Assembly: GCA_031291755.1 (NCBI GenBank)
Contig: JARLIK010000023.1
Span: 1 to 64,000, forward strand
Direction of reading: 5' to 3'
Length of the DNA: 64,000 bases
From: Acidocella sp.
Lineage (GTDB): Bacteria > Pseudomonadota > Alphaproteobacteria > Acetobacterales > Acetobacteraceae
Below, one piece after another: positions 1-64,000 of the stretch. Numbering within the stretch: position 1 is the stretch's first letter; each line of letters starts with the position of its first letter. The position numbers and the translations under genes are program-made. The notes below the pieces were generated by a model that saw nothing but the letters and a program-made list of their open reading frames with translations, had not been told where the DNA came from and searched no databases.

Positions 1-600
1 CGCGGCGAAGCGTTCCTCATCTGCGGCTCGCGAATCGCCGCGCAGCATCGCGGTATCGGTATCGCCGGGGCACACCGCATTCACCCTTATCCCTTGCCGG
101 GCATGGTCCGCCGCCAGTGAGCGTGTGAGCTGCACAATCGCGCCCTTGCTGGTGCCGTAAGCCAGCGCGTCATGGGCTGCCACCAGACCCCAGTCAGAGG
201 CCACATTCACAATCACACCGGATTTTTGCGCGGCCATCACCGGCACCACGGCGCGGCAGAGGCGAAACACGGCGGTCACATTCACCGCCATGATCGTATC
301 CCACTCAGCATCCGTGCAGGTGGCAACATCGCCGTTGAATAAAACTCCGGCGTTATTCACCAGCACATCCAGCCGGCCATGAATGCCAAGCGCCCATGTC
401 ACCAGCCTCTTAGCGGCCTTGGGAGCGGCAATATCCTGCGCTAAAAATTGCCCACCTAATTCCGCCGCCAAAGCCTTCCCCGCCGCCTCATTACGGCCCG
501 TGAGCAGTAATTTCGCACCACGTTCGGTAAACAACCGGGCGGTGGCCATCCCGATACCGGCCGTGGCCCCGGTGATCAGCGCTACTTTGCCTGTCAGCAT
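1..600 (-). CDS. SDR family oxidoreductase, 3' end outside window
   Basis: Reading the minus strand from an ATG at 598-600 gives MLTGKVALITGATAGIGMA, the N-terminal beta-alpha-beta Rossmann fold of a short-chain dehydrogenase/reductase with the TGxxxGxG cofactor motif. It is followed by an NRG-like segment (LLLTGRNEAAGKAL), as in classical SDRs. The frame stays open to the window edge, so about 200 residues are visible and the C-terminus is missing. The family makes NAD(P)-dependent oxidations or reductions of alcohols, sugars, steroids or acyl chains; the substrate cannot be told from sequence. A palindrome just upstream (621-638) may be its operator. Confidence 0.85.
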   Translation of the reverse strand, partial: MLTGKVALITGATAGIGMATARLFTERGAKLLLTGRNEAAGKALAAELGGQFLAQDIAAPKAAKRLVTWALGIHGRLDVLVNNAGVLFNGDVATCTDAEWDTIMAVNVTAVFRLCRAVVPVMAAQKSGVIVNVASDWGLVAAHDALAYGTSKGAIVQLTRSLAADHARQGIRVNAVCPGDTDTAMLRGDSRAADEERFAA

Positions 601-620
601 CACTCTAACCCCTTTGGAAA

Positions 621-638
621 AACCTGTGTTAACAGGTT
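621..638. promoter_or_regulatory. 18-bp palindrome upstream of the SDR gene, candidate operator
   Basis: AACCTGT, four bases (GTTA), ACAGGTT: two perfect 7-bp arms, 21 bp upstream of the ATG of the minus-strand SDR and inside the 76-bp gap between it and the nitroreductase stop. Size and symmetry fit a dimeric regulator of TetR or MarR type. No such regulator gene is visible in the window, so the assignment is an inference. Confidence 0.4.
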
Positions 639-676
639 CCCCCAAAGCCGGTTTGACAATTCAGTCTAACAAAGCC

Positions 677-1267
677 TCAAAACCCACCCTCGAAGGCAAT
701 CTCAGCCAACGGCTTGCGCGATGATGGGAATTCACGGGCCTGCAAAAATTCTGGCAACTGGTCTTTTGGTCCCAATTTGCCAATGACGATTCCGGCCTCG
801 ATCCGATAATCCTCAGGCACCTTCAGCTCAGTGCGGATTTTATCGAACTCGATGCCCACCATCCCATGCGCGTGCCACCCCAGCATGGTGGCCTGCAGCG
901 CCAGCGAACCCCAGGCGGCGCCCGCATCAAAGGAATGTGTATGTGAGGGCACCCGCGCATCCTTGCCCTGCACAGTCATGGTGGTTTCCGAGACCACAAA
1001 AATGATCGCCGAGGCGGTTTTGGCCCAGGATTGGTTGAATTCGTTCAGCAAATGCAAAAACTTGTCCCAATGGGCGTTATCGCGCGTTACGTACAAAAAC
1101 CGCCAGGGCTGCGAATTGTAGGATGACGGTGCCCAACGCGCCGCTTCCAAAATGGTGAATAACACATCCTGCGGCATCGCTTCACCGGTAAATGATCGCG
1201 GCGACCAACGATCGAGAAATACCTGCGCGACAGGATGGTCGGCGACACGGGGGGTTGAACTGGACAT
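677..1267 (-). CDS. nitroreductase family protein
   Basis: A 196-residue protein of the FMN-dependent nitroreductase superfamily. The N-terminal signature RWSPRSFTGEAMP and the segment EAARWAPSSYNSQPWRF form the FMN phosphate/ribose pocket. The C-terminal GKLGPKDQLP region is typical of the short single-domain subgroup. Such enzymes use NAD(P)H to reduce nitro groups, quinones or enones, acting in the cytoplasm as homodimers. I chose the ATG at 1267; an in-frame TTG one codon upstream is also possible. It lies upstream of the minus-strand SDR with a 76-bp gap that holds a palindrome, so the two may not share a transcript. The natural substrate is unknown. Confidence 0.88.
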   Translation of the reverse strand: MSSSTPRVADHPVAQVFLDRWSPRSFTGEAMPQDVLFTILEAARWAPSSYNSQPWRFLYVTRDNAHWDKFLHLLNEFNQSWAKTASAIIFVVSETTMTVQGKDARVPSHTHSFDAGAAWGSLALQATMLGWHAHGMVGIEFDKIRTELKVPEDYRIEAGIVIGKLGPKDQLPEFLQAREFPSSRKPLAEIAFEGGF

Positions 1268-1408
1268 CAATTAAGCGCTCCTAGCGAGGTTGTTATGCTT
1301 GATAAATGGTGATGACCCAAACCAAAATCAAAGCCAAACTTACGGCCGCCATTGCAGGTTCGGTGTAGAGGTTTAACGTTGAGGGTATAACAATTCGAGC
1401 GAGCCCTG

Positions 1409-2014
1409 ATGAGCGATCTCCCCGTCAACGAATTTCGCGCCGTGCCCTTACAAGGTAGGCATGTGCAACTATTGCCGCTGCACCCCAGCCATCATGACGG
1501 GCTGGTGGAAGCGGTGCGGGACGGCGAATTATGGCGGCTGTGGTACACTGCTATCCCAGCGCCGGAGGGCATGGCGGCTGAAATCGAGCGGCGGCTGGGC
1601 CTGCAGCAAAAGGGCTCCATGGCGCCGTTCACCGTACTGGATGCTGACGGTAAAATCGCCGGGATGACCACCTATATGAATATTGATTCCACCCAGCGGC
1701 GGGTGGAAATCGGCTCGACCTGGTATGCCAAACGGGTGCAGAAAAGCCCCCTGAACACCGAGGCTAAATTGCTGCTGCTCGGCCATGCGTTCGAGACGCT
1801 GGGCTGCATCGCGGTGGAGTTCCGTACGCATTTCTTCAACCAGGCCAGCCGCCGCGCGATTGAGCGGCTGGGCGCCAAGCTGGACGGCATATTGCGCCAG
1901 CACCAGCGCACCAAGGACGGCTCGCTGCGCGATACCTGCGTTTACAGCATCATCGCGCCGGAATGGCCGACCGTGAAGATGCATCTGCAATGGCAACTGG
2001 AAAAGCCGCGCTGA
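1409..2014 (+). CDS. GNAT family N-acetyltransferase (RimJ/RimL-like)
   Basis: A 201-residue protein with the layout of the RimJ/RimL branch of GNAT acetyltransferases. It has an N-terminal LxGRHVxLLPL strand, a central GMTTYMNIDSTQRRVEIGSTWY beta hairpin split across residues about 89-108, and the acetyl-CoA-binding helix region EAKLLLLGHAFETLGC. The closing segment FFNQASRRAIERLGAKLDG is the classic C-terminal motif (N..S..A...LGF/A). It should acetylate an amino group of a protein N-terminus or small molecule; the target is not predictable. It is divergent from the nitroreductase across a 141-bp region, with hisZ downstream after 75 bp. Confidence 0.87.
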   Translation: MSDLPVNEFRAVPLQGRHVQLLPLHPSHHDGLVEAVRDGELWRLWYTAIPAPEGMAAEIERRLGLQQKGSMAPFTVLDADGKIAGMTTYMNIDSTQRRVEIGSTWYAKRVQKSPLNTEAKLLLLGHAFETLGCIAVEFRTHFFNQASRRAIERLGAKLDGILRQHQRTKDGSLRDTCVYSIIAPEWPTVKMHLQWQLEKPR

Positions 2015-2089
2015 AAGCTGCCCTGCGGTCCGATAATTGGACGGGCGGCGTTACGGTGCTATAGCGCCGCGCCACTACAGACGGTTCCC

Positions 2090-3229
2090 ATGAACGAGTT
2101 GCCCACCAATCACCCTGCCCTGCTGCCCGCCGGCCTGCGCGACACGCTGCCGCCGGAGGCCGAGATCGAAGCAAAATCCGTTGAGACCATCATGGATTGC
2201 TTTGCCGCCCACGGGTACGCCCGGGTGAAAACCCCGCTGCTGGAGTTTGAAGACAGCCTGTTTGCCGGCTCGGGTGCCGCCACCGCCGAGCAAACCTTCC
2301 GGCTGATGGACCCGGAAAGCCAGCGCATGATGGGGCTGCGGGCCGATACCACCCCGCAAATTGGCCGGGTTGCCGCCACCCGCCTGGGTTCGGCCCCACG
2401 CCCGCTGCGTCTGGCCTATGCCGGGCAGTGCCTGCGGGTGCGCGGCTCGCATTTGCAGCCGGAGCGCCAGATTGCCCAGGCCGGGATCGAGCTGATCGGC
2501 GTGGATGCCGCCGAGGCGGACGCTGAAATCATCCTCACCGCCGCTGAGGCGCTGGCCGCCGTGGGCCTGCATCATATCAGCTTTGACCTAACCATCCCGC
2601 ATCTGGTGCTGCAATTGCTCGATGCCGATGTGGACCCCGCCCTCACCCGCGCTTTGGACCGCAAGGACAGCGCCGCCGTTGCCCAGCTTGGCGGCACCCA
2701 TACGGCGTTGCTGCTGCAATTGCTGGAAGCCTCCGGCACCGCCGCCCGCGCGATTCCGGCTTTGCTGGCGATCGACCTGCCCCCCGCCGCGCGTGCCCAT
2801 GCCGAGCGGATGGCGCAAACGGTGGCCGCCGTGGCCGCGCATAAGCCCGATTTAGCCCTCACCATCGACCCGGTGGAGTTCCGTGGCTACCGCTACCATA
2901 CCGGCATTTGCTTCACGGTGTTTGCCTCGGGCGAACAGGCCGAACTAGGCCGGGGCGGTCGCTATATGTGCGGCGATACCGAACCCGCAACCGGCATTAC
3001 CTTATACCCCGACACCATCGTGCAGGTGGCTCCAGCACCCGCCCTACGGCCGCGCATCTATTTGCCGTTCGGCACCAGCCCGGCGATCGCCGCCACCTTC
3101 CGGGCGCAGAATTTCGCCACCATACCCGGCCTGGCCGCGGTTGCCTCGGCCACCGGCGAGGCCGCAAGGTTGGGCTGCAAATATGTATTTTTTAACGGCG
3201 ACATCCATGCCGTCTCAGGGACCAAATAA
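2090..3229 (+). CDS. hisZ: ATP phosphoribosyltransferase regulatory subunit HisZ
   Basis: A 379-residue class II aminoacyl-tRNA-synthetase-like protein related to HisRS but lacking the anticodon-binding domain. Visible hallmarks are the N-terminal LLPAGLRDTLPPEAE, motif 2-like LRADTTPQIGRV and the YAGQCLRVRGSHLQPERQ segment, and the late GFRGYRYHTG/ELGRGGRY-type motif (here EFRGYRYHTGICF and ELGRGGRYM). HisZ assembles with the short-form HisG to make the hetero-octameric enzyme for the first step of histidine biosynthesis and carries its feedback control. hisG is not in the window. The stop codon directly abuts the purA ATG, so the two genes are co-transcribed; this hisZ-purA order recurs in alphaproteobacteria. 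Confidence 0.95.
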   Translation: MNELPTNHPALLPAGLRDTLPPEAEIEAKSVETIMDCFAAHGYARVKTPLLEFEDSLFAGSGAATAEQTFRLMDPESQRMMGLRADTTPQIGRVAATRLGSAPRPLRLAYAGQCLRVRGSHLQPERQIAQAGIELIGVDAAEADAEIILTAAEALAAVGLHHISFDLTIPHLVLQLLDADVDPALTRALDRKDSAAVAQLGGTHTALLLQLLEASGTAARAIPALLAIDLPPAARAHAERMAQTVAAVAAHKPDLALTIDPVEFRGYRYHTGICFTVFASGEQAELGRGGRYMCGDTEPATGITLYPDTIVQVAPAPALRPRIYLPFGTSPAIAATFRAQNFATIPGLAAVASATGEAARLGCKYVFFNGDIHAVSGTK

Positions 3230-4519
3230 ATGACAAACGTGACCATCATCGGAGCGCAGTGGGGCGACGAAGGCAAAGGCAAGGTCGTCGATTGGCTGGC
3301 CAGCCGCGCCGACATCGTGGTGCGCTTCCAGGGCGGGCATAATGCCGGGCATACGCTGGTGGTCGGCAATGAGACCTACAAGCTCTCGCTGCTGCCCTCA
3401 GGGCTGGTGCGCGGCAAATTGGGCATCATCGGCAATGGCGTGGTGATCGACCCGGCCGCACTCCTGGCCGAGATCGACCGCGTGACCGCACAAGGCTTGC
3501 TGGTATCGCCGGAGACCTTGCGGATTGCTGATAATGCCATCCTAATTCTCCCGCTGCATGCCGCCATCGACAGCGCCCGTGAAACCGCCCGGGGCGAGCG
3601 TAAAATCGGCACCACCGGCCGCGGCATTGGCCCGGCCTATGAGGATAAAGTGGCGCGGCGCGCCATTCGGGTGTGTGATCTGGCCGAGCCGGAAACCCTC
3701 GCCGCCAAGCTTGACGAGCTTTTGCTCCACCACAACACGCTGCTGGCCGGGTTGGGCGCGCCAACCTTCAATAAGGAAGAACTGCTGGCCAGCCTGCTGG
3801 CTTTGGCGCCGCGCATTCTGCCCTACGCCGAGCCGGTATGGGAGCGCCTCGCCATCGCCAAACGCGCCGGGGAGCGCATTTTGTTTGAAGGCGCACAGGC
3901 CGTGATGCTGGATGTGGACCACGGCACCTACCCGTTTGTTACCTCCTCCAACACCGTGGCGGGCACGGCGGCTTCCGGCTCCGGCGTTGGCCCCGGCACT
4001 GTGGGGCGCGTACTCGGCATCGCCAAAGCCTATTGCACCCGTGTTGGCTCCGGCCCGTTCCCGACCGAACTGCATGACGATACCGGCCGCCTGCTCGGTG
4101 AGCGTGGCCATGAGTTTGGCACGGTGACAGGCCGCAAGCGCCGCTGCGGCTGGTTTGACGCCGCTTTGGTGCGCCAAGCCGTGAAGGTCGGCGGGATCGA
4201 CGGGATCGCGCTGACCAAGCTCGACGTGCTGGACGGCTTCGCTGAGCTGCGGATCGGCGTTGGCTACACCATCAACGGCAAGGCCTATAAACATCTGCCC
4301 GCCGGGGTTGCCGCCCAAGCCGCCGCCACACCGATTTATGAAACCCTCGAAGGCTGGTCCGGCTCCACCCGGGGTGCCCGCACCTGGGCGGATTTGCCGG
4401 CGCAGGCGATCAAATACGTCAAGCATATCGAGGAACTCATCGAAGCCCCGGTGACCTTGCTCTCCACCAGCCCGGAACGCGACGACACGATTTTGATGCA
4501 AGACCCGTTCGCGGATTGA
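3230..4519 (+). CDS. purA: adenylosuccinate synthetase
   Basis: A 429-residue PurA, the usual bacterial length. It condenses IMP with aspartate using GTP to form adenylosuccinate, the first committed step to AMP. The N-terminal [16 protein letters not shown] phosphate loop with catalytic Asp, the [10 protein letters not shown] motif with catalytic His, [17 protein letters not shown], and the C-terminal [12 protein letters not shown] and [12 protein letters not shown] segments are all present. The first base of its ATG follows the last base of the hisZ stop. The stop lies 11 bp before the ATG of the following SDR. Confidence 0.97.
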
Positions 4520-4530
4520 ACGGCCAAACA

Positions 4531-5235
4531 ATGAGCACGAGGCAGCGGGTTCTTATTACGGGGGGTGCTTCCGGCATTGGCCGCGCCACCGCTGAGCGCT
4601 GCTTGGCGGATGGTTACGAGGTCATCATCATCGACCGTGAAGGCGACGGGATCATTGCCGATTTATCTGATGCGTCCGCCACGCTCGCAGCCCTTGAAAC
4701 GGCGTTGCAGGGCGGGCCGATTACGCGGCTGGTGAATAACGTAGGGATTGTGCGGCCCGGACGCATTGAGGACCAAACTCTGGCCGACCTGGACGCTGCC
4801 GTATCGCTGAATGTCCGCTGCGCGTTGCAATGCGTGCAAGCCTTGCTGCCCGGCATGAAAGCCGCAGGGTTTGGACGAATTGTTAATATCTCGTCGCGGG
4901 CGGCGTTGGGTAAGGAGATGCGCACCGTTTATGCGGCAACCAAGGCCGCGCTGATCGGCATGGTGAAAGTTTGGGCGCTGGAACTTGGGGAGCACGGCAT
5001 CACTGCCAACGCGATCGGCCCTGGCCCCATCCGCACACCATTGTTTGAAAAAGCCAACCCACCGGACAGCCCGCTGACACAAGCCATCATCAAGGGCATT
5101 CCTGTGCGGCGTATGGGCGAGCCCGAGGACATCGCCCATGCGGTTGCGTTTTTACTTGATGCCTGCAGCGGCTTTATAACCGGCCAGACACTTTACGTGT
5201 GCGGCGGCATGACCGTGGGCGCCGCCAGCAGCTAA
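4531..5235 (+). CDS. SDR family oxidoreductase
   Basis: A 234-residue classical SDR: GGASGIGRATAERCL cofactor motif, NNVGI (NNAG equivalent), the Ser of NISSRAALG and the YAATK Tyr/Lys pair, then GPGPIRTPLF after the active site and a C-terminal ITGQTLYVCGGM. All catalytic residues are present, so it should be an active NAD(P)H oxidoreductase of the FabG/3-oxoacyl-ACP reductase-like type. I used the ATG at 4531; a TTG at 4516 overlapping the purA stop would add five residues. Being 11 bp behind purA suggests co-transcription, but no metabolic link to purine synthesis is evident. Confidence 0.88.
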   Translation: MSTRQRVLITGGASGIGRATAERCLADGYEVIIIDREGDGIIADLSDASATLAALETALQGGPITRLVNNVGIVRPGRIEDQTLADLDAAVSLNVRCALQCVQALLPGMKAAGFGRIVNISSRAALGKEMRTVYAATKAALIGMVKVWALELGEHGITANAIGPGPIRTPLFEKANPPDSPLTQAIIKGIPVRRMGEPEDIAHAVAFLLDACSGFITGQTLYVCGGMTVGAASS

Positions 5236-5236
5236 A

Positions 5237-6031
5237 TTATTTAGCCGCCGCCACAGCCCGTTTTGCCATAACGCCCACCAGATGCGCCCGGTAGGCTGCG
5301 CTGCCGTGGATATCAGCGTTCATGTCACCAACTGGCGTGGCGATGCCGTTCAACGCATCCGGGGTGAATGACTTTGCCAATGCCGCCTCGAATGCCGCAT
5401 GGCGGAATACGCCGTTCTGGCCGGCACCAGTCACCGCAACCCGCACGCCGCCTGCGGTTTTGGCAACAAACACGCCCACCATGGCGTAGCGCGACGCCGG
5501 GTTGGCGAATTTCGCGTAGGCAGCTTTTTCAGGAATCGGGAACTGTACTTCGGTGATGATCTCACCGGGATTCAGCGCTGTGGTGAACATGCCCTGGAAA
5601 TAATCATCGGTGGCAATGCTGCGCTCGTTGGTTTTGATGGTGGCACCCAAAGCCAGCACCGCAGAAGGGTAGCAGGCCGAGGGGTCATTATTGGCGAGCG
5701 AGCCGCCGATGGTGCCACGGTAACGCACCTGCCGGTCACCGATGTTGCCAGCAAGCTCAGCCAGCGCCGGAATGGCTTTTTTCACATCAGCTGAGGCCGC
5801 CACGCTCCCGTGCGGGGTCATCGCCCCAATCATCAGCTTGCCACCTTCAAGTTTGATATAATTCAAACCAAGGGCGGAGAGATCAACCACGGTTGAGGGC
5901 TTGTTAAGCCGCTGCTTGAGTACCGGGATGAAGGTCATGCCGCCGGCCAGCGCTTTGGCCTCGGCATCAGCGCCCAGCGCCTTCGCGGCATCGGCGAGGC
6001 TGGCAGGTTTGGCATAAGTGAAATCATACAT
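5237..6031 (-). CDS. molybdenum hydroxylase FAD-binding (medium) subunit, CoxM-like
   Basis: A 264-residue protein of the CO dehydrogenase/xanthine dehydrogenase medium subunit family. MYDFTYAKPASLADAAKAL at the start, the FAD pyrophosphate loop AGGMTFIPVLKQRL, and the second FAD motif GGSLANNDPSA (consensus TIGGxxxxxDPA) with preceding RYRGTIGG are visible. This subunit passes electrons from the Fe-S subunit to a quinone or other acceptor through FAD. It is the last gene of the minus-strand S-L-M operon, 11 bp behind the large-chain stop, with GGAG seven bases before its ATG. Confidence 0.92.
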   Translation of the reverse strand: MYDFTYAKPASLADAAKALGADAEAKALAGGMTFIPVLKQRLNKPSTVVDLSALGLNYIKLEGGKLMIGAMTPHGSVAASADVKKAIPALAELAGNIGDRQVRYRGTIGGSLANNDPSACYPSAVLALGATIKTNERSIATDDYFQGMFTTALNPGEIITEVQFPIPEKAAYAKFANPASRYAMVGVFVAKTAGGVRVAVTGAGQNGVFRHAAFEAALAKSFTPDALNGIATPVGDMNADIHGSAAYRAHLVGVMAKRAVAAAK

Positions 6032-6042
6032 GGTTGCGCTCC

Positions 6043-8418
6043 TTACTCGGCTGCCATTTTCGGATGATAGGCGTCGATCAACGCCCAGATTTTAGCGGGC
6101 GTGGCCGGCATGTCGACATGCCGCACACCATAATCGCGCAGCGCATCCACCACCGCATTGATCACCGCTGGGGGTGAGCCAATGGCTCCCACTTCGCCAA
6201 CACCCTTCGAGCCCAGCGGGTTGTGAGTGCACAGCGTGACCTCCATCCCCACTGAGATATTAGGAATATCATCAGCCCGCGGCATGGTGTAATCCATCAT
6301 CGAGCCGGAGAGTAACTGCCCGCTCTCATCATAGATCGCGTGCTCCAGCAGCGCCTGGCCGATACCCTGCGCGATGCCGCCTTGCACCTGACCCTCCACG
6401 ATCATCGGGTTGATCACCCGGCCGATGTCATCGACCGCCGTGAAGCTGATCATACTGACCGTGCCGGTATCGGGGTCGATCTCCACCTCAGCGATATGGC
6501 AGCCACCCGGATAGGTGAAGTTTTTCGGGTCATAAAACGCGGTCTCTTCAAGCCCAGGCTCCAGCTCCTCGATCGGGTAGTTGTGCGGCACATAAGCCGT
6601 GAGCGCAATTTCGCCGAAGGTTTTGGCTTTATCGGTGCCCACCACTGAGAATTTGCCATCCTTGAATTCGATGTCATGCACATCGGCTTCCATCAGATGT
6701 GCGGCGATTTTTTTGCCCTTGTCGATAATTTTATCCATGGCTTTCACCATTGCCGAACCACCGACCGAGAGCGAGCGGCTGCCATAGGTGCCCATACCGA
6801 ACGGCACCTTGCCAGTATCGCCATGCACGATGTCGATCATGTCATGCGCAACACCAAGCTGCTCCGACACCAACTGCGCGAAGGTGGTCTCATGCCCCTG
6901 GCCATGGCTATGCGCACCGGTAAACACCGTGACACTGCCGGTAGGATGCACGCGGATGTTAGCGACCTCATACAAGCCGGCGCGGGCACCGAGTGCGCCC
7001 GCCACCGCGGAGGGCGCAATGCCGCAGGCTTCGACGTAGGTTGAAATACCAATGCCACGCAGCTTGCCTTTGGCAGCCGATGCCTTGCGGCGGGCTTCAA
7101 ACCCGGCATAGTCGGCGGCCTTCAAACAGCCATCAAAGGTGGCCATGTAATCACCGCTGTCATATTGCAAAGCGATTGGTGTTTGATACGGGAACGCCTC
7201 CTTCGGGATGAAATTCTTTTTACGGATTTCCACTCTGTCCATGTTCATCTCACGCGCCGCCACATCGACGATGCGCTCCAGCAGGAACGTCGCCTCCGGT
7301 CGGCCTGCACCGCGGTACGCATCCACCGGCACGGTGTTGGTGAACACGGCTTTCACCTCAGCATAAATCGCCGGGGTTTTATAAACGCCCGCCAGCAGGG
7401 TGGCCGAAAGATAGGTGGGGACCGACGGCGCGAAGGTGGAAAGATACGCGCCCATATTCGCCTGGGTATTCACTTTCAGCGCCAGAAAATGCCCTTCGGC
7501 ATCGAGCGCCAATTCGGCGGTGGAAATATGATCACGTCCATGCGCGTCAGTGATGAAGGCTTCGGTGCGGTCAGCGGTCCATTTGATCGGCCGCTTCACC
7601 TTGCCCGCCGCCCAGGTGAGAGCGGCTTCCTCGGCATAATGGAAAATTTTCGAGCCAAAACCACCGCCCACATCAGGGGCTACCACCCGCAGTTTATGCT
7701 CGGGGATGGAGAGCACAAACGCGCCCATCAGCAGCCGGATCACATGCGGGTTCTGGCTGGTGGTGTAGAGCGTATATTCACCCGATGACACATCGTAATC
7801 ACCAATCGCGGCACGAGGCTCCATGGCGTTGGGCACCAGCCGGTTATTCACCAGATCCAGCCGCACGATTTTATGCGCCTTGGCAAAACCCGCTTCAACA
7901 GCGGCTTTGTCACCGATATGCCAATCGAAGCAGATATTGCCAGCCGCTTCATCATGCACCAGCGGCGCACCGGCGGCCAAAGCCGCGGTCAGGCCGGCCA
8001 CAGCAGGCAGCGTTTCAATGTCCAGAATAATCGCCTCGGCAGCGTCCTTGGCCTGCTGTTTGGTCTCAGCCACCACCATCGCAATCGGATCACCGACATG
8101 GCGCACTTTCCCGGCGGCCAGCACCGGGTGCCGCGGCTCCACCATCGGTGTGCCATCCTTGCTATGAATTTGCCAGCCGCAGGGAATACCGCCAACACCG
8201 GTGAAATCATCGCCGGTGAAAATCGCCACCACGCCGGGCATTTTTAGTGCTGCACTGATATCAACCTTGTTGAGTTTCCCATGCGGCACATCCGAGCGCA
8301 GGAAATGCGCGAAGGTCTGACCCGGACGATTCATATCGTCCACATAATTACCGCGCCCGGAGAGAAACCTAAGGTCTTCCTTGCGTTTAACCGAAGCACC
8401 GATGCCATCAACAACCAT
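6043..8418 (-). CDS. molybdopterin-binding large subunit, form II CO-dehydrogenase-like (CoxL family)
   Basis: A 791-residue xanthine oxidase-family large chain that carries the Mo-cytosine dinucleotide cofactor. The N-terminus [19 protein letters not shown] is the usual CoxL/CutL opening. GGGFGSK and the [12 protein letters not shown] motif of the active-site loop are visible, and [20 protein letters not shown] carries the catalytic Glu near the C-terminus. True aerobic CO dehydrogenase (form I) has the AYXCSFR loop with the Cu-ligand Cys; this protein has AYRGAGR, the form II signature, so CO oxidation should not be assumed. Substrate could be an aldehyde, purine or heterocycle. AAGGAAA lies seven bases before the ATG. 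No CoxD/E/F/G maturation genes are visible nearby. Confidence 0.9.
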
Positions 8419-8500
8419 GTTCGTTTCCTTTTTTTATGGGACGCATTTTGGGAGCTAGGGACGCCATGGAATTTGTCACCCCACAGCGCCGCCTTAAATT

Positions 8501-8998
8501 TTACTCAGCCGCGACGGGCAAAGCCTTGTTGTGCATCAGCGGCCAGGCGGCGGCGATGGCTTTGACGATGTTGTGATACCCGGTGCAGCGGCACAGATTA
8601 CCCTCCAGCCCATGCCGGATTTGCTCTTCGCTCAAACCTTCCGGGTGGGTCTCCACCAGATCGATGGCGCTCATCACCATGCCGGGCGTGCAGTAGCCGC
8701 ATTGCAGGGCATGGTATTCCCGAAACATCGCCTGCATCGGGTGCAAACTGCCATCGGCATTCACCAAGCCTTCGATCGTCAGCACGTTGGCGCCGTCCGC
8801 CTGCACCGCCAGCATGGTGCAAGACTTCACCGACATGCCATCAACCTGCACCGTGCAGGCGCCGCACTGGCTGGTGTCACACCCTACATGGGTGCCGGTG
8901 AGGTGCAGTTTATCACGCAGCAATTCCACCAATAAGGTGCGGGCTTCAACGGTCGCAGATGCTGGTTTGCCGTTCACGGTGAGACTGATCTGGGGCAC
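8501..8998 (-). CDS. molybdenum hydroxylase [2Fe-2S] small subunit, CoxS-like
   Basis: A 165-residue protein with two [2Fe-2S] centres: the plant-ferredoxin-type set in [16 protein letters not shown]...C and the alpha-helical set in CGYCTPGM...CRCTGYHNI. It shuttles electrons from the Mo centre to the FAD subunit. The reading frame extends upstream, but a perfect GGAGG (9004-9008) stands five bases before a GTG at 8998, giving [13 protein letters not shown], the usual family N-terminus, so this start is chosen. It is the first gene of the S-L-M operon. A promoter should lie in the 132-bp stretch towards the divergent GtrA-like gene, though none is obvious. Confidence 0.92.
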
Positions 8999-9130
8999 TT
9001 GAACCTCCGTAATTTTTTGAGAACTGGTGGGGCCATCTGAACCGGGGTTGCCGTTCACGTCAAGCCACACGGTCAGATGGTGTAAGCCGCCCCCTTGCCG
9101 GTACGGCAATCGTTAGCTACCGCATCTGGC

Positions 9131-9583
9131 ATGATTGAAAAAACCTCATCCGGCTGGCTGGGAATGCAATGGAACCGGCTGGCCGCGGCGGCGGCGCGGT
9201 TGAATATCAGTGAGGATTTCATCCGCTTCGGCGTGGTCGGCACTATGGGTTTTTGCTGGGATACCGCCACAGTTTACGCACTCAAGGGTTTTATCAATCT
9301 CTACGCCGCCGGGGCTGCCGGATTTTTCGTGGCAGCCACCGCCAACTGGGCGGCCAACCGGTTCTGGACCTTTGCCCACAAGGACCACGGCGCCATGCAT
9401 GTGCAATGGGCGAAATTTCTGGCCGCCAACGCCGTGGGGTTTGTGTTCAATCGTGGCAGTTTTTTCATTTTGATCACGGTGAGTTTATTATGCCGGCGCC
9501 AACCGGTGTACGCCATCATCACCGGGTCATTCGCCGGGTTGACGTTCAATTATTTCCTTTCCAAGCGGTATGTTTTCACCTAA
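9131..9583 (+). CDS. GtrA-like membrane protein
   Basis: About 150 residues with four hydrophobic segments. The family signature FIRFGVVGTMGFCWDTATVY opens the protein, NWAANRFWTF follows the second segment, and FNYFLSKRYVFT closes it. GtrA/DPMS2-like proteins help flip or retain lipid-linked sugars (undecaprenyl-phosphate glycosyl carriers) for cell-surface glycosylation. The ATG at 9131 is used; an earlier TTG at 9095 is possible but has no ribosome site. A family 2 glycosyltransferase starts 28 bp downstream, a sensible partner. Confidence 0.85.
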   Translation: MIEKTSSGWLGMQWNRLAAAAARLNISEDFIRFGVVGTMGFCWDTATVYALKGFINLYAAGAAGFFVAATANWAANRFWTFAHKDHGAMHVQWAKFLAANAVGFVFNRGSFFILITVSLLCRRQPVYAIITGSFAGLTFNYFLSKRYVFT

Positions 9584-9611
9584 ATCAACCTAAAGATGTA
9601 TTGAGGTTGAT

Positions 9612-10601
9612 TTGTCCCAAGTTCCCGAGCTTGCCGGTGGCCCTCCCCCGCCGCAAGCGGCCTATGATGCTGATATCATTATCCTCACCATCAGCCGGAT
9701 TCCCGAAACCATCGAGGCCGTGCGTTCCGCCTGCCGCCAGACCGGCCTGGGCGTGCATGTCAGCGTACTCGACCAAGGCTCGCCCGAGGCCGAATTTCAA
9801 ATGCTTGCCGCCGCATTGCAAGGCGAGGCCCGTATTTCGCTGTACCGAAGTTTTGTAAATCTTGGCGTGGCGGGGGGGCGGAATTTTCTGGCGCAACAGG
9901 GTAATGGCAAAATCATCGCCGGGCTCGATAATGATGCGGTGTTCGCCAGCGATCATATCGTGGCGCAAGCGAACCGGAAGTTTGCAGATCATCCGCGCCT
10001 GGGGGCACTCGGGTTTCGAATCCTGAACGGTGACGGCACGGCGCTTGATGAGTCGAGCTGGGGTTATCCGCAATCCCTAAAACCTCATTGCCATGCTTGG
10101 TTTTTAACAACCACCTTCGTTGGCGCCGGGCACGCCATCCGGCGTACCGCCTGGCAACAGGCTGGGGGCTATGACGCCAGATTATTCTTCACCTGGGAAG
10201 AGTATGATTTTTGCCGCCGCGCCATAAAATCCGGTTGGCAGATTGGCTATGACGGCTTGCTGGTGGTTTGGCACAAGGCCGCCACTGCCCAGCGGGTTGG
10301 CTGGCAAGGAGCGCGGCAAGGGTTTTTCGTGCGCAATCGTCTGGTGATTGCCCGCAAATGGCGTGAACCAAGATTGCTGCTTATTGCAGGTTATTTGCTG
10401 AAGGGGCTGCTCGCCGGGCGTTTCATCGCCACGCTGCAAGGCGTGCTGGCTGGGTTGCGATGGAAGCTGACGGCCACGCAGACCATGCCGCCATTAATGC
10501 AAGCCTATCTGCAACAGCATGAGGCCAGACATCGGGGCCCTTGGTGGTTACGCGTTCAGTCCGAGCTTTTCCGTAAACGTCCCGCGGTTGCCAGCGGGTG
10601 A
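9612..10601 (+). CDS. family 2 glycosyltransferase
   Basis: A 329-residue GT-A type glycosyltransferase. DADIIILTISRIPETIEAV is the first strand. GVAGGRNFLAQQGNGKII, ending in the metal-binding GLDNDAVFA, corresponds to the DXD region. FVGAGHAIRRTAW and the FTWEEYDFCRRA acceptor-site motif (ED) follow. It lacks clear membrane segments. The start is a TTG with GAGG five bases upstream. It probably uses a nucleotide sugar to extend a rhamnan-like or lipid-linked glycan together with the GtrA-like protein. The last 46 bp overlap the 3' end of the convergent xerD gene. Confidence 0.86.
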   Translation: MSQVPELAGGPPPPQAAYDADIIILTISRIPETIEAVRSACRQTGLGVHVSVLDQGSPEAEFQMLAAALQGEARISLYRSFVNLGVAGGRNFLAQQGNGKIIAGLDNDAVFASDHIVAQANRKFADHPRLGALGFRILNGDGTALDESSWGYPQSLKPHCHAWFLTTTFVGAGHAIRRTAWQQAGGYDARLFFTWEEYDFCRRAIKSGWQIGYDGLLVVWHKAATAQRVGWQGARQGFFVRNRLVIARKWREPRLLLIAGYLLKGLLAGRFIATLQGVLAGLRWKLTATQTMPPLMQAYLQQHEARHRGPWWLRVQSELFRKRPAVASG

Positions 10602-11464
10602 TGCGCCTGCATCAGCTTCTCCAGCCGCTCGGCCAGCACGTGGGTATAAATCTGCGTGGTGGCGATATCCGAATGGCCCAGCAATTTTTGCAAACTGCGT
10701 AAATCGGCCCCACGCGCCAGCATGTGCGAGGCAAATGAATGGCGTAGTACGTGGGGCGAGAGCCGGGCAGGGTCGATATTAGCTTTTAGCGCCACCTGTT
10801 TGAGCAGCAGCGCAAAGCCCTGCCGTGTCATGGCAGTGCCCGCCGCCCGGCCGGCGAATAGATACCGCGCCTTGGCTTTGGTGCCGGCCCGCAGATTCAG
10901 CGCCGCCTGTTTGGCGGCATCTGAGAGCGGCACAATGCGCTCGCGCCCGCCCTTGCCTTTGATCATCAAAATCTGTGCGTCAGTGGAAAGGGCACCAGCC
11001 GGAAGTCCCAGCAGTTCAGAGATGCGCAAGCCGGTGGCATAAAGAATTTCCAGTCCCGCCGTGGCTTTCAACCCCGATGGTCCAGGCATTTCGGCGGCGG
11101 TGCGCAGCAGCGCATCCACCTCCGCCTCGCTCAAAAATTTCGGCAGCGAGCTTGGCAGCTTGGGCGTGGCAATGTCGGAAGCCGGGTTATCCGCCCGGTA
11201 TCCCTCACGCAGCATGAACAGAAAAAACTGCCGCAGCGCCGACAATCGCCGCGCCTGGGTGCGGGCAGAACTGCCGGTGGCCGCCAGCGAGCCGACATAA
11301 TCGGCCACTTGATCAGCGCTTGCCCGCCCCGGTCCACCACCGCAAAACACCTCAAAATCGCTTAAATCCGCCGCATAGGCGGCCAATGTATTTTGCGCTG
11401 CGCCGCGCTCGGCGGCCAGCATTTCCAGAAACGCTTCAATGTGACCATCTACCGCCATAGGCAT
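10556..11464 (-). CDS. xerD: site-specific tyrosine recombinase XerD
   Basis: About 302 residues with an N-terminal SAM-like core-binding domain (residues 1-95) and a C-terminal catalytic domain. The catalytic Arg is in YATGLRISELLGL, the second His/Arg in LSPHVLRHSFASH, the third in LLGHSDIATTQIYTHV with the nucleophile Tyr. XerD with XerC resolves chromosome dimers at dif during division. Length and sequence type favour XerD over a phage integrase. The start is ambiguous: ATG 11464 (MPMAVDGHIEAFL), ATG 11458, or ATG 11488, which would overlap the divergent aroKB ATG. Confidence 0.9.
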   Translation of the reverse strand: MPMAVDGHIEAFLEMLAAERGAAQNTLAAYAADLSDFEVFCGGGPGRASADQVADYVGSLAATGSSARTQARRLSALRQFFLFMLREGYRADNPASDIATPKLPSSLPKFLSEAEVDALLRTAAEMPGPSGLKATAGLEILYATGLRISELLGLPAGALSTDAQILMIKGKGGRERIVPLSDAAKQAALNLRAGTKAKARYLFAGRAAGTAMTRQGFALLLKQVALKANIDPARLSPHVLRHSFASHMLARGADLRSLQKLLGHSDIATTQIYTHVLAERLEKLMQAHHPLATAGRLRKSSD

Positions 11465-11486
11465 GATGTGATAAGCCTGCCTGACC

Positions 11487-13133
11487 ATGCTGCACAACAT
11501 CCAACAAATTGCCCCCGAGCGTGAAAAGAGCATCGTCCTCGTCGGGCTGATGGGGGCCGGTAAAACCGCCATCGGCAAACGCCTGGCGGGCCGGCTGAAC
11601 CTGCCGTTCTATGATTCCGACCAGGAGATCGAACGCGCCGCCGGGATGAGTGTGGCCGAAATTTTCGCCAAACACGGCGAGCCGCATTTCCGGGCGGGGG
11701 AGAAGCGCGTGATCGAACGGCTGCTCACCCGCGGCCCGATTGTGCTGGCCACCGGCGGCGGCGCCTTCATGGACCCCGAAACCCGCGATATCGTGGCACG
11801 CCGGGCGGTTTCGGTGTGGCTGCATAGCCCCGTGCATATTCTGCTGCACCGGGTGCGCGGCCGTACCCACCGGCCCCTGCTGAACAGCGGCGACCCGGCG
11901 GAGATATTGCAACGGCTATTAGCGGTGCGCGGCCCGGTCTATGCTTTGGCTGACATCATCATCCCTGGCTCTGAGGACCCGCCCGACGTGACCACCCAGA
12001 ACGTACTCGACAAACTGACCACCTACGCCGAACCACGCCGGGTTGAGGTGAAACTCAGCCAGAACAGCTACGAGGTGGTGATCGGCCCTGACCTTCTGGC
12101 CCGCGCCGGGGCGTTGATGCACCCGGTATTGCCGCAGAAGCAGGTGGTGATCATCACCGATGAGACTCTCGCCGCGCTGCATCTGGCCAAGCTGCAAGCC
12201 AGCCTGGCGCAAGTGGCCATTGCCCATGACAGCATCATCGTGAAGCCGGGCGAAGCCTCTAAAAGCCTGGAGACCTGGGGGTTTGTGGTGAGCGAACTGC
12301 TGAGCCGCAAGGTTGACCGCCATACCACCATCATCGCCCTCGGCGGCGGGGTGATCGGCGATCTGGCGGGGTTTGCGGCCGCCGCCACCTTGCGCGGCCT
12401 GCCGTTCATTCAAATCCCCACCACGTTGCTGGCACAGGTGGATTCCAGCGTCGGCGGCAAGACCGGCATCAACTCACCGCACGGCAAAAACCTGATTGGC
12501 GCATTCCACCAGCCACGCCTGGTGCTGGCCGACACCGCGATTCTTACCACCCTGCCGATCCGCGAATGGCGGGCCGGATACGCGGAAATCGTCAAGGCCG
12601 GGTTGATCGCCGATGCCTCGCTGTATGCGTGGTGCGAGGCCAATGGGCTGGCCATGCTGAATGGCGACGCCGCGCTGCTGGCGCAGGCGGTGGAGCGCGC
12701 GGTAGCGTTCAAGGCCGCCGTGGTGGGCGATGATGAGCGCGAAATGAAGCCCAATGGCGGCCGTGCTTTACTCAATTTAGGCCACACCTTTGGCCATGCA
12801 CTGGAAGCCGAAACCGGCTACGGCCAAGGGCTGTTGCACGGCGAAGCGGTAGCGGTAGGGATAATTCTAGCCACTCAGCTTTCGGCAAATCTCGGCTTCT
12901 GTCCGCAAGAGGATGCTAGCCGCATCGCCGCGCATTTCACCGCCGTAGGGTTACCCACCCGCATCAATAACCTGCCCGCCGAGCACCTGCTCGCGCATAT
13001 GAAGCAGGATAAAAAAATGAAGGGCGGCAAATTAACCTTCATTTTAACCCACGGCATCGGCCAGGCCTTCACCCACCCTGAAGTGACCGAGGAAGCGGTG
13101 CGCAACGTGCTGCTGGCAAACGGGGCGGTTTAA
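11487..13133 (+). CDS. aroKB: bifunctional shikimate kinase / 3-dehydroquinate synthase
   Basis: A 548-residue natural fusion. Residues 1 to about 175 are shikimate kinase (AroK): Walker A GLMGAGKT at 20-27, DQEIERAAGMSVAEIF shikimate-binding Asp, and the ATGGGAF loop. Residues about 190-548 are 3-dehydroquinate synthase (AroB): LGGGVIGDLAGFAAA NAD loop, IPTTLLAQVDSSVGGKTG, and the Zn ligands in YAEIVKAGLI, LGHTFGHALE and LHGEAVAVG. It catalyses steps 2 and 5 of the shikimate pathway. No stop or frame change separates the domains. The ATG forms a CATG shared with the divergent strand. The stop overlaps the convergent MaoC gene by 4 bp. Confidence 0.96.
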   Translation: MLHNIQQIAPEREKSIVLVGLMGAGKTAIGKRLAGRLNLPFYDSDQEIERAAGMSVAEIFAKHGEPHFRAGEKRVIERLLTRGPIVLATGGGAFMDPETRDIVARRAVSVWLHSPVHILLHRVRGRTHRPLLNSGDPAEILQRLLAVRGPVYALADIIIPGSEDPPDVTTQNVLDKLTTYAEPRRVEVKLSQNSYEVVIGPDLLARAGALMHPVLPQKQVVIITDETLAALHLAKLQASLAQVAIAHDSIIVKPGEASKSLETWGFVVSELLSRKVDRHTTIIALGGGVIGDLAGFAAAATLRGLPFIQIPTTLLAQVDSSVGGKTGINSPHGKNLIGAFHQPRLVLADTAILTTLPIREWRAGYAEIVKAGLIADASLYAWCEANGLAMLNGDAALLAQAVERAVAFKAAVVGDDEREMKPNGGRALLNLGHTFGHALEAETGYGQGLLHGEAVAVGIILATQLSANLGFCPQEDASRIAAHFTAVGLPTRINNLPAEHLLAHMKQDKKMKGGKLTFILTHGIGQAFTHPEVTEEAVRNVLLANGAV

Positions 13134-13981
13134 CCCGCCGAAAATACCCCGTTACTCACCACCACCACATCGCGCTCCGCCACCCGGGCGCGGAAAAACC
13201 CATCGGCCCAAATTTCGGTGCGGATGGTCTCGCCTGGAAACACCGGGGCGGAGAAGCGGCAGCCGAATTTGCTCAAGCGAGCCGGGTTATAGTCGCATAC
13301 GGCTTTTAGGAGCGCATGGGTGACCACGCCGAAGGTACAAAGCCCATGCAAAATCGGCCTGGGAAAGCCCGCCTTCGCGGCGAATTTGGGAGCGGCGTGC
13401 AGCGGATTATCATCGCCGTTGAAGCGGTAATACAAAGCCTGCTCGGGCCGGGTCGGCAGATCGACAAATATATCAGGGGTGCGTTCGGGAAGTTTCGGCT
13501 GCACCGGCACCGGGCCGGATGGCCCCCCGAACCCGCCATCACCGCGCAGTACGATGGTGGCGGTGGTTTTGGCCAGCGGTGCGCCGGTGGCGGCGTCGGT
13601 AATGTCGCGTTCCATCACCATCAACGCGCCCCGGCCCTCACCTTTGTCGATCAGGCTGGCGATACGGTTGTGGCAGATCATTTCCTGCCCGGCTTGCAGG
13701 GGCCCCAGCAATTCCACCGACTGATCACCGTGCACCACTTTTACATGGTCAATGCCGGTGCGCGGGTCGGTGATAAAACCCGACAGATAACCCAACACCA
13801 CCGGCATCGAGGGGACAATTTTCAAATCCCGGTCGAAATCAACAAAATCCAGTTGCGCCTCATCCATCGGGTCAGCGCCAAAGCCGCAGGAAAGCGCATA
13901 GAAGGCGGCTTCACGCTTGGTTAGTGTGTAATGAACATCAGGGATCGCGAAGTTCATCAATCTTTCGTAGTTAATCGGCAT
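13130..13981 (-). CDS. MaoC-type enoyl-CoA hydratase (hydratase 2 family)
   Basis: A 283-residue double hot-dog protein. The N-terminal half (residues 1-140) resembles the dehydratase N-domain. The C-terminal half carries the hydratase 2 motif YYRFNGDDNPLHAAPKFA with catalytic Asp and His, followed by FPRPILHGLCTFG. Members hydrate (2E)-enoyl-CoA to (3R)-hydroxyacyl-CoA, in fatty-acid or sterol side-chain breakdown or in supplying PHA monomers. GGAG stands five bases before the ATG. The gene ends against aroKB with a 4-bp tail-to-tail overlap. The natural chain length of the substrate is unknown. Confidence 0.88.
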   Translation of the reverse strand: MPINYERLMNFAIPDVHYTLTKREAAFYALSCGFGADPMDEAQLDFVDFDRDLKIVPSMPVVLGYLSGFITDPRTGIDHVKVVHGDQSVELLGPLQAGQEMICHNRIASLIDKGEGRGALMVMERDITDAATGAPLAKTTATIVLRGDGGFGGPSGPVPVQPKLPERTPDIFVDLPTRPEQALYYRFNGDDNPLHAAPKFAAKAGFPRPILHGLCTFGVVTHALLKAVCDYNPARLSKFGCRFSAPVFPGETIRTEIWADGFFRARVAERDVVVVSNGVFSAG

Positions 13982-14007
13982 TTCAGCTCCGGCAATGAAT
14001 GAGCGTA

Positions 14008-15321
14008 TTAAGGATGTCCTGTTCCGGGGCTGGCGTGCAGAACTTTATGATGGATCCGCCGGATGCCCAGCGCTACCGCCAGGATTACAAACGGGATTGC
14101 AATGCCCATTGCCATGTCCGGGTCGATTTTCACGCCGCTAGCCTGCACGCCGCGGGCCGCATACCCGATCAAACCAATGATGTAATAGGTAATCGCCGCC
14201 ACCGACAAACCCTCAACCGTTTGCTGCAGCCGCAGTTGTAAATCAGCCCGCTCATTCATCGATTCCAGCACCGCGATGGACTGCTGCTCGCGTGAAACAT
14301 CAACGCGGGTCGACAGCAACTGTGTCGCCCTGGCCACCCGCGAGGAAAGCGATTCCAAACGTTTGGCTGTTACGCTGCAAGTATTCATAGCGGGGGCGAG
14401 CCGGAGTTCGGTGAATTCGCGGAATGTCTGGATGCCGACAATCCGTTCCTCACGCAATTCGGCGATGCGCTGCTGCACCAATTGGTAATAAGCCCGGCCC
14501 GCGCTGAAACGGTAATTATTCTGCGACTCGAAACTTTCAATCTGGGCGGCCAAGCGCGTCAGCCGGTCCAGCAATTGCGGCTCTCCCGCTTCCGCCACGC
14601 TGACCAGCGCCGAGGTGATTTCCGCCAACTCACGTTCACTGGCGGCCAGCACCGGAGATAATCGCCTTGCCACCGGCAGCGTGAGCAAGGCCAGCAGCCG
14701 GTAGGTGTCGATTTCGAGCAGCCGTTGCAGCGCCCGGCCCGCCTGGCGGGGCCGCAGGGATTTATCCAGCACCAGCAAACGGCTGAAACCATCCGGGCGA
14801 ATCCGCAAATCAGTTAACGCAATGCCAGCCCCGCCCGCAACGGCTGAACCGATTAGCGGGTTGCCCGCAAATAAGCGGCCTGAAATCGCGTCATAGTCAG
14901 GCTGTGCATCGCCCAGCGGCAGAAACGCCGCGTGGGTGGCGGTGAGAATCTGCCCGGTCAGCCCGGCCAGCCAGTCCGCCGGCACCTGCCGAATCGGCGG
15001 GTCAGCGAACGGGTCTTCGCCGGTGCCGGGGGCAATGAATTTATAGCGGGCAAATTCCGAATGGCGTTCCCACTTCAACCTGAAACGCCCCATATCGGCG
15101 CTGTAATGGATCGCCCCTGGGGCCGGAGGCTTTACGTCGAAACGCTCAGCTAGGGCGGCGATGTGCTGCAACTGCCCGTCACGCAACGCGCTGTCGCCGT
15201 ACAGAGCGACATACGAAATCCGCACCGGCGCGGTGAGGGACTCGGCCGGCCTTGCATGCGCTTCGTCATTCAACTCCTGGCGTTGTGGATGGTTGGCAGG
15301 CAACTGTAATGACGTGCTCAA
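14008..15321 (-). CDS. DUF3422 family membrane protein
   Basis: A 437-residue protein recognised by its opening, HPQRQELNDEAHARPAESL, and the following VRISYVALYGD strand, as in DUF3422. A long helical middle (residues about 250-370) contains many charged and coiled-coil-like stretches. Two hydrophobic segments sit at the C-terminus (about 375-395 and 405-425), ending in a short basic tail, so the bulk is probably cytoplasmic and tail-anchored. No function is established for this family. The start is a TTG preceded by GAGAGGG; a 26-bp gap separates it from the upstream hydratase gene on the same strand. Confidence 0.85.
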   Translation of the reverse strand: MSTSLQLPANHPQRQELNDEAHARPAESLTAPVRISYVALYGDSALRDGQLQHIAALAERFDVKPPAPGAIHYSADMGRFRLKWERHSEFARYKFIAPGTGEDPFADPPIRQVPADWLAGLTGQILTATHAAFLPLGDAQPDYDAISGRLFAGNPLIGSAVAGGAGIALTDLRIRPDGFSRLLVLDKSLRPRQAGRALQRLLEIDTYRLLALLTLPVARRLSPVLAASERELAEITSALVSVAEAGEPQLLDRLTRLAAQIESFESQNNYRFSAGRAYYQLVQQRIAELREERIVGIQTFREFTELRLAPAMNTCSVTAKRLESLSSRVARATQLLSTRVDVSREQQSIAVLESMNERADLQLRLQQTVEGLSVAAITYYIIGLIGYAARGVQASGVKIDPDMAMGIAIPFVILAVALGIRRIHHKVLHASPGTGHP

Positions 15322-15495
15322 AACGGACCCTCTCCCCTGGCGGTGCTCCAGCCGCTAGCCTCTCTATAGGGGCTTCCCTGCGTCGGCGGAACTGCCACGG
15401 TCAGCTTGGCTTGCAAAAGCCGTACGCCTGCCGCCCCGCACCCTCTACAGACTAAATGAAATAACCTAGGTTAGAATATACCGGAGGAAACAGAC

Positions 15496-16905
15496 TTGGC
15501 GTTGCCGACACGTAAAATCGTACCTTTGATCGTGGCCTGCGCCCTGTTCATGCAGCAAATGGACTCAACCGCCTTGGCAACCTCGCTGCCCTCGATGGCC
15601 GCCACGCTCGGGGTCACGCCGCTCAAGCTGCATCTGGCGATCACCTCCTACCTCATGTCGCTCGCCATATTTCTGCCGATGAGCGGCTGGGTGGCTGATA
15701 AGTTTGGGCCACGGCGAATTTTCTGCCTGGCCATCGGGCTTTTCACCCTGGGCTCGATTTTGTGCGGCATTTCGATCAACCTCACCACCTTGATCGCGGC
15801 GCGCGTCATCCAGGGGCTTGGTGGGGCGATGATGGTGCCGGTCGGGCGGCTGATATTGGTGCGCTCGGTGGAAAAAACCGAACTGCTATCCGCCATGGTG
15901 CTGATGAACATGACCGCCATCGTCGGCCCCGCCGCCGGCCCACTGCTGGGCGGCGCGATCACCAGCTTCATTTCATGGCGCTGGATTTTCTGGATCAATG
16001 TGCCGGCTGGCATACTGGGAATTATTTTGACCCTGCGGTACATTAGGGATTTGAATAAGGCCGAAGTAAAAGCCTTTGACTGGCGCGGCTTTGTTTTAAC
16101 GGGTTTTGGCTTTGGCTGCCTGATGGCAGCACTTGATTCCGTCTCCGGCCGGCTTAGCGACAACATCCTGCCGCTCGGCCTGCTGCTTGCCGGTTTGGCC
16201 ACGCTGGGTATTTATTATCTTCACAGCCGGATCGTCAGCAACCCAATTCTGGATTTACGCTTATTCCGCCTTACAAGTTTTCGGATCAGCGTGACCGGCG
16301 GCAGTATCTTCAGGCTCGGCTTTGGCGCCCTGCCGTTTTTGCTGCCACTGCTGATGCAGGTGGGGTTTGGCTATTCGCCACTGAAATCCGGCACCATTAC
16401 CTTTATCGCTTCCGCCGGGTCATTTGGCATGCGCAGCATCTCGCGGTGGGTGATCAAGAAGTTTGGATTTCGCAACATTCTGATCTGGAACGCGCTGATT
16501 ACCTCCGGCTTCATGTTCCTGTACGGCACGTTTGATCAATCCACCTCGCGGCTGTTCATGATGGCGGTGATTTTCGGCGGCGGGGTGTTCCGCTCGCTGC
16601 AAATGACCAGCGTCAACACCATCGGCTTCGCTGAAGTGAACAATGTGCAGATGCGCGATGCCACCAGCATGAGCCAGATGGCGCAGCGCATCTCGCAAGT
16701 CGCGGGGGTGGCGCTGGCGGCGTTGATTTTGGGTTTCGTCGGGCATGGCGGTGAGCACCTCAGCGTGCATGCGTTCTCAGTGGCCTTTGCCGTGCTGGGC
16801 TGCATCTCCGCCATGTCGTTGCTGCTGTTCTGGCAATTGCCGCCCGACGCCGGCGCCGAACTGGCTGGCCGCGCCGCGCCAGCCCCCGCCGCACCGGGGC
16901 GTTGA
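15496..16905 (+). CDS. MFS transporter, DHA2 (EmrB/QacA) family
   Basis: A 469-residue major facilitator with about 14 hydrophobic segments, the size and layout of the 14-TM drug:H+ antiporter family. Visible family motifs are MQQMDSTALATSLPSMA near the first helix (the D1 motif of DHA2), GWVADKFGPRR (motif A, loop 2-3) and GAMMVPVGRLILVRS (motif B region), then GPAAGPLLGGAI (motif C, antiporter signature). It likely exports a toxic or hydrophobic compound. The start is a TTG with GGAGG (15483-15487) eight bases upstream. No adaptor (EmrA-like) or regulator gene is adjacent. Confidence 0.9.
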   Translation: MALPTRKIVPLIVACALFMQQMDSTALATSLPSMAATLGVTPLKLHLAITSYLMSLAIFLPMSGWVADKFGPRRIFCLAIGLFTLGSILCGISINLTTLIAARVIQGLGGAMMVPVGRLILVRSVEKTELLSAMVLMNMTAIVGPAAGPLLGGAITSFISWRWIFWINVPAGILGIILTLRYIRDLNKAEVKAFDWRGFVLTGFGFGCLMAALDSVSGRLSDNILPLGLLLAGLATLGIYYLHSRIVSNPILDLRLFRLTSFRISVTGGSIFRLGFGALPFLLPLLMQVGFGYSPLKSGTITFIASAGSFGMRSISRWVIKKFGFRNILIWNALITSGFMFLYGTFDQSTSRLFMMAVIFGGGVFRSLQMTSVNTIGFAEVNNVQMRDATSMSQMAQRISQVAGVALAALILGFVGHGGEHLSVHAFSVAFAVLGCISAMSLLLFWQLPPDAGAELAGRAAPAPAAPGR

Positions 16906-16984
16906 CGGGCCGGGCCCGCTATGTGAAAGTGACATTAATAGAACATTTGTGCGATATACGCACCTTATGCCAGGGGAAGCCATC

Positions 16985-17956
16985 ATGACCTTTTCTAACA
17001 ATTTGACCCGCCGTCAGAGCTTTGGGCTTGCCGCTGGTGCCGGCCTGCTGCTGGCCGGTGGTGGCCGCGCCGTAGCGGCGCAGTTTCCTGATCACACCAT
17101 CAACTTCATCGTCCCCTATGCCGCGGGCGGTGACTTTGATTCCTACGTTCGCGAATTTTGCGGCATTCTGAGCAAGAGCCTGGGCGTCAATGTGGAGCCG
17201 ATAAACCAGCCCGGCGCCGCAGGTGCCGAAGCTGTTTTCACTCTTGGACAGGATGCACCTGATGGCTACAACATGTGCATCGCCAACCTGCCGGGTCTGC
17301 TGCATGTGAAGCCCAAGCCAGGCTTTGATGTGAATAAAATGACCTGGCTGGCAAACCTCGGGCGCGATACCCTGGGCCTGGCGGTTGCCGCCGATAGCCC
17401 AATCCACACGATCGCGGATTTGCAGGCGCTCTCCAAGCAGCGCGTGATCAAAATGTCCTCATCGGGCAAGGCCTCGGCGGATTATCTGGTGAGCAAAATT
17501 ATCGCCGGTGTGTTCAACCTCAATGTCACCATCGTCAGTGGCTATGAAGGCTCGGTCAGCTCGATGATCGCGGTGGCGCGCGGCGATGTGGACTTGACCG
17601 TGCATTCGCTCGCCTCGATCGCCAACATGGCAAAATCCAAGCTGATGCGGCTGATGTTCGTGTTTGCCGATAAATCGCCGGTGCCGGGCATCGAGGATGC
17701 AACGTCGGTGAACCAGCCGAACCTTGGCAAATTGTTCCAGTTCCGTACTGTGGTGGCCCCGCCGAACCTGCCGCCGGACATTGCAGCCAAACTCTCGAAC
17801 GCCTTGGTGGCCGCGGTGAAATCTCCCGAAGTTCAAGCCTGGGCTGCAAAAATTCAGACCACTTTGTACCCGATGGGGCAACAGGAAACCCTCGCGATGA
17901 TCGCCGAGCAGGAGCATCTGCTGGAAACCTACAAGGATTTCCTGGCGGCTCCGTGA
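16985..17956 (+). CDS. tripartite tricarboxylate transporter-type substrate-binding protein (TctC/Bug family)
   Basis: A 323-residue periplasmic binding protein. A twin-arginine-like leader (TRRQSFGLAAGAGLLLAGG, then AVAA before QFP) is followed by the family opening PDHTINFIVPYAAGGDFD, the PGAAGAEAV ligand loop and the late ANLPPDI-type segment (PPNLPPDIAAKL). Bug proteins bind carboxylates or related small molecules for the TctAB permease. Neither TctA nor TctB is in the window, so this is an orphan binding protein. The open frame extends into the MFS gene, but AGGGGAAG sits just before the ATG at 16985, so this start is chosen. Confidence 0.9.
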   Translation: MTFSNNLTRRQSFGLAAGAGLLLAGGGRAVAAQFPDHTINFIVPYAAGGDFDSYVREFCGILSKSLGVNVEPINQPGAAGAEAVFTLGQDAPDGYNMCIANLPGLLHVKPKPGFDVNKMTWLANLGRDTLGLAVAADSPIHTIADLQALSKQRVIKMSSSGKASADYLVSKIIAGVFNLNVTIVSGYEGSVSSMIAVARGDVDLTVHSLASIANMAKSKLMRLMFVFADKSPVPGIEDATSVNQPNLGKLFQFRTVVAPPNLPPDIAAKLSNALVAAVKSPEVQAWAAKIQTTLYPMGQQETLAMIAEQEHLLETYKDFLAAP

Positions 17957-17967
17957 CCGAAGTCAAA

Positions 17968-19194
17968 TTACGATTGCGCGTCCGGCGAGAGAATCACGCA
18001 TCCAGTCGGACCGCCGGACAGGCGCTGGCAGGCTTCAACCGCCGCGTCATGCGGCAACCCGACAAAGCGGGCGCGATAGATGGTGCCCAGACCATTATTA
18101 ACCGAAGCGACTATTGGCCGCCCGTGAATCAAGGTCTGCACCGCTGATAATTCGGCAATCCCCAGCGCCGCCTTGGCTTTATCGACAGTGTTATAAGCGC
18201 CGACCTGCACCGCCCAGCCGCCCGAGCCGCTGGTTGAACCGCTGGCCACCTGATGCTGCGGCGGCAACGCTGGCTTATAGGCCGCCTGCAGCACCGGCGG
18301 CGGCGCGGGAGGTGGCAGTTCCTGGTGCGGTGGCGGCGTGTCAGCCATCGCCGAGGGAATGAAGGAGAATCCCGAACCATGTGACGGCGGCGGGGCCGGA
18401 GCACTCTGCGGCGGGCCGGGCGCATACATGGCCGAATCATTGCCGGACGGCGGCGGTGCCAGGTCGGCCACCTCAACCGGCGCCAGCGGCGTGCTGGGGG
18501 TATCAGGCGTTGGGTAAGGTGCCGGGTTCATGCCGTTCGGCAAAATTCCGCTGCCGGAACTCATCGGCATGGTATTCAGTGCTAATTGGTCAGCTTCCGA
18601 GCGATGCTGCGGATAATAGCCTTGGATGCGCGGCGCGATCATCGCCACATAATTGGTGGTCTCATGCGGCAAGGGCTGGTGGTAATTCTCAAAGGAATCC
18701 AGCCGCCCCGGCCCGGCATTATAGGCGGCCAGGAACCCCGGCGAGCCATAGACCGAATACATCTCATGAATATACGCCGTGCCGGCCATGATATTGTCAT
18801 ACGGGTTAAACGGGTCTGACCCGAGGCCATAGCGCGAAGCCATTTCCTGATAGGTTTCAGGCTCCAACTGCATCAAACCCATCGCCCCCGACGATGAAAC
18901 GGTAAGCTGCCCGCCGATGTATTCGTGCCCGCCGGATTCCACTTTCATCACCTGGCGCACCCATTGCTCGGGCACATCAAACCGGCTGGCGGCGATTTTA
19001 ATGTATGGCCCCCAAGGGTCATCAGGCGGCCCAGGCGGCGTGTAGTTGCCGGCAGCGTGAGAGAGGTAATAATCAGTTGAGGGTCCGGCTGCCATTTTGC
19101 TGCCGCCGGCGCAGGCGGTCAGCAGCGCCAACCCGGCAAAACTGACGGTGACCCGCAGCACAGATTTGCAACGCCCGCGATGATCGGTTGGCAT
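17968..19194 (-). CDS. lipoprotein lytic transglycosylase with C-terminal SPOR domain
   Basis: A 408-residue protein: lipobox LLTACAGG in the first 35 residues, a transglycosylase SLT domain (about 60-210) with the catalytic Glu in MKVESGGHEY, GAMGLMQLEPETYQEMA and AYNAGPGRLDSFENY, then a long Pro-rich linker (about 225-335), and a SPOR domain at the end (GGWAVQVGAYNTVDKAKAAL to ARFVGLPHDAAVEACQRL). It should cleave peptidoglycan from the outer-membrane inner face, with SPOR targeting it to denuded septal glycan. The ATG at 19194 is used because GGAGG lies 12 bases upstream; the frame continues 10 codons further. Confidence 0.9.
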   Translation of the reverse strand: MPTDHRGRCKSVLRVTVSFAGLALLTACAGGSKMAAGPSTDYYLSHAAGNYTPPGPPDDPWGPYIKIAASRFDVPEQWVRQVMKVESGGHEYIGGQLTVSSSGAMGLMQLEPETYQEMASRYGLGSDPFNPYDNIMAGTAYIHEMYSVYGSPGFLAAYNAGPGRLDSFENYHQPLPHETTNYVAMIAPRIQGYYPQHRSEADQLALNTMPMSSGSGILPNGMNPAPYPTPDTPSTPLAPVEVADLAPPPSGNDSAMYAPGPPQSAPAPPPSHGSGFSFIPSAMADTPPPHQELPPPAPPPVLQAAYKPALPPQHQVASGSTSGSGGWAVQVGAYNTVDKAKAALGIAELSAVQTLIHGRPIVASVNNGLGTIYRARFVGLPHDAAVEACQRLSGGPTGCVILSPDAQS

Positions 19195-19401
19195 AAAGAA
19201 AACAGGCCTCCAGAGGCAAAACACTGGTTTGGGTGGATCAGTTAAGTGGTAGCCTTAGCTCTAGGCTACAACCGGTTAAACTATAAAGGAATTATCCGCA
19301 ATCAAAATCGTGCCTCGGCATGGGAGGCGTTGCAGCCAAGGCGCTATGCTGGCGGTGCCAGCGATGGTAGCAAAGCATTACGTTTGCTGGAGTGACCGAC
19401 C

Positions 19402-19764
19402 GTGACAAAGCCCCGCCTGATGGCCGCTGGCCTGCTGGGATTATTTCTGCTGAACGCCTGTGCGGCGCCACCTGCCCCGGTGGCTGCCGCACCAGCTATC
19501 GCCAATGTCACTGCCAGTGCCGATAGCGGTGTGGTAGCAGCAGTCAGGGTGAGTTCGAGCGCCAGCCCGGGCGTTGATACGGTACTCACTGCACTGCACG
19601 AGCCACTGCCCGGCGCAGCGGTGCAGCGCGATGAAGTCGTGATCCTCGATCATGACGGCTCGGCGCTCTCCACCGTTCCTGATGGCCCGGCGCCTTCACT
19701 GCAGCCGGGCGACCATGTTTCAGTGATCGCCGGAGACACCACCAATCTGGCCCGGCAAAACTGA
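19402..19764 (+). CDS. small outer-membrane-type lipoprotein
   Basis: A 120-residue protein with a basic N-terminus (MTKPRLM), a hydrophobic stretch and lipobox LLNACAAPP, an Ala/Pro-rich linker, and a compact C-terminal part containing VVILDHDGSALSTVPDG and LQPGDHVSVIAGD. The C-terminal part recalls the last strands of SlyB/Pcp-type lipoproteins, but the glycine-zipper region of that family is absent, so I leave it unassigned. Start is a GTG with GGAG nine bases upstream. It lies divergent from the lytic transglycosylase over 207 bp and 57 bp ahead of an ABC exporter. Confidence 0.7.
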   Translation: MTKPRLMAAGLLGLFLLNACAAPPAPVAAAPAIANVTASADSGVVAAVRVSSSASPGVDTVLTALHEPLPGAAVQRDEVVILDHDGSALSTVPDGPAPSLQPGDHVSVIAGDTTNLARQN

Positions 19765-19821
19765 ACGCGCAGGCAGCGGTGCCACATTGCTGGAATACAG
19801 GCGGTGGAGTATCGGGCTGGC

Positions 19822-20712
19822 ATGAACGTGACCTTGAAATCTGAAGCCCCTGGCGAAACACCCGGATTATCGGGGCCGGTCAGCAGCATGGTCTTCATCT
19901 CGGCCGGGCAGGCGTGGGCACCGCTCACTGCCATGGCCAAGGCTGACCTGCGCCAGACTTTATCGCTCTGGCGGCTGGTCTGGGCGCTCAGCGTCTTCGA
20001 TATCAAGCTGCGCTACCGTGGCTCGGTCCTCGGGCCGTTCTGGCTGACCTTATCAACCGGCACGATGGTGTTTGCGTTGGGGTTTTTATATTCCGAGCTA
20101 TTCCATATCGCTCTCAAAACTTACCTGCCCTTTATTTCGCTCTCACTCGTATTATGGTCGTTTATTTCCTGCCTGGTAGCGGAAGGCTGCACCTGTTTTA
20201 CCACGCAGGAGACCATGCTGAGGGCAATGCGCATGCCGCTATCAATGCACGCCGCCCGGGTGGTGGTTCGCAATGTGTTTGTGCTGCTGCATAATATTCT
20301 GGTGATTGTGCTGGTATTCCTGATCCTGCGCGTGATGCCGGGCAAGTTTTCATTTCTACTGATCCCGGGCTTTACCCTCTGGCTAATTGATGGTTTTGCC
20401 GTTTGCCTGATCCTGGGGGTGATCTGCACGCGCTTTCGCGATGTGCCGCCGATTGTCGCCAGCATCATCCAGATCGCATTTTTCATCACACCGGTCATCT
20501 GGAGCCCGGCAATTTTGCAACATCGTGGCCGGGTGTTTCTGGAAACCTGGAACCCGTTTTTCGACCTGCTCGACATTATCCGTGCGCCCTTGTTGAGCAC
20601 ACCTATCTCGCCCGCCATCTGGGCCATCGCTATTTTTTATTCAGCAATCCTGGTGATCGCGGCTGGACTCGTGTTCATTCAATCGCGTGCCCGCATTGCT
20701 TATTGGGTCTGA
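19822..20712 (+). CDS. polysaccharide ABC exporter permease (KpsM/Wzm type)
   Basis: A 296-residue ABC-2 type permease with an N-terminal cytoplasmic helix followed by six hydrophobic segments. DIKLRYRGSVLGPFWLTLSTG is the family signature (split: residues about 53-73), and the distal FFITPVIWSPAIL and NPFFDLLDIIRAPLL segments are also typical of KpsM/Wzm. It would export a lipid-linked or capsular polysaccharide together with the ATPase encoded 2 bp downstream. I chose ATG 19822; a GTG at 19804 is an alternative. No glycosyltransferase cluster is adjacent, so the cargo is unknown. Confidence 0.9.
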   Translation: MNVTLKSEAPGETPGLSGPVSSMVFISAGQAWAPLTAMAKADLRQTLSLWRLVWALSVFDIKLRYRGSVLGPFWLTLSTGTMVFALGFLYSELFHIALKTYLPFISLSLVLWSFISCLVAEGCTCFTTQETMLRAMRMPLSMHAARVVVRNVFVLLHNILVIVLVFLILRVMPGKFSFLLIPGFTLWLIDGFAVCLILGVICTRFRDVPPIVASIIQIAFFITPVIWSPAILQHRGRVFLETWNPFFDLLDIIRAPLLSTPISPAIWAIAIFYSAILVIAAGLVFIQSRARIAYWV

Positions 20713-20714
20713 GC

Positions 20715-21497
20715 ATGGCCAGTATCGATATCCATGACATTTCGGTGGAATTTCCGCTCTACCACGCCGACAGCCGCAGTCTAAAGAAAACCATGTTTGC
20801 GGTGGCAGCCGGACGGATTGGTGAAGACGCCAAACACCGGCCATGTGTCTCAGCACTGCGCAATATCACTTTGTCACTTAGCTCGGGCGACAGGGTGGGT
20901 ATTATCGGGTCCAATGGGGCTGGCAAAACCACCTTGTTGCGCACCATGGCTGGTATTTATGAACCTTTGCGCGGCCAAATCAGCATTTGCGGCGCCATTA
21001 CGGCCTTACTAGACCCCAGCCAAGGGATGAACCTGGAGCTGACAGGGCGCGAAAATATCCGGCTGCGCGGGCTGTTCAACGGGCTTAACCCGCAACAAAT
21101 CGACCGTTTGCAAGCTGATGTCACGACCTTCTCAGAGCTTGAACAATTTCTGGAATTGCCGGTGCGCACCTATAGTTCAGGCATGGTGGTGCGGCTTGGC
21201 TTTGCCTTGGCCACCGCCATCAAGCCGCAAATTCTGCTCATGGATGAATGGATTCTGGCCGGCGATGCCAGCTTCATGGCCAAAGCCAAACACCGGCTGG
21301 AAACCATGGTGCGGGGGGCGGAAATTCTGGTGCTGTCGTCGCACTCGCCGGTGATCATCATGCAATGGTGCAACCGGGTGATCTGGATGGAGCAGGGCGA
21401 AGTAAAGGCCGACGGGACGCCCGAGGAAATTTTAGGTGCCTATCTGCCGCCCGAGCAGTTCGCCCACGCCCAGGCTGTGGCCTCCGTCGCCATCTGA
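20715..21497 (+). CDS. polysaccharide ABC exporter ATPase (KpsT/Wzt type)
   Basis: A 260-residue ATPase. Walker A GSNGAGKTTLLR, signature YSSGMVVRLGFALA (the S-loop variant found in polysaccharide exporters), Walker B ILLMDEWILAGD and switch His in SSHSPV are visible, with the FPLYHADSRSLKK and LNLELTGRENIRLRG segments characteristic of the Wzt/TagH group. It lacks the C-terminal carbohydrate-binding domain of long Wzt proteins, so it is the short KpsT-like form. The ATG at 20715 is only 2 bp behind the permease stop, hence co-translated. An upstream extension of the frame overlaps the permease and is not used. Confidence 0.92.
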   Translation: MASIDIHDISVEFPLYHADSRSLKKTMFAVAAGRIGEDAKHRPCVSALRNITLSLSSGDRVGIIGSNGAGKTTLLRTMAGIYEPLRGQISICGAITALLDPSQGMNLELTGRENIRLRGLFNGLNPQQIDRLQADVTTFSELEQFLELPVRTYSSGMVVRLGFALATAIKPQILLMDEWILAGDASFMAKAKHRLETMVRGAEILVLSSHSPVIIMQWCNRVIWMEQGEVKADGTPEEILGAYLPPEQFAHAQAVASVAI

Positions 21498-21582
21498 CCT
21501 GCACGATACGCACTTCGGGTTGCAGGATGGTTGGGCACGAACCATATCGCGGTCATTGTAAATGTTTATGAAAGATACGCAC

Positions 21583-22575
<993 letters not shown>

Positions 22576-22628
22576 CATGGCAAAACGCGGATCATGGTGT
22601 CAGCGGCACTTTGCGTTATGATCCGCGC

Positions 22629-23411
22629 ATGAAACTGCAAATCATCACCCGCCCCGCAATCGGCGCCAAGCGCGGCACTGTATTGTTTCTGCATGGCGCC
22701 TGGTGCTGGGACTGGTACTGGCAGCCGTTTTTCCTGCCGTATTTTGCCGCTCAAGGCTACGACGCCGTCGCCTTCAGCCTGCGCGGCCACGGTGAGAGCG
22801 AAGGGTCGGCTTTGATCAACAGCTTTTCCATCGGCGACTACGCGCGCGACCTCAAAGCCGTGGTGGATGGGCTGGATCGGCCTTTGATTGTCGGGCATTC
22901 GATGGGCGGCTTCGTCACCCAGACCTACCTGACCAAGCATAACGCCCGCGGCGCGGTTTTGCTGGCCTCCGCCTCGCCGAAGCCGATCTTTGCGCAACTG
23001 TTCAAAACCTTTCTCTCGCAGCCGTTCAGCGTACTGCGCGCCGGCATTTCGCAAACTGTGGCGTCCAGCAGCAGCGATCTGGATAATTTGCGCTATCAAA
23101 TGTTTTCACGCGGACCAGACGACCGTTCGATGGACCAATATCTGGGTAACATTCAAGCCGAGAGTTATCGCGCCGTGGCGGCCATGATGACCCGCGGCAT
23201 CAAGGATGCCAGCCATATCACCACGCCGCTGCTGGTGCTGGGCGCCGGGCAAGACCATCTGGTGCCGCCCGAAGCCGTGGCGGTTACCGCCAAAACCTAT
23301 AAAACTACGCCGATCATGTTCGATGAAATGTCGCACATGATGATGCTGGAACCGCGCTGGCGGGATGTGGCCGACACGATTATCAAGTTTGAAAACTCCC
23401 TGCCGCGCTAA
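22629..23411 (+). CDS. alpha/beta hydrolase
   Basis: A 260-residue alpha/beta-hydrolase-fold protein. LFLHGAWCWDWYW carries the oxyanion-hole HG motif, GHSMGGF holds the nucleophile Ser, GAGQDHLVPP the acid and MSHMMMLE the His. The cap between the sixth strand and the acid is short. Esterase, lipase or C-C hydrolase activity are all possible. ATG 22629 is used; the in-frame TTG at 22611 would add six residues. The gene ends 12 bp before the PaiB-like gene, so they are probably co-transcribed. Confidence 0.87.
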   Translation: MKLQIITRPAIGAKRGTVLFLHGAWCWDWYWQPFFLPYFAAQGYDAVAFSLRGHGESEGSALINSFSIGDYARDLKAVVDGLDRPLIVGHSMGGFVTQTYLTKHNARGAVLLASASPKPIFAQLFKTFLSQPFSVLRAGISQTVASSSSDLDNLRYQMFSRGPDDRSMDQYLGNIQAESYRAVAAMMTRGIKDASHITTPLLVLGAGQDHLVPPEAVAVTAKTYKTTPIMFDEMSHMMMLEPRWRDVADTIIKFENSLPR

Positions 23412-23423
23412 GAGGAGCCGACC

Positions 23424-24050
23424 ATGTATATCCCCCCCGCCTTCCTCGAAGACCACCCGGAGGAATTGCACGCCATTATGAAAGCAGCCTCGCTGCCGGT
23501 GCTGATCTCGCCCACCGTCGATGAGGCGCAGAATGTCAGTATGATTGCGACGCATCTGCCGCTGACTTTGCGGGGCGATACCCTGATCGGCCATTTCGCC
23601 CGCGCCAATCCGCATTGGAAGGCCTTTAATCCCAACGCCGAATCGCTGGCAATTTTCACGGCGGTTGATGGCTATATCAGCCCTTCCTGGTACGCCGCAA
23701 AACAGGAGCACGGCAAAGTTGTGCCGACCTGGAATTATGAGGCCGTGCACGCCTACGGCAAACTCGAAATCCTCATCGAGCCGCAGGATATTTTGAAAAT
23801 CGTCACGCAACTGACCGAGCGCTATGAACAGAAGCGCGAAAAACCCTGGGCGGTCACGGATGCACCTGAGGACTATATCGCGTCGCAGCTCAAAGGCATC
23901 GTCGGGGTGATCCTCCACATCAGCCACATCGAAGGTAAACGCAAACTCACCCAAAACCGCTCAAAGGCCGACCGCGAGGGGGCGATTAAAGGCCTTGCGG
24001 GAGAAAACCCGGCCCTCGCCGCCGCCATGATAAAGACGATGGAGGACTGA
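23424..24050 (+). CDS. FMN-binding PaiB-like negative regulator family protein
   Basis: A 208-residue split-barrel flavoprotein. MYIPPAFLEDHPEELHAIM is the family N-terminus, with ATHLPLTL, GHFARANPHWKAF (FMN binding), SPSWYAAK, VPTWNYEAVHAYGKLEIL and a C-terminal GKRKLTQNRSKADREGAIKGL following. PaiB of Bacillus represses sporulation and protease genes; in proteobacteria the role is not known and most members are annotated by similarity only. GAGGAG stands eight bases before the ATG. It follows the hydrolase by 12 bp. Confidence 0.9.
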   Translation: MYIPPAFLEDHPEELHAIMKAASLPVLISPTVDEAQNVSMIATHLPLTLRGDTLIGHFARANPHWKAFNPNAESLAIFTAVDGYISPSWYAAKQEHGKVVPTWNYEAVHAYGKLEILIEPQDILKIVTQLTERYEQKREKPWAVTDAPEDYIASQLKGIVGVILHISHIEGKRKLTQNRSKADREGAIKGLAGENPALAAAMIKTMED

Positions 24051-24129
24051 TCCAGAAGCGCCCTGCGCTAGCCGGGCCGGGCTATTCGTGCTTAAGATAT
24101 TCAACATCAAAAAGTTTGAGGGAACCAAT

Positions 24130-25629
<1,500 letters not shown>

Positions 25630-25653
25630 GCTTCACTGGCTTTAAGGGTAAGA

Positions 25654-25831
25654 CTAGGGGGCTTTGCCCCCTAGAACCCCGACCAAAGGCTCAGCCTTTG
25701 GAATCCATTTATAAGGTTTAAGAAAGGGGGCCGTTCATTGATGCTGAAACATCCAAGGACGGCCCCCTTTCTTAAACCTAATCGGTTCTAAGGGCACAGC
25801 CCTTAGCGGGGCCCAGGGGCAGAGCCCCTGG
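25654..25831. repeat. five-hairpin intergenic element between mmsA and the acyl-CoA dehydrogenase
   Basis: Five perfect hairpins stand in a row: 25654-25674 (9-bp arms, loop TTT), 25683-25701 (8-bp arms, loop TCA), 25714-25779 (21-bp arms 25714-25734 and 25759-25779, loop of 24), 25788-25806 (8-bp arms, loop ACA) and 25813-25831 (8-bp arms, loop AGA). The two left hairpins and the two right ones are inverted copies of one bipartite unit around the central stem. Stem sequences differ between copies, yet pairing is kept. I recall similar GC-rich hairpin tandems from other Rhodospirillales genomes, but this is memory only. Confidence 0.85.
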
Positions 25832-25866
25832 CCTTAGTCCATAAAAACCAGCGGAGGCCCACACCC

Positions 25867-27039
25867 ATGGATGCGATGACAAAATCTGGTGGCCTGTGTT
25901 TCACACTTGGTGAGGACCAGGTGGCGATTCGGGAGATGGCGGCGGCGTTTGCGGCGGAGCGACTGGCGCCGATGGCAGTTGAGTGGGACCGCGAGAAGTT
26001 TTTCCCGGTCGAGGTGATGCGCGAAGCGGCGGCGCTGGGGATGGGTGGGATTTATGTAGGTGAAGCGCATGGCGGGTCGGGGCTGTCACGGTTGGATGCG
26101 GCGCTGATCATCGAGGCGCTGGCGACGGGGTGCCCGACGGTTTCGGCGTATATGTCGATTCACAACATGGTGGCCGGGATGATTGACCGCTATGGCACCG
26201 AGGCGCAGCGGGCGCGGTATTTGCCGAACTTATGCAGCATGGAGCATTTGGCGAGTTACTGCTTGACCGAACCCTCGGCGGGGTCGGATGCAGGGGCGTT
26301 ACGGACCAAGGCGACGCGGACGGGTGATGAATTTGCGTTGAACGGCGTGAAGCAGTTCATCTCCGGGGCGGGCGTTTCGGATGTTTATGTGGTGATGGCG
26401 CGCTCCGGTGGCGTGGGGCCAGCGGGCATTTCGGCGTTTTTGATCGAGGCGGGGACCAAGGGGCTCAGCTTTGGGCCCAATGAATATAAAATGGGGTGGA
26501 ACGCGCAGCCGACGCGGCAGGTGATTTTGGAGGATGTGCGGATTCCGGCAACCAACATGCTGGGGGCGGAGGGCAGCGGTTTTAAGATCGCGATGGCGGG
26601 GCTGGATGGCGGGCGCATCAACATAGGTGCGGCATCGCTCGGCGGGGCGCAAGCGGCGTTGGACAAGACGGTGCAATATATGTCCGAGCGCAAGGCGTTC
26701 GGCAAAACCATCGGGTCGTTCCAGGCGCTGCAATTTCGTATCGCCGATATGGCAACCGAGTTGGAAGCGGCGCGGCTGATGCTGTGGCGGGCGGCGGTGG
26801 CGCTGGATAACAGCGATGCCGATGCAAGCGCATTATGTGCGATGGCCAAGCGCCTCACGACCGATACTGGTTTTGAAGTTGCCAACCAGGCGCTGCAGAT
26901 TCATGGCGGCTATGGCTATCTGGCTGATTACGGCATTGAAAAAATTGTCCGGGATTTGCGCGTGCATCAAATTCTGGAAGGCACCAATGAGATCATGCGG
27001 CTGATCATCTCGCGGCACATATTAGGGGGAGACAAATAA
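25867..27039 (+). CDS. acyl-CoA dehydrogenase, probably isobutyryl-CoA dehydrogenase
   Basis: A 390-residue FAD enzyme of the acyl-CoA dehydrogenase family: YCLTEPSAGSDAGALRTKA (FAD/substrate), NGVKQFISGAG, LDGGRINIGAASLG, and the catalytic Glu in HQILEGTNEIMRLIISR. In this operon with mmsA and mmsB, and by similarity in size and motif spacing to ACAD8, its likely reaction is isobutyryl-CoA to methacrylyl-CoA in valine catabolism. The ATG at 25867 is preceded by GGAGG, and its TAA overlaps the mmsB ATG by one base, so the two are translationally coupled. The five-hairpin element lies in its leader. Confidence 0.9.
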   Translation: MDAMTKSGGLCFTLGEDQVAIREMAAAFAAERLAPMAVEWDREKFFPVEVMREAAALGMGGIYVGEAHGGSGLSRLDAALIIEALATGCPTVSAYMSIHNMVAGMIDRYGTEAQRARYLPNLCSMEHLASYCLTEPSAGSDAGALRTKATRTGDEFALNGVKQFISGAGVSDVYVVMARSGGVGPAGISAFLIEAGTKGLSFGPNEYKMGWNAQPTRQVILEDVRIPATNMLGAEGSGFKIAMAGLDGGRINIGAASLGGAQAALDKTVQYMSERKAFGKTIGSFQALQFRIADMATELEAARLMLWRAAVALDNSDADASALCAMAKRLTTDTGFEVANQALQIHGGYGYLADYGIEKIVRDLRVHQILEGTNEIMRLIISRHILGGDK

Positions 27040-27917
27040 TGGCAAAAATCGGATTCATCGGCCTCGGTAATATGGGTTTGCCAATGGCGCTCAATCTTCA
27101 AAAGGCCGGGCACGAGGTCACCGGGCATGATATTTTCCCTGCCGCCATAGAAGCCGCGACCAGCGCCGGGCTGCGGGTGGATGCCGAGGGTTCGGTGCAG
27201 AATGTGGATATCATCATCACCATGCTGCCGAACGGCAAACTGGTGCTGGAGGCGTACAAAACCATTTTGGCCAAGGCCAAGCCGGGAACCTTGTTGATCG
27301 ACAGCTCCACCATCGATGTTGCCAGCGCCCGCACCGCGCATGCGCAGGCGGCGGCGGCCGGCATGTTGTCAGCCGATGCACCGGTATCCGGCGGTGTCGG
27401 CGGGGCGGCAGCGGGCACGCTCACCTTCATGGTGGGCGGCGCCGATGATGTGTTTGCCAAGGCACAACCTGTTTTAGCGGCGATGGGGAAAAAGATCGTG
27501 CATTGCGGTGGTGCTGGTGCCGGGCAGGCGGCAAAAATTTGCAACAACATGATTTTAGGCATCTCGATGATCGCGGTGGGCGAAGCCTTCGTGCTGGCCG
27601 AAAAACTCGGCCTCTCACACCAGGCGCTTTACGATGTGGCGTCCACCTCATCGGGCCAATGCTGGTCGCTCACCAGCTATTGCCCGGTGCCAGGCCCGGT
27701 GCCCGCCAGCCCGGCCAATAATGGCTATAGACCCGGCTTTGCCGCAGCGTTGATGCTGAAGGATTTGATGCTGAGCCAAGAAGCCGCCAGCAATGCCGGT
27801 GCCAGCACGGCGCTCGGCTCTCATGCCACCGAAATTTTCAAAAAATTCGTCACCGAGGGCCATGGCGGGACCGATTTCTCCGGCATCATTAACAATATTC
27901 GTGACAAATCCGCGTAA
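27039..27917 (+). CDS. mmsB: 3-hydroxyisobutyrate dehydrogenase
   Basis: A 292-residue beta-hydroxyacid dehydrogenase that oxidises 3-hydroxyisobutyrate to methylmalonate semialdehyde with NAD, the step just before MmsA. Motifs: GFIGLGNMGLPMALNL (NAD), DAPVSGGVGGAAAGTL (substrate), GAGAGQAAKICNNM with the catalytic Lys, and KDLMLSQEAA. It is coupled to the preceding acyl-CoA dehydrogenase through a TAATG overlap. The three genes cover isobutyryl-CoA to propionyl-CoA except for the hydratase and thioesterase, which are not visible here. Confidence 0.95.
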   Translation: MAKIGFIGLGNMGLPMALNLQKAGHEVTGHDIFPAAIEAATSAGLRVDAEGSVQNVDIIITMLPNGKLVLEAYKTILAKAKPGTLLIDSSTIDVASARTAHAQAAAAGMLSADAPVSGGVGGAAAGTLTFMVGGADDVFAKAQPVLAAMGKKIVHCGGAGAGQAAKICNNMILGISMIAVGEAFVLAEKLGLSHQALYDVASTSSGQCWSLTSYCPVPGPVPASPANNGYRPGFAAALMLKDLMLSQEAASNAGASTALGSHATEIFKKFVTEGHGGTDFSGIINNIRDKSA

Positions 27918-28009
27918 ACCCGCCCCGCCACGCTTTGTGAACCAATCGTCTCTTGCTTCGGCCAACTTAGAGCGCAGTTAATTGGTACAACAAAGTTTGG
28001 AATTAACTT

Positions 28010-29077
28010 TTGACCATCGCTTATATCAACCGGATCGGCACCGCAGTCCCTGACCATGATGTTCATGAAGCCTATCTGGGCTTCATCAAGGCGGCTTTAC
28101 CAGCAGGCAAGGCGCGCGCGGTGTTCGCGCGGATGGCCAACCGCGCCGGGATCGAGCATCGCTACTCGGTGCTGCATAAGGATGGCATGGTGGAAGCTGA
28201 TGCCCCACGGGACGGCTTCTACCGGCGCGGCGCGTATCCCAGCACCGCTGCCCGGATGCGCGTTTATGAACAGCACGCCCCTGCCCTGGCCCATAAAGCT
28301 GTGGCGGGGCTGGGGCTCAATGGCGAGGCGGCCAACATCACCCACCTCGTCGTCGCCTCCTGCACCGGTTTCGTGGCACCGGGGCTGGACCAAATACTGG
28401 CCAAACAACTCGGGCTGCGCGATGATTTACAGCGCACCATGGTCGGCTTCATGGGATGCTCAGCCGCCATACCGGCCCTGCGCATCGCCCAGGCGGCGGT
28501 GCTGGCTGACCCCGCCGCGCGGGTGCTGGTGGTGAATTTAGAACTTTGCACGCTGCACATGCAGGAAACCGATGACATCCAAACCGCGCTGTCCTTCATG
28601 CTGTTTGGCGATGGCGCCAGTGCAGCGCTGGTGACAGCCGATGCCACCGGCCTTGCATTGGGTGATTTCCACTCGGCGCTCATCCCCGAGAGTGAGGACA
28701 TGATCATCTGGCATGTCGGCGACCAGGGCTTTGTGATGTATCTCTCCGGCCAGGTGCCGGCCAAAATCACCCAGGCGTTACGCGAGGACACCGGCGGGTT
28801 GCTGCGCGGCGAGGGTACCCAGGCGATTGAGCTATGGGCCGTGCATGGCGGTGGCCGCACCGTGCTGGATGCAGTGGAAACCGGGCTGAACCTGCCTCCG
28901 GCCGCGCTGGCGGCGTCACGCAATATCCTGCGCCAGCACGGCAATATGTCATCGGCCACCATCATGTTTGTGCTCTCTAACATGCTGCGCGAGACGGACG
29001 GCGAAAAGCGCGGCCTGGCCATGGCGTTTGGCCCCGGCATGGTGGCTGAGACCTTCCGCTTTACCCGGTTGAACTGA
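28010..29077 (+). CDS. type III polyketide synthase
   Basis: A 355-residue chalcone/stilbene-synthase-family homodimeric ketosynthase. The catalytic triad is visible: Cys150 in GFMGCSAAIPALR, His279 in WAVHGGGRTVLD, Asn312 in HGNMSSATIMFVL. The closing GFGP-like loop reads AFGPGMVAE. Bacterial relatives extend a fatty-acyl or aromatic starter with malonyl-CoA to alkylresorcinols, alkylpyrones or phloroglucinol-type products. The start is a TTG without a clear ribosome site. Its TGA overlaps the ATG of the methyltransferase. Starter unit and product cannot be told from sequence; the neighbouring methyltransferase and flavoprotein suggest a methylated, oxidised phenolic or quinone lipid. Confidence 0.92.
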   Translation: MTIAYINRIGTAVPDHDVHEAYLGFIKAALPAGKARAVFARMANRAGIEHRYSVLHKDGMVEADAPRDGFYRRGAYPSTAARMRVYEQHAPALAHKAVAGLGLNGEAANITHLVVASCTGFVAPGLDQILAKQLGLRDDLQRTMVGFMGCSAAIPALRIAQAAVLADPAARVLVVNLELCTLHMQETDDIQTALSFMLFGDGASAALVTADATGLALGDFHSALIPESEDMIIWHVGDQGFVMYLSGQVPAKITQALREDTGGLLRGEGTQAIELWAVHGGGRTVLDAVETGLNLPPAALAASRNILRQHGNMSSATIMFVLSNMLRETDGEKRGLAMAFGPGMVAETFRFTRLN

Positions 29078-29775
29078 TGGACCTCTCGGTCCGTTCTGAT
29101 TTACCCGAGCTGATGGATGCCGATGACCTGCCACTTGCCGACTATAACCAATGCTTGACCGACCTCGCCGCGGTTAACCGTGTCACCCTCACCCACCGCG
29201 CCACCATCGATTTTTTGGAGATGGCCACCAAAACATGGGCAGCCGGGGCTGAGATATCGGTTCTTGATGTCGCCTGCGGGCAGGGCGATTTACTCCGTGC
29301 GATCAGCCGCTGGGCCACCAAACGCGGGTTCGTTGCCACATTAACGGGGGTAGATTTAAACCCCCGCAGCGCCGTGGCCGCGCAATCTGCCACATTGCCC
29401 AGCCAAAATATCACCTACTTTACCGGTGACGTGTTTGCCTTCACGCCAGCCACCCAGCCGGATTTCATTGTCACCTCGCAATTCACTCATCATTTGGCGG
29501 ATGCTGACATTATCCGCTTGCTCACCTGGATGCAGGCCACCGCCTGGTGCGGTTGGCATATTGCCGATTTACACCGGCATTTCATTCCCTATTACGGCTT
29601 CAGGGTTTTATGCCGCCTGTTCGGCTGGCATAAAATTGTGCGTTATGACGGTACCATTTCCATCGCCCGCAGTTTTACCCGCGCCGATTGGGAGCGCTAT
29701 CTGGCGGCGGCCAATATCAAGGCTAAAATCCGCTGGCATATGCTGTTCCGTTACGGCGTTTCGCGCTTACAATGA
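29077..29775 (+). CDS. class I SAM-dependent methyltransferase
   Basis: A 232-residue methyltransferase. Motif I is VLDVACGQGDLLRA, the acidic strand-2 end is LTGVDLNPRSA, and post-I/II motifs YFTGDVFAF and FIVTSQFTHHL follow. The C-terminal part (FIPYYGFRVLCRLFG, then YDGTISIARSFTRADWERYL) is typical of methyltransferases that sit next to bacterial type III PKS genes. It is coupled to the PKS by the ATGA overlap and its stop overlaps the flavoprotein ATG by 4 bp. It probably O- or C-methylates the polyketide product. It is not of the isoprenylcysteine-methyltransferase type used in the Streptomyces srs cluster. Confidence 0.88.
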   Translation: MDLSVRSDLPELMDADDLPLADYNQCLTDLAAVNRVTLTHRATIDFLEMATKTWAAGAEISVLDVACGQGDLLRAISRWATKRGFVATLTGVDLNPRSAVAAQSATLPSQNITYFTGDVFAFTPATQPDFIVTSQFTHHLADADIIRLLTWMQATAWCGWHIADLHRHFIPYYGFRVLCRLFGWHKIVRYDGTISIARSFTRADWERYLAAANIKAKIRWHMLFRYGVSRLQ

Positions 29776-30887
29776 GCGGCAGAATCCTCATTGCCGGTGG
29801 CGGGCTGGCCGGGGCCGCCACGGCAGCGGGGCTGGCCCAGGCCGGTGTGCCGGTGACCCTGATTGAACGCGAAACCGGCCCGGTTGATAAAATCTGTGGC
29901 GAATTTTTAAGCCATGAAGCGCAGGCCTCGCTGGCACGGCTTGGGTTTGATGTGAATAGCCTTGGCGGCCATAGCATCGACCATCTGGTATTGGTGCGCG
30001 GCAACGCCAGCATCACCACCAGATTGCCTTTCACGGGCCTCGGCCTCACCCGTAAAACCCTGGATGAAGCGCTGCTGGCCCATGCACAATCCGCCGGGGC
30101 GGTGATAACGCGCGGCCTCACCATCACGAATGTGTCGGTGGAGAACAACATCACGGTTGATATCGCCGGCCAGACTTCGCTAACGGCTGCAACATTGTTC
30201 CTCGCTACCGGCAAGCATGAATTACGCGGCCTGCGCCGCGACGTTAGACAACCGCATGATTTGGTCGGGTTCAAAATGTATTTCCGCCTGACGCCGCAAA
30301 ACCAGGCGGCATTGGCGCATAAAATCGCCCTCATTTTGTTCAATGATGGTTATGCCGGATTGCAGATGGTGGAGGATCATCAGGCAAATCTATGCCTGCT
30401 AACCAGCCGCACCCGCCTGCAACAGCTCGGCGGCAAATGGCAGGCGCTGCTGATGGATTTATGCTGCGACAGCCCGTATCTGGCCAGGATTCTGGCCGGC
30501 GCCGAGGAACTGCTGGCGCAACCTCTCACCATCTACCGGGTGCCCTACGGCTATATTCACCGCCCTGCTGCCACTGACTCCGCGCATATTTTCCGGCTCG
30601 GCGACCAGGCCGGGGTCATCCCCTCCTTCACCGGTGACGGCATGGCTATTGCCTTGCACAGCGCGGCCTTGGCAGTTGATATGTTCACCAGGGGGGGGGA
30701 TGCGAGCGCCTATCATCGCCGCCTGAGCGGCGATATCTCCGGCCAGATCAAGCGAGCGGGGTGGCTGTATGGGTTGGCAAGTTCGCCGTATCTGCAGCGC
30801 CTCATATTCAGTGGCATGCAGATGTTTCCAGCAAGCCTGCGAATGGCGGCCCGCTTAACCCGTGTGCCGGTTAAATCGCAACTGTAG
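29772..30887 (+). CDS. FAD-dependent oxidoreductase, geranylgeranyl-reductase/monooxygenase family
   Basis: A 371-residue flavoprotein. The N-terminal dinucleotide loop LIAGGGLAGAATAAGLA, the Glu of LIERETGPVDKICGEFLS, and the second FAD motif RLGDQAGVIPSFTGDGMAIAL are all present. The last 60 residues contain amphipathic segments near LYGLASSPYLQRL, as in membrane-associated members. It belongs to the same superfamily as UbiH-like monooxygenases and geranylgeranyl reductases; which of the two reactions it performs is uncertain. As last gene of a three-gene overlapping operon with a type III PKS and a methyltransferase, it most likely oxidises or reduces the polyketide lipid. Confidence 0.88.
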   Translation: MSGRILIAGGGLAGAATAAGLAQAGVPVTLIERETGPVDKICGEFLSHEAQASLARLGFDVNSLGGHSIDHLVLVRGNASITTRLPFTGLGLTRKTLDEALLAHAQSAGAVITRGLTITNVSVENNITVDIAGQTSLTAATLFLATGKHELRGLRRDVRQPHDLVGFKMYFRLTPQNQAALAHKIALILFNDGYAGLQMVEDHQANLCLLTSRTRLQQLGGKWQALLMDLCCDSPYLARILAGAEELLAQPLTIYRVPYGYIHRPAATDSAHIFRLGDQAGVIPSFTGDGMAIALHSAALAVDMFTRGGDASAYHRRLSGDISGQIKRAGWLYGLASSPYLQRLIFSGMQMFPASLRMAARLTRVPVKSQL

Positions 30888-31029
30888 CAAAGCAACCGCA
30901 TCATCACGTGAGGCAAGCCTGGCGAACTGCAGTGCTGGCGCCGCCAACAACTCCGATTAACTTGGATTAACATTGCCTTTCAAGCATGTTCGCTTTAAGC
31001 GCAAAATCCTGGCCCCGTTGCAGAAGTGA

Positions 31030-33144
31030 ATGGTAGAAATGAGCCGTAGCCCGAACATCGCCAACGAATCAGCCAACCCGAACATGTCGATCCCGGAGGC
31101 GCTGGCCAAAGCCAATGCCCACTGGAACGCCGGGCAGGCGGATATCGCCGAGATGCTATGCCAGCGCATATTAGCGGCTTGGCCGGGCCACCCGGATGCG
31201 CTGCACCTGCTGGGGTTGATGGCGCATGCCTACGGGAACCTGGATGTTGCCATTAATTATCTGCGGCAAGCCTGCGCGGCGCCGCGCGCCCCGGCGGTGT
31301 ATTCCGCCAACCTCGCCGAGATGTGCCGCCAGCGCGGCCTGCTGGCCGAGGGCGAAACCCACGCCCGACGCGCCGTACAGATGGACACCACCCACCCAGG
31401 TGCCTGGAATAATCTGGGCATCATTTTGCAGGAAATGGGACAATTCGAGGAGAGCAAGCGCTGCCTGGAGCGGGTGCTTACCCTGCAACCGCATAATGCC
31501 GAAGCCTATAACAACCTCGGCAACACCTGCAAGCGCATGGGCGAGTTGACCGCCGCCCAGCGCCATTGGAACCGTGCGTTGTCGCTGCGGCCCAATTACG
31601 CCGAGCCGCATAGCAACCTCGCCAACCTGCTCTCAGCCCAAGGCGAGTATGACAGCGCCGCCAAGCACGCCAAACGCGCCATTGAACTGAACCCGCGTTT
31701 TGCCGACGCCTATATCAACCTCGCCGGGGTAGAGACCGCCCGCAACCGCCACGGCGAGGCGCTGCGATGGATTGATTCGCTGCTCAGCTTTGCCCCCCAG
31801 CACGCCGTCGCCCTGGCCTCACGCGCCCTGACCCTGAAGAAGCTTGACCAATTGGAAGATGCGTTGGCGGCAGTTGACCGCGCCTTGGTGGCATCGCCCG
31901 AAAATGCCGAGGCACATAACGCCCACGGCCAGATTTTACAGGCGCTGGGCCGGACTGACGAGGCTTTGGCCGCCTATGACCGCGCTGCCACCCTGCCTGG
32001 CACCGCTACCGAACAGGCGCTGATCAACCGCGCCATTCTGCTGATGGAACAAGGCCAGAGCGAGTCGGCGAAGGCCGAATTTGACAAGGTGATTCAGCTC
32101 TACCCCGGCTCTGCCATGGCGCTGTTCAACAGCGCGGATTTACGCAAATTCAGCGAGGGCGACCCGCTGATCGAGACGATGCACCGGCTGTTGAATGCGG
32201 GGGCGGAAACCTCGGCGAATGATAAAATGCTGCTGCATTATGCGCTCGGCAAAGCCTATCTCGATATTGGCAATTCCGAGACAGCGTTTCATCATTTGAA
32301 TACCGGCAGCCATATGAAGCGCCAGACCATCGACTATAGCGCCGCCGCCACGTCCGACTGGATGGAGTCCATCGCCAAGGTATTCTCCGCCAAATTCATC
32401 AAGGAGCATGCAGGCCAGGGCAATGACTCCCCGATGCCGATCTTCGTGCTCGGCATGCCGCGCTCCGGCACCACGCTCACTGAACAAGTGCTGGCCTCGC
32501 ACCCGTCCATCCATGGCGCCGGTGAGCTGGGACTGATGCAGGCCATCATCAATAAAATTGGCGATTTCCCAGGTAACGTACCGAATCTTTCGGCTGAAAC
32601 CCTAAAACAATTTGGTGACAGCTACATCGCCGACATCACCAAAATCGCGCATGGCAAGCCCTATGTGGTCGATAAAATGCCGATCAACTTCGCCTTCGCC
32701 GGGCTGATCCGTTTGATCCTGCCGGGTGCCCATATCATCCACTCACGGCGCGACCCGGTGGATACCTGCCTGTCCTGCTACAGCAAATTATTCACCGCCG
32801 AGCAGTCTTTCTCATATGACATGACCGAGCTGGGGCAGTTCCACCGCGACTACCAAAATCTCACCGCGCATTGGCGCAAGGTGCTGCCGGCGAAATTCTT
32901 CCTGGAGGTTGATTACGAGGCGATGGTGGAAGATTTGGAAACCCAGGCCAAGCGGATGTTAAAATTCCTCGGCCTGCCCTGGGACCCCAACTGCCTGAAC
33001 TTCCATGAAACCAAGCGCACCGTGCGTACCGCCAGTGTCAACCAGGTGCGCAAGCCGGTGTATAAAACCTCCTCCGGCCGCTGGCGCAAACACGCCGCGC
33101 AGTTGGGGCCGCTGCTGCAAGCCCTGGACATTGCCGCAGAATGA
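31030..33144 (+). CDS. TPR-repeat sulfotransferase family protein
   Basis: A 704-residue two-part protein. Residues about 15-380 are tandem TPR repeats (for example NNLGNTCKRMGELTAAQRHW and NLANLLSAQGEYDSAAKHAK). Residues about 460-704 are a sulfotransferase domain with the PAPS 5'-phosphosulfate loop IFVLGMPRSGTTLTEQVLA, GAGELGLMQ, and the 3'-phosphate-binding HSRRDPVDTCLSCY. Related TPR-sulfotransferases modify glycans or proteins using PAPS. It has no signal peptide, so it acts in the cytoplasm. It is followed at once by a TPR glycosyltransferase-like gene, suggesting a shared substrate. ATG 31030 is used; ATG 31039 is in frame. Confidence 0.88.
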   Translation: MVEMSRSPNIANESANPNMSIPEALAKANAHWNAGQADIAEMLCQRILAAWPGHPDALHLLGLMAHAYGNLDVAINYLRQACAAPRAPAVYSANLAEMCRQRGLLAEGETHARRAVQMDTTHPGAWNNLGIILQEMGQFEESKRCLERVLTLQPHNAEAYNNLGNTCKRMGELTAAQRHWNRALSLRPNYAEPHSNLANLLSAQGEYDSAAKHAKRAIELNPRFADAYINLAGVETARNRHGEALRWIDSLLSFAPQHAVALASRALTLKKLDQLEDALAAVDRALVASPENAEAHNAHGQILQALGRTDEALAAYDRAATLPGTATEQALINRAILLMEQGQSESAKAEFDKVIQLYPGSAMALFNSADLRKFSEGDPLIETMHRLLNAGAETSANDKMLLHYALGKAYLDIGNSETAFHHLNTGSHMKRQTIDYSAAATSDWMESIAKVFSAKFIKEHAGQGNDSPMPIFVLGMPRSGTTLTEQVLASHPSIHGAGELGLMQAIINKIGDFPGNVPNLSAETLKQFGDSYIADITKIAHGKPYVVDKMPINFAFAGLIRLILPGAHIIHSRRDPVDTCLSCYSKLFTAEQSFSYDMTELGQFHRDYQNLTAHWRKVLPAKFFLEVDYEAMVEDLETQAKRMLKFLGLPWDPNCLNFHETKRTVRTASVNQVRKPVYKTSSGRWRKHAAQLGPLLQALDIAAE

Positions 33145-33174
33145 ACCTTGAAGCCCTATGAACCTCGAAGCCCT
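33141..33174 (+). repeat. 17-bp tandem start-site duplication forming a six-codon minigene
   Basis: ATGAACCTTGAAGCCCT (33141-33157) is directly repeated as ATGAACCTCGAAGCCCT (33158-33174), one mismatch in 17. The first ATG overlaps the sulfotransferase TGA as ATGA. Because 17 is not a multiple of three, that ATG now opens only MNLEAL and ends at a TGA that again overlaps the second ATG as ATGA. The downstream gene is read from the second copy. Confidence 0.85.
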
Positions 33175-34321
33175 GCAAGTTGAAGTCCACAGGCTGATCC
33201 AGACCGATCAACCTGAAGCAGCCGAGGCGCTGCTGCGTCCGCATCTGGCCGGTGGCGTGGGGCCAATCCCGTTGTGGCGGCAAATGGCGGTGGCATTGCG
33301 CAGGCAGGGTAAGATGGGCGAGGTCCGGCATATCCAGATGATGCTGGTGGAGCATAACCCTGGCGATTTGACCGCGCGATTTGACCTTTCGGAAACCTTG
33401 CTGATGCTGGGCGAGTATGAGCGCGGCTGGCGGGAGTATCAGTACCGCTACAGCCTGGCGCACACGGTCGCCATCGAGCGCAAGGTGCAGCGCCCGCGCT
33501 GGGGCGGCGAGGCGATGCCGGGCAAAACCTTGCTGATCCATGACGAACAGGGTTTTGGTGATACCTTCCAGTTTATCCGGCTGACGCGCGAGGCCGCCCG
33601 GCGCAGCAAGGCGCGGGTGATTCTCGAAGTGAATCACGAAACCCTGGCCCTGGCCCGGCGCAGCCTGCCGGAGTTTGAGATCACCGCACGCGGCACGCTG
33701 CCACCCGCCTTCGATGTGCATTGCGAAATGATGAGCCTGCCGATGGCGCTGGACCTGAAGCTGACCGACCTGCCAGGGCCGATCCCGTATTTGCTGCCGG
33801 ACCCAGCACGGCTGGAGCATTGGCGCCGCCGTCTGGCGGGCCTGCCACGCCCGCTGGTGACCCTGGCCTGGGCAGGACGGCCAGTTCACCCCAACGATGC
33901 CAACCGCTCCATGACGCTCGATATGCTGGCCCCCCTCGCCCACACCGGCGCGCATTTCCTGCCGATCCAAAAAGGCCCTGCCGCCGCGCAGGCCAATAAC
34001 CCGCCGGCCGGCATGTCGCTGATGTCGCTCAGCAATGAAATCCGTGATTTTGATGATACCGCCGCGATTTTCTGCCTGACCGATTTGCTGATTTCGGTGG
34101 ATTCATCGCCTGTTCATCTGGCTGGTGCGCTGGGCCGCCCGACCTGGGTGATGCTGCCGTTCGTGCCGGACTGGCGCTGGCTGATCAACCGCTCGGACAC
34201 CCCCTGGTATAACCATCACACATTATTCCGGCAGCCACGCCGGGGTGACTGGCCGAGTGTCATCAATAATATGGCGCAAGCACTGCGGGATTTTGTCCAG
34301 CAGCCGCGCCAAACTTATTGA
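33158..34321 (+). CDS. TPR-containing glycosyltransferase-like protein
   Basis: A 387-residue protein with a short N-terminal TPR part (residues 1-95: ALRRQGKMGEVRHIQMML and LLMLGEYERGWREYQYRY) and a C-terminal GT-B-like domain. LLIHDEQGFGDTFQFIRLT and late ISVDSSPVHLAGALGRPTWVML are hallmarks of the TPR glycosyltransferase-41/9-like family that follows sulfotransferases or flagellin modification genes. GlcNAc or heptose transfer is possible, not shown. The WREYQYRY segment marks the TPR-GT junction seen in this family. Start is the second copy of a 17-bp tandem duplication, coupled to the sulfotransferase. Confidence 0.85.
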   Translation: MNLEALQVEVHRLIQTDQPEAAEALLRPHLAGGVGPIPLWRQMAVALRRQGKMGEVRHIQMMLVEHNPGDLTARFDLSETLLMLGEYERGWREYQYRYSLAHTVAIERKVQRPRWGGEAMPGKTLLIHDEQGFGDTFQFIRLTREAARRSKARVILEVNHETLALARRSLPEFEITARGTLPPAFDVHCEMMSLPMALDLKLTDLPGPIPYLLPDPARLEHWRRRLAGLPRPLVTLAWAGRPVHPNDANRSMTLDMLAPLAHTGAHFLPIQKGPAAAQANNPPAGMSLMSLSNEIRDFDDTAAIFCLTDLLISVDSSPVHLAGALGRPTWVMLPFVPDWRWLINRSDTPWYNHHTLFRQPRRGDWPSVINNMAQALRDFVQQPRQTY

Positions 34322-35100
34322 AACGCGTAACTGTCCATTCGCAGAAAGCCAAACTCGACTGACTGATGCAGCCTGGTGGTTTTTGCCTTCGCCCCCGCCG
34401 CACCCAAAGCCACGTAGAGCGGAAGCAGATGCTCCTCGGTGGGGTGCTCGTCAGCGGCGTGAGGCGCCAGTTTTCGGTAATCGACCAGCGCCGCCACATC
34501 ATGTGCCCGCAGCTTCTCATCCATCCAGTCCGAGAACGCCGTCACATCCGGAGTTTCCGGCGAATCAAGTGCGGCTCTGCCGCCCCGGAACCGGCGTAAA
34601 TCATGGGTGAAACTGCCGCTGCCCAAAATCAGCACGCCTTGCTCACGTAACACCGCCAGGGCTTCGCCCAGCCGGACATGATGTTGCGGCCCCAATGCGG
34701 TTTGCACTGACAATTGCAGCACAGGAATCTCCGCCGCCGGATAGGCCAGCAGCAACGGCACCCAGGCGCCATGGTCAAGGCCGCGGGCGGTATCCAACCC
34801 CGGCTGATAACCCGCCGCCTGCAAGAGTTTAGCAATGCCGGCAGCCAGCGCGGGGTCACCCGGCGGGTTATACTGCAACTGGAAAAGCTGCTGGGGAAAC
34901 CCGTAAAAATCGTGAATCGTGGTGTTCTGCGCCACGGCATTGAGCATCGGCTCGCCGGTTTCCCAATGCGCCGAGACCACCAAAATCGCCTTGGGCCGCT
35001 CGGGCACAAAGGCGGCCAGTCCAGTCAAAAAATCCCGCGCCGGGGTGTCCATCAGGGCGGTCATTGGTGAGCCGTGGCTCAGGAACATCGTAGGTTGCAT
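34315..35100 (-). CDS. class III extradiol dioxygenase, 4,5-DOPA dioxygenase-like (YgiD family)
   Basis: A 261-residue enzyme, the family's usual size. It opens with MQPTMFLSHGSPMTAL (metal His), continues with VVSAHWETGEP (second His), DHGAWVPLLLAYPAAEIPV (third His and catalytic Asp/His), LGSGSFTHDLR and EHLLPLYVALGAAG. Such Zn or Fe proteins cleave DOPA or catecholic rings; in bacteria the substrate is uncertain. The frame reaches to 35241, but the ATG at 35100 with GGAG nine bases upstream matches the family start. It ends 6 bp inside the end of the convergent TPR protein gene. Confidence 0.9.
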   Translation of the reverse strand: MQPTMFLSHGSPMTALMDTPARDFLTGLAAFVPERPKAILVVSAHWETGEPMLNAVAQNTTIHDFYGFPQQLFQLQYNPPGDPALAAGIAKLLQAAGYQPGLDTARGLDHGAWVPLLLAYPAAEIPVLQLSVQTALGPQHHVRLGEALAVLREQGVLILGSGSFTHDLRRFRGGRAALDSPETPDVTAFSDWMDEKLRAHDVAALVDYRKLAPHAADEHPTEEHLLPLYVALGAAGAKAKTTRLHQSVEFGFLRMDSYAFQ

Positions 35101-35266
35101 GTCACTCGCTCCGGCTGCTAAGCAAAACATAGGTTGCGGCAACGGTAGCGTGAAACGAAAAACCCGCATAACCGCATTGCGGGGCGCAGCGTGGCAGGGC
35201 GAACCCCTGGTAAACTGTGCCGGAGTGGCGTTTGATACCAAAGCAGTCTAGCTGCTGGAGAGGCCG

Positions 35267-36184
35267 ATGCGTGAAGATGAGATAAAAAGCGTATTACTGA
35301 ATCTGAACGCCAGCCAGGACTGCATCGAGGCTTCGGCCCTGATCTCAACCGACGGGCTGATTATCGCCTCGGCGCTGGCGCCGGGGCTCGATGAAGACCA
35401 CCTCGGCGCTCTGGCCACGGCAGTATTGTCACTCGGCGATAACACCACCGCCGCGCTGGCATGCGGGGCGATGGAACAGGTGATGATCAGCGGGGCTGAC
35501 CGCCATCTGCTGATCCTGCAAGCCGGACCGGAAGCTGTGCTTAGCGCCATTGCCGGGCCGGGCGTGAAACTCGGCCCACTGCTGCTGGATGCCAGCTACG
35601 CCGCCAGCGTCATTTTGCCGGATACCGGCAACAAGACCGGCATACTGAACGATCCAAGCCTGGAGACATTGCGTTTTGACGGCGGGCTGGGGCCGGAAGA
35701 TGTAACGATCATGGCTGCGATTCAGGATATCGTGACAAAGCTGCTGCCCACCCTGACCACGCAATTTTATGATGTCATTATCGCCGAGCCGCACGCGATG
35801 CAGGCGGTCACCGGGCCGATCGCTGACACGCAGGCGATCCACTTGGCCTGGTTGCAGCGGGTGTTCGATGGAAATTACGGACCCGGCTTTATGCAGCGTC
35901 AGCGCGATACGCTGGAGTTCAAAAACATCAAGACCTTACCAGCGGTTTTTGTAGCCACCAGCATTGCCTTCCTGCGCGGGGCAATGGCGCCGATGGTGCT
36001 TGCTCAGGCCTCCGGTGAGCCGCAAACGCCTGCCATCACCGCCACGATATTGCGGCTGCTCGACCTCTGCCAATATCTGACAGATCCGAAATACGCCGAG
36101 CTTTTCTCGCCTTTCGAGCAGGTCAAGAAGCAGAACGCCTGGCAGCATCTGGCCCGGCGCACCAAAGAGAACGCACCGCTCTAG
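35267..36184 (+). CDS. fused roadblock/LC7 - protoglobin-like protein lacking the haem-ligand His
   Basis: A 305-residue protein. Residues 1-117 are a roadblock/LC7 domain (MREDEIKSVL, EASALISTDGLIIASALAPG, CGAMEQVMISG, LLILQAGPEAVL). Residues about 125-295 align, without gaps through the FYDVI to FLRGAM stretch, to the protoglobin encoded on the opposite strand at 36181-36732. The His expected at haem position F8 is Lys219 here (FKNIKTLPAVFV against ETHVRVRVPPLF). Roadblock proteins usually regulate Ras-like GTPases; none is encoded nearby. It reads as a fusion of paralogues of the two convergent genes, with the globin part probably not binding haem in the usual way. Confidence 0.85.
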   Translation: MREDEIKSVLLNLNASQDCIEASALISTDGLIIASALAPGLDEDHLGALATAVLSLGDNTTAALACGAMEQVMISGADRHLLILQAGPEAVLSAIAGPGVKLGPLLLDASYAASVILPDTGNKTGILNDPSLETLRFDGGLGPEDVTIMAAIQDIVTKLLPTLTTQFYDVIIAEPHAMQAVTGPIADTQAIHLAWLQRVFDGNYGPGFMQRQRDTLEFKNIKTLPAVFVATSIAFLRGAMAPMVLAQASGEPQTPAITATILRLLDLCQYLTDPKYAELFSPFEQVKKQNAWQHLARRTKENAPL

Positions 36185-36732
36185 CTTGCTAGCGCCAAGC
36201 CTTTACCGACCGTTTGCAGGCGCGTCAGCAGTACCGGGCTGATCCCCAAATTATCCATCAACACTTCGGCATATTTGCGGTCGATCAAATATTGGCAGAG
36301 ATCGAGCAGCCGCAACACCGAAGCAGTGGCCAGCATCGCTTGTTTTGCATCGGGAACGTTAACCACCAGCACCGGCGGTAAAGCGCCGCGCAAAAACGCC
36401 ATGCTGGCGGCGACAAACAACGGCGGCACCCGCACCCGTACATGGGTTTCGCCAATTTTCTCCTGGCGCTTAATAAAATCGACTCCATAATCACCTGCAA
36501 ACAGGCTTTCCAGCCAGACAACATGAGTCTTTTTGAGTTGCTCAACCCGGCCTTCGATATAAGGCTTGATTTCAGGCTCTTCCGCCAGAACTTCATAGAA
36601 GCGATCGGTCAGCCAGGGAATCAGCGGGTGAACATTATCGCGCACGGCCGTCAGAACGATCTGATCCTCGCGACTCAGCCCAGCCACATGGCAGAAAAGT
36701 TCGAGATTCCGGTCACTATAATGCAGTTCCAT
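36181..36732 (-). CDS. protoglobin (globin-coupled-sensor type globin domain)
   Basis: A 183-residue single-domain sensor globin. FYEVLAEEPEIKPYI, THVVWLESLFAGDYGVDFI and KRQEKIGETHVRVRVPPL follow the globin-coupled-sensor pattern, with the proximal haem ligand at His97. No transmitter domain is attached, so it is a stand-alone protoglobin likely binding O2, CO or NO. AAGGAG sits nine bases before the ATG at 36732; the frame continues upstream into the roadblock gene but that extension is rejected. It lies 31 bp behind the roadblock gene on the same strand, and its stop overlaps the last codons of the convergent fused paralogue by 4 bp. Confidence 0.85.
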   Translation of the reverse strand: MELHYSDRNLELFCHVAGLSREDQIVLTAVRDNVHPLIPWLTDRFYEVLAEEPEIKPYIEGRVEQLKKTHVVWLESLFAGDYGVDFIKRQEKIGETHVRVRVPPLFVAASMAFLRGALPPVLVVNVPDAKQAMLATASVLRLLDLCQYLIDRKYAEVLMDNLGISPVLLTRLQTVGKGLALAS

Positions 36733-36763
36733 AAAATCCGGCTCCTTGTATGTGGTCAGATAA

Positions 36764-37126
36764 CTATAACAGGCTGGTAACGGCCTGAGCCGCATATTTG
36801 GCATCCAAAAACAACAGCCCCAGCTTCGCGGTTTTATTGGCGATGGTGCAGAGAACCGCGTCCTGTCCAGCGTGGATGATCAGGATATGACCATGTGAGC
36901 CGGTGATCAGCACTTGTTCCAGCGTGCCGCAGGCAAGTTCCGCAGCAGTCCGGTCACCGAGCGACAGCATCGCCGCCACCATGGCGCTGACCCGGTCTTC
37001 ATCCATCATCTCCGGCAGCACCGAGGACAAGATCAGACCATCGGTCGAGATCAGTGCCGCGGCTTCAATGCTGGCAGACCGTCCTTTCAGGTCAGTCAAA
37101 ACGGTCTTTATTTGATCTTCACGCAT
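36764..37126 (-). CDS. roadblock/LC7 domain protein
   Basis: A 120-residue single-domain protein: MREDQIKTVL, IEAAALISTDGLILSSVLPE, MVAAMLSLGDRTAAEL, CGTLEQVLITGSHGHILIIH, and ending LFLDAKYAAQAVTSLL. Bacterial roadblock/LC7 proteins (MglB type) act as dimers on small GTPases or as scaffolds. There is no GTPase gene in the window. GAGG lies five bases before ATG 37126. It is more than half identical by eye to the first domain of the convergent fused protein at 35267-36184, and is followed by the protoglobin gene, i.e. the same order as in the fusion. Confidence 0.88.
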   Translation of the reverse strand: MREDQIKTVLTDLKGRSASIEAAALISTDGLILSSVLPEMMDEDRVSAMVAAMLSLGDRTAAELACGTLEQVLITGSHGHILIIHAGQDAVLCTIANKTAKLGLLFLDAKYAAQAVTSLL

Positions 37127-37398
37127 GAGCACCTCGAGCTGTAGGCTTGAACATTATCCGGGTTATCAAATTCGCAATCAGACCACCGCGGCGTCACCGT
37201 GATGGCCATGCTAGCTGACATAATAAAGTCAGCAAACATGGTGCAACCTAAGGGGATGGGATCATTATCGAAAATGATATAGGTCAAATCAATTACAAAT
37301 GAGCGGCGCGGTGTCATAAACCATCTACCAAGCGCGTTTGCGGCTTAGCTGTATTGGCCTTATGAGCCTGCCGCCTCCCACGTATCCCCAAGGAACCC

Positions 37399-39021
37399 AT
37401 GATCCGCCTCGACAATATTAGTAAGCAGAATGGCTCGCGCCTGATCTTTATCGAGGCTTCTGCCGCCTTGCTGCGGGGCGAGAAGATCGGGCTGGTCGGC
37501 CCCAATGGGGCGGGTAAATCCACCCTGTTCAGGCTGATCACGGGTCAGGAGCCGCCGGATGAAGGGCAAATCCTGATCGACAAGAAGGTGAGCATCGGGC
37601 TGTTCAGCCAGGATGTGGGCGAGATGGCTGGGCGGAGCGCGGTGGCCGAGGTGATGGATGGCGCCGGGCCGGTGAGCGAAGTAGCGGCCGAGTTGGCAGC
37701 CCTGGAAGCCGCGATGGCCGACCCGGAACAATTCGACCGGCTGGACAAAATTCTGGAGCGCTTTGGCGAGGTGCAGACGCGCTTTGAGGAGCTGGGCGGC
37801 TACGCGCTGGATGCCAAGGCCCGCGAGGTGCTGCATGGCCTGGGCTTCAGCCAGGAGATGATGGAGGGCGATGTTGGCCGGCTTTCCGGCGGTTGGAAGA
37901 TGCGCGTGGGACTTGCCCGTATTTTGCTGATGCGCCCGGATGTGATGCTGCTCGATGAACCGAGTAACCATTTGGACCTGGAAAGCCTGATCTGGCTGGA
38001 ACAGTTTCTGGCCGGGTACGATGGCGCCCTGCTGATGACCTCGCACGACCGGGAATTCATGAACCGGGTGATCAACAAAGTGATTGAGATTGATGCCGGT
38101 GCGCTCACCAGTTTTTCCGGCGATTATGAATTCTATGCCCGCCAGGCGGCGCTGAACGAGAAGCACCAGCAGGCGCAGTTTGAGCGCCAGCAGGCGATGC
38201 TCGCCAAGGAGATCGCCTTCATCGAGCGGTTCAAGGCCCGCGCCTCGCACGCCGCACAAGTGCAGAGCCGGGTGAAGAAGCTCGACAAAATCGAACGGGT
38301 GGAGCCACCTAAGCGCCGCCAGACCGTGGAGTTTGATTTCCGTCCGGCCCCGCGGTCCGGCGACGACGTGGCGAACCTGCGCAGTGTTAGCAAACAATAT
38401 GGCAGCAAGGTGATTTATGAGGGGTTGGACCTTCTCATTCGCCGCAAGGAGCGCTGCTGCGTGCTGGGCGTCAACGGGGCGGGCAAGTCCACACTGCTGA
38501 AGCTGGTGACCGGCACCACCACGCCGGATGCCGGTACGGTTACACTGGGGGGCAGCGTGAAGATGGGCTACTTCGCCCAGCACGCCATGGATTTGCTGGA
38601 CGGCGAGGCCACGGTTTTTGAAGCGCTGGACGCTGCCTTCCCCCATGCCGGACAGGGCGCATTGCGCAGCCTCGCGGGGGCATTCGGCTTCTCGGGCGAC
38701 GAGGTTGAAAAGCGCTGCCGCGTGCTCTCGGGCGGTGAAAAAGCCAGGCTGGTGATGGCGCTGATGCTGTTCGACCCGCCAAATTTTCTGGTCCTCGACG
38801 AGCCGACCAACCATCTGGACCTCGCCACCAAGGAGATGCTGATCAAGGCGCTTGCAACTTATGAAGGCACCATGCTGTTCGTCTCACATGACCGCCACTT
38901 CCTGACGGAACTATCCAACCGTGTGCTGGAGCTGACCCCCGAAGGCATTCACCAATATGACGGCGGTTACACCGAATATGTGGCACGCACCGGGCAGGAG
39001 GCACCGGGCCTGCACACCTGA
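37399..39021 (+). CDS. ABC-F family ATPase
   Basis: A 540-residue soluble protein with two ABC domains and no membrane segment. Domain 1 (about 1-245): Walker A GPNGAGKST, signature LSGGWKMRVGLARIL, Walker B VMLLDEPSNHLDLES. Domain 2 (about 315-530): GVNGAGKST, LSGGEKARLVMALML, FLVLDEPTNHLDL. The P-site linker region (about 245-310) is rich in charged helix. ABC-F proteins act on the ribosome in translation control or antibiotic protection; the LDEPSNHLDL/LDEPTNHLDL pair is typical. The 272-bp upstream region holds a short inverted repeat ATCATT/AATGAT (37261-37278) of unknown role. Confidence 0.93.
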   Translation: MIRLDNISKQNGSRLIFIEASAALLRGEKIGLVGPNGAGKSTLFRLITGQEPPDEGQILIDKKVSIGLFSQDVGEMAGRSAVAEVMDGAGPVSEVAAELAALEAAMADPEQFDRLDKILERFGEVQTRFEELGGYALDAKAREVLHGLGFSQEMMEGDVGRLSGGWKMRVGLARILLMRPDVMLLDEPSNHLDLESLIWLEQFLAGYDGALLMTSHDREFMNRVINKVIEIDAGALTSFSGDYEFYARQAALNEKHQQAQFERQQAMLAKEIAFIERFKARASHAAQVQSRVKKLDKIERVEPPKRRQTVEFDFRPAPRSGDDVANLRSVSKQYGSKVIYEGLDLLIRRKERCCVLGVNGAGKSTLLKLVTGTTTPDAGTVTLGGSVKMGYFAQHAMDLLDGEATVFEALDAAFPHAGQGALRSLAGAFGFSGDEVEKRCRVLSGGEKARLVMALMLFDPPNFLVLDEPTNHLDLATKEMLIKALATYEGTMLFVSHDRHFLTELSNRVLELTPEGIHQYDGGYTEYVARTGQEAPGLHT

Positions 39022-39112
39022 GCCAGGCGGCGGCGCTCTACTTCCGGGTGTGAGGTGTCCCTCTTAAAGTGGTCCAAATTCTGAGTTAGTTTTTTGTCGG
39101 ATTTCTCGGTTT

Positions 39113-40147
39113 TTAAGAGAGGATTTGCGATGCAGGCGCTGCGGTTGACTCGCGGATTATCAAATCCGCGCCCAGGTCAAGATGCTCTTGCGTCGGCCTG
39201 CCAGCCAGATAAGCCACTAGATAGTCCCCTGTCGCGGCGCCGATTTCCTGGGTGGGTACACGCACTGTGGTCAAGGCAGGAATCATGTGCTGCGACAGTT
39301 CGAAATCGTCGAATCCGGTGATTGAGATCGCCTGCGGCACGGCGATGCCGCGCGCAGAGCATTCTAGGATTGCTCCAAAAGCCAGGATATCATTGCCGCA
39401 GATCACGGCGGTCAGCAGTGTATCCCGCGCGAGCAGCGCACGCATGGCCTCCCGCCCTGCGCGGATGGTGTATTCAGCCTCGATGATTTGTCCGGCCGGA
39501 ACCGAAAGACCGCGCGCGGCCAATGCATCGAGTATGCCCTCGGCCCGTTCCGATGCGCGATCATTGTTCGCCCTGATGCCGGCGATGACGCCGATCGAGC
39601 GATGACCGAGATCGAGCAGATGGTCGGTGAGCCGCCGCATCGCTACTCGATTGTTGAAGCCAATCGATGGGTATGGGCTCCCAGGGTCAAAGGTCCAGGT
39701 GTTGACAAAGGGCAGTTGCTTCGCGGCAAGCAGGTGCAGCACCTCTGGTGGGTGCACGGCTCCAACTAGGACCACCGCATCGATCCCGTGTTCGATTAGG
39801 GATTGCAGCGCGGCGGCCTCCCTGCTCGAATCGTAGGAATTGCTTGCAATGACCAGCATGTAGCCATGCATGTTGAGCCGGCTCTGCAAGGCGTGCAGAG
39901 CCTGCGCGAAGATCGAATTATCGATGGTCGGGAAAACCGCACCGATCGTGCGGAATCGCCGCGAGACAAGTGAGCCCGCAGCACGATGCGGGATATAGCC
40001 CATCTCTTGCGCGACTGCGCGGACATGCGCCACCATCTCCGGACTGGACCGCTCCGGATTATTTAGGGCCCGCGACACGGTCGCAATCGAAACCCCCGCC
40101 TTGCGGGCCACGTCCTTAATCGTCGCCGAGACGCGCGTTTCCGTCAT
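39113..40147 (-). CDS. LacI family transcriptional regulator
   Basis: A 344-residue repressor. The N-terminal helix-turn-helix and hinge read ATIKDVARKAGVSIATVSRAL, with MGYIPHRAAGSLVSRR as hinge helix. The periplasmic-binding-protein-like effector domain follows (ELAILGxx-type AVFPTIDNSIFAQ, SIGVIAGIRANNDRASERAEG, VICGNDILAFGA, SITGFDDFELS). GALR/GntR-type sugars are usual effectors. It is divergent from the SDR-ABC importer-E1 operon, which begins 194 bp away, and a promoter and LacI-type operator sit between them (40225-40276). The frame extends upstream, but ATG 40147 starts the conserved HTH. Confidence 0.92.
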   Translation of the reverse strand: MTETRVSATIKDVARKAGVSIATVSRALNNPERSSPEMVAHVRAVAQEMGYIPHRAAGSLVSRRFRTIGAVFPTIDNSIFAQALHALQSRLNMHGYMLVIASNSYDSSREAAALQSLIEHGIDAVVLVGAVHPPEVLHLLAAKQLPFVNTWTFDPGSPYPSIGFNNRVAMRRLTDHLLDLGHRSIGVIAGIRANNDRASERAEGILDALAARGLSVPAGQIIEAEYTIRAGREAMRALLARDTLLTAVICGNDILAFGAILECSARGIAVPQAISITGFDDFELSQHMIPALTTVRVPTQEIGAATGDYLVAYLAGRPTQEHLDLGADLIIRESTAAPASQILS

Positions 40148-40224
40148 GCGTGTAAAACTAAACCTCGTTTCAATCACAGCCTCGAAGAGGCGCTCGGTAT
40201 TTTCTTTGCACTGGATTTTCTGGC

Positions 40225-40276
40225 TTGACAATTCGGCGTACGCCCTCTTAGTATCCCCGCAGGGAAAACGTTTACC
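40225..40276 (+). promoter_or_regulatory. sigma-70 promoter with LacI-type operator ahead of the SDR/ABC operon
   Basis: TTGACA (40225-40230), 17-bp spacer, TTAGTA (40248-40253). Right behind it GGAAAAC/GTTTACC (40263-40276) is a 14-bp near-palindrome with central CG, the layout of LacI/PurR-type operators, at about the expected start point. The divergent LacI gene is the obvious candidate regulator. A second inverted repeat, TTCGAG-CTA-CTCGAA, follows at 40282-40296. Confidence 0.6.
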
Positions 40277-40341
40277 ATGTTTTCGAGCTACTCGAATAAC
40301 GTGGCACAAGCAAGCACAACTTGAACACGGCGTCAGAAAGC

Positions 40342-41136
40342 ATGTCAGATCATTGTGTAATCGTAACAGGCGGGGCGAGCGGTATTGGGGCAGCGACAGC
40401 TAGGCTTATCTCTGCCGCTGGAGGATATGTCGGCATTCTAGACCTCAATGCCGAGGCCGGCGCGGCTGTTGCCGAATCCTGCGGCAAACGCGCGATCGCA
40501 TTGCGCGCCGATGCTGGCGATGAGAACGACGTCAAGGCAGCGCATGTGATTTTGCAATCACACCTCCCGCCCGTAACCGGCCTCGTGAATTGCGCTGGTG
40601 CGCCGGAACGACCCCGCCCGATCGAGGATTGCCCCGTCGATGAATGGACGCGAATCATCGATTCTCATCTCCGCACCACCTATATCGCGTGCCGTGTTTT
40701 CGGTAGCGCGATGGCTACGCGCGGCTTCGGCGCGATCGTAAATCTCGCCTCGGTTCTCTCGTTCCGCCCTGGGCCGGTGCTCGGCTATGGGCCGGCGAAG
40801 GCCGCGATCGTCAACCTCACCGAATCCCTCGCGGTTTATTGGGCGCGGCACGGTGTGCGGGTCAACGCCGTCGCGCCCGGATGGACCGACACGCCTTTTC
40901 TGCGCCCGCCCGAGCGCGGCCATCAGCGCGATCTGACGCCGATTCTGCGCGCGACACCCATGGGCCGTCTGATGCGTCCCGAAGAGATCGCGGAAGTGAT
41001 CAATTTTCTCCTCTCCCCGGCAGCACGTATCGTTACTGGCACCACGATCCCCTGCGATGGTGGCGTTATTGCGGCAAGCGGCTGGGCGCCCTATGGGGGT
41101 CCGCCCGCGGCTGCCGAACCGGTCACTGCGTCATGA
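40342..41136 (+). CDS. SDR family oxidoreductase
   Basis: A 264-residue classical SDR. VTGGASGIGAATARL (cofactor), NCAGAPERPRPIED, NLASVLSFRPG with the catalytic Ser, YGPAKAAIVNL with Tyr/Lys, and APGWTDTPFL after it. The catalytic set is complete, so an active NAD(P) enzyme is expected. As the first gene of a LacI-controlled operon with an ABC importer and a dehydrogenase E1, it probably oxidises or reduces the imported compound. ATG 40342 is used; a TTG at 40321 is in frame. Its TGA overlaps the first permease ATG as ATGA. Confidence 0.88.
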   Translation: MSDHCVIVTGGASGIGAATARLISAAGGYVGILDLNAEAGAAVAESCGKRAIALRADAGDENDVKAAHVILQSHLPPVTGLVNCAGAPERPRPIEDCPVDEWTRIIDSHLRTTYIACRVFGSAMATRGFGAIVNLASVLSFRPGPVLGYGPAKAAIVNLTESLAVYWARHGVRVNAVAPGWTDTPFLRPPERGHQRDLTPILRATPMGRLMRPEEIAEVINFLLSPAARIVTGTTIPCDGGVIAASGWAPYGGPPAAAEPVTAS

Positions 41137-41969
41137 ACGCACCGAGTACCGAGATACGGGGAGGGCAAGCGAGCAAACGCTCAGCCCTTCTACATCTCGG
41201 GGGCTCAAGGCTCCATCGAGGCGTGATCGGCGCAGCGCCGATCCTGCTTCTAATTATCGCATGGTTCGCCGCGACAGGACCACTCGGCCTGATTGCGCCG
41301 CTCAAGTTTCCATCGCCCGCGATTGCCCTCGCCTCGCTCGAAACCATCGCCGGGCCCGGCTATGCGAGTGCTCCGCTCGCCGAACACATCGAGACCAGCC
41401 TGAGCCTCGTTCTCGCCGGTTTTGCCGCCGCCACCCTCACCGGCATTCCGCTCGGCCTGCTGCTGGGGACCAGCCGTTATGCGAACGCCTGCATAAACCC
41501 CATCTTTCAACTTCTCCGTCCGATCGCGCCGATCGCCTGGATCCCGCTGACGATCCTCTGGTTCGGCCTGGGCGGCGGGGCCAAAATTTTTGTCGTCTGG
41601 CTTGCCGCTTTCGCGCCCGCGGTGATCAACACCCAAACAGCGGTGCGCGGCGTGAACCGCACGGTCATTGAAGCCGCCAAAGTCCATGGCGCGCGCCGCG
41701 TTAATCTGTTCTTCGACGTGACGATTCCCGCCGCCCTTCCAGGGATTTTCACCGGCATGCGACTTTCACTGCAGGCCTGCTGGATGGTGCTGGTCGCTGC
41801 CGAACTGGTCGGCGCTTATACCGGGCTCGGCCATGTCATGATCATCGCCACCGAGGATCTCGATTCCGGGATGATCTTTGTTGCGATGCTATGTGTTGCA
41901 ATGCTCGGCGTCGCTATGAGCCTGTTGCTCGCGCGCCTTGAAGCCTGGGTACTGCCATGGCGGCGTTGA
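41133..41969 (+). CDS. ABC transporter permease (NitT/TauT family), first of two
   Basis: A 278-residue BPD-type permease with about six hydrophobic segments. The EAA loop reads VIEAAKVHGARRVNLFFDVTIP (split here for length: EAAKVHGARR then VTIPAALPGIFTGMRLS). This is the SsuC/TauC class, which with a periplasmic NMT1/SsuA-like protein imports sulfonates, taurine, thiamine precursors, nitrate or aromatic acids. The upstream frame extension lies inside the SDR and is rejected; the start is the ATGA overlap. A second, different permease follows with a 13-bp overlap, so the channel is probably a heterodimer. Confidence 0.9.
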   Translation: MNAPSTEIRGGQASKRSALLHLGGSRLHRGVIGAAPILLLIIAWFAATGPLGLIAPLKFPSPAIALASLETIAGPGYASAPLAEHIETSLSLVLAGFAAATLTGIPLGLLLGTSRYANACINPIFQLLRPIAPIAWIPLTILWFGLGGGAKIFVVWLAAFAPAVINTQTAVRGVNRTVIEAAKVHGARRVNLFFDVTIPAALPGIFTGMRLSLQACWMVLVAAELVGAYTGLGHVMIIATEDLDSGMIFVAMLCVAMLGVAMSLLLARLEAWVLPWRR

Positions 41970-42763
41970 ACGGCCCCACCCCTGCGGTTCGCGCGGGCAC
42001 ACTGCTCGAAGCCTGGGTGCTACCAGCATTCGGCATCGTCACATTCCTGATGTTATGGGCCGGATGCACCGCCGCCGGCCTCGCACCGGCCCGGCTGCTG
42101 CCCGGCCCCGGCGCGGCCGCCGCCGAATTTATAGATCTCACTCACACCCCCTATTCTGGCGCGGTCCTGCAAGTCCATCTACTCGCAAGCCTGATGAAAT
42201 TCAGCCTTGGTTATGGCCTGGCCGTACTGACCGGCGTACCCCTCGGCCTCATGATGGGCCGCTATCGTATCGTCGAATGGGCAATCGCGCCGCTTTACGA
42301 ATCAATCCGCTTCATCCCGCCGATTGCCTGGGTGCCGTTCTCGATCCTTTGGCTCGGAACCGGTTTCCTCGCCCCGACGCTGGTAATTTTCTCAGGCGCT
42401 TTCTCACCCTGCGTCCTGAACGCCTATCGCGGCGTCCACACTGCCGACCGTGCGGTACTGGAAGCAGCGCAGACACTCGGAGCCGGCCGCTGGGCAACTA
42501 TGACCGAGGTGCTGCTGCCCGCTGCCCTACCCGACATCGTCGCCGGATTGCGCGTCGCCGCGGGATTTGCCTGGCAATCGTTGATCGGGGCCGAGTTGAT
42601 CGTCGGCTCAACAGGTCTCGGTTATCTGATCATCCAGGGCGAGAGCAATCTTTCATCAACCGTCGTCGTCGCCGGCATGATCACCATCGGCCTCACCGGT
42701 GCGGCGATCGATTTTGCAATGCTGCGGGCCGAACGTTTCGTGCGCCGCAACTGGGGTCAATGA
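41957..42763 (+). CDS. ABC transporter permease (NitT/TauT family), second of two
   Basis: A 268-residue permease of the same family as its neighbour, with about six membrane segments and an EAA loop VLEAAQTLGAGRWATMTEVLLP. Family segments IPPIAWVPFSILWLGTG and GAELIVGSTGLGYLI match the SsuC/TauC type. It overlaps the preceding permease by 13 bp. Most NitT/TauT systems have one permease gene acting as a homodimer; two distinct genes suggest a heterodimer, as in some riboflavin/hydroxymethylpyrimidine and phthalate importers. Substrate is unknown. Confidence 0.9.
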   Translation: MAALNGPTPAVRAGTLLEAWVLPAFGIVTFLMLWAGCTAAGLAPARLLPGPGAAAAEFIDLTHTPYSGAVLQVHLLASLMKFSLGYGLAVLTGVPLGLMMGRYRIVEWAIAPLYESIRFIPPIAWVPFSILWLGTGFLAPTLVIFSGAFSPCVLNAYRGVHTADRAVLEAAQTLGAGRWATMTEVLLPAALPDIVAGLRVAAGFAWQSLIGAELIVGSTGLGYLIIQGESNLSSTVVVAGMITIGLTGAAIDFAMLRAERFVRRNWGQ

Positions 42764-42836
42764 TGACGGCTTCAACATGATGCCTGGCTACTAACCAGAC
42801 GGCCAGAAGGCCGCTTTGAAAAGAAGGAGGAAAAAA

Positions 42837-43910
42837 ATGATCACACGGCGAATCCGGACCATCTGTGCGGCACTCACGGTAGTGGCGCCTCTCGCTATAA
42901 CGCCCCTCGGCGCTCGAGCGGCAGATAGTGGCGCCTTTCCGTTGGCTATCGCCCAGCAACCACAGCGTTGGGCACTCGAGTGGTATATCGCGACCAAGGA
43001 AGGCTGGTGGAAGGACGTTGGCATCGACCCGACGATGACGACCTTTACTGCCGGCCCGCCGGAGATCGCCGCCGGCGCGTCTGGTTCCTGGGAAGTCGGC
43101 GGTGCGGGTGATCTGCCATCGATGCTCGGGGCTGCCAAATACGGCCTGACGACGATTGCGATCGCCGATAGCGAAGCAGCGATCATCACCTTGATGGCGA
43201 CCAAGGATAAAGCCGATGCCTATCTGCACAACCCGTCCCTGATCAAAGGCAAGACCATCCCTGAAACCAGCAATTCCACCGGCGAATGGGGGGCTGCGGC
43301 CTGCCTTGAAAAGAAATTCGGCCTCAAGCCCAGCGAATATCATTTCGTCAATCTGTCGCCGCCGGAGATCAACGCCGCCGTCAGCAGCGGTCGGTATGAT
43401 CTGGCTCAAGTATGGTCGCCTAATGTCTATATTCTCGAATCGGCAATCGGAGCCAAGGTTATCTGCAACGCTGCGCAAGTCGGCGTGCCGATCACCAGCA
43501 ATATTTTTGCGACCCAAGCCTTCGCCACCGCACACCCCGAAATAGTCGCGAAGTTCCTCGCCGTTTACCTTCGCGCCATTGCCTGGGAGCGCGAGCATCC
43601 GCAAGAGGCGGTCGCCGATCTCGGTGAGTTCTTTAACTCGGTCGGCGTGAAAATTCCGCCTGCCTATCTCGCCCAGGAACTCCACGCCCGGCCTGCCTAC
43701 ACGCTGGACGAGCAGTTGAAAATTTTCGGTGCCAATACGGCCGGCACGCCCGAAATCGTCGATTGGTGGAATCAACTCGGTACCTTCATGCAATCGGTCA
43801 GCATCGTCAGCGAGACCCCACCGGCGAGCCAATTCGCAACCGACAAATATCTGCAAATGATCGCAGCGGACCCGAAGCTGCGTGCCTTTGCCAATGACGA
43901 CACGCCGTAA
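42837..43910 (+). CDS. ABC transporter substrate-binding protein (NitT/TauT, NMT1-like)
   Basis: A 357-residue periplasmic binding protein. The basic start MITRRIRTICAALTVVAPL with a signal cleavage near GARA, then ALEWYIATKEGWWKDVGIDP (the NMT1/THI5-like opening), GGAGDLPSMLGAAKYGLTTIAI and PETSNSTGEWGAAACLEKKFG. GGAGG followed by AAAAAA lies just before the ATG at 42837, so the upstream in-frame start at 42816 is not used. It feeds the two permeases. The ligand could be an aromatic acid, sulfonate or thiamine precursor; sequence alone does not decide. Confidence 0.9.
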   Translation: MITRRIRTICAALTVVAPLAITPLGARAADSGAFPLAIAQQPQRWALEWYIATKEGWWKDVGIDPTMTTFTAGPPEIAAGASGSWEVGGAGDLPSMLGAAKYGLTTIAIADSEAAIITLMATKDKADAYLHNPSLIKGKTIPETSNSTGEWGAAACLEKKFGLKPSEYHFVNLSPPEINAAVSSGRYDLAQVWSPNVYILESAIGAKVICNAAQVGVPITSNIFATQAFATAHPEIVAKFLAVYLRAIAWEREHPQEAVADLGEFFNSVGVKIPPAYLAQELHARPAYTLDEQLKIFGANTAGTPEIVDWWNQLGTFMQSVSIVSETPPASQFATDKYLQMIAADPKLRAFANDDTP

Positions 43911-43945
43911 ATGGAGGCGAGCCCTAAACCATCGGGAGCGAAACA

Positions 43946-44773
43946 ATGAGCGAGATCAGGTTTGAGGGGGTAGAACGGCGTTTCCATCGGCCGGGCGGCA
44001 ACTTTCTCGCTCTTGAAAATATCTGCTTCGAGGTCGCCGAGCGCGAATTTGTGGCGCTCGTCGGCCCGTCGGGCTGCGGCAAGACGACGCTGCTCCGTAT
44101 GGCCGCCGGGCTCGATTTCCCGACCGGCGGACGAGTACTCGTCGGCAACCGTGAAGTCAGAGGCCCGGGTCCTGACCGCGCCGTCGTGTTCCAGCAATTC
44201 GCCTTATTTCCCTGGAAGACAATTCGCCAGAACATTGGCTTCGGGCTCAAATGCAAAGGGACGCCGCTCACCCAGCGCCGCGAGATCATCGAGCATTACG
44301 TCACGCTCATGGGTTTGCAAGGCCATGGCGATGCCTATCCGCATCAATTGTCCGGCGGCATGCAGCAGCGCGTCGCAATCGCCCGCAGCTATGCGCTGGA
44401 GCCCGATGTTTTGTTGATGGATGAGCCTTTCGGCGCGCTCGATGCCCAGACCCGCGTTCTGATGCAGGAAGAACTCGTCCGTCTCGCGCGCGACAACCCC
44501 CGCACCGTCCTGTTCATTACGCACAGCGTCGACGAAGCGGTTTATCTCGCTGATCGTGTCATTGTCATGACTCCCCGGCCAGGCCGGATCAGCGCGATCA
44601 TCGACATCGGCTTGGTGCGCCGCACCGAGCGCTGGATAGATTGTGAACACATAGAGGAAGTCATGGCCCAAAAGTCTTTCGTGCATTTGCGCTCGCGCAT
44701 CTGGCGGCTGCTGCGCGGTTTGGAATCGAGCGGTGAGACAGTGGGCCGCGCTATGGAGACGGGCGTTGGCTAA
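43946..44773 (+). CDS. ABC transporter ATPase (NitT/TauT family)
   Basis: A 275-residue ATPase. Walker A GPSGCGKTTLLRM, Q-loop VFQQFALFPWKTI, signature LSGGMQQRVAIARSYA, Walker B VLLMDEPFGALDAQTR and switch His in FITHSVDEAVYLADR are all present, as in SsuB/TauB. It is the energy-coupling subunit of the importer encoded immediately upstream. The following E1 gene probably starts at a TTG inside the last codons of this gene, a close coupling that argues the transported compound is a substrate, or gives rise to a substrate, of that enzyme. Confidence 0.92.
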   Translation: MSEIRFEGVERRFHRPGGNFLALENICFEVAEREFVALVGPSGCGKTTLLRMAAGLDFPTGGRVLVGNREVRGPGPDRAVVFQQFALFPWKTIRQNIGFGLKCKGTPLTQRREIIEHYVTLMGLQGHGDAYPHQLSGGMQQRVAIARSYALEPDVLLMDEPFGALDAQTRVLMQEELVRLARDNPRTVLFITHSVDEAVYLADRVIVMTPRPGRISAIIDIGLVRRTERWIDCEHIEEVMAQKSFVHLRSRIWRLLRGLESSGETVGRAMETGVG

Positions 44774-47009
44774 CGCCGACGGTCAAATCCAGCGCGGACC
44801 ACATTCCGCCAGGGCAATGTTGACGCCACTTGTCACACAAACACCATGGTGGCGCCTCGAACGTCACGATGCCGATCGTGAACGGATCGAACGGGTGGAG
44901 CTCCTTCGCATGCTCGAACGGCTGGTCCTAATTCGCCGCTTTGAGGAACGCCTGCTTGAGCTCAGCACCGCCGGCGTGCTGCACGGCCCCGCGCACTCTA
45001 GCATCGGCCAGGAAGGGGCCGCAGTCGGCGCGATTTCTGTCCTCACCGCAACCGACAAGATCAACGGCACGCATAGGATGCATCACCAGTTCCTCGCCAA
45101 GGCACTCGGCTTTGCAACACCGGAAGGCTATTCGCCGCTCGACGATGCCATCCCCGACCCGTTCCGCGACGTCGCGTTCCGCACTTACGCCGAAATCCTT
45201 GGCCTTCGCCCAGGTTATTGCGGCGGGCGCGGCGGCTCAATGCATCTGCGCTACCCCGAAGCCGGCATTCTCGGCTCGAATGCCATCGTCGGCGGCAATC
45301 CTTCGCACGCAGTCGGATATGCGTTGGCCGACATCATGCAGGACCGCACCGATCTCTCCATCGCCTTCTTCGGCGATGGCGCCATGCAGAACGGCGCGGC
45401 CTATGAGGCGATGAACCTCGCCGCCCTCTACCGCACGCCCACGGTCTTTTTCGTCGAGAACAACCTCTACGCGGTCTCCACCAGACTTAACGAACAAACA
45501 CGCGAAACCAGGCTCTCTGCCCGCGGTCTCTCACTCGGCATCCCCGCAATCGTGTTCGACGGCATGGATGTCATCGCAGCACGTCTCGCGATGGAGGAAG
45601 CCCGCGCGATCATTACGCGCGATGGCGGGCCGGTGCTGCTCGAGGCCGAGACCTATCGTTTCTTCCACCAATCCGGTGCCTTGCGCGGAAGCGCCTATGG
45701 CTATCGCGACAAAGCGGAAGAAGAATCGTGGTCCGCCCGCGATCCGCTTCGCCAGTTCCCCGCGGAGCTGATCGATGCCGGCATCATCAACGGTCAAGAT
45801 GTCGGGTATCTTGAAGCCAGAGTTGCCGAGATTCTCGATGGGGCCCTTGCCCGCCTGCTCGAGAACCATCGCGATCCCAGCACCGCGCGTATCCGTCCGC
45901 CACTCTGGCCCGATCCCGCGGAAGTCGACGCCGGCATCCGTGGCGATCTTTCGGAACTCGCCTCATGCCACGCTGTGGAACTCGAGGACCGTGATCCGGC
46001 CAATCTCACGGACACCAAATTCGCCGATGTCATCGCCAAGGCGATGCTGCGAAACATGGGACTTTGGCCAAATCTGTTTATCCTAGGAGAAGATGTACAC
46101 CGGCTTCGTGGCGGCACGTCCGGAGCCACGCGCGGCATTCGCGAGCGCTTCCCGGATCGGCTGATCGGCACCCCGATCTGCGAGAACGGCTTCGTCGGCA
46201 TGGCACTGGGTGCCGCGCTAAACGGCATGCGCCCTGTCATCGAGATCATGTATCCCGATTTCGCTCTCGGTGCCGCCGACCAATTATTCAATCAGATAGC
46301 CAAGGTCCGACACATGTTCGGCGGTAAATTCCCGGTTCCCGTCATCGTCCGCAGCCGTGTCTCCTCAGGCACTGGCTACGGTTCGCAACATTCGATGGAT
46401 GCCAGCGGATTATTCGCGCTCTATCCCGGCTGGCGGATTTTCGTGCCAAGCCGGCCCTATGATTATATCGGCATGCTCAACGCCGCGGTCGCCTGCGACG
46501 ATCCGGTGCTGATCGTAGAATACAGCGCTTTATTCGAAAAAATGGGCCCCGTTCCTGCTGGTGACTGGGACTACATCGTACCCATCGGCAAAGCACGGAT
46601 CGCGCGTAGCGGACGGCGATGCACGATTCTCGCGTATGGCCTGATGGTTGATTTCGCTTGCGAGGCAGCGAAGCTTTCAGGCGTCGATGCGGAAGTGATC
46701 GACCTTCGCACAATCGATCCTACCGGCCTCGACTGGACGTCGATCGAAGCGAGCGTCAAAAAGACAAATGTCCTGATGATTGCCGAGCGAAATGCCCGCG
46801 GCACCTCTATCGGTTCACGCATTGCCAGCGAGGCGCAACAACGGCTGTTCGACTGGCTGGATCATGAGATCATCCATGTGACCGGCGCGGAGGCCGCACC
46901 TGTCGTATCCAAGATTCTCGAACACGCCGCTCTCGCTGACGCAAAAACGATCGAGGCAGCACTACGCCGCCTTGATGCCGATATCCCGAAATCAAGTTTG
47001 AAAGAATAG
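44766..47009 (+). CDS. fused alpha/beta thiamine-diphosphate dehydrogenase E1 component
   Basis: A 747-residue fusion of E1-alpha (residues about 50-395) and E1-beta (about 415-747) of the 2-oxoacid/acetoin dehydrogenase family. The TPP motif spans residues about 203-233: GDGAMQNGA to ENNLYAVS. The beta half has ILGEDVHRLRGGTSGATRG, CENGFVGMALGAALNGMRPV and SRVSSGTGYGSQHS. E2 and E3 genes are absent from the locus, so it may work with a distant E2 or as a decarboxylase/transferase. TTG 44766 overlaps the ATPase gene and has GGAG seven bases upstream; ATG 44817 is an alternative. Substrate unknown. Confidence 0.88.
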   Translation: MANADGQIQRGPHSARAMLTPLVTQTPWWRLERHDADRERIERVELLRMLERLVLIRRFEERLLELSTAGVLHGPAHSSIGQEGAAVGAISVLTATDKINGTHRMHHQFLAKALGFATPEGYSPLDDAIPDPFRDVAFRTYAEILGLRPGYCGGRGGSMHLRYPEAGILGSNAIVGGNPSHAVGYALADIMQDRTDLSIAFFGDGAMQNGAAYEAMNLAALYRTPTVFFVENNLYAVSTRLNEQTRETRLSARGLSLGIPAIVFDGMDVIAARLAMEEARAIITRDGGPVLLEAETYRFFHQSGALRGSAYGYRDKAEEESWSARDPLRQFPAELIDAGIINGQDVGYLEARVAEILDGALARLLENHRDPSTARIRPPLWPDPAEVDAGIRGDLSELASCHAVELEDRDPANLTDTKFADVIAKAMLRNMGLWPNLFILGEDVHRLRGGTSGATRGIRERFPDRLIGTPICENGFVGMALGAALNGMRPVIEIMYPDFALGAADQLFNQIAKVRHMFGGKFPVPVIVRSRVSSGTGYGSQHSMDASGLFALYPGWRIFVPSRPYDYIGMLNAAVACDDPVLIVEYSALFEKMGPVPAGDWDYIVPIGKARIARSGRRCTILAYGLMVDFACEAAKLSGVDAEVIDLRTIDPTGLDWTSIEASVKKTNVLMIAERNARGTSIGSRIASEAQQRLFDWLDHEIIHVTGAEAAPVVSKILEHAALADAKTIEAALRRLDADIPKSSLKE

Positions 47010-47294
47010 TGAACTCATCAAGCCATGACATAACACGACGACCGCAAAGAAACGAATTAAAGCCCTCGGCATTGATATAACGCACCCACTAGGCATGTCC
47101 TGTGGAGCCAGTTTTGCGAGAATTTTTTGATGCTGGCTGGCAATCATAAATTTCGTTTTGTCTTGCAAGAATCTTATTGAATCTTTTTTTGCCTGCTATC
47201 ATAAAAGAGTGGGTTAATACTCATCAAACAATTATCTTAATACGGCGCGCTGACGCGTACGAAAGAGGAACTGATCGTCCAAAAGGAGCAGAAA

Positions 47295-48752
47295 ATGCCA
47301 GAGGAATTCAATATGCCTAAATTCGGTGCGTCGGGTCCGGTCGTAATCCGGTCGCCGTTGGACGTTAGCGCATTCATCAACTCGCAACCAACACGGCCCT
47401 TCGCTATTTTGATTGTATTGGTTGCGCTTGGTGGCGTGTTTGTGGACGCATATGATTTTACGAGCATCGGGATCGGTGTCGTACAGCTCAAGCAGGATTT
47501 TCAACTGACTCCATTCGAGGTCGGCAGCATCACAGCGATGATGGCCGTTGGCGCTCTCTTCGGCGCTCTTGTGGGCGGCCATTTCACCGACAAGATCGGC
47601 CGGCTGAAAATGTTCTTGCTCGATCTCGTGCTCCTCGTTTTTTCCGCGATCGGGGCGGCGCTCTCCTTTAATCTCGAGATGCTATTGATCTTTCGCCTTC
47701 TTATGGGAATAGGGGTCGGCCTCGACTTCCCCGTCGCGCTTAGTTTCATCGCCGAGTTCATGGCGGAGCGGAACAAAGGCGCAAGCGTTAATCTATGGCA
47801 GGCGACATGGTTCGTCGCCGCGATCTGCTCCGGTATCGTCATTCTACCGTTTTATTTCGCCGGTTTGCAGGACGTGCTGTGGCGGATCGCAGTTGGGTTC
47901 GGCGCCGTACCCGCCCTCATCGTGCTCGCTCTCCGGTACAGATTCATGAATGAGAGCCCACTATGGGCAGCACGTAACGTAAGCCTCAACGAAGCGGCCA
48001 GAATACTTGAAAAGACCTATCATGTCCCCGTGACGGTATCGGCGCCCGAAACACCCACCGCCTCACCACCGGCCAGAAGCTTCCTCTCGCTCTATTCGGA
48101 GCTTTTCACGCCACAATACCGGAACCGGACCTTCCTGATCTCGATCATATGCATGACCCAAAGCCTTGAGTATTTCGCCATCGGATTCAATCTCCCCATC
48201 ATTTCAACGCAGTTGTTCGGATCAAAATTCCTCTTCGCGATTCTCGGCTCGATGTTCTTCAACCTCTTTGGCATCGCCGGCGGCGCATCGAATGCCTTAG
48301 TCACGAGTCGTCTCGGCACCCGCAATATCGCAACCATTGGATACCTGGTGGTTGTGGTTGCCCTTCTCTCCCTTTATTTCAGTGGCCCGAACGCGCCAAT
48401 CATTCTCGAAGCCGGACTGATTGCGCTCTTTCTTTTGGGTCACTCCTTCGGACCAGGCTCGCAGGGCATGACCATGGCAGCCCTTTCGTATCCGACCCGA
48501 ATGCGCGGACTAGGCACCGGATGGGGACAGGGAATGGTGCGGGTCGGCAGCATCCTAGGATTCTACTTCTTTCCACTTGTCGTCCACTGGATCGGTTTCC
48601 GCGACATGACCTTGGCTCTCGCGATCGTTCCCGCGGCTGGGCTGCTCACGACCGTCATGGTTAGGTGGGAGCCTGTCGGACACGACCCCGACGAACATGA
48701 CGATTCGCTACTTGATGCATTGCCCGCACTAGCAGAGGACAACTATGCCTGA
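47295..48752 (+). CDS. MFS transporter (AAHS/sugar-porter-like, metabolite:H+ symporter type)
   Basis: A 485-residue major facilitator with about 12 hydrophobic segments. VDAYDFTSIGIGVVQLKQDF (with the acidic residue in helix 1), GHFTDKIGRLKMFLLD (motif A), MGIGVGLDFPVALSFIAEFM and a repeat of motif A-like residues in the second half place it in the group that imports aromatic acids or sugars. AAAGGAG sits seven bases before the ATG. The 285-bp upstream region is AT-rich with a weak promoter-like TTGAAT-N17-CATAAA at 47177-47205, so this gene may have its own promoter within the catabolic block. Its tail is acidic (PDEHDDSLLDALPALAED). Confidence 0.9.
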   Translation: MPEEFNMPKFGASGPVVIRSPLDVSAFINSQPTRPFAILIVLVALGGVFVDAYDFTSIGIGVVQLKQDFQLTPFEVGSITAMMAVGALFGALVGGHFTDKIGRLKMFLLDLVLLVFSAIGAALSFNLEMLLIFRLLMGIGVGLDFPVALSFIAEFMAERNKGASVNLWQATWFVAAICSGIVILPFYFAGLQDVLWRIAVGFGAVPALIVLALRYRFMNESPLWAARNVSLNEAARILEKTYHVPVTVSAPETPTASPPARSFLSLYSELFTPQYRNRTFLISIICMTQSLEYFAIGFNLPIISTQLFGSKFLFAILGSMFFNLFGIAGGASNALVTSRLGTRNIATIGYLVVVVALLSLYFSGPNAPIILEAGLIALFLLGHSFGPGSQGMTMAALSYPTRMRGLGTGWGQGMVRVGSILGFYFFPLVVHWIGFRDMTLALAIVPAAGLLTTVMVRWEPVGHDPDEHDDSLLDALPALAEDNYA

Positions 48753-48794
48753 GGCAACGCGCACGCTGCATAAGCCAGCAAGGATCCAGATTAG

Positions 48795-49523
48795 GTGAAC
48801 GACCTCCAAGGACGCATGATCATCGTCACTGGCGCGGCGGGTGCCATTGGCGGTACGGTCGCCCGCATGGCGGCGTTGGAAGGCGCGCGGCTTCTTTTGG
48901 TTGATCTGGACGGCGCGCGCCTCACCGCTATAGCGCGAGACCTTGGCGGAGGTCCCCATCTGACCGCGATATCTTCGTTGCAAAGTCCAGAAGACTGCGC
49001 GGCCGTCGCGGCACTCGCCGGTTCCCCGATCTATGGCCTCGTGCACATGGCAGGTCTGTTTATGCCCCATGATCTCAGCGCCGCTGCACGCCCAGTCTAT
49101 GATCTGACCATCGCGGCCAACATGACAAACGCCTTCGACCTTGTCTGCGCGATCGAGCCTTTTCTGGTCACGGATGTTCCGGCGCGGCTGGTCTTCGCGA
49201 GTTCACAGGCCTATCGGCGCGGCAGTATTGGGCACGTCGCCTATTCGATGGCGAAGGGCGGCGTGGCCGGGCTGACGCGCGCACTCGCCCGTAATCTCCG
49301 TGCGCGAGCGTTGGTGAACGCGGTTGCTCCGGGTGTTATCGAAACCCCCATGACACACGATATGCTCGCCGCGCGACGACAGGAGATCATCAACGAGATT
49401 CCTCTAGGTCGACTTGGCACGGCCGAAGAGGTCGCGGGCGTCGTGCTGTTCCTCCTTGGCCCGCAGTCGACCTTCATCACCGGCCAGGTGATTAATGTGG
49501 ATGGGGGAACCAATAACAGCTGA
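48795..49523 (+). CDS. SDR family oxidoreductase
   Basis: A 242-residue classical SDR: VTGAAGAIGGTVARMAA, HMAGLFMPHD, the catalytic Ser in FASSQAYRRG, YSMAKGGVAGLTRALA with Tyr/Lys, VAPGVIETPMTHDML, and a C-terminal ITGQVINVDGGTNNS. The active-site set is complete. The start is a GTG at 48795 with AAGGA about ten bases upstream. It lies between the MFS importer and the VOC protein and probably forms one catabolic transcript with them. Confidence 0.9.
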   Translation: MNDLQGRMIIVTGAAGAIGGTVARMAALEGARLLLVDLDGARLTAIARDLGGGPHLTAISSLQSPEDCAAVAALAGSPIYGLVHMAGLFMPHDLSAAARPVYDLTIAANMTNAFDLVCAIEPFLVTDVPARLVFASSQAYRRGSIGHVAYSMAKGGVAGLTRALARNLRARALVNAVAPGVIETPMTHDMLAARRQEIINEIPLGRLGTAEEVAGVVLFLLGPQSTFITGQVINVDGGTNNS

Positions 49524-49563
49524 ACGCTTACTATCTGAATTCTCGTCAAAAAGGGGGTTGGAA

Positions 49564-50043
49564 ATGACGCAGTCAAAATCAGGGCTTGAGGCGAGTGCCT
49601 CCGTTCGTGACCTCGTCATCCGGCCTCATCATACGGCGCTAAGCGTGGAGGATTTCGAGGCCGCCCGGAATTTTTTCACCGAAGCCGTTGGCATGCGCCT
49701 TGAAAGCGAAATGGACCATCGCGACGAGAGCAACCTCGGCATTATCGTCGGGTTGCCGGGCGCTGTAATCCGGTGGGCGCTTCTTGAAATGGGCGGCTAC
49801 CGGATTGAGCTATTCAAATACTACAACCCCAAAGGTCTGCGCCATCCCATGCGGCAATGCGATATCGGCCTAACCCATATCTGCTTTCAAGTCAGCGACG
49901 CCAACGAGACACATCGCCGGTTGGCAACGGCTGGCTACAAGACAATCTCAGCGCCGCAGTCTCTTAGGGGCGGGCGAAGCAAGCCGTTTTACCTGATCGG
50001 TCCCGAGGAAATCATCATCGAGTTCCTAGAACTCCACTCCTGA
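49564..50043 (+). CDS. VOC (glyoxalase/dioxygenase superfamily) protein
   Basis: A 159-residue vicinal-oxygen-chelate protein with two beta-alpha-beta-beta-beta modules. HHTALSVEDFEAARNFF supplies the first His, YRIELFKYYNP the first Glu, GLTHICFQVSDANETHRRL the second His, and EEIIIEFLEL the second Glu: a metal site is therefore complete. Possible activities are glyoxalase I-like, methylmalonyl-CoA epimerase-like or extradiol-type; sequence does not decide. ATG 49564 with an AAGGGGG tract upstream is chosen over the upstream frame extension, which overlaps the SDR. It is the last gene of the block before tRNA-Ser. Confidence 0.85.
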   Translation: MTQSKSGLEASASVRDLVIRPHHTALSVEDFEAARNFFTEAVGMRLESEMDHRDESNLGIIVGLPGAVIRWALLEMGGYRIELFKYYNPKGLRHPMRQCDIGLTHICFQVSDANETHRRLATAGYKTISAPQSLRGGRSKPFYLIGPEEIIIEFLELHS

Positions 50044-50254
50044 CGATGTGCGGAATTGTGCGCGGTGGTGTCCATCAAACCAGCAGCAGGCCACCTCCCT
50101 ACAAACACGCAGAGACAGGCACTCAACAAGTGCCCAAAGATGGCGGAATCAGCGGACAAAAGCTGATAATGAATAGGGATTGCTTGGAAAAAGACGCTAA
50201 TTTTCCGGCACTATTTCCAGGACCTATGCTGTGGAGACTATTTTGCTGGGTGGC

Positions 50255-50347
50255 TGGCGGAGGGGATGGGATTCGAACCCACGATACGCCTTGACAGCGT
50301 ATAACGGTTTAGCAAACCGCCGCCTTCAGCCTCTCGGCCACCCCTCC
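50255..50347 (-). tRNA. tRNA-Ser (GCU anticodon)
   Basis: Reading the minus strand, GGAGGGG opens the acceptor stem and CCCCTCC-G-CCA closes it (CCA encoded, 50255-50257). The anticodon loop reads TTGCTAA between arms GCGGT and ACCGT, so the anticodon is GCT (positions 50311-50313). A long variable arm (TATACGCTGTCAAGGCGTAT, with ATACGC/GCGTAT pairing) and a GGTTCGAATCC T-loop are typical of tRNA-Ser. Its 3' end faces the catabolic block. Confidence 0.93.
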
Positions 50348-50506
50348 GCAATCGCATGCCCCAAGGGGCCGGTGCCCCTGCGTTTTAGGCGGCGGCGCTA
50401 TCGTCGTAAAGCCCCGGAGGGGTACTGGTTGTCCTGTTAAGGATATTTTTGGACGATTTCTGTTAACTAATTGAATTTAATGGATTTAAGAAAATATTCG
50501 GGAAAA

Positions 50507-50540
50507 TTATGCTGCATTGCAAAATTTATGTTGCATTGCA
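50507..50540. repeat. tandem TGC-rich 15-bp repeats, candidate AniA/PhaR operators
   Basis: TTATGCTGCATTGCA (50507-50521) and TTATGTTGCATTGCA (50526-50540) are direct copies, one mismatch, 19 bp apart. The second copy overlaps the -35 element of the small RNA promoter. TGC-rich repeats around GCA/TGC half sites are the type bound by alphaproteobacterial PhaR/AniA; that identification is an inference from memory. Confidence 0.5.
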
Positions 50541-50558
50541 CTCTCATATGTCTTATAC
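50531..50558 (+). promoter_or_regulatory. promoter of the candidate small RNA
   Basis: TTGCAT (50531-50536), a 16-bp spacer and TTATAC (50553-50558) form a fair sigma-70 promoter, placing the start near 50565. The region from 50400 to 50560 is clearly more AT-rich than its surroundings. Confidence 0.55.
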
Positions 50559-50564
50559 GTCAGG

Positions 50565-50644
50565 CTACAGAGTGAGTTTACTCCTCTGTTTTCTTGGACG
50601 TTTCCTCCCTAAACTTGGCGGCACTTCGGTGCCGCCTTTTTTTT
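50565..50644 (+). ncRNA. candidate MmgR-like (alpha-r8 family) small RNA
   Basis: An intergenic transcript of about 80 nt is predicted: promoter at 50531-50558, then GTTTCCTCCCTAAAC (the ten-base TTTCCTCCCT at 50601-50610), then a strong terminator (GGCGGCAC, TTCG loop, GTGCCGCC, eight Ts). To my memory MmgR of Sinorhizobium is a roughly 77-nt RNA with an exposed UUUCCUCCCU and a 3' terminator that limits polyhydroxybutyrate accumulation, so size and motif both fit. No open reading frame of note lies in it. The 5' end is a guess from promoter position. The CU-rich motif would pair with Shine-Dalgarno sequences of target mRNAs. Confidence 0.65.
50617..50644 (+). terminator. intrinsic terminator of the small RNA
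   Basis: GGCGGCAC - TTCG - GTGCCGCC followed by TTTTTTTT. The T run lies on the plus strand only, so it does not serve the minus-strand amidohydrolase gene that ends at 50652; it ends the small RNA. Confidence 0.88.
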
Positions 50645-50651
50645 CGTGAAA

Positions 50652-51548
50652 TCACTCGGCTGCCGCGGCCAGCGGCGCAGCGCGCACCGGCAGCAGCGCT
50701 GCGGCATTTGCCACCAGGGCAGCGATCAACTCGTGGAAAATCGCTGCGAGCCGCTCAAACCCATCGGTTTTCACAAATTGCGCCTCATGCATATACAGAG
50801 CCCGGGAAACCTCAATTTGCAGAACATGCACACCCTCACGCGGGCGGCCATAAAAGCGGGTAATATAGCCGCCGGCGTAGGGGTCGTTGCGGCGCACTCG
50901 CAGCCCGAGGCCCTCCAGCTTTGCCTCAACGAAGCCGGTCATCGACGCCGCACAGCTGGTGCCATGCACATCGCCCAGCACAATCTCCGCCAGCCGGCTG
51001 GCAGGGCGGTGCGACGGCATGGTCGGCATTGAATGGCAATCAACCAGCAGACACACACCAAAACGCTGGATGGTGGCGGCAATCAGCCGTTGCACCTCGG
51101 CATGGTAAGGCTGCCAGCAGGTGGTGACTCGCGCCTGGGCCTCGACAAATCTCAGCTTACGGCGGTAAATCGGCTCACCGGTGCCAACAATCCGCGCGAT
51201 CGTCCCCAGCCCCGCGCTGACCCGGGGACTCGCGGCATTCACATAATCGGGCAGAATATCCTCGAACATCGAAGGGTCCAGCTCCCAGGCTTCGCGATTC
51301 ACGTCGCAATAAGCCCGGGGAAAATTCGCAGCCAGCAGCGGCACGCCCAGGCTGGGGGCTGCGGCAAATAAATCATCGACAAAACTATCTTCGCTGCGGC
51401 GGATCGCGGTGGCGTCCAAGCGCGAGGCCGCCAGGAACGCCGGCGGGTAATACCGTCCGGAATGCGGCGAGGTCAGCAGCACCGGCGCTTTCTGCAACAG
51501 CGGCATCACCGACCTGTAAGGGGTGTTTGAAAATTCCATCCGCGCCAT
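50652..51548 (-). CDS. N-formylglutamate amidohydrolase family protein
   Basis: A 298-residue zinc hydrolase. VLLTSPHSGRYYP (metal His), RRSEDSFVDDLF, NFPRAYCDVNREAWELD, LVDCHSMPT with the second His, and EVSRALYMHE near the C-terminus are characteristic of the HutG-type family. It hydrolyses N-formylglutamate to glutamate and formate, the last step of one histidine-degradation route; no hut gene is adjacent, so another N-acyl amino acid is possible. The start used is the ATG MARMEF at 51548. Confidence 0.88.
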   Translation of the reverse strand: MARMEFSNTPYRSVMPLLQKAPVLLTSPHSGRYYPPAFLAASRLDATAIRRSEDSFVDDLFAAAPSLGVPLLAANFPRAYCDVNREAWELDPSMFEDILPDYVNAASPRVSAGLGTIARIVGTGEPIYRRKLRFVEAQARVTTCWQPYHAEVQRLIAATIQRFGVCLLVDCHSMPTMPSHRPASRLAEIVLGDVHGTSCAASMTGFVEAKLEGLGLRVRRNDPYAGGYITRFYGRPREGVHVLQIEVSRALYMHEAQFVKTDGFERLAAIFHELIAALVANAAALLPVRAAPLAAAAE

Positions 51549-51602
51549 TCAACCAGCAGTGGCCCCTGATTGAAAGAGAATTTCCGTGATATCACGCCGG
51601 GT

Positions 51603-53054
51603 TTACGAATGCTGCATCCGGCCCAGCGCCATCCGCACCCGCACCGCCAGCCGGTGCACCCGGTGGCGGGCGAAAATCAGCAGCACCGCGGCGAATGTCA
51701 GCCCGGACACTGCCACCGAGACCACCAGTTGGGCCAGCAGGTCAAGCAGAGGCAACTTGGCCAGTACCAGCCAGGCTGCCAGCCGGGCTGCTGCCAAGGC
51801 ACCGGCGGGCAATAGCAGCAACCGGATCAACGGCAGCACCGGCCGGCCAAGCCCGATTTTCATAGCCGGAATGAACAACGCGATCGAAAGCATGCCGCGC
51901 AACGTCAAGGCCCAGGCCAGCACAACCAACCCATAGGAAGAGGCAAACCACGCCACCAGCAAGACCGTTGTCACGTTGATCAACGACAGTAGCGAGACCA
52001 TATGCACCCGGCCCGCCGCCGTCAGCACCGGATTGATCAGGCTATACAAAGACGATACCGGGACCATCAACGTCATGATGGCGAATACCGGCACCGCCGC
52101 CGCCCAGCGCGGCCCGAACATCAGCAGCACCACCGGCCTGGCCGACGCGCCCGCCACGGCGGAGACGAAAAATATCACCAGCGCCACCGCATCAATCATC
52201 AGCATCGCGGCATCGAACCGCCGTGCCGGGTCGTCACGCACCGCCACGATGACCGGCAAAAACACATTGCGTGCCGGGGCAAAAGCGATTTCCTGCATTA
52301 CCTCAATCAGCCGCTGCGCGATCCGAAAGCGCCCGACATCGGCCACCGAAACCCGCAGGCCCACCACCATCACGTAAGCGGTGTACGAGACAAAATCGAC
52401 TAGCGAGGTTTGCATCAGCGGCAATGAGAACTGCAACGAACGGCGCAGCACCGCCCAGCCAGGCGGCCGAGGCGGCAGCCAGCGGGCGGTGCTGCACACA
52501 CACACCACATAGAACACGACGGCGGCGACACGCTGATAAATCAGCGCATCGACCCCACGGCCGGCGAAAGCAAACGGCAGCGCCACCAGTCCGCCCGTCA
52601 CCGTGCTGCCAAAGGCTATCAGCCCGAGCGAACGAAACTTGAAACTCGACGCCAGCTTGGCGGCGGGCACGACCAAAAAACTGGTCAGCAGAATATTCAG
52701 CGCTAAAATCCGCAGCACCAGCGCTAGAATAGGCTGGCCATACAGCCGGCCAAACGCCGGTGCGCTAACCAACAAAAAGATGACGAACACCACCGAAGCC
52801 AAAAACTGCGACCAGAACGCCCCGGCCTCGACTTGCTTATCGCCTGGTGCTGCCTGCACCTGCTCGCCGGCGCCACCGACCGAGAGCATCCGCACCAGAT
52901 CGGAGATTGCCGAGCCAATGGCCACCACACCCACGCTCGACGCCGGAATATAGCGCAGTAGAATACCCAAGATGATAAAGCCAAAACCGCGCTCAAACAG
53001 CACGGTGGCAAAATTCCAAACCGCCCCCCGTGCCGCGCCCCTGGCCAGACTCAT
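51603..53054 (-). CDS. polysaccharide flippase (Wzx/PST family)
   Basis: A 483-residue membrane protein with about 12-14 hydrophobic segments. GAVWNFATVLFERGFGF, the charged loop GGAGEQVQAAPGDKQVEAGAFW and the later FSLPLMQTSLVDFVSY resemble the oligosaccharide flippases (RfbX/Wzx, LPS or exopolysaccharide export). It would move lipid-linked repeat units across the inner membrane. Start is ATG 53054, or the GTG just before it with GGAGG seven bases upstream. It lies downstream of a GT2 and a TupA-like gene on the same strand, which suggests one polysaccharide operon. Confidence 0.87.
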   Translation of the reverse strand: MSLARGAARGAVWNFATVLFERGFGFIILGILLRYIPASSVGVVAIGSAISDLVRMLSVGGAGEQVQAAPGDKQVEAGAFWSQFLASVVFVIFLLVSAPAFGRLYGQPILALVLRILALNILLTSFLVVPAAKLASSFKFRSLGLIAFGSTVTGGLVALPFAFAGRGVDALIYQRVAAVVFYVVCVCSTARWLPPRPPGWAVLRRSLQFSLPLMQTSLVDFVSYTAYVMVVGLRVSVADVGRFRIAQRLIEVMQEIAFAPARNVFLPVIVAVRDDPARRFDAAMLMIDAVALVIFFVSAVAGASARPVVLLMFGPRWAAAVPVFAIMTLMVPVSSLYSLINPVLTAAGRVHMVSLLSLINVTTVLLVAWFASSYGLVVLAWALTLRGMLSIALFIPAMKIGLGRPVLPLIRLLLLPAGALAAARLAAWLVLAKLPLLDLLAQLVVSVAVSGLTFAAVLLIFARHRVHRLAVRVRMALGRMQHS

Positions 53055-53136
53055 CACCCAGCACCCTCCCTGTCCGGCTTATACCAGCGGTTTTAGGGAC
53101 ATCAGGCTAGAGGGCAAGGCTCCCGGACTTGTTCGG

Positions 53137-54075
53137 TCAAAGCAATAAGAGCAGCGCCGCATTTTTCAGCCAGTGGCAAAACCAAAGCCGCTCGCGGGCC
53201 ACCAGAATCCGCCGTTCCAACGCCGTATTTTTTACCAGCGATACCATAGCCCGAGCGGCGCGCTGTTGCGGCACGCTCAACTCATGGACAAACCGCGCCA
53301 GGAAAACCTCCGCGATGGAGGAATTCTTATTCAGCAAAAATGCCAGCCGTTCGCGTGCCGACTTGATTTTGTAAAGAACAGATCGCTTGCTGGCCAATAG
53401 CGGCAGATTCGAAAAATTTTTGTCATGCCGCCGGTGCAGTACCGTCGCCTGATCAAGCGCCACCACTCTTCCAAAGGCACAGGCGGTCAACATCAGCCAC
53501 CAATCCTGCGAGGAATATATCCCCGAAATCGGCAAGGCGCGGGTCAGGACGGCACGGTTCAAGGTCATTGTTGAGCTAATCGCCGGGCTTTCCATGAGCA
53601 AACGATGAAACTGATTGACGTAACGCGGCTTCACCCTCAGCCATCGCCAGTAGGATGGCGCAACCAGTTCGCCGTTATCGCCGATAATTTCCGCGTCGGT
53701 GATGACGACAACTGGTTGATCCGCGCCGCGTTCCGCCTCGAGCTTTGTCATCGCGGCCATGGATATTGTCATTTTGTCTGGCTTCCAAATATCATCGGGG
53801 TCGGCCAGCATAATCCACGAAGATGAAGTGGCCTGCAGGATGCGATTATAGCTGCCTGCGGGGCCAAGGTTTTCATGCATGTCGTTCGGCAAAACAATCA
53901 TGCGTGGGCCAAGCCGCCGCGCCCATCTCGCCACATAGTCTGGCGTGCCATCGTGGGACTGATCGTCATATGTCACCACCCGCCAATCCTGGCGCTCCTG
54001 CGCCATGAGCGAGTCCATGAATAGGTCAAACCAGCGTGCACAATTATGGGTCGGCACGGCGATATCAATTTTCAT
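53137..54075 (-). CDS. family 2 glycosyltransferase
   Basis: A 312-residue GT-A enzyme: IDIAVPTHNCARWFDLFMDS, VVTYDDQSHDGTPDY (first Asp pair), GPAGSYNRILQATSSSW and IMLADPDDIWKPDK with the DXD motif, and a C-terminal amphipathic region. It should add a sugar to a lipid carrier or glycan. ATG 54075 overlaps the TGA of the upstream TupA-like gene as ATGA, so translation is coupled. It forms part of the flippase operon. Confidence 0.88.
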   Translation of the reverse strand: MKIDIAVPTHNCARWFDLFMDSLMAQERQDWRVVTYDDQSHDGTPDYVARWARRLGPRMIVLPNDMHENLGPAGSYNRILQATSSSWIMLADPDDIWKPDKMTISMAAMTKLEAERGADQPVVVITDAEIIGDNGELVAPSYWRWLRVKPRYVNQFHRLLMESPAISSTMTLNRAVLTRALPISGIYSSQDWWLMLTACAFGRVVALDQATVLHRRHDKNFSNLPLLASKRSVLYKIKSARERLAFLLNKNSSIAEVFLARFVHELSVPQQRAARAMVSLVKNTALERRILVARERLWFCHWLKNAALLLLL

Positions 54076-54938
54076 GCCGCAATCAACCATGGTGCGCCAA
54101 ATTTTATGTCCCACTCACGAGGTTCGAACTTTACCATTCCGGCGCCAGGATAAAACGCCACCTCGCCAAACATGATGGTGCCTGCAACGGTGTACAAATC
54201 CACCCGGATGAAATCGAATTGTTCACCAATTTTCTCAGCCATATCCACCATCGCCGGTAAATTCTCCGGCATCGGAACCGGCGGCGAGATACGCGAAGCC
54301 CAGGCCAGTTCGACGGGTAGAAAATTCCAATCGCGATCGTAATAGTGAAGCTCCTCGCGGGTAAAGCGGTTAAGCGTCACCTCGATGAAATGCACATGGC
54401 CATGATAAACAAAGAATTTGCAATCTTCCGGCATGCCGCCAACCGGCGTTTTGAGCATACGTTCGACGAGAACCTGGCGTTGGATGTTTACATAGCCCCA
54501 TTCCCGGAAGCGCTGCGCAAACGAGTGGCGTAGCTGTTTACGTAAAATCTTGATGATTTTTTCCCTGTCGATATCTTCACGCCGATGAATAAAAACATGA
54601 CCCCCACAGGCATGATTCACCTTGATGACATAAGGCGGCTCAAGCTGATCGAACGGAATATTCACGGGGTCCCGGCCCGACCACATTGTTTCAATGATAC
54701 ACTCCGGCCCGGCGATCTTGGCGATCTCAGCTTTGACCAGCAATTTATCCGAAAAGAGCGCAAAACGCTCATCCCTCTGATATAATTTTCTCCAGGTGAG
54801 CTTTTCGGTCAGCGTCTGCGGCGTCTTAAGATTTGGGAAACGCCGAAAAACCCGAAAATATTGCAGATTCACAACGGCATAATCGGGCAATAAAGCCTGA
54901 ATGAAGCCCGAGATGAATCCCCATATTTTTCTGGTCAT
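54072..54938 (-). CDS. ATP-grasp TupA-like polysaccharide protein
   Basis: A 288-residue protein of the TupA-like ATP-grasp group. NLKTPQTLTEKLTWRKLYQ at residues about 36-54 and the ATP-grasp segment PPYVIKVNHACGGHVFIHRR are the family signature, with EDCKFFVYHGHVHFIEVTLNR and FIRVDLYTVAGTIMFGEVAFY completing the fold. TupA ligates amino acids to uronic acid in teichuronopeptide of Bacillus; in proteobacteria such genes sit in surface-polysaccharide clusters and probably amidate or peptidylate glycans. It is first gene of a TupA-GT2-flippase operon on the minus strand. Confidence 0.85.
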   Translation of the reverse strand: MTRKIWGFISGFIQALLPDYAVVNLQYFRVFRRFPNLKTPQTLTEKLTWRKLYQRDERFALFSDKLLVKAEIAKIAGPECIIETMWSGRDPVNIPFDQLEPPYVIKVNHACGGHVFIHRREDIDREKIIKILRKQLRHSFAQRFREWGYVNIQRQVLVERMLKTPVGGMPEDCKFFVYHGHVHFIEVTLNRFTREELHYYDRDWNFLPVELAWASRISPPVPMPENLPAMVDMAEKIGEQFDFIRVDLYTVAGTIMFGEVAFYPGAGMVKFEPREWDIKFGAPWLIAA

Positions 54939-54997
54939 GCTTTAATCCGGATAAGCCCTGCAACCCGTCATCACGCAGGATGAATTCTTCGCCTTAT

Positions 54998-55029
54998 AAA
55001 AAAACGGCGTCCCGAAGGACGCCGTTTTT
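54998..55029 (-). terminator. bidirectional intrinsic terminator behind fusA
   Basis: Arms ACGGCGTCC and GGACGCCGT (9 bp) with a CGAA/TTCG tetraloop, T run on the minus strand (A run 54997-55004 on the plus strand) and a shorter T run on the plus strand. It ends the minus-strand fusA transcript, and separates it from the polysaccharide genes. Confidence 0.85.
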
Positions 55030-55052
55030 GTCATGTTTCGATAAAGAGCGAT

Positions 55053-57134
55053 TTACGCGCTCTTCGCCATGATCTCGTCCGCGATGTTGCGCGGCACGGG
55101 GTCATAATGGTGGAACTGCATGGTGAAGGAAGCGCGGCCCTTGGTCATGCTGCGCAGATGCGAGATGTAGCCGAACATTTCCTTCAACGGCACGTGGGCG
55201 CGCACGATGATGGTGGAACCTGAAGATTCCTGGTTCTGGATCATACCGCGGCGGCGGTTCAAGTCGCCCACGACGTCGCCCACATGGTCCTGCGGGGTGG
55301 TGATTTCGACATCCATGATCGGCTCAAGGATGATCGGGCCGGCTTTCTTCATGCCTTCGCGGAAGCAGGCCTTGGCGGCGATTTCGAAGGCCAGGGCGCT
55401 GGAGTCAACGTCATGATACTTGCCGTCAACCAGCGTGTATTTGAAGTCAACGGTCGGGAAGCCCGCCAGCACGCCGGTATCGGCCTGATTGCGAATGCCC
55501 TTTTCAACGGCCGGGATATATTCCTTCGGCACGGTACCACCGACGACCTTGTTCTCGAACAATACGCCTTGGTTACGTTCCTGCGGCTCGAAAACAATCT
55601 TCACCTCAGCGTACTGACCCGACCCACCGGATTGCTTCTTGTGAGTATAGGTTTCGGTATGTGCCTTCGAGATGGTTTCACGGTACGCCACCTGCGGCGC
55701 GCCGATATTCGCATCCACGCCATATTCGCGCTTCAGACGGTCAATGATGATTTCCAGATGCAGCTCGCCCATACCCGAAAGAATGGTCTGGCCGGTTTCC
55801 TGGTCGGTCTTCAAACGCAAAGAGGGGTCCTCGCCGGCCAGCTTCTGCAGGCCAAGCGTCATTTTCTCAACACCTTCCTTGGTCTTCGGCTCGACCGAGA
55901 TGTCGATCACCGGAACCGGGAACGCCATACGCTCCAACACCACCGGGTCTTCGGCAGCCGCCAGCGTGTCGCCGGTGCCGGTATCCTTCAGCCCCACGAA
56001 CGCGGCGATATCGCCAGCATGGACTTCCTTGATTTCCGCGCGCTTGTCAGCGTGCATCTGGAACATCCGGCCGATACGTTCCTTGTGGCCCTTGGTCGTG
56101 TTCATCACGCTGTCAGAAGACTTCAACGTTCCGGAATAAACCCGCACGAAGGTCAGCGTGCCGTATTTGTCGTTGATGATCTTGAATGCCAGGCCCGAGA
56201 ACGGCGCGTTCACGTCGGCCTTGATACGACGGGCGTTCGGGTCTTCGTCCTCACCTTCCGGTGCGGCAACCTTGATGCCCGGCACGTCAACCGGCGACGG
56301 CAAATAATCAAGCACGGCATCCAGCAGCGGCTGCACGCCTTTGTTCTTGAAGGCCGTACCGCAGAGGACTGGGCGGAACGCGCCGGAAATGGCGCCAGCC
56401 TTGATGCAGCGCTTCAGGGTCTCGACCGAAACATCGCCCTTGTCGAAATATTCTTCCATGGCGGCATTATCGACCGACAGCGCGGTATCGAGCAGCAACT
56501 GGCGGTATTCAGCAGCCTGCGCCTTGAGGTTTTCGGGAATTTCCTCATCATGGAACTTCGCACCCAGCTCGCCGCCTTCCCAGATGATGGCTTTCATTTC
56601 CACCAGGTCGACCACGCCGAGGAAGGTATCCTCAATGCCGATCGGCAACTGCAGCGGCAATGCCACGATGTCGAGCTTTTCCTTCAAGGTGGCGAACGCG
56701 CGGAAGAAGTCGGCGCCGGTGCGGTCCAGCTTGTTGATAAAGATGATGCGCGGCACGTTGTAACGGTCAGCCAAGCGCCAGTTGGTCTCGGACTGCGGCT
56801 GCACGCCGGCCACGCCTTCAATGATGAAGATCGCGCCGTCGAGCACGCGGAGCGAACGGTTCACTTCGATGTTGAAATCGATATGGCCGGGGGTGTCGAT
56901 GATGTTGATGCGGTGGTCTTTCCACTCGCAGGTCACGGCGGCGGAGGTGATGGTGATGCCGCGCTCACGCTCCTGGTCCATGTAATCGGTGGTGGTGTTG
57001 CCGTCATGCACTTCACCAATGCGGTGCGACACGCCAGTGTAATACAGGATGCGCTCCGTGGTGGTGGTTTTACCGGCATCAATATGCGCGGTGATCCCGA
57101 TATTCCGGATCTTGCCTAAGTCGAAATCAGCCAT
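55053..57134 (-). CDS. fusA: elongation factor G
   Basis: A 693-residue translational GTPase. G1 [16 protein letters not shown]2/switch [16 protein letters not shown]3 [13 protein letters not shown]4 [10 protein letters not shown]. Domain IV contains the decoding-centre tip [16 protein letters not shown] and domain V the end [15 protein letters not shown]. It moves tRNAs and mRNA through the ribosome after peptide bond formation. The frame extends upstream to 57299, but GGAGG six bases before ATG 57134 fixes the start, [17 protein letters not shown]. It stands apart from rpsL/rpsG/tuf, so it is not in the usual str operon; a T-rich terminator follows. Confidence 0.97.
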
Positions 57135-57321
57135 TCTAGCCTCCACGGGGCACAAAAACACAAAAGGGTGCAGCGCCACCGGTAAGGTAGCGCATGTCGA
57201 GCGGCTTTTGAGGCTTCTGGTTGAGTTTTGCAAGTGGTCCGGTGACGCAGAGTAAATGACCGCCGCCGCCGCGTTGCGCTTTGCAACACGCAAATACATT
57301 TGCCTGGGCTATATAAAGCAT

Positions 57322-58677
57322 ATGAACAGAATGGCCGCACTCGCTGAAATCCGCTTTGGCCTGGGGCTGACCCCAGGGCAGCCGGACGAATCCGACCCCA
57401 AAGGCGCCTTGAAAGCCCAGCTTCAGGGGCCAGACCCGGGTTTGGCTTCTGAAGCCTTCGCCAATCTGCCACGCGGCATCGACGGGATCGACGCCCTGCG
57501 GGACGATGCCATGACCCGCAAGGCCCTGCTAAAGGACGGCACGCCGCTAAAAGGCAATTTCAAGCCAAAATCGCGCCAGATGTTCGAGGCCGACGTGGCC
57601 GCCCAGATGGGCTGGGCCGCCACCACCACCGCCAGCTTCCGCGAGCGGCTGGTGTGGTTCTGGACCAACCATTTCACCGTCAGCATTTACCAGGGCCAAA
57701 CCGCGGCACTAGTGGGTCCGATGATCCGCGAGGCAATACGGCCTTATGTAACCGGCAACTTTACCGACATGGTGCTGGCCGTGGAGCATCACCCTGCCAT
57801 GCTGCGGTATCTGGCCAACGACGTCTCCGTAGGGCCAGATAGCCCGGCTGGCCGGCGCAGCCACCGAGGCTTGAATGAAAATCTCGGCCGCGAATGTATG
57901 GAACTGCACACAGTGGGGCTGAAGGCGGGCTATCATCAGGCCGATGTCACCAGCATGGCCAAAATCCTCACCGGCTGGTCAGTGGCCGGAAGCGATGGCG
58001 GCGGTGATAATACCGGCTTCAAATACCGGCCGTTCGCGCATGAACCTGGGTTACAGACAGTGATGGGCAACACCTATGAGGGCGGCGAGCAGGCGGGCAT
58101 CGACGCGCTGACCTATCTTTCCAAGTACCCAACAACCTACCAGCTCATCGCCACCAAACTTGCCACTCACTTCATTGCCGATAATCCGCCACCGCACACC
58201 ATCAAACGCATTGCCTATGTTCTGTCGGAATCCGGCGGCGATCTTGGCGCGGCCTCGGCGGCGCTGGTTGACCTTGCCGAGGCCTGGGTACCGCTGACCA
58301 AGCTGAAGACTCCGCTGGAATATGTCATCTCCACGGTTCGCGCCGCCCCGCCGCTGCCGCGTCAGCCCCCGGTGAATTACATCGGCGTCAGCACCCAGCT
58401 TGGTCAGCCGATCTGGGGGGCCCCGTTGCCGAATGGCTGGCCGGACGTGGCAGCCAACTGGGACGGCAGTGATGCCATCCTCACCCGCATCAACTGGGCC
58501 TATGGCTACGCCGCCCGCTTTGAAGGCGGCACCAACGGGTTGCAGCCGGCCGATATTGCCGCCAGTTCGCTCGGCCCATTGCTCAAGCCTGCCACCAGCA
58601 CCGCCATGGCCTCAGCCGGCTCCCGGCGGGAAGCCGTGACCATGCTGTTGGCCGCACCGGAATTTCAACGGAGATAA
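57322..58677 (+). CDS. DUF1800 family protein
   Basis: A 451-residue protein recognised by the DUF1800 segments LAEIRFGLGLTPGQPDESD, RERLVWFWTNHFTVSI, NLGRECMELHTVGLKAGY and MAKILTGWSVAG. In many bacteria this family is followed by a DUF1501 gene, as here, 3 bp downstream. The pair is linked to secreted or outer-surface proteins of unknown role. I use ATG 57322; ATG 57331 is also possible. There is no ribosome site of note. The divergent fusA gene starts 188 bp away. Confidence 0.87.
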   Translation: MNRMAALAEIRFGLGLTPGQPDESDPKGALKAQLQGPDPGLASEAFANLPRGIDGIDALRDDAMTRKALLKDGTPLKGNFKPKSRQMFEADVAAQMGWAATTTASFRERLVWFWTNHFTVSIYQGQTAALVGPMIREAIRPYVTGNFTDMVLAVEHHPAMLRYLANDVSVGPDSPAGRRSHRGLNENLGRECMELHTVGLKAGYHQADVTSMAKILTGWSVAGSDGGGDNTGFKYRPFAHEPGLQTVMGNTYEGGEQAGIDALTYLSKYPTTYQLIATKLATHFIADNPPPHTIKRIAYVLSESGGDLGAASAALVDLAEAWVPLTKLKTPLEYVISTVRAAPPLPRQPPVNYIGVSTQLGQPIWGAPLPNGWPDVAANWDGSDAILTRINWAYGYAARFEGGTNGLQPADIAASSLGPLLKPATSTAMASAGSRREAVTMLLAAPEFQRR

Positions 58678-58680
58678 TTG

Positions 58681-59886
58681 ATGGGTTTTACAATTTCGCG
58701 CCGCGCTACCCTGCTTGGCCTCACCGCCATCGCCTCCACCTCGCGGGTCAGGCTGGCGCTGGCCAGCGCCCCCACCGACCAGCGCTTCGTGGTGGTCCTG
58801 CTGCGCGGCGCTCTGGACGGCATGTCGTCGGTGGTGCCGTATGGCGATGCCAACCTCAGCAATTTGCGCCCCCAATTGATCCCCCCCGCTCCGGGACAAA
58901 ACGACGGGATGTATGATCTAGGCGGATTTTTCGGCCTGAATCCGGCGTTGCCAAACGTCTATGCCATGTATCAGGCTGGCGAGGCGCTGCCGGTGCATGC
59001 GGTGGCCGGCCCTTACCGCACCCGCAGCCATTTTGAGGCGCAGGATCTGCTGCAACTCGGCACCGAAAACACCGGCATCACCTCGGGCTGGCTGAACCGG
59101 GTGCTGGCCGAACTGCCGGCCCGCAGCTCTCCCACCGAGCTTGGCCTCTCAGTTGGCATCGGCACGCCTTTATTATTGCAAGGTCCGGTGCGTGTGGGCT
59201 CCTACGCGCCCGACCATTTTGCCACCCCCTCGCCCGACCTGTACGCCCGCATTGCCGCGCTGAACGCTGCCGACCCACTGACTGGTCCAGCGATTGCCAA
59301 CGGTCTGCGCGGCCAGAGCTTCGACGCCAGCATCATGAGCGATGATCCCAGCATGGCGGCCACGGGGCCAAAGCTGAACGGCAATTTTGCCACTCTGGCC
59401 AGCCAAGCGGGCAATCTGCTGGCCGCTACCGACGGCCCGCGTATTGCGGCTTTCCAATTGGAAGGCTGGGACACCCATGGCAACCAGGTCAACGGGTTGA
59501 AAACGCCGCTTGGTGGATTGGACTCCGGTCTTGCCGCGCTTAAAACCTCGCTCGGCCCAAGCTGGCACAAGACCATGGTTTTGGTGATGACCGAATTTGG
59601 CCGCACTGCCGCCATGAACGGCACCAGAGGCACCGACCATGGCACCGCCACCGCCGCCTTCATCCTCGGCGGCAGCGTTAATGGCGGTAAGGTACTGACC
59701 ACCTGGCCGGGGCTATCCCGCAGCCAGTTGTTCGAAAACCGCGACCTAGCGCCGACCCTGGATATTCGCTCGGTCGCCAAAGGGGCGCTTTCGGCACATC
59801 TCGGCCTCGACAGCGAAGCCTTAGCCCGCGTCTTTCCCGGCAGCAGCGATGCTGCCCCATTGCTCGGACTAACCCGCGCCGTCTAA
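58681..59886 (+). CDS. DUF1501 family protein (sulfatase-like fold)
   Basis: A 401-residue protein with a twin-arginine-like leader (ISRRATLLGLTAIASTSRVRL, split at 20: ISRRATLLGLTAIASTS) and the DUF1501 hallmarks LRGALDGMSSVVPYGD, PYRTRSHFEAQDLLQLG (metal ligands), WDTHGNQVNG, VMTEFGRTAAMNGTRGTDHG and FILGGSVNGG. The metal-binding Asp/His motifs suggest an alkaline-phosphatase/sulfatase-like hydrolase exported by Tat. Function is unknown. It is the partner of the DUF1800 gene just upstream, with 3 bp between them. Confidence 0.87.
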   Translation: MGFTISRRATLLGLTAIASTSRVRLALASAPTDQRFVVVLLRGALDGMSSVVPYGDANLSNLRPQLIPPAPGQNDGMYDLGGFFGLNPALPNVYAMYQAGEALPVHAVAGPYRTRSHFEAQDLLQLGTENTGITSGWLNRVLAELPARSSPTELGLSVGIGTPLLLQGPVRVGSYAPDHFATPSPDLYARIAALNAADPLTGPAIANGLRGQSFDASIMSDDPSMAATGPKLNGNFATLASQAGNLLAATDGPRIAAFQLEGWDTHGNQVNGLKTPLGGLDSGLAALKTSLGPSWHKTMVLVMTEFGRTAAMNGTRGTDHGTATAAFILGGSVNGGKVLTTWPGLSRSQLFENRDLAPTLDIRSVAKGALSAHLGLDSEALARVFPGSSDAAPLLGLTRAV

Positions 59887-59915
59887 TAGCAAGGCAACCT
59901 TCCTAGGACCTTGCC

Positions 59916-60584
59916 GTGCTGAAATTTCGTCTGCTTCGGATCATAACCGCCCGGCCGCGCCTATTTATCGGCTATGGGATAGGGCTGCTCAGCTTCTTCA
60001 TTCTCACGCCGGTCAACCCGCTGGCCATTCGCGGTGTCATGGCCTGGAACATCGGCAGCGCCATTTTTCTGCTCCTCACCGCGCAACTTTTCATCCGCGC
60101 TGACCACACCAACATCAGCTACCAAGCGGCGCGCCAGGAGGAAGGCGAGTGGAGTGTGTTTGCCCTCACCCTGATCGGCGCCGTAATGAGTTTTGCTGCG
60201 ATTTTTTTATTCTCAGACTCCGCCGCAAATCATAAGGCCCATACGGGTGCCTATCTGGCTTTCGTGATCACCACGCTCATTCTCTCCTGGCTGACCACGC
60301 ATGTCTCATTCGCCTATCGCTATGCGCATGAATATTATTCGGTGGACCGAGGCCAACTTCCCGGTGAATTTGAGCGCGGTGTGGTATTCCCCGGCGAGGA
60401 TAATCCGGATTATCTGGATTTCATCTATTTCTCATTCGTCCTGGGCATGACGTTCCAGGTCTCAGACACCAACCTAACCTCAAAAAAATTCCGCCGCATG
60501 GCAACCCTGCACGGAATCATTGGGTTTTTATTCAACACCGTGATTCTGGCACTGTCGGTCAACATCGCCGCTTCGTTGCTGTAA
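59916..60584 (+). CDS. DUF1345 family membrane protein
   Basis: A 222-residue inner-membrane protein with about five hydrophobic segments. The cluster RLLRIITARPRLFIGYGIGL, FAYRYAHEYYS and the tail DFIYFSFVLGMTFQVSDTNL are characteristic of DUF1345. No function is established. It starts at a GTG with TAGGA several bases upstream and lies 29 bp behind the DUF1501 gene, probably on one transcript. It is convergent with livF, ending 6 bp before it. Confidence 0.82.
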   Translation: MLKFRLLRIITARPRLFIGYGIGLLSFFILTPVNPLAIRGVMAWNIGSAIFLLLTAQLFIRADHTNISYQAARQEEGEWSVFALTLIGAVMSFAAIFLFSDSAANHKAHTGAYLAFVITTLILSWLTTHVSFAYRYAHEYYSVDRGQLPGEFERGVVFPGEDNPDYLDFIYFSFVLGMTFQVSDTNLTSKKFRRMATLHGIIGFLFNTVILALSVNIAASLL

Positions 60585-60589
60585 CCCGG

Positions 60590-61297
60590 TTAAGCGTGTG
60601 AGATCCCGGCCAATGATTCCATCCGCTCGCGGTCGGAATCCAAATCCGCCGCGGTGCCGTCGTACACAATCTCGCCGTCGCTCAACACATAGGCACGGTC
60701 TGCCAGTTGCAGCGCCAAGAAGACGTTTTGCTCGACCAGCAGCACCGCAATGCCTTCGTCTTTCATTTTGCCAACCGTGCGCATCACTTCCTGCACGATC
60801 ACCGGCGCCAAACCCTGGCTCGGTTCATCGAGGATCAGGAATTTCGGGTTCAGCAATAAAGCCCGCGCAATCGAGAGCATTTCCTGCTCACCGCCGGAGA
60901 GTTTACCGCCCTTGCTGGTGCGGCGCTCATCCAGGCGCGGGAATAATTTATACACGGTATCGATCTGCCATTTGCCTTTTGTGACAGGCGGCACCAGCAA
61001 ATTTTCATGCACCGTTAAATGCCCGAAGATTTTCCGGCCCTCCGGCACATACCCCACGCCGGACTGCGCAATACGGTAAGGCGCCCATTTGGTGGTGTTA
61101 TTGCCGAAGATATTGATGCTGCCTTCACGCGGTGGCGTGAGGCCCATGATAGAGCGCATGGTGGTGGTTTTGCCGGCGCCGTTACGGCCCAGCAGCGCCA
61201 CCAGCTCGCCCTCACGAACTTCCATGGAAACGCCATGCAAAATATGGCTTTTACCGTAATAGGTATGAATATTCTCGGCCCGAAATACCACGCTCAT
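60590..61297 (-). CDS. livF: branched-chain amino-acid ABC transporter ATPase LivF
   Basis: A 235-residue ATPase: IHTYYGKSHILHGVSMEV, Walker A GRNGAGKTTTMRSIMG, YVPEGRKIFGHLTVHENL (LivF signature), LSGGEQEMLSIARAL, Walker B FLILDEPSQGLAPVI and VEQNV switch. It hydrolyses ATP for import of leucine-type amino acids, amides or related ligands. It overlaps livG by 4 bp. It is the last gene of the minus-strand livHMGF cassette, whose binding-protein gene must lie outside the window. Confidence 0.94.
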   Translation of the reverse strand: MSVVFRAENIHTYYGKSHILHGVSMEVREGELVALLGRNGAGKTTTMRSIMGLTPPREGSINIFGNNTTKWAPYRIAQSGVGYVPEGRKIFGHLTVHENLLVPPVTKGKWQIDTVYKLFPRLDERRTSKGGKLSGGEQEMLSIARALLLNPKFLILDEPSQGLAPVIVQEVMRTVGKMKDEGIAVLLVEQNVFLALQLADRAYVLSDGEIVYDGTAADLDSDRERMESLAGISHA

Positions 61298-62043
61298 GCT
61301 GCTTGCCCCAAATACGCTGCCTGCACCCGCGGGTTGTCGGCGATCTCTCGTGCGTTGCCCTCGGCCAGCATGGTGCCATTATCCAGCACGGTAATGCGGT
61401 CGGCGACGCCAAACACGATGCTCATGTCGTGCTCGATGAACAGGATGGTAATTTTCTGGTCCTTGTTCAAACTGCGGATCAACCCGGTCATGTGGTTGGT
61501 TTCCTCATCACCCATCCCGGCGGTCGGCTCGTCCAGCATCAATAATTTCGGATGACGGGACAGCGCGATGCCGACCTCCACCACCCGCTGGTCGCCATGG
61601 CTCATCTCACCCGCCACTTTATCGGCCTTGTGCGAGATTTTTACGATCTCCATCAATTCCTCAACCCTGGAATTCACTTTTGCCCGGGTTGCCGTACTGA
61701 CCCAAGGTCGCAGACTCACCCCCATCGCCACTTCCACGGCGACGCGGATATTTTCATAGACGGTCAGATCAAGAAAAATTTCGGTAATTTGAAAGGTGCG
61801 GATGATACCCTTCTTCACCAAAACAGACGGGTTAACCGCCGTGATCGGCTCGCCATCAAATACGATGCTGCCATCACTCGGCGGGAAAAACCCGCTGATG
61901 AGATTGAACAACGTGGTCTTACCCGCACCATTCGGACCGATGACCGCACGCAATTCACCAGGCTCCACCGAGAGGGAAATATTATTCAGCGCCGTTACCG
62001 CGCCAAACCGGCGCGAGACATTCTGCAAGGTCAGCAGGCTCAT
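61294..62043 (-). CDS. livG: branched-chain amino-acid ABC transporter ATPase LivG
   Basis: A 249-residue ATPase: Walker A GPNGAGKTTLFNLISGF, FQITEIFLDLTVYENIRVAV, MSHGDQRVVEVGIALS (an MSHGDQR variant of the LSGGQ signature, typical of the short LivG-like group), Walker B LLMLDEPTAGMGDEET, IEHDM switch. Overlaps with livM and livF are 4 bp each. It works with LivF on the LivHM permease. Confidence 0.94.
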   Translation of the reverse strand: MSLLTLQNVSRRFGAVTALNNISLSVEPGELRAVIGPNGAGKTTLFNLISGFFPPSDGSIVFDGEPITAVNPSVLVKKGIIRTFQITEIFLDLTVYENIRVAVEVAMGVSLRPWVSTATRAKVNSRVEELMEIVKISHKADKVAGEMSHGDQRVVEVGIALSRHPKLLMLDEPTAGMGDEETNHMTGLIRSLNKDQKITILFIEHDMSIVFGVADRITVLDNGTMLAEGNAREIADNPRVQAAYLGQAA

Positions 62044-63032
62044 GCGCGGCTCCTTTTGCGGAAAAATCCCATCACGCCGAGTGGAAAGAAAATCACCGAG
62101 AGGATGAATATCAAACCGATCACGGTCATCCAGTTTTGTGTGATCGAGCTGACATAATCCTGCACCAGCACGAAAATGAAAGCGCCCACCAGCGGGCCCC
62201 AGAAATTACGCATCCCGCCCAACACGCAGATGATCAGCAAATTACCTGACAGCGTATAGCGAAGATTATCCGGCGAGGTGAAGTTATCCAGCAGCGCATC
62301 CAAACTACCAGCCAGCGCCACCACAAAGCCGGAAATGGCAAATGAAATGGCGATGTATAAATCCACCCGGATGCCGAGGAAAGTCAGCCGCTTCTGGTTT
62401 TCCCGAATCGCCACAAAAAGATGGCCCAGAGGGGAGTTCAGAATGGTCCATAATAACCACGCACCACCGGCGAAGCAGATGAGAACCAAGTAGTAATAAT
62501 TAGTTGAATGCAGATCGATCGTGTAGCCCGGCAGATGAATTGGCTGACGGGAAAAACCTGTCAGGCCATCTTCGCCGCCGGTGAAGGAATTCCAGCGCAC
62601 CGCGATGAAATAAAACATTTGGCCGATGGCGATGGTGATCATCGAGAAATAAATCCCGCGCCGGCGGACCGCAATCGGTCCGAGCAGCGTTGCCGCCACA
62701 CCACCGACCACCGTGCCCACTAAAATCGACAACAGGGTGGAATGAGTATAATTGGCCAGCATCAACCCAGTGCCGTAAGACCCAAGGCCAAAATAAGCCG
62801 CATGGCCAAAGGACAAACCACCCGTGAAACCCAACAGCAAATTCAACCCCATCGCCGCCAGGGCGAATATCAGTACCCGCGAGGCAAGGTCGGTATAGCC
62901 ACCCAGCAGCGGCAGCCAGAAAGGCACTGTCAGCAGGGCGATCCCCAGAATGATCAGCGGATAACGCTGCTGCATATTAGATTTCGCTGACACCGTACCT
63001 TTGCGTTCCATTGTCGAAGCTTCCGTGCTCAT
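62040..63032 (-). CDS. livM: branched-chain amino-acid ABC transporter permease LivM
   Basis: A 330-residue permease with about ten hydrophobic segments. GLNLLLGFTGGLSFGHAAYFGLG near the start of the domain (split at 20: NLLLGFTGGLSFGHAAY), GEDGLTGFSRQPIHLPG and IRENQKRLTFLGIRVDLY mark it as LivM. It overlaps livG and livH by 4 bp each, so the four genes are translationally coupled. The usual LivM EAA-like loop is in the IRENQKRL region. Confidence 0.93.
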   Translation of the reverse strand: MSTEASTMERKGTVSAKSNMQQRYPLIILGIALLTVPFWLPLLGGYTDLASRVLIFALAAMGLNLLLGFTGGLSFGHAAYFGLGSYGTGLMLANYTHSTLLSILVGTVVGGVAATLLGPIAVRRRGIYFSMITIAIGQMFYFIAVRWNSFTGGEDGLTGFSRQPIHLPGYTIDLHSTNYYYLVLICFAGGAWLLWTILNSPLGHLFVAIRENQKRLTFLGIRVDLYIAISFAISGFVVALAGSLDALLDNFTSPDNLRYTLSGNLLIICVLGGMRNFWGPLVGAFIFVLVQDYVSSITQNWMTVIGLIFILSVIFFPLGVMGFFRKRSRA

Positions 63033-63895
63033 TCCAGCAACCCTTCCTGGCCAAACAGACCGCGCGGCCGCGCGACCAGCATGATGCCCATGATCACGTA
63101 GATAATAACTTCGGTGGCTGCCGGGTAAACCGCTGCCGTTACACCGCTGGCAACACCGATGATCAGCCCGCCGACCAGACTGCCCAGCAGACTACCAACA
63201 CCACCCACCACAATGGCCACAAAACTTGGCATGATCAACTCATCGCCCATGGTGGGCGTCAGCCCAATTTGTCCCGCCGCCAAAATACCGGCAAGGCCCG
63301 CGAACATGATGCCAAGCACAAAATTAGCTGAGCGCAGCAGGTAAATATTCACCCCCACCGCCGCAATGGTCTCCAGATCGGAATTGCCGGCGCGAATGCG
63401 AATGCCCAACCGGGTGAAGCGCAAAATAGCAAACAAGCCGGTGGTCGAAATAATCGCCAGTGCGACTACGAACAACCGGTAGCCGGTAAGGAAAAAATAC
63501 ACCTGGCTCAATGGCTGATTCAGAAAATCCGGTATTGCCAGCGGCACACCCTGCGCTCCCCAGATGGTGCGCAACAAATCTTGAATGATCAGCGCCAAAC
63601 CAAATGTCGCCAGCAATGAATACAGCGGATCCCGCAGATATAACCGCCGGACGATCAATTGCTCAACCACATAGCCAACCCCGCCAGCCAGGATCGGCGC
63701 AATGATCAACGCCCCCCAGAACCCGACATAAGGTACCAGCGTGTAGGCAAAATACGCGGCCATGGCCATGAAGCCGCCATGGGCGAAATTGATCACCCCG
63801 TTGAGGCCCAATATCAGCGACAGTCCAACCGCCATCAGCGCGTAGAACGCGCCCTGGATCAGCCCGTTAAAGGCGTTGAATAATATAACCAGCAC
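63029..63895 (-). CDS. livH: branched-chain amino-acid ABC transporter permease LivH
   Basis: A 288-residue permease with about eight hydrophobic segments: NAFNGLIQGAFYALMAVGLS, GLNGVINFAHGGFMAMAAY, ATFGLALIIQDLLRTIWG, FTRLGIRIRAGNSDLETIAAV, IVVGGVGSLLGSLVGG. A GTG at 63928 also opens the frame but falls inside an intrinsic-terminator stem; GGAG nine bases before GTG 63895 fits better, and I use that start. The gene overlaps livM by 4 bp. Confidence 0.88.
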   Translation of the reverse strand: MLVILFNAFNGLIQGAFYALMAVGLSLILGLNGVINFAHGGFMAMAAYFAYTLVPYVGFWGALIIAPILAGGVGYVVEQLIVRRLYLRDPLYSLLATFGLALIIQDLLRTIWGAQGVPLAIPDFLNQPLSQVYFFLTGYRLFVVALAIISTTGLFAILRFTRLGIRIRAGNSDLETIAAVGVNIYLLRSANFVLGIMFAGLAGILAAGQIGLTPTMGDELIMPSFVAIVVGGVGSLLGSLVGGLIIGVASGVTAAVYPAATEVIIYVIMGIMLVARPRGLFGQEGLLE

Positions 63896-63910
63896 TACCA
63901 AAGTCTCCGC

Positions 63911-63942
63911 TAAAAAATTCCGCCGCACAATGGCGGCGGAAT
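63911..63942 (-). terminator. intrinsic terminator between an upstream gene and livH
   Basis: On the minus strand ATTCCGCCGC, six bases, GCGGCGGAAT, then TTTTTT. It lies 16 bp upstream of the livH start. An open frame ending at TGA 63953-63955 (only its last 15 codons visible) stands just upstream. The hairpin may therefore let only part of the upstream transcript continue into livHMGF. Confidence 0.75.
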
Positions 63943-64000
63943 CGTCTCATAGTCAGTCGTCGTGCCTCAGGCTGGGTGGGTCATCGAGCATCCGGCTTCT

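Follow-up and report, generated by a model that had tools for sequence, protein, structure and literature searches.

Roadblock proteins control small GTPases, and small molecules known to act as inputs to these proteins are, to our knowledge, few. Globin-coupled sensors (GCS) combine a globin with a transmitter domain in one polypeptide, the globin being N-terminal. The sole published relative returned by our literature search for a globin and a Roadblock/LC7 domain in one protein was HGbRL of the acidophile Methylacidiphilum infernorum (PMC4476040); HGb-I of the same bacterium is the subject of a second report (PMC11203436). In the former account, HGbRL was proposed to serve as a ligand sensor with a Roadblock output and to have arisen by duplication and fusion. 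Its globin groups with HGbI, HMP, FHP and VsHb, precedes the Roadblock domain and retains haem, with a distal Lys(E10) as the sixth ligand (PMC4476040). In the sensor globin family that includes RsbR of B. subtilis (haem-less, PMC4476040) and of V. vulnificus (PMC9237108), STAS-domain stressosome proteins without a Roadblock domain, some members have lost the F8 His and haem. With the Myxococcus polarity module, the Roadblock GAP MglB acts together with RomY on the Ras-like GTPase MglA, and has a paralogue, MglC (PMC9481161, PMC7949163). The word "globin" is absent from the main text of a survey of prokaryotic Ras GTPases (PMC4316618), and our literature search returned nothing that joins protoglobin with Roadblock, Acidocella or GTPase-activating proteins.

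A first-pass annotation had described two Roadblock–protoglobin modules, one fused and one split, at positions 35267–37126 of the window, the 64,000-nucleotide stretch of Acidocella sp. DNA analysed here (contig JARLIK010000023.1; genome G000, 83.67% complete), and this description was borne out by intact open reading frames and by Pfam scores above the cut-offs. On the plus strand, the gene at 35267..36184 encodes the fusion P0001 (305 aa), composed of a Roadblock/LC7 half (residues 1-118; 35267..35620) and a protoglobin half (residues 129-281; 35651..36109). Converging on it from the minus strand are the genes encoding the stand-alone Roadblock/LC7 protein P0003 (120 aa; 36764..37126), the first of the split pair, and the stand-alone protoglobin P0002 (183 aa; 36181..36732). 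All three ORFs are intact, and the stop codons of the facing globin genes overlap (36182-36184 on the plus strand, 36181-36183 on the minus strand). Two 63-nt inverted arms, 79% complementary (36037-36099 and 36266-36328), correspond to the conserved ends of the two globin genes, which encode helix H and lie face to face. Upstream of the locus, at 31030-33144, is a gene encoding a TPR–sulfotransferase protein (Sulfotransfer_3, 4.8e-43).

Both modules have the same domain order by Pfam, Roadblock then protoglobin. In P0001, Robl_LC7 was matched at residues 16-94 (E 4.1e-10) and Protoglobin at residues 140-252 (E 1.1e-7), which upheld the earlier assignment of its second domain; P0002 matched Protoglobin at 6.7e-22 and P0003 matched Robl_LC7 at 2.4e-13. 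The two Roadblock/LC7 domains (PF03259) scored 39.7 and 50.1 bits, both exceeding the curated cut-off of 23, and the globins (PF11563) scored 78.6 (P0002) and 32.4 bits (P0001) against a cut-off of 25. NCBIfam held no family for P0001 or P0002 and gave five matches for P0003, all far under cut-off, one being an MglB model (0.011). The best PDB sequence matches were 7f8m for P0001 (2.9e-10) and 2w31, the Geobacter GCS globin, for P0002 (1e-12). Single-chain AF2 models were built from shallow alignments (the window plus the L033/L034 rows). That of P0001 had a mean pLDDT of 54.9, its Roadblock half being poor (below 50) and its globin half usable (blocks of 65-94 across residues 141-270), while that of P0002 averaged 74.7, with the F region, residues 94-100, below 50. 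Foldseek ranked GCS globins top for the P0001 model with a probability of 1.00 (best E 2.3e-3, none below 1e-3), and TM-scores by target among the top seven rows, against AfGcHK, DosC and GsGCS, were 0.66-0.69, consistent with a GCS-type globin fold.

The paralogy of the two modules proposed previously is well supported. The globin halves of P0001 and P0002 share 61 of 153 residues (40%; E 5e-39), and the Roadblock halves of P0001 and P0003 share 64 of 116 (55%; E 3e-40); together with the profile matches, these values rejected chance similarity. The globin alignment is indeed free of gaps, but it extends over 153 residues rather than the approximately 73 originally given. Tyr46, His70 and His97 of P0002 align with Tyr40, His66 and His93 of 2w31, the first and last of which we take to be B10 and F8, respectively, and P0002 has the intervening His(E11) in common with this GCS globin; His66(E11) is described as a haem ligand in GsGCS (PMC4476040). 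In the same columns, P0001 has Tyr168 (codon 35768..35770), His192 (35840..35842) and Lys219 (35921..35923), indicating that the proximal ligand is altered and the distal side is not. The opposition of Lys219 to His97 (36442..36444, minus strand) at F8 was as first reported, and holds in an ungapped alignment; the alignment of His192 with His66 (E11) was absent from that report. The five His residues of P0001 (45, 80, 176, 192 and 294) include none at or adjoining F8, and another proximal His was thereby rejected at the level of sequence. By profile, the globin of P0001 is a protoglobin homologue, and by alignment the proximal His(F8) is present in P0002 only.

The locus resembles HGbRL in associating a globin with Roadblock/LC7 within one protein, in its proposed use as a ligand sensor with a Roadblock output, in a proposed origin by duplication and fusion and in its acidophile host. 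It departs from HGbRL in that its globins are protoglobins, the Roadblock domain of P0001 precedes the globin, one globin has a lysine at the proximal F8 position, and a pair of unequal modules takes the place of a single protein. With globin-coupled sensors (AfGcHK, GsGCS, HemAT, DosC, BpeGReg), it has in common a protoglobin-type sensor with Tyr(B10) and His(F8). Unlike these, for which the entries matched are by name kinases, aerotaxis proteins and diguanylate cyclases, the partner domain here is a Roadblock, which in the fusion is N-terminal to the globin and which for the His-bearing globin is encoded by a separate gene. As in RsbR, the F8 His and probably haem are lost from one member; the accompanying domain is Roadblock, not STAS.

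P0001 was used to search its own genome, 36 from the genus and 24 from the class (61 in total); 17 matched, all of them within the genus. Relatives with the same layout occur in G031 (86% identity), G017 (76%) and G006 (40%). Among 38 genomes of the genus, PF03259 was matched at 39 places in 18 genomes; of these places, 31 belong to the Roadblock–globin loci of 17 genomes, the other eight lying elsewhere. Sixteen of the 17 loci were readable, that of G029 being interrupted by a contig end, and they fall into three contexts (neighbour families were tested with profiles in the window and in L068, and assigned by sequence likeness in the other loci). In the first, converging modules lie near a gene for a LigB-type dioxygenase (G000, G031, G017, G006). 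In the second, diverging modules lie beside a putative parC, read by eye (G009, G015, G002, G022, G032); G010 has this layout, its contig ending before the neighbour is visible. In the third, tandem or single fusions follow an S24-peptidase/repressor-like gene (G034, G011, G016, G035, G007, G020), and the locus of G034 is followed by a ClC channel gene. The 27 Roadblock-linked globins of the 16 loci have His at F8 in 21 cases, Lys in four, Tyr in one (G016) and Phe in one (G035), the four Lys globins being the fusions of the convergent context. B10 is Tyr in 26 of the 27 and E11 is His in 26 of the 27; in a loose alignment, sensor globins encoded by long ORFs in the genus have mostly Gln in the E11 column.

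Where constraint has been lost and where it has been kept was examined by comparing the fused and split globins of the four lysine loci with those of three controls (G010, G015, G009), the three His/His loci carrying both forms. Over helices E and EF–F, identities numbered 12, 11, 13 and 11 of 42 in G000, G031, G017 and G006, respectively, against 26, 24 and 29 of 42 in G010, G015 and G009. Pooled, these amount to 47/168 (28%) versus 79/126 (63%), with a Fisher p of 4e-9, while over helices G–H the lysine loci (117/192, 61%) were level with the controls (84/143, 59%; p 0.74), these p values being a guide only because the loci are related. Helices A–C gave 70/204 and 51/153. Helix H is identical between the G000 paralogues at 17 of 24 residues. 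Gene conversion was considered as a source of this similarity and no clear sign of it was seen, the same codon being used for 10 of 17 identical residues in G000 and 12 of 17 in G031, near the values for control pairs (8/15, 6/14 and 9/14). In such globins, dimers form through helices G and H. The conserved loss of the proximal ligand from just one member of a neighbouring globin pair, while the helices used for pairing are kept, provides a natural experiment on the role of a sensor globin that lacks normal haem ligation.

The reading that we favour, with about equal measures of confidence and doubt, is that two unequal paralogues together make up a haem sensor coupled to Roadblock. The haem of P0002 would be bound by His97(F8), with Tyr(B10) and His(E11) distal to it; the protein would sense a gas or redox signal, perhaps O2, NO or similar, and would work with P0003, encoded upstream of it. 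P0001 would contribute another Roadblock domain, together with a globin in which lysine has replaced the proximal ligand; this globin has most likely given up normal haem binding but would use helices G and H to pair with the haem globin. Motion in the haem globin would then be relayed through the mixed globin/Roadblock assembly, such that the Roadblock face acts differently on an NTPase. Several points count against this proposal: the conservation of helices G–H may reflect no more than a homodimer, retention of the distal His and Tyr would be unexpected in a protein that never binds haem, the fused globin has a higher rate of change than the split one, the AF2 model of P0001 is weak (mean pLDDT 54.9, Roadblock half below 50), and the GTPase models used gave no match in G000 or in most of the genus.

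An NTPase output is suggested by two other families, where a gene for a Ras/Arf-like GTPase adjoins the Roadblock–protoglobin pair. A search of 385 genomes of the class (best eight candidates of each) gave nothing better than 1.6e-13 outside G000, and mostly long ORFs; among the best five candidates from each of 397 genomes of the family, those outside the genus comprised two Roadblock-only matches (G431, G319) and globin-only matches, mostly long ORFs. Searches of the phylum (398 genomes) and of family f60 (74 genomes) led to Roadblock–protoglobin neighbours in four of the 23 genomes of genus g214 (f60) and in G725 (f68). At four of these five loci, namely L118, L119 and L120 (f60) and L135 (f68), a Ras/Arf-like GTPase gene lies on the same strand within approximately 1.3 kb; none was seen in the stretch of L121 examined. 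The GTPase of L118 matched PF03029 at 5.7e-15 and Arf at 1.6e-12, and that of L135 matched PF03029 at 4.2e-15. GTPases were sought with PF03029 and a six-sequence model, A3; as A3 contains the L118, L120 and L135 sequences, only L119 is an independent match to it. L118 has the order Roadblock–globin–Roadblock–globin–Roadblock, and its operon (7828-10537) includes a metallo-beta-lactamase gene of the ODP family (6.8e-74), whose proteins bind O2 at a di-iron site. A metallo-beta-lactamase gene also adjoins the Roadblock and protoglobin genes in L119, L120 and L121, the ODP family having been tested in L118. In f68, the GTPase, Roadblock and protoglobin genes are consecutive on one strand (L135:6202-7661), and E11 of the globin aligns as Leu. 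The L132, L133 and L136 loci resemble the L118-type operon, minus the globin.

No Ras-like GTPase, MglA-type or other, was found in G000 by PF03029 or A3, in agreement with the earlier statement that none lies nearby, and none was found by these models in 35 of the 38 genomes of the genus; the locus shares with MglA/MglB modules a Roadblock protein that has a paralogue, but differs from them in this respect, and they for their part have no globin. The A3 matches in the genus were confined to G007, G016 and G020, all distant from the globin loci, and none of the 16 readable loci holds one. The target in G000 is therefore probably a different NTPase, unless a GTPase lies in the unassembled part of the genome. 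The partner had initially been called unknown; its class, at least, can now be proposed from the two other families. A more specific, and correspondingly more doubtful, version would make the haem globin and an obligate partner that has swapped or lost its ligand into a mixed dimer on a two-Roadblock platform, giving O2- or NO-responsive, GAP-like switching of the Ras type; Acidocella would have kept the sensor–Roadblock half while losing or replacing the GTPase that other proteobacteria encode alongside. Across three proteobacterial families a haem globin is linked to Roadblock, and in two of them a Ras/Arf-like GTPase lies alongside, which makes it testable whether gas or redox state reaches GTPase switching through globin–Roadblock proteins.

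The first-pass annotation had also suggested that haem ligation was lost from the fusion. With respect to the proximal motif this stands, as Ile, Gly and His of the QxxIGxxH signature are all replaced in the lysine copies, but Tyr(B10) and His(E11) are present in all four of them, as are Trp73, Phe78 and Gly83 (P0002 numbers). A haem-free P0001 is thus likely from its sequence, and ligation by Lys(F8) and His(E11) is possible, the kept distal pair leaving room for altered haem binding. It is on this basis that the fused globin might still bind haem, with His192(E11), Lys219(F8) or both on the iron, and the locus encode two sensors of different chemistry. We consider this unlikely, even though the F8 Lys is among only five of 22 EF–F positions invariant across the four lysine copies, His66(E11) serves as a haem ligand in GsGCS and Lys–His haem is reported for the HGbRL globin (PMC4476040): the signature was lost at three positions at once, helices E–F are overall less similar to the haem paralogue, and a literature search of titles and the opening parts of abstracts gave no globin with Lys at F8.

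With a similarly low probability, the fused copy may be a self-sufficient homodimer with a role other than gas sensing, in the manner of a haem-less RsbR globin, and its neighbours independent sensors left by duplication. Precedent for this is provided by B. subtilis RsbR, which lost the F8 His and haem binding where its homologues keep the F8 His (PMC4476040). Single Roadblock-linked globins also occur, as G016 and G035 have one protoglobin match each, without an F8 His; a haem partner is thus not universal, which counts against a strict rule. Opposed to it are the ten two-Roadblock loci of two layouts (G000, G031, G017, G006, G010, G009, G015, G002, G022, G032), each of which has both Roadblock domains together with at least one F8-His globin. 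The four lysine loci have it in the stand-alone form, three loci in both forms and three in the fused form only. In G002, the stand-alone globin has been cut down to a helix-H remnant (L071:8596-8697) following an intact Roadblock gene, and the stretches searched in G022 and G032 gave no sign of one.

Four species keep the fusion with lysine, which is under purifying selection. Among G000, G031 and G017, dN/dS was 0.15-0.18 for the fused globin, 0.07-0.09 for the split globin, 0.05-0.07 for the Roadblock half of P0001 and 0.02-0.03 for P0003; comparisons with the distant G006, for which synonymous sites are nearly saturated, gave 0.24-0.36 for the fused and 0.11-0.13 for the split globin. Identities between G000 and G031 were 82% for the fused globin half, 93% for its Roadblock half and 90% for the split globin, and between G000 and G017 they were 65%, 91% and 79%, respectively. 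That the fused globin is merely a decaying domain, with the Roadblock half alone in use, is improbable, for although it changes faster than both its own Roadblock half and the split globin, the ORF is intact in the four species, dN/dS among the closest three is low, and helices G–H are as paralogue-like as in His/His pairs.

The origin of the arrangement had been ascribed to an inverted duplication followed by fusion. Duplication and fusion stand, but a purely local event is not favoured by the globin tree, in which all 20 fused globins form one clade (support 96/86), such that the fused or split state changes once while the F8 state needs at least three changes. A constraint grouping the four lysine globins with their split neighbours cost only 2.6 log units (AU p 0.155), so a local duplication was not rejected. 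A globin tree without helices E–F gave no resolution at the duplication point, and in the weakly resolved Roadblock tree the fused halves do not form a single clade. As judged from the globin tree, the duplication and fusion were probably a single event older than this lineage, with His lost later inside the fused clade. Spread of the stand-alone globin by plasmids was also considered and set aside, a plasmid collection giving no match.

Other combinations of these genes were encountered during the searches. G000 has a second, lone Roadblock gene on contig C37 (L080:7696-9452), accompanied by genes for SCP2-domain and phosphonate-binding-protein-like products, and a gene resembling the latter by eye is present at L124 and L125, two loci with Roadblock and GTPase genes. 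In G020, apart from its globin locus, a GTPase gene directly precedes that of a 469-aa protein with a weak Roadblock match (L141:1471-3452), an arrangement that, judged by position, recurs in G007. Three tandem protoglobin genes occur in G744 (L122:7924-10045), with no Roadblock match in the stretch examined; all three products have His at F8 and E11, and an E11 His was likewise found in the f60 globins read.
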